From an uncultured Trueperaceae bacterium (GTDB lineage Bacteria; Deinococcota; Deinococci; Deinococcales; Trueperaceae): a stretch of DNA of 15,510 nt. The DNA is taken from positions 1-15,510 of the forward strand of contig CALCHY010000260.1 of assembly GCA_937907415.1 (NCBI GenBank). Direction: 5' to 3'. Positions 1-15,510 of this stretch are shown here, in pieces. Position 1 is the first letter of the stretch, and each line of letters opens with the position of its first letter. Under the pieces are notes generated by a model that saw only the letters and a program-made list of their open reading frames with translations, was not told where the DNA came from and did not search any database. The position numbers and the translations under genes are program-made.

Positions 1-9
1 CCGCTTAAG

Positions 10-55
<46 letters not shown>

Positions 56-74
56 CTGCAAGCAACACGTGACG

Positions 75-121
75 GCCGAAACCGCCGGGGGCCAGAACGT
101 GCTCCTGGACGCGGTTTCGGC
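75..121. repeat. 11-bp inverted repeat inside the left end
   Basis: GCCGAAACCGC (75-85) and GCGGTTTCGGC (111-121) are perfect inverted copies separated by 25 bases, which themselves contain a short CCAG/CTGG pair. It lies between the attL core and the left arm repeats. It could be a structured site for excisionase or host factors, or a hairpin insulating the end from chromosomal transcription. No T-tract follows on either strand, so a plain terminator is not supported. Confidence 0.55.
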
Positions 122-160
122 GCCATGTCATGTTGCTATGAACCGCCGCGGCGCATCCGA

Positions 161-172
161 TATCGGCCGATA
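161..172. repeat. 12-bp palindrome abutting the left arm repeats
   Basis: TATCGGCCGATA is a perfect palindrome whose last three bases are the first bases of the first 11-bp arm repeat. The overlap suggests a dimeric protein that could compete or cooperate with integrase, such as an excisionase or regulator. That role is inference. Confidence 0.4.
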
Positions 173-191
173 AGCTGTATATAAGCTGTAC
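170..191 (+). repeat. Left integrase arm-site pair (2 x 11-bp direct repeat)
   Basis: ATAAGCTGTAT (170-180) and ATAAGCTGTAC (181-191) abut without a spacer. The same doublet occurs in the same orientation at 15366-15387. Short tandem repeats on both sides of an attachment core are what the N-terminal arm-binding domain of tyrosine integrases recognises. The 11-bp period is close to one helical turn, so both sites face the same side of the DNA. The doublet starts about 115 bp inside the attL core. Confidence 0.7.
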
Positions 192-213
192 GGTCGACTT
201 CGGAGGACCCCAC

Positions 214-630
214 CTACCTCTTCTTCCTTCGGCCCCTACTGTCGGCTTTTTCTGGCTCCCCCGTAGAGACCTTGACCGTGTACTGCGTCTTGTTGATGAG
301 CCACACCCCAAGGGCGACGAGAGCAAGACCAACTGGTACCGATGTTCTCACGGTGATGCCAAGGAAGCTTATGAAGGGGATGCCGACTCTCGCCATGAGG
401 TCCAGATCCGGGAACATAGACCCCACCATCATCAACACACCGACAATGATCAGCCCTATCCCGGTCCATCCTCCACGCGCCGCGTTCGCCCGCTCACCCT
501 TGACCACGTCTTCCCAAAGGGGTCCTTGAGCATCGGGAGGCAAGGCGGCGGAGCAGCCAGTTACTACAACTGCAAGCGCCAGGACACCGCCAAGTAGGAG
601 CGCCTTGTGATACTGCTTCATTGACGACAT
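214..630 (-). CDS. Small lipoprotein with two transmembrane segments, unknown function
   Basis: The 138-residue product has a lipoprotein signal peptide: a charged start, a hydrophobic run at residues 10-23 and a V-T-G-C lipobox with the lipidated cysteine at 26. After a short polar stretch come two hydrophobic helices, about 55-73 and 98-113, and a basic tail ending RGRRKKR. It should therefore be an inner-membrane-anchored protein. A purine-rich AAAGGTGGGG lies upstream of the ATG; a second in-frame ATG at codon 4 is an alternative start. It is the outermost gene on the left, transcribed toward attL, with GC near 53% in the one sample counted. I recognise no family. Surface or superinfection exclusion would fit a mobile element's membrane lipoprotein, but that is inference. 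Confidence 0.72.
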   Translation of the reverse strand: MSSMKQYHKALLLGGVLALAVVVTGCSAALPPDAQGPLWEDVVKGERANAARGGWTGIGLIIVGVLMMVGSMFPDLDLMARVGIPFISFLGITVRTSVPVGLALVALGVWLINKTQYTVKVSTGEPEKADSRGRRKKR

Positions 631-842
631 CTATGTGACCCCACCTTTGGAACTCTACGTGCTCGACTGTGTCGGCTTTCCTATGGTCCGCCAAACTAGG
701 TTGTAAGCAGGCACTGCCATCATATCGGATGCCCTTCCGGGGCGTAGCCTGGGAAGTCCTTGGGCCGTAGTACAGGCTTAGGCCCCAGTGCTTCTGTCGA
801 AGGCGGTCCGGCAAGCGCCGGCCTCTGTAAGGTCTCTTGCTG

Positions 843-860
843 CTGACAAAACTGACGAAA
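843..860 (+). repeat. Solo copy of the CTGACRRAA tandem 9-mer
   Basis: CTGACAAAACTGACGAAA is two 9-bp units in tandem. It differs at two of 18 positions from 12732-12749 and also resembles the inverted copy at 12771-12788. Unlike those copies it has no facing inverted partner here. Possible roles are an iteron-like binding site or a remnant of a former hairpin. Confidence 0.5.
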
Positions 861-928
861 GTAGGCTGGTCCGTAAAGAAAAATGCTTCCGCTATCCTCC
901 CGCTCCGCCGTGCAATGACCCCAGAGAT

Positions 929-962
929 CTAGGGCGCCTAACGCGAGTAGTACACGCCCTAG
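929..962. repeat. 8-bp inverted repeat upstream of the RM operon
   Basis: CTAGGGCG (929-936) and CGCCCTAG (955-962) are perfect inverted copies separated by 18 bases, about 210 bp before the mod start. This is compatible with an operator, but no regulator gene lies next to it and the spacing is long. Confidence 0.35.
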
Positions 963-1170
963 GCGGGCAGCATGGGGTTTGAGACAACGAGCCCACGTGG
1001 GACACGGATAGCTGTGACGCTAAGTAGTGGTTTTCTACGCGCGACGCCAGCGTCAACTAGCCAGGAGTACATCCAGCCGATCGCGCCCATCGTGGCAGGG
1101 GGGCGAGGCGGGTTACCCTACATGACGCGCAAAGCAGTGTCATGGCCCGGCGGGCAGAAGGGGTGCGTTT

Positions 1171-3045
1171 GTGCCGGAGCTAGTCTTCAAAGGTAAAGAG
1201 TTCGTCTACAACCATCACCTAAGCGTGCCGTTCCGGCCGCTCGTGGTGCACGCCGATAAGGGCATAGGCGACGCCAACCTCGATGACAACCTCATCATCA
1301 ACGGCGACAACTTGCACGCTCTAAAAGCACTCCTTCCCATGTATGCCGGAAAGGTGGACTGCGTGTTCATCGACCCGCCATACAACACAGGTAAAGAGGG
1401 CTGGAGCTACAACGACAACGTCAACAGCCCCATGCTCCGCGAGTGGCTAAACAGCAACCCCATCACGATCGAGGACGGACTGCGCCACGACAAGTGGGCA
1501 GCAATGATGTATCCGCGCTTGAAACTCCTTCACGAACTCATCGCCGATACCGGCATCCTGTTCGTCACGATCGATGAGCACGAGGGGCATCGACTCGAAC
1601 TTATCCTCGACGATATCTTCGGTTCTGAGAACAATCTCGGGCGCATCATTGCTCGCCTAAACCCGAAGGGTCGACACTTAGATCAGTTCTTCGCCAAGAC
1701 CCACGAGTACGTACTCATATTCGCCAAGGACGTGAGCGCAACCGAGCTAACTGGCGTTCCCAAGACCGAGAAAATGCTCGCTGAATACAACGAAGAGGAC
1801 GACAAGGGTCGTTTCCGTCTACTAGAGCTGCGAAACCGCAACTCCGCCTTCAACCCAAAGACACGACCAAACCTCTACTTCCCTCTGTACATAAATCCGC
1901 ACACCGGCGAGGTGTCTCCAAACCGCGACGAAGAGCACAGCGAGGAAGCCTTGCCGCTCGACTCAGCTGGAAATCCGACCTGCTGGACGTGGAGTATTCC
2001 AAAAATACGAAGCGAGAACCACTTAGTTGTCGGACGTCAGTCATCACAAGGTGGATGGCGGGTCTTTCGCAAGGACTATCTTGCAGACGAAGAAGGCAAG
2101 GAAGCAAGGACGAAACCCAAGACCATTTGGTTGGACGCTGACCTCAACATGGACTTGGCCCGAAAAACTGTTACAGAAATCATGGGCGGGAACGTCTTTG
2201 ACTTCCCAAAACCTGTTGCCTTGGTGGAGAAGCTTCTGCAGCTACTTCCGAACCCAGAAGCGCTAGTTCTTGACTCATTTGCCGGATCAGGAACTACGGC
2301 CCATGCAGTCCTAGCTGCTAATGCCAAGGATGGTGGAGATCGGAAGTTCATCCTGGTCGAGATGGAGGACTACGCCGATGATCTAACTGCTGAGCGAGTT
2401 CGCCGCGTCATCAACGGTTACTCCTTTGCGGGGACACAGCGTGACGAACTGCTGAGGGAGAGGATCACCTGGACGAAACTCCAGCAAGCTAACAGGCTCT
2501 TAGAGCAGGTAGAAGGGCTTGAGAACGCCTATGGCCCCAGCTATGACACGATCCGGAAGTCGGTGACTAACGGAGAGTTGGTTGTTACCGGGGAAAAGAA
2601 GGTCGAGGAGAGAGCAGAAGGTCTTGGCGGTACGTTTACCTACTGCACGCTTGGTGATCCTATCGACATGGACAGCCTACTGACCGGCGAGAACTTGCCA
2701 TCCTTCGAGGCGCTCGCAAGCGTCCTCTTCCACACCGCCACGAACACACCACTGCCCACAGAGACGATGGAGACGGATGCGCTGGGTCAGCCGGGTCACG
2801 GCTACCTAGGCGAAGCCGCAGGGGTCCACGTATGGCTCATCTATCAGCCGGACCTAGAGTACCTGAAGTCGAGCGACGCCGCCCTCACCCTCACGAAGGC
2901 TAGGAGCATCGCCGAGACACGCGAGGGTCGCCATGTGGTGTTCGCACCCGCGCGCTTCGTATCCCAGAAGATGCTCAACGACTCGGATCTCCCCGTCGAG
3001 TTCGCACCGCTCCCGTTCGCGCTCTACCGCGTCGAAAGGGAATAG
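1171..3045 (+). CDS. mod: Type III restriction-modification methyltransferase subunit (Mod), adenine-N6
   Basis: The 624-residue product is an S-adenosylmethionine-dependent DNA adenine methyltransferase. Catalytic motif IV, DPPYNTG, is at residues 68-74 and follows the typical Mod sequence with GDN and LLPMYAGKV. The AdoMet-binding motif I, DSFAGSGTT, is at about 368-376. This order (IV before I, recognition region between) is the beta class used by type III Mod proteins. Mod recognises the target and is needed for both methylation and cleavage. The GTG start is supported by AGAAGGGG about 8 bases upstream. Its stop lies 2 bp before the res start, so the genes are translationally coupled. 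The middle of the gene, around the recognition region, is AT-richer (29/60 GC at 1981-2040 and at 2221-2280) than the end (40/60 at 2881-2940). The target sequence cannot be read from the protein. Confidence 0.93.
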   Translation: MPELVFKGKEFVYNHHLSVPFRPLVVHADKGIGDANLDDNLIINGDNLHALKALLPMYAGKVDCVFIDPPYNTGKEGWSYNDNVNSPMLREWLNSNPITIEDGLRHDKWAAMMYPRLKLLHELIADTGILFVTIDEHEGHRLELILDDIFGSENNLGRIIARLNPKGRHLDQFFAKTHEYVLIFAKDVSATELTGVPKTEKMLAEYNEEDDKGRFRLLELRNRNSAFNPKTRPNLYFPLYINPHTGEVSPNRDEEHSEEALPLDSAGNPTCWTWSIPKIRSENHLVVGRQSSQGGWRVFRKDYLADEEGKEARTKPKTIWLDADLNMDLARKTVTEIMGGNVFDFPKPVALVEKLLQLLPNPEALVLDSFAGSGTTAHAVLAANAKDGGDRKFILVEMEDYADDLTAERVRRVINGYSFAGTQRDELLRERITWTKLQQANRLLEQVEGLENAYGPSYDTIRKSVTNGELVVTGEKKVEERAEGLGGTFTYCTLGDPIDMDSLLTGENLPSFEALASVLFHTATNTPLPTETMETDALGQPGHGYLGEAAGVHVWLIYQPDLEYLKSSDAALTLTKARSIAETREGRHVVFAPARFVSQKMLNDSDLPVEFAPLPFALYRVERE

Positions 3046-3047
3046 CA

Positions 3048-5666
3048 GTGCTGCGCGACCTGGACTATCAAGCGCGAGTCCTAACCGTCGTTGATGACTA
3101 CCTGACGCACCTCATCGACGAGAAGAAGCGTGCCGACCGCGTCCACGATCTGGCCAAGCAAGACCCTGACCTGGGCCTGGAAGTACCAGACCACGCCGAG
3201 AAGGCTTGGGAAGCCTTGAAGCAGGCGGGTAAGCTCCCCGCCACACGCGCCAACATCCCCTTCTCGCCCCGTAAGGACGGCATCGGCCGTAGCGTGCCTA
3301 ACGTGGTGCTCAAGGTGCCTACCGGCGGCGGCAAGACCTACCTCGCTACCGCCTCGCTGTCTCGGATCATGGGCCGGTACCTCGGGCAGAACTCTGGCTT
3401 CGTGCTCTGGATCGTTCCGAACGAAGCCATCTACACGCAGACCCTCAAGCAGCTCAAGGACCGGGAGCACCCGTACCGGCAGATGCTGGACCGCTCGGCA
3501 GCGGGCCGCGTGAAGATCATGGAGAAGAACGATCCCCTCAACGCCCGGGACGTCGAGACGCACCTCTGTGTCATGGTCCTCATGCTGCAAGCCGCCAACC
3601 GCGAGACCAAGGACTCCCTCAAGATGTTCCAGGACCGCGGCGACGTCCACGGCTTCTTCCCACCCGAAGGCGACCAGGCCGCGCACCAAGCTGCGCTTGA
3701 CGCCACCCCGAACCTAGACGCCTACAGCGCCGCCGCAGGCTCCGGGAGCATGTGGCCGATGGTCAAGGACTCCCTCGGCAACGCGCTGCGGCTAATCCGG
3801 CCGGTCGTCGTCATGGACGAAGGGCATAGGGCCATCAGCGATCTAGCGTTCAGGACGCTCTACGGCTTCAACCCTGCCTTCGTCCTCGAACTGACCGCAA
3901 CCCCCGTGGACGTCGCAGCCCGAGGCGGGAGAAACCCGCGCGAGGCGCGCTACGCCAACGTCCTCGTGGACGTCCTAGGAGTCGAGCTGCTGCGCGAGGG
4001 CATGATCAAGATGCCCCTCAACCTCGCCACCCTCCAAGAGGCCGACTGGCGCAACACCCTCAACGCCGCCCTCGATAAGCTCGATGAACTACAGGCAGCC
4101 GCCAGCGAGCACCGGGCCAACGGCGGAAACTACATCCGCCCCATCATGCTCGTACAGGTCGAGCGTACCGGCGAAGACCAACGCGACGGCAACCACATCC
4201 ACGCCCTAGACGTCAAAGAGTGGCTCGCGCAAGCCGGGCTCGACCCCGACGCCGAGATCGCCATCAAGACCGCCGACGTCAACGACCTAAACAACCCCGA
4301 GAACCAAGACCTGCTAGCGCCCACCAACCGCGTGCGCGTCATCATCACCAAGCAAGCGCTGCAAGAGGGCTGGGACAACCCCTTCGCCTACGTTCTCTGC
4401 TCCCTAGCGGCCAGCTCCAGCCTCAACAGCATGACCCAGCTCGTCGGCCGCATCCTCCGGCAACCCCACGCCGAGAAGACCGGCGTCGAAGCGTTAGACG
4501 AGTGCTACGTATACGCCCACCATGCCTCAACCGCCGACGTCGTTCAAGCCGTCAAAACCGGTTTGGAAGAAGGCGGCCTCGGCGACTTGGTAAGAGAAGT
4601 CCGCCAGGAAGACGAAACCGGCGGCACGACAAATGGGCCCCGCAACATCCCCCGCCGTGCTGAGTTCCGAACCACCGAGATCTACCTACCGAAAGTCCTC
4701 AAGATCGAGCGGGGACAAGCCCGGCTGCTCGACTACGACACGGACATCCTCTACCAGCTCGACTGGACCGACCTCGACATTAGACCTCTCGTGGCTCGCA
4801 TACCAACGAACTTCCAGGCGGCCGAGAGCCAGCTGCAGCGCATCACCCTCACCGAGGGACAAGAACGCATCGTCGCCGAAAGGGTCGAAGCCAACAAAAC
4901 CGTTCACGCCCTCGACCCCGCCTACCTGGTCAGGCTTACCTCCGACATCGTGCAGAACGCCTGGATAGCCCGCGACATCGTCGGCAGGCTCCTAGACGGT
5001 CTCAGGGCGTGCGGCTTCACCGACGAACGCCTCGGACAACTCTCCAGCCTGATCTTGAGCGAACTCCGCAAGTACCTCGCCGAGAAACGCGACGAGAAGG
5101 CTGAGCAACTCTTCCGCCACGAGGTCTCCTGCGGCAACGTGCAGTTCCGCCTCCGCGCCGACGGCGCCAACTGGCGCATGCCCCAAGCGTCCATCACCAC
5201 CGAGCCCGAGAACGCTCCGCAAGTCACCGGCCTCGACGGCGGCCCCCTACAGAAGAGCCTCTTCGCGCCCCAGTACGCCGCTGAATTCAACCCCGATGAG
5301 CGCGACGTAGCCGTCTACCTCGATGCCGAAGAGACCCTTCGCTGGTGGCACCGCAACGTCGCCCGCAACCAGTACTACGTGCAGGGCTGGCGACGCGGCA
5401 AGATCTACCCCGACTTCATCTTCGCCGCACGACCCGACGGCACCGCGAACCGCATCACCGTCCTAGAAACCAAAGGCGACCACCTCGGCGGCAACGAGGA
5501 CACCACATACAAGGCGGCCGTGCTCGACCTACTCACCGGCGCTTTCCAGTGGGACAAGACCGTCCCGGCCGGACAGATGGAACTACTCACCGAAGACGGA
5601 ACCACCGTCCAGTGCGAACTGGTACTCATGGATGCTTGGCGAACAAGATTGCCTGCACTTTTGTAG
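3048..5666 (+). CDS. res: Type III restriction enzyme subunit (Res), helicase-endonuclease
   Basis: The 872-residue product is a superfamily 2 helicase/translocase with a nuclease tail. Walker A, PTGGGKT, is at residues 91-97; the DEGH box at 257-260; motif III, TATP, at 283-286; and a motif VI-like QLVGRILRQP at about 464-473. The C-terminus carries a PD-(D/E)xK nuclease signature: YPD with D789, then E807-T-K809. Res acts with Mod, using ATP hydrolysis to communicate between two inversely oriented sites and cutting nearby unmodified DNA. All key residues are present, so the enzyme looks intact; at 872 residues it is somewhat shorter than classical Res proteins of about 970. The GTG start 2 bp after the mod stop is preceded by GAAAGGGA within the mod end. 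An unusual helicase-nuclease defence system using the same domains is a less likely alternative. Confidence 0.92.
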   Translation: MLRDLDYQARVLTVVDDYLTHLIDEKKRADRVHDLAKQDPDLGLEVPDHAEKAWEALKQAGKLPATRANIPFSPRKDGIGRSVPNVVLKVPTGGGKTYLATASLSRIMGRYLGQNSGFVLWIVPNEAIYTQTLKQLKDREHPYRQMLDRSAAGRVKIMEKNDPLNARDVETHLCVMVLMLQAANRETKDSLKMFQDRGDVHGFFPPEGDQAAHQAALDATPNLDAYSAAAGSGSMWPMVKDSLGNALRLIRPVVVMDEGHRAISDLAFRTLYGFNPAFVLELTATPVDVAARGGRNPREARYANVLVDVLGVELLREGMIKMPLNLATLQEADWRNTLNAALDKLDELQAAASEHRANGGNYIRPIMLVQVERTGEDQRDGNHIHALDVKEWLAQAGLDPDAEIAIKTADVNDLNNPENQDLLAPTNRVRVIITKQALQEGWDNPFAYVLCSLAASSSLNSMTQLVGRILRQPHAEKTGVEALDECYVYAHHASTADVVQAVKTGLEEGGLGDLVREVRQEDETGGTTNGPRNIPRRAEFRTTEIYLPKVLKIERGQARLLDYDTDILYQLDWTDLDIRPLVARIPTNFQAAESQLQRITLTEGQERIVAERVEANKTVHALDPAYLVRLTSDIVQNAWIARDIVGRLLDGLRACGFTDERLGQLSSLILSELRKYLAEKRDEKAEQLFRHEVSCGNVQFRLRADGANWRMPQASITTEPENAPQVTGLDGGPLQKSLFAPQYAAEFNPDERDVAVYLDAEETLRWWHRNVARNQYYVQGWRRGKIYPDFIFAARPDGTANRITVLETKGDHLGGNEDTTYKAAVLDLLTGAFQWDKTVPAGQMELLTEDGTTVQCELVLMDAWRTRLPALL

Positions 5667-5994
5667 GTTGATGAGCCTGGTTCAGCGCCTCTGTCCTGAC
5701 CCTCATGTGCACCTGAGTTGCTGGTGAACCGCGGGAAGGTAGGCGCCCGCGCCCGCACCGTTGACCGACCTGCGTAATGAGTGCGAACGAAGAGTGGCTG
5801 CAACTTCCCTAGCGTCCGCCAGAGAGTTGCGTTGCCAGGCTCCCGGGAGTCGCCCTGCGAGAACAGGCTTCTCCAAGATACTGGGGACCTACTCTGTACG
5901 TGCAACTGACGTGCCCACCGGGGCGGGCTCTAGCTGCGTTAGTCACCGCTCGCCTCTACCTATAGGCACTCAGCTCTGGAGCCCGGGACACTCC
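5667..5994. other. 328-bp spacer between convergent res and SEFIR genes
   Basis: Both flanking genes end here. Only short ORFs without ribosome binding sites occur, and no strong hairpin followed by a T-tract is visible on either strand. I see no RNA gene. It may be a scar where cargo modules were joined. Confidence 0.5.
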
Positions 5995-6918
5995 CTATTC
6001 GAAGTTGATCTCACTCGCCATCTTTTGGACCTGCGCTTCGTGTTCCTCCCGCTTCCTTTGAGCCTGCTCTTCCTCTAGTCTCCGGCGCTCCTCAAGACGC
6101 AGTAAGTTGGCATTCGCTTGCTCCACGGCAAGGACGAGAGTATCCCGATGGTAGTTCCTTACTTCATCCATTGTGGTTCCATCGAGCAGCACCTTGTCGC
6201 CGACCACTCGCGCGATCCCAGGACGATGCATGGAGGTGAAGCGCGGGGGATAGTTCCAAGCCTCTACGAAGAGCCTCGACCACTCGACTGAGGGCGTTCG
6301 TGAGAGGCGGAAGGGCACTCTGTAGAGCCCACTTCCAGGACTTCCATCTAGTGTCGGTTGTGTCACTTCGTCTACTATCACACCGACGATGCGTATGGGC
6401 TCATCTGCTTCAACTCGTGCCTGCGCGTCCGTCCGCTGACTTCCACCGGACGGCCTTCGAGCGACCACCGGAGGAGCTTGTTGGCGCTTACCGAGGATCG
6501 TTGCCAGCAAGTCCGCATAGCCCCTCTCGTAGGCGCCGTCTCGAACATCAACAAAGACTTTCCCTCGGAGCCACGACGGTGCGCTTTCAGCCCACTCGCC
6601 AAGTCGCAGTACAGGAATGAACTTCCTATGCCGCCTTTCGGCCATGACCTCAGACGTCATGATGTCGCCCTCGTACCCGACACCGCCTTGGCGAGAGTCG
6701 GACTTAGCTCTATAGGTAGGGGTGCACACGATGAGGACAAAGTCGTTGGTTCTGACCGCATCTTCCATGAACTGAGGCAGCTGGTCCCCCGGCGCAAGGT
6801 GCCACTGATCCAGAGTGACGTCAACCCCATCACCTCTGAATCGGGTTGCCAGGTCACGAACCCACGACCGCACCTCGTCGGACTCCCAAGCATATGAGAT
6901 AAAGGCCTTGGGTGGCAT
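5995..6918 (-). CDS. TIR/SEFIR-domain protein with conserved-looking C-terminal domain and coiled coil
   Basis: From the ATG at 6918 the product has 307 residues. Residues 3-115 form a SEFIR/TIR-type domain: KAFISYAW at the first strand, LDQWHLAPGDQLPQFM after the second, VLIVCTPTY as a later strand, then GGVGYEGDIMTSEV. Glu83 in GYEGD occupies the place of the NADase glutamate of bacterial TIR domains, an alignment-based inference. A Pro/Ser-rich linker (about 138-155) leads to a second globular region around 163-255 containing MHRPGIARVVGDKVLLDGTT and YHRDTL. A Glu/Arg-rich coiled coil follows at 260-300. Many bacterial TIR/SEFIR proteins are antiphage effectors that deplete NAD or signal to partners; here the second domain would be the sensor or oligomerisation part. 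A TTG 30 bases upstream (6948) could extend the protein by 10 residues; I chose the ATG because the domain begins right after it. Confidence 0.85.
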   Translation of the reverse strand: MPPKAFISYAWESDEVRSWVRDLATRFRGDGVDVTLDQWHLAPGDQLPQFMEDAVRTNDFVLIVCTPTYRAKSDSRQGGVGYEGDIMTSEVMAERRHRKFIPVLRLGEWAESAPSWLRGKVFVDVRDGAYERGYADLLATILGKRQQAPPVVARRPSGGSQRTDAQARVEADEPIRIVGVIVDEVTQPTLDGSPGSGLYRVPFRLSRTPSVEWSRLFVEAWNYPPRFTSMHRPGIARVVGDKVLLDGTTMDEVRNYHRDTLVLAVEQANANLLRLEERRRLEEEQAQRKREEHEAQVQKMASEINFE

Positions 6919-7044
6919 AGGACTATAGTACCCACTCCCGAGGCCCAAAGCTTCCGTGTCTGGAACGGCTCTTGAGGCACGCCGTACAACCAGATATGGC
7001 CCGAGTATGCGAACCCAACTTCTGATGTGCCCAAATGCCGCTTG

Positions 7045-7054
7045 GCTGTACAGC
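7045..7054. repeat. GCTGTACAGC palindrome resembling the arm-site core
   Basis: This perfect 10-bp palindrome contains GCTGTAC, the last seven bases of the 11-bp terminal arm repeats, in both orientations. It lies about 130 bp upstream of the SEFIR start. A regulatory dimer site or a weak extra integrase site are possible; chance is also possible for a site this short. Confidence 0.3.
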
Positions 7055-7232
7055 TAGGCTGAGAAATATCCCCTCCTCCTGTTTTGGGTAGCCCCCCAAC
7101 ACTTAGATATCCGCGGGGTTGTTAGACCCCCCCTCCCCTCATTACCTTCGTGTCGCGATCGAAATAGGAAACCCGAAACCTAACAGCGCCGTCCCTAGCG
7201 CCTCCATCACTCCGTTGCATCCCACCAGAGAA

Positions 7233-7255
7233 CCCGCCTAACGGCGGGCTTTCTC
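7233..7255 (+). terminator. Small terminator-type hairpin
   Basis: CCCGCC, loop TAAC, GGCGGG, then CTTTCTC. The stem is six G/C pairs with a short pyrimidine tail. It precedes the ardC leader and would stop plus-strand transcription arriving from the left. Confidence 0.5.
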
Positions 7256-7292
7256 ATGCCACAGGCATAAACCCCAACGCCCACCACAGACC

Positions 7293-7314
7293 GAAAGGAG
7301 CAGCAGCCATGTAG
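7293..7314 (+). promoter_or_regulatory. Leader 1: ribosome binding site with ATG-TAG start-stop
   Basis: GAAAGGAG (7293-7300) is an excellent ribosome binding site, eight bases before ATG (7309-7311), which is followed directly by TAG. No protein can be made, yet a ribosome should bind. The start of leader 2 at 8319 matches 14 of 16 bases of this segment, and both sit 113-114 bases before the next gene's ATG. A ribosome-stalling or decoy element controlling the following hairpin is a plausible inference; the remnant of a deleted gene is the main alternative. Confidence 0.5.
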
Positions 7315-7356
7315 ACCGTCGCCACTCGCCAACCGCCAACCAACAACCGCAAGACC

Positions 7357-7388
7357 GCCCCGATCTTCTAACGAAGGTCGGGGCTTTT
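7357..7388 (+). terminator. Strong hairpin in the ardC leader
   Basis: A 12-bp stem with one G-T pair (7357-7368 with 7373-7384) around a TAAC loop is followed by TTTTCTCG. It looks like an intrinsic terminator, yet it stands only 22 bases before the ardC ATG, just before the TAGGAG ribosome binding site. It would therefore terminate transcription coming from upstream, or act as an attenuator, unless the ardC promoter lies within the hairpin. Confidence 0.7.
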
Positions 7389-7406
7389 CTCGTTTAGGAG
7401 CACGCC

Positions 7407-8315
7407 ATGACCACCACCGCCAAGCAGGACAGCAAGCAGGCAGCCCTCGACATCCTCCATAAAGGAGTCACCGACCTCATGACCAGCGACGGCTGGAAGC
7501 GAGCCCTCAAGTTCCGCCAGCGCTTCCACAACTACAGCTACATGAACACCCTACTGATCCTCGCCCAGCGCCCCGACGCCACTCTCGTCGCCGGCTACCG
7601 CACCTGGCAGGCCAGCAACCGCTTCGTCCGCAAGGGCGAGAAGGGCATCGCCATCCTCGCGCCACTACTCGTCCGCGACCCCGACGACGCCGACCAGCTC
7701 AACCTCGTCGGCTTCAAGACCGTCTACGTCTTCGACCTCGCCCAGACCGACGGCGAACCCATCCCACAACGCGACGGCCCACGCCTACTCATGGACACGC
7801 CGGACGTCCAGGCCAAGCTCGCTGGGCTCCACTTCCGCCTCGCCATGTTCTGCGCCAGCCAAGGCGTCCGCGTCAGCTGGGACTTCCAGCACGAACACGC
7901 CCTCGGCGTCTACCGGCCAGCCACCAAGCACATCGCCATCCGGCCAGGCCTCAGCCACACCCAAGCCTTCAAGACTCTCTGCCACGAGGCGGCGCACATG
8001 CTGCTGCACACCGGTAGCGAGGACCGGCCCAGCGCCGAGCTGGAAGCCGAAACCACCGCCTTCCTCGTAGCCAATGCCCTCGGCATCGACACCAGCACCT
8101 ACTCCTTCGCCTACCTCGCGAGTTGGACCGACAGCCTCGAAGACCTCATCCAGGCCGGAGACAGAGCCAGCAAAGCCGCCGACCAGATCCTCGAACAACT
8201 CACCGCCGACCCTGACGCCATAAGCACCGAGCCGGAAGCGGAGCCCACCACCAACCCGTCCACGTCCTCCGGCCCAGCGCCGAAGCGCCCGCCGCTCACC
8301 TTCGTCAGCAGCTAA
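7407..8315 (+). CDS. ardC: ArdC-like antirestriction protein (ssDNA-binding domain plus metalloprotease-like domain)
   Basis: The 302-residue product has the two-part ArdC layout. Residues about 10-105 match the N-terminal ssDNA-binding region, with the RFHNYSYMNTLLILAQRP, YRTWQ and RKGEKGIAIL blocks. The second half carries HEAAH at 193-197 and acidic residues E211, E213 and E215 as a possible third zinc ligand, the zincin-type fold seen in ArdC and ImmA-like proteins. The tail from about 270 is Ser/Thr/Pro-rich and disordered. ArdC proteins protect incoming mobile DNA from host restriction. TAGGAG sits six bases before the ATG. It is the first gene of a plus-strand run of four. Confidence 0.88.
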   Translation: MTTTAKQDSKQAALDILHKGVTDLMTSDGWKRALKFRQRFHNYSYMNTLLILAQRPDATLVAGYRTWQASNRFVRKGEKGIAILAPLLVRDPDDADQLNLVGFKTVYVFDLAQTDGEPIPQRDGPRLLMDTPDVQAKLAGLHFRLAMFCASQGVRVSWDFQHEHALGVYRPATKHIAIRPGLSHTQAFKTLCHEAAHMLLHTGSEDRPSAELEAETTAFLVANALGIDTSTYSFAYLASWTDSLEDLIQAGDRASKAADQILEQLTADPDAISTEPEAEPTTNPSTSSGPAPKRPPLTFVSS

Positions 8316-8318
8316 CCA

Positions 8319-8431
8319 GGAAGGAGCACCAGCCTGACTAACTCACCTAATGGATCCGCCCACAACCCGAACTCCTGCTAGCGCCAGCGACCCACATAGG
8401 TCCTGGCGCTCTTTTGCTTTAGGAGCCAGAC
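8319..8431 (+). promoter_or_regulatory. Leader 2: orphan ribosome binding site followed by hairpin
   Basis: GGAAGGAG (8319-8326) is followed, seven bases on, not by ATG but by CTG at 8334. If used, that CTG would give a 15-codon peptide ending in the TAG at 8379-8381, which overlaps the first bases of the hairpin. The real ribosome binding site TTTAGGAG (8418-8425) and the ATG at 8432 follow. The order and spacing copy the ardC leader closely, although the hairpin sequence differs. Confidence 0.45.
8380..8416 (+). terminator. Strong hairpin in leader 2
   Basis: AGCGCCAG (8380-8387) pairs with CTGGCGCT (8403-8410). The stem continues with GACC/GGTC inside after one bulged C, leaving a CACATA loop, and is followed by CTTTTGC. 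It is terminator-like in form but only 21 bases before the next start codon. Confidence 0.65.
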
Positions 8432-8770
8432 ATGACCCTTCCGCAACTCTTCCGCGCCCTCATCCACGCCCTCACCACCAGTCCAGAAGGCCACCAGGTC
8501 GACGTGCTACTAGCCGACCTCGCCGCCAGCGCCGCATTGACCCTCCACGGGACCGAGGGCGACAGCCTCAAGCTCGCCTGCCTCACCATCACCAACCCCG
8601 AGCCCTACATCGCCGCCGACCGCCTCCTGCGCCACTACGGCTTCACCCTCACGGCTACGCGCCACCAAGACGCCGCACACCTCATCAGCATCAAGCGGTT
8701 CCAAGCCCCCAACACCGACCTCGAAGGCCGCGTACGCGCCACCAGCACTAAAGGAGCGAAAGCCGCATGA
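8432..8770 (+). CDS. Small hypothetical protein, 112 residues
   Basis: I do not recognise this protein. It is probably cytoplasmic and mixed alpha/beta, with no signal peptide, membrane helix or cysteine motif, and ends in a basic tail (KGAKAA). TTTAGGAG six bases before the ATG is a strong ribosome binding site. Its stop overlaps the next start in an ATGA, so the two are translationally coupled and probably act together. It lies between ardC and the Rad52-like gene in the GC-rich backbone, so a role in DNA processing or anti-host defence is likely but unproven. Confidence 0.8.
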   Translation: MTLPQLFRALIHALTTSPEGHQVDVLLADLAASAALTLHGTEGDSLKLACLTITNPEPYIAADRLLRHYGFTLTATRHQDAAHLISIKRFQAPNTDLEGRVRATSTKGAKAA

Positions 8771-9222
8771 CCATCAACCTCACCACCCTGCTCAGCGAAG
8801 ACCCCAAGATCCCCTGGGGCTACACCTGCCAAGGCGACGGCTACCTCGTCTACGTCGGCGGCCCCGGCTACTACAGCCTCAGCTACGGCAACTACCTCCC
8901 CAGCGAATCCATGGAGCCGTGCGACGACTGCCGCGGCAGCGGCCGCAACGACGACGGCAACAGCCCCACCAACGCCGTCAGGCAACAATTACGAACCCTC
9001 ACTACCAGCCAACGCCTCCACCTGCAGCGCCTAACCCAAGGCCACCAGCTCGCCATCACCCCCGCCAACCACCAAGCGCTCGAAGACCTGCTCAGCGAGA
9101 CCGAGAACGAACTCGGCAGCAAGCACCCCATCACCGTCGAACTCGAGGCGGCGCTAAACAACGCCCAGCTGCTCGAACCCACCACGCCGCTCATGGTCTC
9201 CCCCGGACCGCGCATCTACTAG
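8767..9222 (+). CDS. Hypothetical protein with one CxxCxGxG half-finger
   Basis: The 151-residue product has a Gly/Tyr-rich N-terminal part (residues 17-44), then CDDCRGSG at 52-59. This resembles a single DnaJ-type zinc-finger repeat; a partner pair of cysteines is absent, so zinc binding would need a dimer or another protein. The C-terminal half (about 68-150) is helical and polar. AAAGGAG lies about ten bases before the ATG, which overlaps the preceding stop. The Rad52-like gene begins 20 bp after its stop. Function unknown. Confidence 0.8.
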   Translation: MTINLTTLLSEDPKIPWGYTCQGDGYLVYVGGPGYYSLSYGNYLPSESMEPCDDCRGSGRNDDGNSPTNAVRQQLRTLTTSQRLHLQRLTQGHQLAITPANHQALEDLLSETENELGSKHPITVELEAALNNAQLLEPTTPLMVSPGPRIY

Positions 9223-9242
9223 CCGCCTCAGAAAGGAGCGCC

Positions 9243-9908
9243 ATGAACGACAACATCGACTGGCACGACCTACTCCAACGCCTCGCCGAACCGTTCGACG
9301 TCAGCGAGATCAAGTACCGTGCCGAAGCCACCAACCGCGACAAGACCAAGGCCATCGCCCTCGCCTACGCCGACCCCCGCGCCTACGAAGATCGCCTCAA
9401 CGCCCTCGTGCCCGGAGAGTGGCACGTCCAGTTCACCCCCTGGGGCGAACACCGCCTCATCTGCCACCTCACCATCCTCGGCGTCACCAGAAGCAGCACC
9501 GGCGAAAGCGGCGACAGCAACCCCGACATCGCCGGCACCAGCGCCGAAGCCCAAGCCTTCAAGCGAGCCTGCACCAAGTTCGGACTCGGCCGCTACCTCT
9601 ACTCACTACCCACCCAGTGGGTCGACTACGACGCTAACGCCAAACAGCTCAAGGGATCACCCAGGCCCGCAGCGCCGAAGCGCGCGCCCGAGAGCCAAGA
9701 GCAGGTGAGCGACGCCATCGGCCCGAAACGCGCCGTCAAACTCCGCAAGGTGCTGGCCGACCTCGGCATCGAGCCGCGTCAGCAAGCTGGCTACGCCAGT
9801 GAGGTTGTGGGCCACACGGTGCGCGCGCTAGGAGAGCTATCGGAAACGGAAGCCCGGATCGTGTGGAGCCGAGCGCGCGGCGAGCCCGCAAGCGTCCTGG
9901 CCAACTAA
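9243..9908 (+). CDS. Rad52/DdrA-family single-strand annealing protein
   Basis: The 221-residue product resembles the Rad52-type annealing proteins of phages and the DdrA family. YADPRAYEDRLN at 42-53, the W-x-V-x-F stretch at 60-64 and the signature AFKRACTKFGLGRYLY at 105-120 are visible. The C-terminal 75 residues form a separate helical segment typical of phage-borne members. Such proteins bind single-stranded DNA and anneal complementary strands, supporting recombination-dependent replication or circle repair. I placed the start at the ATG preceded by AAAGGAG (9232-9238), which follows the preceding stop closely; longer readings into the previous gene have no homology or ribosome binding site. 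No exonuclease partner gene is present. Confidence 0.87.
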   Translation: MNDNIDWHDLLQRLAEPFDVSEIKYRAEATNRDKTKAIALAYADPRAYEDRLNALVPGEWHVQFTPWGEHRLICHLTILGVTRSSTGESGDSNPDIAGTSAEAQAFKRACTKFGLGRYLYSLPTQWVDYDANAKQLKGSPRPAAPKRAPESQEQVSDAIGPKRAVKLRKVLADLGIEPRQQAGYASEVVGHTVRALGELSETEARIVWSRARGEPASVLAN

Positions 9909-9942
9909 CGCCATCCTCGCTCGGCGCCGCTAAGAGACGACG

Positions 9943-10647
9943 TTACGCCTGGTCAGGGAGGATCGCCCTCAATAGGTTCCGGAAGGTTCCGTGTCTCTCC
10001 ATCAACTGCGCTACGAGTACCCGGTAGGTGCTACGGTCTCCCCGCAAGATCTCAAGTTCCGTCGCTGCAGCCTTGCTAGCGCTGATCAAGCCCACTTCAA
10101 CTCCGTGCGCTAGCAGCGCCTTCACCTCTACTGGTAGGGCGTCACGCCGTTCCTGCTCCATGGCTGCGAGTAGGTCCGGGTGAGACCGGAACGCCTGGAC
10201 CCACCGCCGCACGCTCGGGTGTGAAACCTGGTTGTCGCGGGCGGCCTCTCTGTATGAAGCCCCTCCGTAAAGCACTTGGCCAGCAGCTTCGACGATCCGC
10301 TCCTTGGCATGCCTTAGCCGGTGCAGAGCCGTGCCCGTCGTCGAAGAGAACGTCTTCCCGCACGTCACGCATCTGAAGCGCGGTACACCACGCGCAGTCG
10401 TGCCTTGGCGGTACAAGTTGCCAGCCCCCTTCACCCCACACTGCGAGCAACTGGCGTTAGGGCACGAATACCCACCCAGGTCATCGGACAGCACAGCGTT
10501 CCACTCCGTCGGTGGCCACTTCGGCTCGGCCACATCGGCATTCCAACACGGAACGTACCACCGCGCCAAGTGCTCGGGCGCTAAGAGCCCAGAAACGCGC
10601 TCGCAGCTAGCAGAACCCCCAAGTAAGTTGGACGTGTGCGGGACCAA
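9943..10647 (-). CDS. Zinc-ribbon/HTH protein resembling IS1/IS1595 transposase DNA-binding region, no nuclease domain
   Basis: The product, up to 234 residues, has a zinc ribbon: cysteines at 62, 67/70, 93 and 96 in the pattern CPN-x2-C-x2-CG...FRCVTCGKTFSS. A helix-turn-helix region follows at about 108-145 (YREAARDNQVSHPSVRRWVQAF). This is the InsA-like front end of many transposases. The remaining 90 residues are helical and show no DDE/DEDD catalytic signature, and I saw no terminal inverted repeats around the gene. It is therefore probably a domesticated DNA-binding protein. It runs opposite to its neighbours and diverges from the excisionase-DUF3987 operon, the position of a phage-type repressor. 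The start is uncertain: the longest frame opens with TTG, and shorter starts (GTG at codon 39) are possible. Confidence 0.7.
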   Translation of the reverse strand: MVPHTSNLLGGSASCERVSGLLAPEHLARWYVPCWNADVAEPKWPPTEWNAVLSDDLGGYSCPNASCSQCGVKGAGNLYRQGTTARGVPRFRCVTCGKTFSSTTGTALHRLRHAKERIVEAAGQVLYGGASYREAARDNQVSHPSVRRWVQAFRSHPDLLAAMEQERRDALPVEVKALLAHGVEVGLISASKAAATELEILRGDRSTYRVLVAQLMERHGTFRNLLRAILPDQA

Positions 10648-10754
10648 GCGTCACGCCACGATCCCGGAACCACTTGAAGCCGAAGGGGCGTGGGCCAGAA
10701 GCCACCCCTACATCAACCGCGACCTCCGCCCACGAGAAGGTGCTAGGAGTTCTT
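10648..10754. promoter_or_regulatory. Divergent regulatory region between the zinc-ribbon gene and the excisionase-like gene
   Basis: This 107-bp spacer must contain the promoters of both divergent units. An imperfect inverted repeat, AGGGG-CG-TGG (10684-10693) facing CCACCCCT (10702-10709), could be an operator. TAGGAG (10744-10749) is the ribosome binding site of the excisionase-like gene. No confident -35/-10 pair was found. Confidence 0.45.
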
Positions 10755-10952
10755 GTGCAAGACCGCAACACGAAGCCCCTTCTTAGCCCCGACGAGTTCC
10801 GCTACGCGCTTGGCGGCGCCATCGGCCGCGGCAACGTCTACGAACTTCTCCGAGCGGGACGCATCCGGCACATCAAGCTGGGCCGCAAGATCCTCATCCC
10901 GTACAGCGAGGTCAAGGCGTTCATCGAACGCGAAGCCGCCACGAGCGCATGA
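10755..10952 (+). CDS. Excisionase/AlpA-like helix-turn-helix DNA-binding protein
   Basis: From the GTG at 10755 the product has 65 residues and matches the excisionase-family fold: LLSPDEFRYALGG, GRGNVYELLRAGRIRHIKLGRKILIPYSEVKAFIERE. The sequence reads as a MerR-like winged helix with the wing around KLGRKILIPYS. Such proteins bend att DNA to direct excision, and AlpA-type members also activate int. The GTG is chosen because TAGGAG stands five bases upstream; an ATG at 10674 would add 27 low-complexity residues with no homology. The stop overlaps the DUF3987 start as ATGA, so excision and replication functions are co-translated. Confidence 0.82.
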   Translation: MQDRNTKPLLSPDEFRYALGGAIGRGNVYELLRAGRIRHIKLGRKILIPYSEVKAFIEREAATSA

Positions 10953-12712
10953 CAGCCCCAGCCGCCACCCTCCGGCGCATCGACGGCAAGCTGACCGCCC
11001 TCGCGCAGCTCACGGCCGCCGCCCCCGGACGCGTCGATCAGCTCACCGCCGAGTACCGCCACCTCAGCCTCTTCGACTGGCCTGCGGACGGCGAACAGCG
11101 CCTCGCCAGCCTCGAAGCTGAGCTTGACGCCGCCCTGACCGCAGACGCCGACCAGCCCCTAGATGGAGCCTGCTGTCCTGACGACGCCGAGGAGCCCGAG
11201 GTTACTTGGCCGCAGCCGCTGCCCCTGACCGAGGCTGAGGTCGCGCCCGGCATGCCGCCTGACCTCCTGCCAGAGCCGCTACGCGCTTGGTTGGTCGACG
11301 AGGCCGAGCGCATGAGCGTGCCCGTCGAGATGATCGCCATCCCAGCCGTCGTGTCGCTCGGAGCCGTCGCCGGGCGCAACATCGGCCTATACCCCAAGCG
11401 CTACGACACCTGGCAGGTCGTCCCCAACCTCTGGGGCGCCGTCATCGCGCCGCCTAGCTCTATGAAGTCCCCCGCCCTGCAAGAGGGCACGCGCCACATC
11501 GAACGGCTCGCCGCAGACGCCATAGCCGCCTACGAAGCCGACCGTCACGTGCGCGACGCCAAGGTCGCCATCCAAGAGGCCAAGCTGTCGAAGCTCTACA
11601 AGGAGGCGGCAGGCGCAACGCCCGGGATCACCCTTACAGAGCAGATCGCCGCCGCCAACCGGGAGATCGAGGCGCTGCAGCGCCCGGTGAAGCGCTACAC
11701 CACTAACGACCCCACCGTGGAGATGGCCACCGAGCTGCTTCGCACCAACGAGCGGGGCCTGCTGGTCATCCGCGACGAGCTGGTGGGCTTGCTCGTCTCG
11801 TGCGACAAGCCTGGCCGTGAAGGCGACCGCGAGTTCTTCCTTGAGGCATTCAACTCCAAGGCGAACTACACCGTCGACCGCATCGGCCGCGGCACCATCC
11901 ACGTGCCCGCACTCACGCTAAGCATCGTCGGCGGCGTGCAGCCCGGGAAGATGGAGGCCTATGTGCTGGGCGCCGTCTCCGGCGGCAGGCAGTCCGACGG
12001 TCTGCTGCAGCGCTTCCAGCTCGCCGTCTACCCGGAACCGCTGACCGACTACGTGCACGTCGACCGCCCCATCGACCCCACCGTAAGGGAGGGCGCGCAA
12101 CGCCTCTACCAGGCGCTCGCCGACCTCGACCCGGCCGCCCATCCCGAGCTCGAACGTCAACCGGGCCGGTTGCCCGGCCTGCGCTTCACCCCCGAGGCGC
12201 AGGAGGAGTTCGACGCCTGGTTCACGGCGCACATGCGACGCCTCCGCTCACGCGAGCTGAGCGACACGCCCGCCTACCTGGCTCACCTAGGCAAGTACCA
12301 AGCGCTCGTCGCCAAGCTCGCGCTGCTGTTCCACCTGATCGACAGCGTCGACGACGCCGAGCTGCGGCCGGTGAGCGCCGCAGCACTACGCTTGGCGATC
12401 CGCTGGACCAAGTACCTGGAGGCGCACGCGCGCAAGCTCTATGCCCCCGAGTTGACGCGCAAGACGGAGAACGTGCGCCAACTCGCTCACCGCCTCATCG
12501 CCGGTGACCTGGAGGACGGCTGCTCCGTGCGGGACATCTACCGGCGCGGCTGGCGCGGCCTCAAGACTAAGGCCAGCGTCCAACAGGCCGTCGAGCACTT
12601 GGCTGCGCGCGGCTGGCTGCGCCTCGAAGGCAGCCCCTCCGGTACCGGACGCCCCACCGAAATCATCCGCACCAACCCGCTGCTCGACTTCGCAGCCGAC
12701 CTCGACCTCTAG
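10949..12712 (+). CDS. DUF3987-family helicase/primase-type ATPase
   Basis: The 587-residue product belongs to the DUF3987 family common in integrative elements and satellites. After a helical N-terminal segment (1-100), the family core begins at VAPGMPPDLLPEPLRAW (98-114) and WGAVIAPPSSMKSPAL (162-176), where APPSSMKS at 167-174 takes the place of Walker A. LLVIRDEL, with D276-E277, is the Walker B. The last 70 residues (VRDIYRRGWRGLKTKASVQQAVEHLAARGWLRLE) look like a winged helix. No separate primase catalytic domain is evident. The protein is inferred to be the element's replication helicase or initiator. It overlaps the excisionase-like gene by 4 bp and is followed by the large palindrome at 12729. 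The degenerate first loop (PPSSMKS rather than GxxGxGKS) is a family trait, not damage. Confidence 0.87.
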   Translation: MTAPAATLRRIDGKLTALAQLTAAAPGRVDQLTAEYRHLSLFDWPADGEQRLASLEAELDAALTADADQPLDGACCPDDAEEPEVTWPQPLPLTEAEVAPGMPPDLLPEPLRAWLVDEAERMSVPVEMIAIPAVVSLGAVAGRNIGLYPKRYDTWQVVPNLWGAVIAPPSSMKSPALQEGTRHIERLAADAIAAYEADRHVRDAKVAIQEAKLSKLYKEAAGATPGITLTEQIAAANREIEALQRPVKRYTTNDPTVEMATELLRTNERGLLVIRDELVGLLVSCDKPGREGDREFFLEAFNSKANYTVDRIGRGTIHVPALTLSIVGGVQPGKMEAYVLGAVSGGRQSDGLLQRFQLAVYPEPLTDYVHVDRPIDPTVREGAQRLYQALADLDPAAHPELERQPGRLPGLRFTPEAQEEFDAWFTAHMRRLRSRELSDTPAYLAHLGKYQALVAKLALLFHLIDSVDDAELRPVSAAALRLAIRWTKYLEAHARKLYAPELTRKTENVRQLAHRLIAGDLEDGCSVRDIYRRGWRGLKTKASVQQAVEHLAARGWLRLEGSPSGTGRPTEIIRTNPLLDFAADLDL

Positions 12713-12728
12713 CCACACACCCCAGCAG

Positions 12729-12791
12729 CCACTGACAGAACCGACGAAACCCTCCGGAGGCTACGGGGGGTTTTGTCAGCTCTGTCAGTGG
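12729..12791. repeat. 63-bp near-palindrome made of facing CTGACRRAA tandem repeats
   Basis: The outer arms CCACTGACAGA (12729-12739) and TCTGTCAGTGG (12781-12791) pair perfectly, and the inner stem continues with few mismatches through GACGAAACCC/GGGTTTTGTC to a small loop. Each arm contains two 9-bp units: CTGACAGAA-CCGACGAAA on the left, and CTGACAGAG-CTGACAAAA when the right arm is read on the minus strand. The T-run lies inside the stem, so this is not a standard terminator. It stands between the DUF3987 stop and the next gene. An origin or single-strand initiation site, or an RNA regulatory structure, are the leading ideas. Confidence 0.75.
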
Positions 12792-12818
12792 CCGTTCACC
12801 TCTAAGGAGACAGACAGC

Positions 12819-13295
12819 ATGACCCACGCCACCCGCCTCTCGATCGACCGCTCGCGCGAGTTCATCGACTACAGCGGCAGCGTCTTCAAGCACCTCACCG
12901 ACGCCAATGTCCGGATCGCCAACTGGAAGAGCCGCCTCCCCCGTGCCGCCTTCCAAATTCAGGAGGAGCTACGCGTCCCGCCCACGACCCCAGGTCTAAC
13001 CGACCTCCTCACGACGTTCTGGCAGGACCTGGATGCTCTCACGTGTAGTCCGCTAGTCGAGGAGACCTTCGGCGTAGACCTGACCGGCGTGCCAGATGAC
13101 GCCATACGGCTCATAGCGTTCTACGCGCTGACCACCCTGCTGCCCGGCCAACGACCGGATAACCCCCTTATGACCCCAAGCATTCTCAACATCAAGATCC
13201 TCGTGGCCCTTGGTCTAGGTCTTCTTCAGGACGGACGTCGAGACGAGGCGCTAGAGATTCTGGCGGAAGCAGTGAAGCACGTGCCCGTCAGCTAG
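12819..13295 (+). CDS. Hypothetical helical protein, 158 residues
   Basis: I do not recognise a family. The protein is predicted to be largely helical and soluble. Its C-terminal part (about 120-155: ILNIKILVALGLGLLQDGRRDEALEILAEAVKHVP) reads like one TPR-type helical hairpin. I placed the start at the ATG preceded by AAGGAGA (12804-12810); the frame stays open upstream into the DUF3987 gene, but only as a shadow through the palindrome. It lies between the replication ATPase and the integrase, suggesting a backbone role, possibly regulatory. Confidence 0.75.
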   Translation: MTHATRLSIDRSREFIDYSGSVFKHLTDANVRIANWKSRLPRAAFQIQEELRVPPTTPGLTDLLTTFWQDLDALTCSPLVEETFGVDLTGVPDDAIRLIAFYALTTLLPGQRPDNPLMTPSILNIKILVALGLGLLQDGRRDEALEILAEAVKHVPVS

Positions 13296-13326
13296 TAGAC
13301 CCTACAACCCGATCTTCGTCTTCACC

Positions 13327-13355
13327 GAGCGCAGCCCCCCGGCTGGGCTCTTCTC
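13327..13355 (+). terminator. Hairpin upstream of int
   Basis: GAGC-gc-AGCC, loop CCCC, GGCT-gg-GCTC form a stem with one internal mismatch, followed by TTCTC. Like the hairpins before ardC and the 8432 gene, it stands between an upstream stop and a strong ribosome binding site, here about 30 bases before the int ATG. It may end the DUF3987-unknown transcript or limit read-through into int. Confidence 0.5.
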
Positions 13356-13382
13356 ATTCCCCACTTTCTAAGGAGCGCCCGC

Positions 13383-14516
13383 ATGGCACGACGCCGCGCG
13401 AAGGGCGATGGCAGCATCACCCGCCGCAAGAACGGCCTCTGGCAGGCCGCCACCACCATCGGCTACGACGAAAACGGCAAACAGCAACGAAAGACCGTCT
13501 ACGGCAAGACCAAGGAGGAGGTGCGCAAGAAACTCGAAGAGCTGCGCCAACAGGCCAGCAGCACCGGTATCCCCATCGAGGACCCTACGCTAAGCGCATA
13601 CCTGGAGCGCTGGCTGACCGAGAAGGCGCGCCAGGTGAAGCCGCGCACCATTGAGTCGTACCGCTACACGGTCGAGAAGTACATCACCCCCAATCTCGGC
13701 CGCGTGAGGCTCGGCAAGCTCACGCCACTACGCGTCCAGGCAGCGCTCGGCGAGATCGCAGACGAGGTAAGCCCCCACACGAGCAACTACTGCCGTAGCA
13801 CCCTGCGCACAGCGCTCGACCAGGCCGTCAAGTGGCAGCTCCTGCCGCGCAACCCAGCCGCGGCGGTCGACACCGTCCGCGCCGAGAAGCGCGAGATGAC
13901 GCTATGGACCACCGAGCAGATCGGCCGCTTCCTAGCGCAGGCCGAACGGCACCGCCTCCACGCCCTCTTCTACCTGGCTATCACCTCCGGCCTGCGCATC
14001 GGCGAGCTACTGGCCCTCACCTGGAGCGACCTGAAAGGCAGCACCCTCCACGTCCGGCGCAACCTCACCAAGCAGGATGGCCGCCTCACCCTCGCCAGCA
14101 CCAAGACCACCAAGGGCCAGCGCCTGGTGGCGCTCGCAGCCGACACGCTGGAGGTCCTCGCGGAGCACCGGCAGCGCCAGGACGCCGAGTTAGAACTGGC
14201 AGGCGAAGGCTGGGCGAACCCAGGCCACATGTTCACCACCGAGATCGGCACCTTCCTCGACCAGCGCAACGTTCTGCGGGTCTGGCACCGCCTACAGGAC
14301 CAGGCCGGCGTCCCACGCGCTCGCCTCCACGACGCCCGGCACCTCCACGTATCGCTCCTGGTTCGGCACGGCCTCGACGCCAGCACCATCGCCGACCGCG
14401 TTGGCCACACCAACCCCGCCTTCACGCTGCGCCAGTACACGCATCTCTTCGAGGAGCAACGCCTAGCGGCCGCGGTGCCACTCGATAAACTACTCGCCCC
14501 GGTGAACCAGACCTAG
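13383..14516 (+). CDS. int: Tyrosine recombinase (phage-type integrase)
   Basis: The 377-residue product has all three integrase domains. Residues 1-60 are an arm-binding beta-sheet domain (GDGSITRRKNGLWQAATTIGYDENGKQQRKTVYGKTKEEV), 65-165 the core-binding SAM-like domain, and 175-365 the catalytic domain. The catalytic residues are visible: R205 in TSGLRIGELL, K241, H316-x-x-R319 in LHDARH, H342 in VGHTNPAFT, and the nucleophile Y352 in LRQYTHL. It should integrate and excise the element at the tRNA-Ala anticodon loop, binding the 11-bp arm repeats with its first domain. CTAAGGAG nine bases upstream supports the ATG. Length is normal and no key residue is missing, so it looks active. Confidence 0.96.
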   Translation: MARRRAKGDGSITRRKNGLWQAATTIGYDENGKQQRKTVYGKTKEEVRKKLEELRQQASSTGIPIEDPTLSAYLERWLTEKARQVKPRTIESYRYTVEKYITPNLGRVRLGKLTPLRVQAALGEIADEVSPHTSNYCRSTLRTALDQAVKWQLLPRNPAAAVDTVRAEKREMTLWTTEQIGRFLAQAERHRLHALFYLAITSGLRIGELLALTWSDLKGSTLHVRRNLTKQDGRLTLASTKTTKGQRLVALAADTLEVLAEHRQRQDAELELAGEGWANPGHMFTTEIGTFLDQRNVLRVWHRLQDQAGVPRARLHDARHLHVSLLVRHGLDASTIADRVGHTNPAFTLRQYTHLFEEQRLAAAVPLDKLLAPVNQT

Positions 14517-14804
14517 CCTCCGGGATCCCCCACCGACTGCCCGGCCGTGCCGATAGGTCCAAACCAATTATGTGAGACAGGCCCGCGGCACGGCACAAGC
14601 ATCTTAGAGCGCCTACAACCCGCCTCTACTTCTTAGGCTAGAAGGGGCAGGCGTCAGTGGACGTTGTTCCTTTACCGCCCGCCACCAACTGTATCGCCTT
14701 GTTATACTTCCAGATACCTTAGAATCGTGGACAAACAGCACAGAAACCCAAATCACGACAGGGAAGATGATCTCGGCCCACTACGGAGGGTCTAAAGGAG
14801 ATAC
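14517..14804. other. 288-bp spacer between int and the right cargo gene
   Basis: Two features are visible. GCCGTGCCG (14544-14552) and CGGCACGGC (14586-14594) are perfect 9-bp inverted copies with a 33-base loop, perhaps the end structure of the int transcript, though no T-tract follows. A promoter-like pair lies farther on. GC falls markedly along the spacer, marking the backbone/cargo junction. Confidence 0.5.
14699..14725 (+). promoter_or_regulatory. Candidate sigma-70-type promoter for the right cargo gene
   Basis: TTGTTA (14699-14704) and TAGAAT (14720-14725) resemble -35 and -10 boxes (4/6 and 5/6 matches), with a rather short 15-base spacer. TATACT at 14703 is an alternative -10. The site is about 80 bases before the GTG start in AT-rich sequence, so independent transcription of the cargo gene is likely. 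Confidence 0.4.
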
Positions 14805-15320
14805 GTGGCACCTTCAGAAGATGTAGCTGCGCGAGCGACCACATACTTCAAGAGTCAGCATGACTGGTTACAGGAGGATGGCGACATCCCATATGAACTT
14901 ATCGAAGGAGTGGTCGAAGCATCTGCATGGTGGTTTACGAACAACGGGCCTCTAGAAAGCCCTGGGGATGCGCGAAACATCGAATTAGGTCCGCTTGGAT
15001 ATCGCGTCTATACGTCTAGAGGGAATAGCTTTGAGATCACATGTTTCGTTGTCATGGCGCGCATTGTGCTCGCCAGAGTAGTCAACCTTCTAGCCGCGAA
15101 TGACAGAGACTTTGATCCAGAAGATATCCGAGACCTAATTGCACGGCACGCCCATTATTGCGTCAGCAAATATGACGACAGTCTGTATCCACACTATGGA
15201 GAAGCTGGTTGGCTGCCTTTTGGAAATCACAGCATCAGTACTCACTCGGCGGCCGAGTACTTGATCCAAGCCTCAGGCCTCTATAAGGTCATCTCAAGAT
15301 TTCGTCAGATGGTCCGCTAA
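14805..15320 (+). CDS. Hypothetical cargo protein at the attR end, 171 residues
   Basis: I recognise no family. The protein is soluble with mixed helices, including a hydrophobic stretch at about 75-95 (SFEITCFVVMARIVLARVVNLLA) that is more like a buried helix than a membrane anchor, since charged residues interrupt it. A Tyr/His-rich stretch follows at 115-140 (RHAHYCVSKYDDSLYPHYGEAGW). TAAAGGAG five bases before the GTG is a strong ribosome binding site. GC in the sample 14881-14940 is 29/60, far below the backbone. The slot between int and att is a frequent cargo position in integrative elements, so a defence or host-fitness function is a fair guess but not shown. Confidence 0.78.
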   Translation: MAPSEDVAARATTYFKSQHDWLQEDGDIPYELIEGVVEASAWWFTNNGPLESPGDARNIELGPLGYRVYTSRGNSFEITCFVVMARIVLARVVNLLAANDRDFDPEDIRDLIARHAHYCVSKYDDSLYPHYGEAGWLPFGNHSISTHSAAEYLIQASGLYKVISRFRQMVR

Positions 15321-15365
15321 GACACCGGGGGCTGGCCTCGATTCGGGCCATACCAAAGTCGGCTC

Positions 15366-15387
15366 ATAAGCTGTACATAAGCTGTAC
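15366..15387 (+). repeat. Right integrase arm-site pair (2 x 11-bp direct repeat)
   Basis: ATAAGCTGTAC occurs twice, abutting, at 15366-15376 and 15377-15387, in the same orientation as the left doublet. It starts about 90 bp and ends about 70 bp inside attR. In the excised circle the two doublets would lie on either side of the single att core, the expected geometry of P and P' arms. Confidence 0.7.
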
Positions 15388-15403
15388 GAGGTCCATAACG
15401 ACA

Positions 15404-15434
15404 GAACCCCGGCTCTTGGCCGGGGTTCCTGTTT
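15404..15434. terminator. Strong hairpin between the right arm sites and attR
   Basis: GAACCCCGGC (15404-15413) and GCCGGGGTTC (15419-15428) form a perfect 10-bp stem with a five-base loop, followed on the plus strand by CTGTTTG. It could end the cargo transcript, or, read on the minus strand, stop tRNA-Ala transcription from running into the element. The short T-run favours the plus-strand reading. Confidence 0.6.
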
Positions 15435-15455
15435 GCGTCTGGGACGCGCTTTACT

Positions 15456-15510
<55 letters not shown>

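What the first reader, a model, noticed from the sequence alone, without database searches (positions are those of the whole stretch)
12729..12791. Palindrome built from facing 9-bp tandem repeats right after the DUF3987 gene
The 63-bp structure pairs almost throughout, and both arms are made of the same unit, CTGACRRAA, twice in tandem. Iteron-like units arranged as a cruciform directly after a replication-type ATPase suggest an origin, a single-strand initiation site or a packaging/recognition signal. I recall similar translated shadows (Thr-Asp-Lys-Thr-Asp-Lys patterns) downstream of primase-like genes in other mobile elements, so this may be a widespread, poorly described element; that recollection is unverified. 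The T-run sits inside the stem, arguing against a simple terminator.
Basis: partly seen in the sequence, partly recalled or inferred. Interest (0 to 1): 0.72.

Follow-up and report, generated by a model that had tools for sequence, protein, structure and literature searches.

The report
Likely replication origin beside helicase gene
The palindrome is one case of a widespread site: short 9-letter repeats facing each other just after a mobile element's helicase gene, whose sequence changes in step with one amino acid of that helicase, so it is probably the element's own replication start site.

Summary
The palindrome is real (arms 12728-12759 / 12761-12792) and not a private oddity. Among DUF3987 genes found by protein, facing pairs of tandem 9-bp units at the gene's 3' end reach z>=4 in 83 of 151 and in 23 of 74 of a later set. 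Each of seven sampled taxonomic groups has at least one. Periods 7, 8, 10, 11 and 12 give 5-10 of 151. Upstream and mid-gene controls give 0 of 92 and 0 of 106, and mid-gene 1 of 74. The unit differs between elements. Its base 3 co-varies with one winged-helix residue of the DUF3987 protein (window Arg532): guanine with Arg 45/45, other bases 0/15, the best of 481 columns. In an enlarged, partly hand-phased set 77 of 81 agree over about 14 switches. So the protein very probably reads these units. Its predicted fold is an MCM-like AAA+ helicase with a C-terminal winged helix. Best reading: an iteron origin read by its own helicase, laid out like PICI rep-ori and the pRN1 stem-loop origin. Hairpin pairing as such is not specially preserved. 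Replication was not tested.

The parts
12728..12792 (.). inverted pair of tandem 9-bp units (proposed iteron origin core)
12732..12740 (+). unit 1, CTGACAGAA
12741..12749 (+). unit 2, CCGACGAAA
12750..12770 (.). spacer, 21 nt, A+T 0.19 (not A+T-rich)
12771..12779 (-). unit 3, CTGACAAAA on the - strand
12780..12788 (-). unit 4, CTGACAGAG on the - strand
10949..12712 (+). DUF3987 gene, 587 aa; predicted MCM-like AAA+ helicase with C-terminal winged helix
   Evidence: Pfam PF13148 E 9.4e-73; model pLDDT 92.8; MCM folds
12461..12709 (+). C-terminal region, residues 505-587, winged-helix-like (H507-517, H527-533, H541-553, E557-561, E571-575)
   Evidence: weak MarR_2 match 523-563 below its cut-off
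12542..12544 (+). codon of Arg532, the residue that co-varies with base 3 of the unit
843..860 (+). second, single tandem pair CTGACAAAACTGACGAAA
10674..10952 (+). HTH_17 / excisionase-type small protein overlapping the DUF3987 start
12819..13295 (+). small ORF after the palindrome, no family match in PADLOC or NCBIfam; context
13383..14516 (+). tyrosine integrase; context
5..55 (.). left copy of a 51-nt direct repeat with tRNA-3'-end-like sequence (element end); context
   Evidence: D7; ARAGORN found no complete tRNA
15451..15501 (.). right copy of that repeat, 96% identical; context
   Evidence: D7

Best explanation
The palindrome is an iteron-type replication origin of the integrated element, read by the protein of the gene that ends 19 bp before it. 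The DUF3987 protein is an MCM-like AAA+ helicase. Its C-terminal winged helix binds the 9-bp units, with residue 532 reading base 3 (Arg with guanine). Two unit pairs facing each other would let two helicase rings assemble in opposite directions on the excised circle, after which element or host primase and polymerase start synthesis. Shown here by computation: the repeats, their period, their place, their private sequence per element, the residue-base co-variation, the predicted fold. Inferred: direct contact of residue 532 with base 3, helicase loading, bidirectional start, and that this is an origin rather than another site of the same protein.
Against: No replication data. About 45% of genes in the first set and two thirds in the second show no such repeats at z>=4, including E. 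coli K-12 yfjI. No A+T-rich stretch lies between the arms (spacers 0.406 A+T, genes 0.402; the window's 0.19); 40-nt outer flanks are richer (0.483). GC skew of the element has its extremes at 14632 and 4013, not at the palindrome. Whole-domain similarity does not single out the winged helix: partial correlation with the unit 0.25 for it, 0.215 for the ATPase. Residue 532 sits in the second helix of the fold, not the third. Exceptions to the code: L144, and the clade L309/L310/L320.
Confidence: 0.8

Rival explanations
1. The units are bound by the DUF3987 protein, but the site is not the origin: it serves autoregulation, partition, incompatibility/copy control or a replication fork barrier.
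For: The co-variation shows recognition, not purpose. A distal second copy of the locus's own units occurs in 8 of 49 loci of 5 kb or more, including the window at 843-860, so the protein may have more than one kind of site.
Against: A site 3' of the gene is an odd place for autoregulation; the 3' place and two-set layout match tested PICI origins and pRN1.
Confidence: 0.13
2. A structural signal: cruciform, single-strand initiation hairpin or RNA hairpin, where base pairing rather than unit sequence matters.
For: The window's fold is strong (z -5.6); in pRN1 mutations that restore stem symmetry restore replication (PMC4234260, passages).
Against: Tandem identity within an arm is not needed for pairing; G.U 51 against A.C 65; unit-swapped register 1316 against nested 1300 of 1494; spacing varies widely; the residue-base co-variation points to sequence reading.
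Confidence: 0.04
3. Transcription terminator or other ordinary 3' hairpin of the gene.
For: Position after a stop codon.
Against: No terminator-like match there; the T-run lies inside the stem; in 59 of 74 loci a further ORF reads through both arms; units are private 9-bp repeats with matching protein residue.
Confidence: 0.02
4. Chance repeat or a spreading palindromic repeat (MITE/REP-like).
For: Repeats occur in coding frames of small ORFs.
Against: Controls; 8 of 9 genomes carry all exact copies at one spot; unit sequence tracks the neighbouring protein (Spearman 0.556, permuted maximum 0.191).
Confidence: 0.01

Closest known systems
PICI / SaPI rep-ori (phage-inducible chromosomal islands)
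   Same: Origin directly 3' of the initiator-helicase gene; two sets of short iterons; element-specific; integrase and small regulator nearby (PMC6092414, passages).
   Different: PICI iterons flank an A+T-rich region; here the space between sets is not A+T-rich and is often under 10 nt, while the outer flanks are richer. The initiator here is DUF3987; PICI Rep families were not compared here. Unit period is 9 with no gap between units.
pRN1-family plasmid origin (Sulfolobus) and phage BIP-1 stem-loop
   Same: Large stem-loop 54 bp after the gene of a helicase with C-terminal winged helix; sequence of the stem differs between relatives; required for replication (PMC4234260, abstract and passages).
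   Different: pRN1 has an SF3 helicase fused to prim/pol, and the authors report no iterons; stem integrity mattered there. DUF3987 origins show tandem units and no sign that pairing itself is kept.
Phage P4 alpha protein with ori and crr
   Same: Winged helix of a primase-helicase reads repeats at the origin (stated in PMC4234260, passages); two separate sites (from memory) as the window has a second half-site.
   Different: P4 alpha is an SF3-type protein with Toprim primase; repeats differ; not compared here by sequence.
PICMI satellites (Vibrionaceae)
   Same: Integrase, AlpA-type regulator and DUF3987/DUF5906 primase as core genes; primase deletion reduces replication (PMC10803314, passages). 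The window has integrase, HTH_17 and DUF3987.
   Different: No iterons or origin are described in the passages seen; window lacks the fis site and carries defence genes; PICMI DNA was not examined here.
SCC Cch MCM-like helicase (DUF927)
   Same: MCM-like helicase on a mobile element, proposed to replicate it (cited in PMC5862659, passages).
   Different: Different Pfam family; its origin was not examined here.

Membership tests
DUF3987 (PF13148) protein | score above the curated cut-off | tested here: met
   245.9 bits against 27, residues 124-499
MCM-like helicase | AAA+ fold closest to MCM | tested here: met
MCM-like helicase | helicase activity, hexamer | not testable with these tools
   needs protein
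Iteron origin | several short direct repeats next to the initiator gene | tested here: met
Iteron origin | initiator recognises the repeats | tested here: met
   by co-variation only: 45/45 against 0/15, 77 of 81; no binding assay
Iteron origin | supports replication in cis | not testable with these tools
   needs a plasmid assay
PICI rep-ori | origin immediately 3' of rep | tested here: met
   first unit 19 bp after the stop; layout
PICI rep-ori | two iteron sets flanking an A+T-rich region | tested here: not met
   two sets yes, A+T-rich region between them no
PICI | helper-phage induction and packaging | not tested
   -
Intrinsic terminator | G+C-rich stem followed by a T run | tested here: not met
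   no match at the palindrome; T-run inside the stem
Known Rfam RNA | match above a family's gathering score | tested here: not met
   region 12400-13100: six matches, none near its gathering score

The most novel reading that the evidence does not exclude
A large family of bacterial mobile-element helicases of MCM type carries, at the 3' end of its own gene, a two-sided origin whose 9-bp units are read through a simple one-residue code (Arg for G, Lys or Gln for C, Gln, Leu, Val or Gly for T at base 3). The facing unit pairs load two MCM-like rings head to head without a separate ORC-like loader, a minimal bacterial counterpart of the archaeal/eukaryotic double hexamer.
Probability: 0.4. Interest if true: 0.88.

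Novelty: new variant of a known kind. Interest (0 to 1): 0.76.

Why it matters
DUF3987 is an uncharacterised family found here in 6-21% of sampled genomes per group. The finding gives it a probable job (initiator helicase), a probable target next to its own gene, and a residue-base rule that predicts which elements share origin specificity. It makes origins of many unstudied integrative elements and satellites findable by script, turns a 2018 prediction that the C-terminal winged helix may recognise origins (PMC5862659, passages) into a testable rule, and offers a small system for asking how an MCM-like ring loads itself.

Tried and rejected
Hairpin or RNA function: Rfam negative; no wobble excess and no preference for the nested register. 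Swapped order of A/G variants between arms looked striking by eye, but over 78 distinct loci it was 18 swapped against 9 palindromic columns; kept only as a hint that pairing is not perfected. GC skew of the element did not point to the palindrome. A second A+T-rich box about 12 nt outside the right arm scored well (log-likelihood 252 against 79-100 in shuffles), but its mirror image on the left was not better than the unmirrored left flank overall (Wilcoxon p 0.30; p<0.05 in 24 of 83 loci), and it often encodes a similar peptide in the small ORF, so I do not claim it. Whole-domain partial correlations did not single out the winged helix. E. coli K-12 yfjI: no repeats. VapE-like control family: 4 of 6 loci testable, one with z 5.3, too few to conclude. 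Large phages: only one weak DUF3987 hit by tblastn with the window protein. Bartonella pBT01 and the Acinetobacter plasmid show repeats; Rhodovastum and Sulfitobacter plasmids do not reach z 4. Plasmid blastn with the palindrome: two short chance-level hits. Literature: the exact repeat as a word, 0 papers; 'DUF3987' with 'palindrom', 1 unrelated listing; 'DUF3987' alone, 10 listed, of which I looked at passages of two; no paper seen describes these repeats. Searches gave no description either (listings; passages of five papers in all). These cover open-licence papers only.

Selection and dropped rows: pattern-found loci (L001-L091) over-represent CTGAC units and were not used for prevalence, but they are in the co-variation set (77 loci, of which 17 could not be phased and were left out). 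In one search L144 was labelled non-G from its local consensus; its wider array reads CCGAC, so one search counts it as an exception. In one search I assigned the reading frame of 18 units by hand (3 shifted CTGAC/CCGAC types, 15 GCNA types) and added 4. L357 (same gene as L342) was left out; L326 (same gene as L320) is in the prevalence count but not in the tree. Five loci were dropped and six for a missing 3' end. Arg532 was first noticed by eye and then tested over all columns. The out-of-sample phased set is small: four Arg with G3 (two of them, L342 and L357, one gene) and one Gly with T3.

Full report
What is there. The 63-bp palindrome is present where stated and is the longest inverted repeat listed for the window. 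It consists of two tandem 9-bp units facing two more across a 21-nt spacer. It starts 19 bp after the stop of a DUF3987 gene. The window is an integrated element: 51-nt direct repeats with the look of a tRNA 3' end at 5-55 and 15451-15501, a tyrosine integrase, an excisionase-type HTH protein, a Rad52-like and an ArdC-like protein, a type III restriction-modification pair and a SEFIR/TIR protein. The closest protein found (94% identity) is from a Trueperaceae metagenome assembly.

It recurs next to the same gene family. I scanned genome and viral collections for CTGACRRAACTGACRRAACCC without regard to genes; 60 and 31 stretches were listed. Of 66 ORFs scanned beside these sites (of 70 listed) 34 are DUF3987, and 44 of 92 loci, window included, hold a DUF3987 ORF. 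Others did not: some had a terminase, a DnaB/Toprim or a cobyrinate synthase-type gene, and one repeated group of viral contigs had no DUF3987. In nine whole genomes and one viral record the tandem motif occurs one to four times, and in eight of the nine genomes at a single spot, with no match of the reversed pattern.

Unbiased test. I then found DUF3987 genes by protein and looked, without any given sequence, for two tandem 9-mers facing two more near the 3' end. 64 of 106 genes beat all 200 shuffles; upstream flanks did so in 2 of 92 and mid-gene stretches in 2 of 106, none of the latter two at z>=4. On 151 distinct genes 83 reach z>=4 with period 9, against 7, 10, 5, 10 and 5 with periods 7, 8, 10, 11 and 12. 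By group in that set: viral set one 31/34 (seeded from loci that carry the motif, so not a fair sample), viral set two 8/17, Alphaproteobacteria 10/22, Gammaproteobacteria 16/28, Actinomycetota 9/20, Bacteroidota 6/24, plasmids 2/4, window 1/1, E. coli K-12 yfjI 0/1. A later set gave 23 of 74: Deinococcota 11/21, Verrucomicrobiota 7/26, Planctomycetota 5/27 (in each of two pairs one gene was counted twice, L342/L357 and L320/L326). Some Bacteroidota loci without a period-9 signal show period 7 or 8 instead.

Units are private to the element and change together. Cores seen include CTGAC, CCGAC, CTGCC, CCTAC, CCCCC and CCCTC before a purine-rich RRAA tail, and quite different ones such as CGCAATATC, TTGGTGAAG, ACGAATTAT or TGCTAAAGT. 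In 59 of 74 loci with arms after the stop, a further ORF of at least 50 aa reads through both arms; among those with a recognisable core the codon phase is 0 in 14, 1 in 27 and 2 in 4. So the DNA, not a peptide, is kept.

The protein reads the unit. In the C-terminal winged-helix motif RDVxRKxWxGL the residue equivalent to window Arg532 follows base 3 of the unit. Tested over all 481 usable columns on 60 phasable loci (of 77), Arg532 accompanies G3 in 45 of 45 and non-G3 in 0 of 15; mutual information 0.811 equals the label's entropy, and the next column has 0.168. In seven sister pairs that I picked as independent switches the residue changes in all seven; the best other conserved column changes in two. 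New loci: G3 with Arg 4 (one gene twice), T3 with Gly 1, no contradiction among phased ones. In a divergent subfamily GCGA goes with Arg (3 of 3) and GCTA with Gln (7 counting L181), but one clade (L309, L310, L320) has GCTA with Arg. Over 81 loci, partly hand-phased, 77 agree; on an ATPase-domain tree the unit class changes 14 times, the residue class 16 times and the joint state 16 times, and the best other column agrees in 63. By base: G-Arg 54, G-Val 1; T-Gln 10, T-Leu 3, T-Val 2, T-Gly 2, T-Arg 3; C-Lys 4, C-Gln 2. Against this: similarity of the whole winged-helix region is hardly better tied to the unit than that of the ATPase region (partial 0.25 and 0.215), and the residue lies in the second helix (527-533) rather than the third, so direct contact is inferred.

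Pairing is not the point. Summed over 83 loci, nested pairing holds in 1300 of 1494 positions and a unit-swapped register in 1316; A.C mismatches (65) are as common as G.U (51). Spacer length has quartiles 8, 17 and 28.5 nt in a set limited to 60, and other loci have arms about 150 nt apart.

Mechanism and standing. The layout - initiator-helicase gene, then two facing sets of short repeats - is that of PICI origins, which sit immediately 3' of rep (PMC6092414, passages), and resembles pRN1, where a 100-bp stem-loop after the rep gene is required for replication and its sequence varies between relatives (PMC4234260, abstract and passages). I therefore read the palindrome as the element's origin, bound by DUF3987 through its winged helix, with rings loaded from both sides. 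Differences: no A+T-rich region between the sets; instead the outer 40 nt are richer in A+T than the gene (0.483 against 0.402, p 1.6e-14). The window itself has no evident melting region. A second, single pair of units lies at 843-860, and 8 of 49 loci of at least 5 kb have such a distal copy where shuffles give none; its role is unknown.

Verdict. Observation confirmed. Interpretation partly supported: iterons, initiator and wide spread yes; cruciform as the working feature no; origin function likely but untested. New variant of a known kind.

Noticed in passing
window 843-860: Single tandem pair CTGACAAAACTGACGAAA, same units as the palindrome, about 3.5 kb away across the joined ends; 8 of 49 loci of 5 kb or more have a distal copy of their own units.
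   Followed up: partly
L156, L158, L159, L166-L168 and others, just outside the arms: A+T-rich box (consensus CgctTTTGagAAAAat) about 12 nt outside the right arm, mirrored at the left in some loci; may instead reflect a peptide of the small ORF.
   Followed up: partly
small ORF starting at or near the DUF3987 stop in many proteobacterial loci (e.g. L059, L147, L156): Often begins MGRWL or MSxWL and reads through both arms in all three codon phases; unknown protein.
   Followed up: partly
L061, L062, L065, L067-L069, L076, L078, L080, L081, L083, L084, L087, L089-L091: A group of viral contigs with tandem CTGACAAAACTGACAAAACCC followed about 40 nt on by TTTTGTCA and more single units, and no DUF3987 ORF near the motif; a different user of the same unit?
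   Followed up: no
L021 and L013: Tandem units inside the DUF3987 reading frame itself (TDKTDKT before the winged helix in L021; SVSSVS in L013).
   Followed up: no
L264, L265, L284, L285, L286 (Bacteroidota): Facing tandem repeats with period 7 or 8 rather than 9.
   Followed up: no
window 5995-6948 (-) and 1171-5666 (+): SEFIR/TIR protein (PADLOC bSEFIR) and a type III restriction-modification pair: defence cargo on the element.
   Followed up: partly
L060 and L033/L030 region: Extra arrays of CTGACAGAA-type units spaced about 50-90 nt, so the number of arms varies.
   Followed up: no
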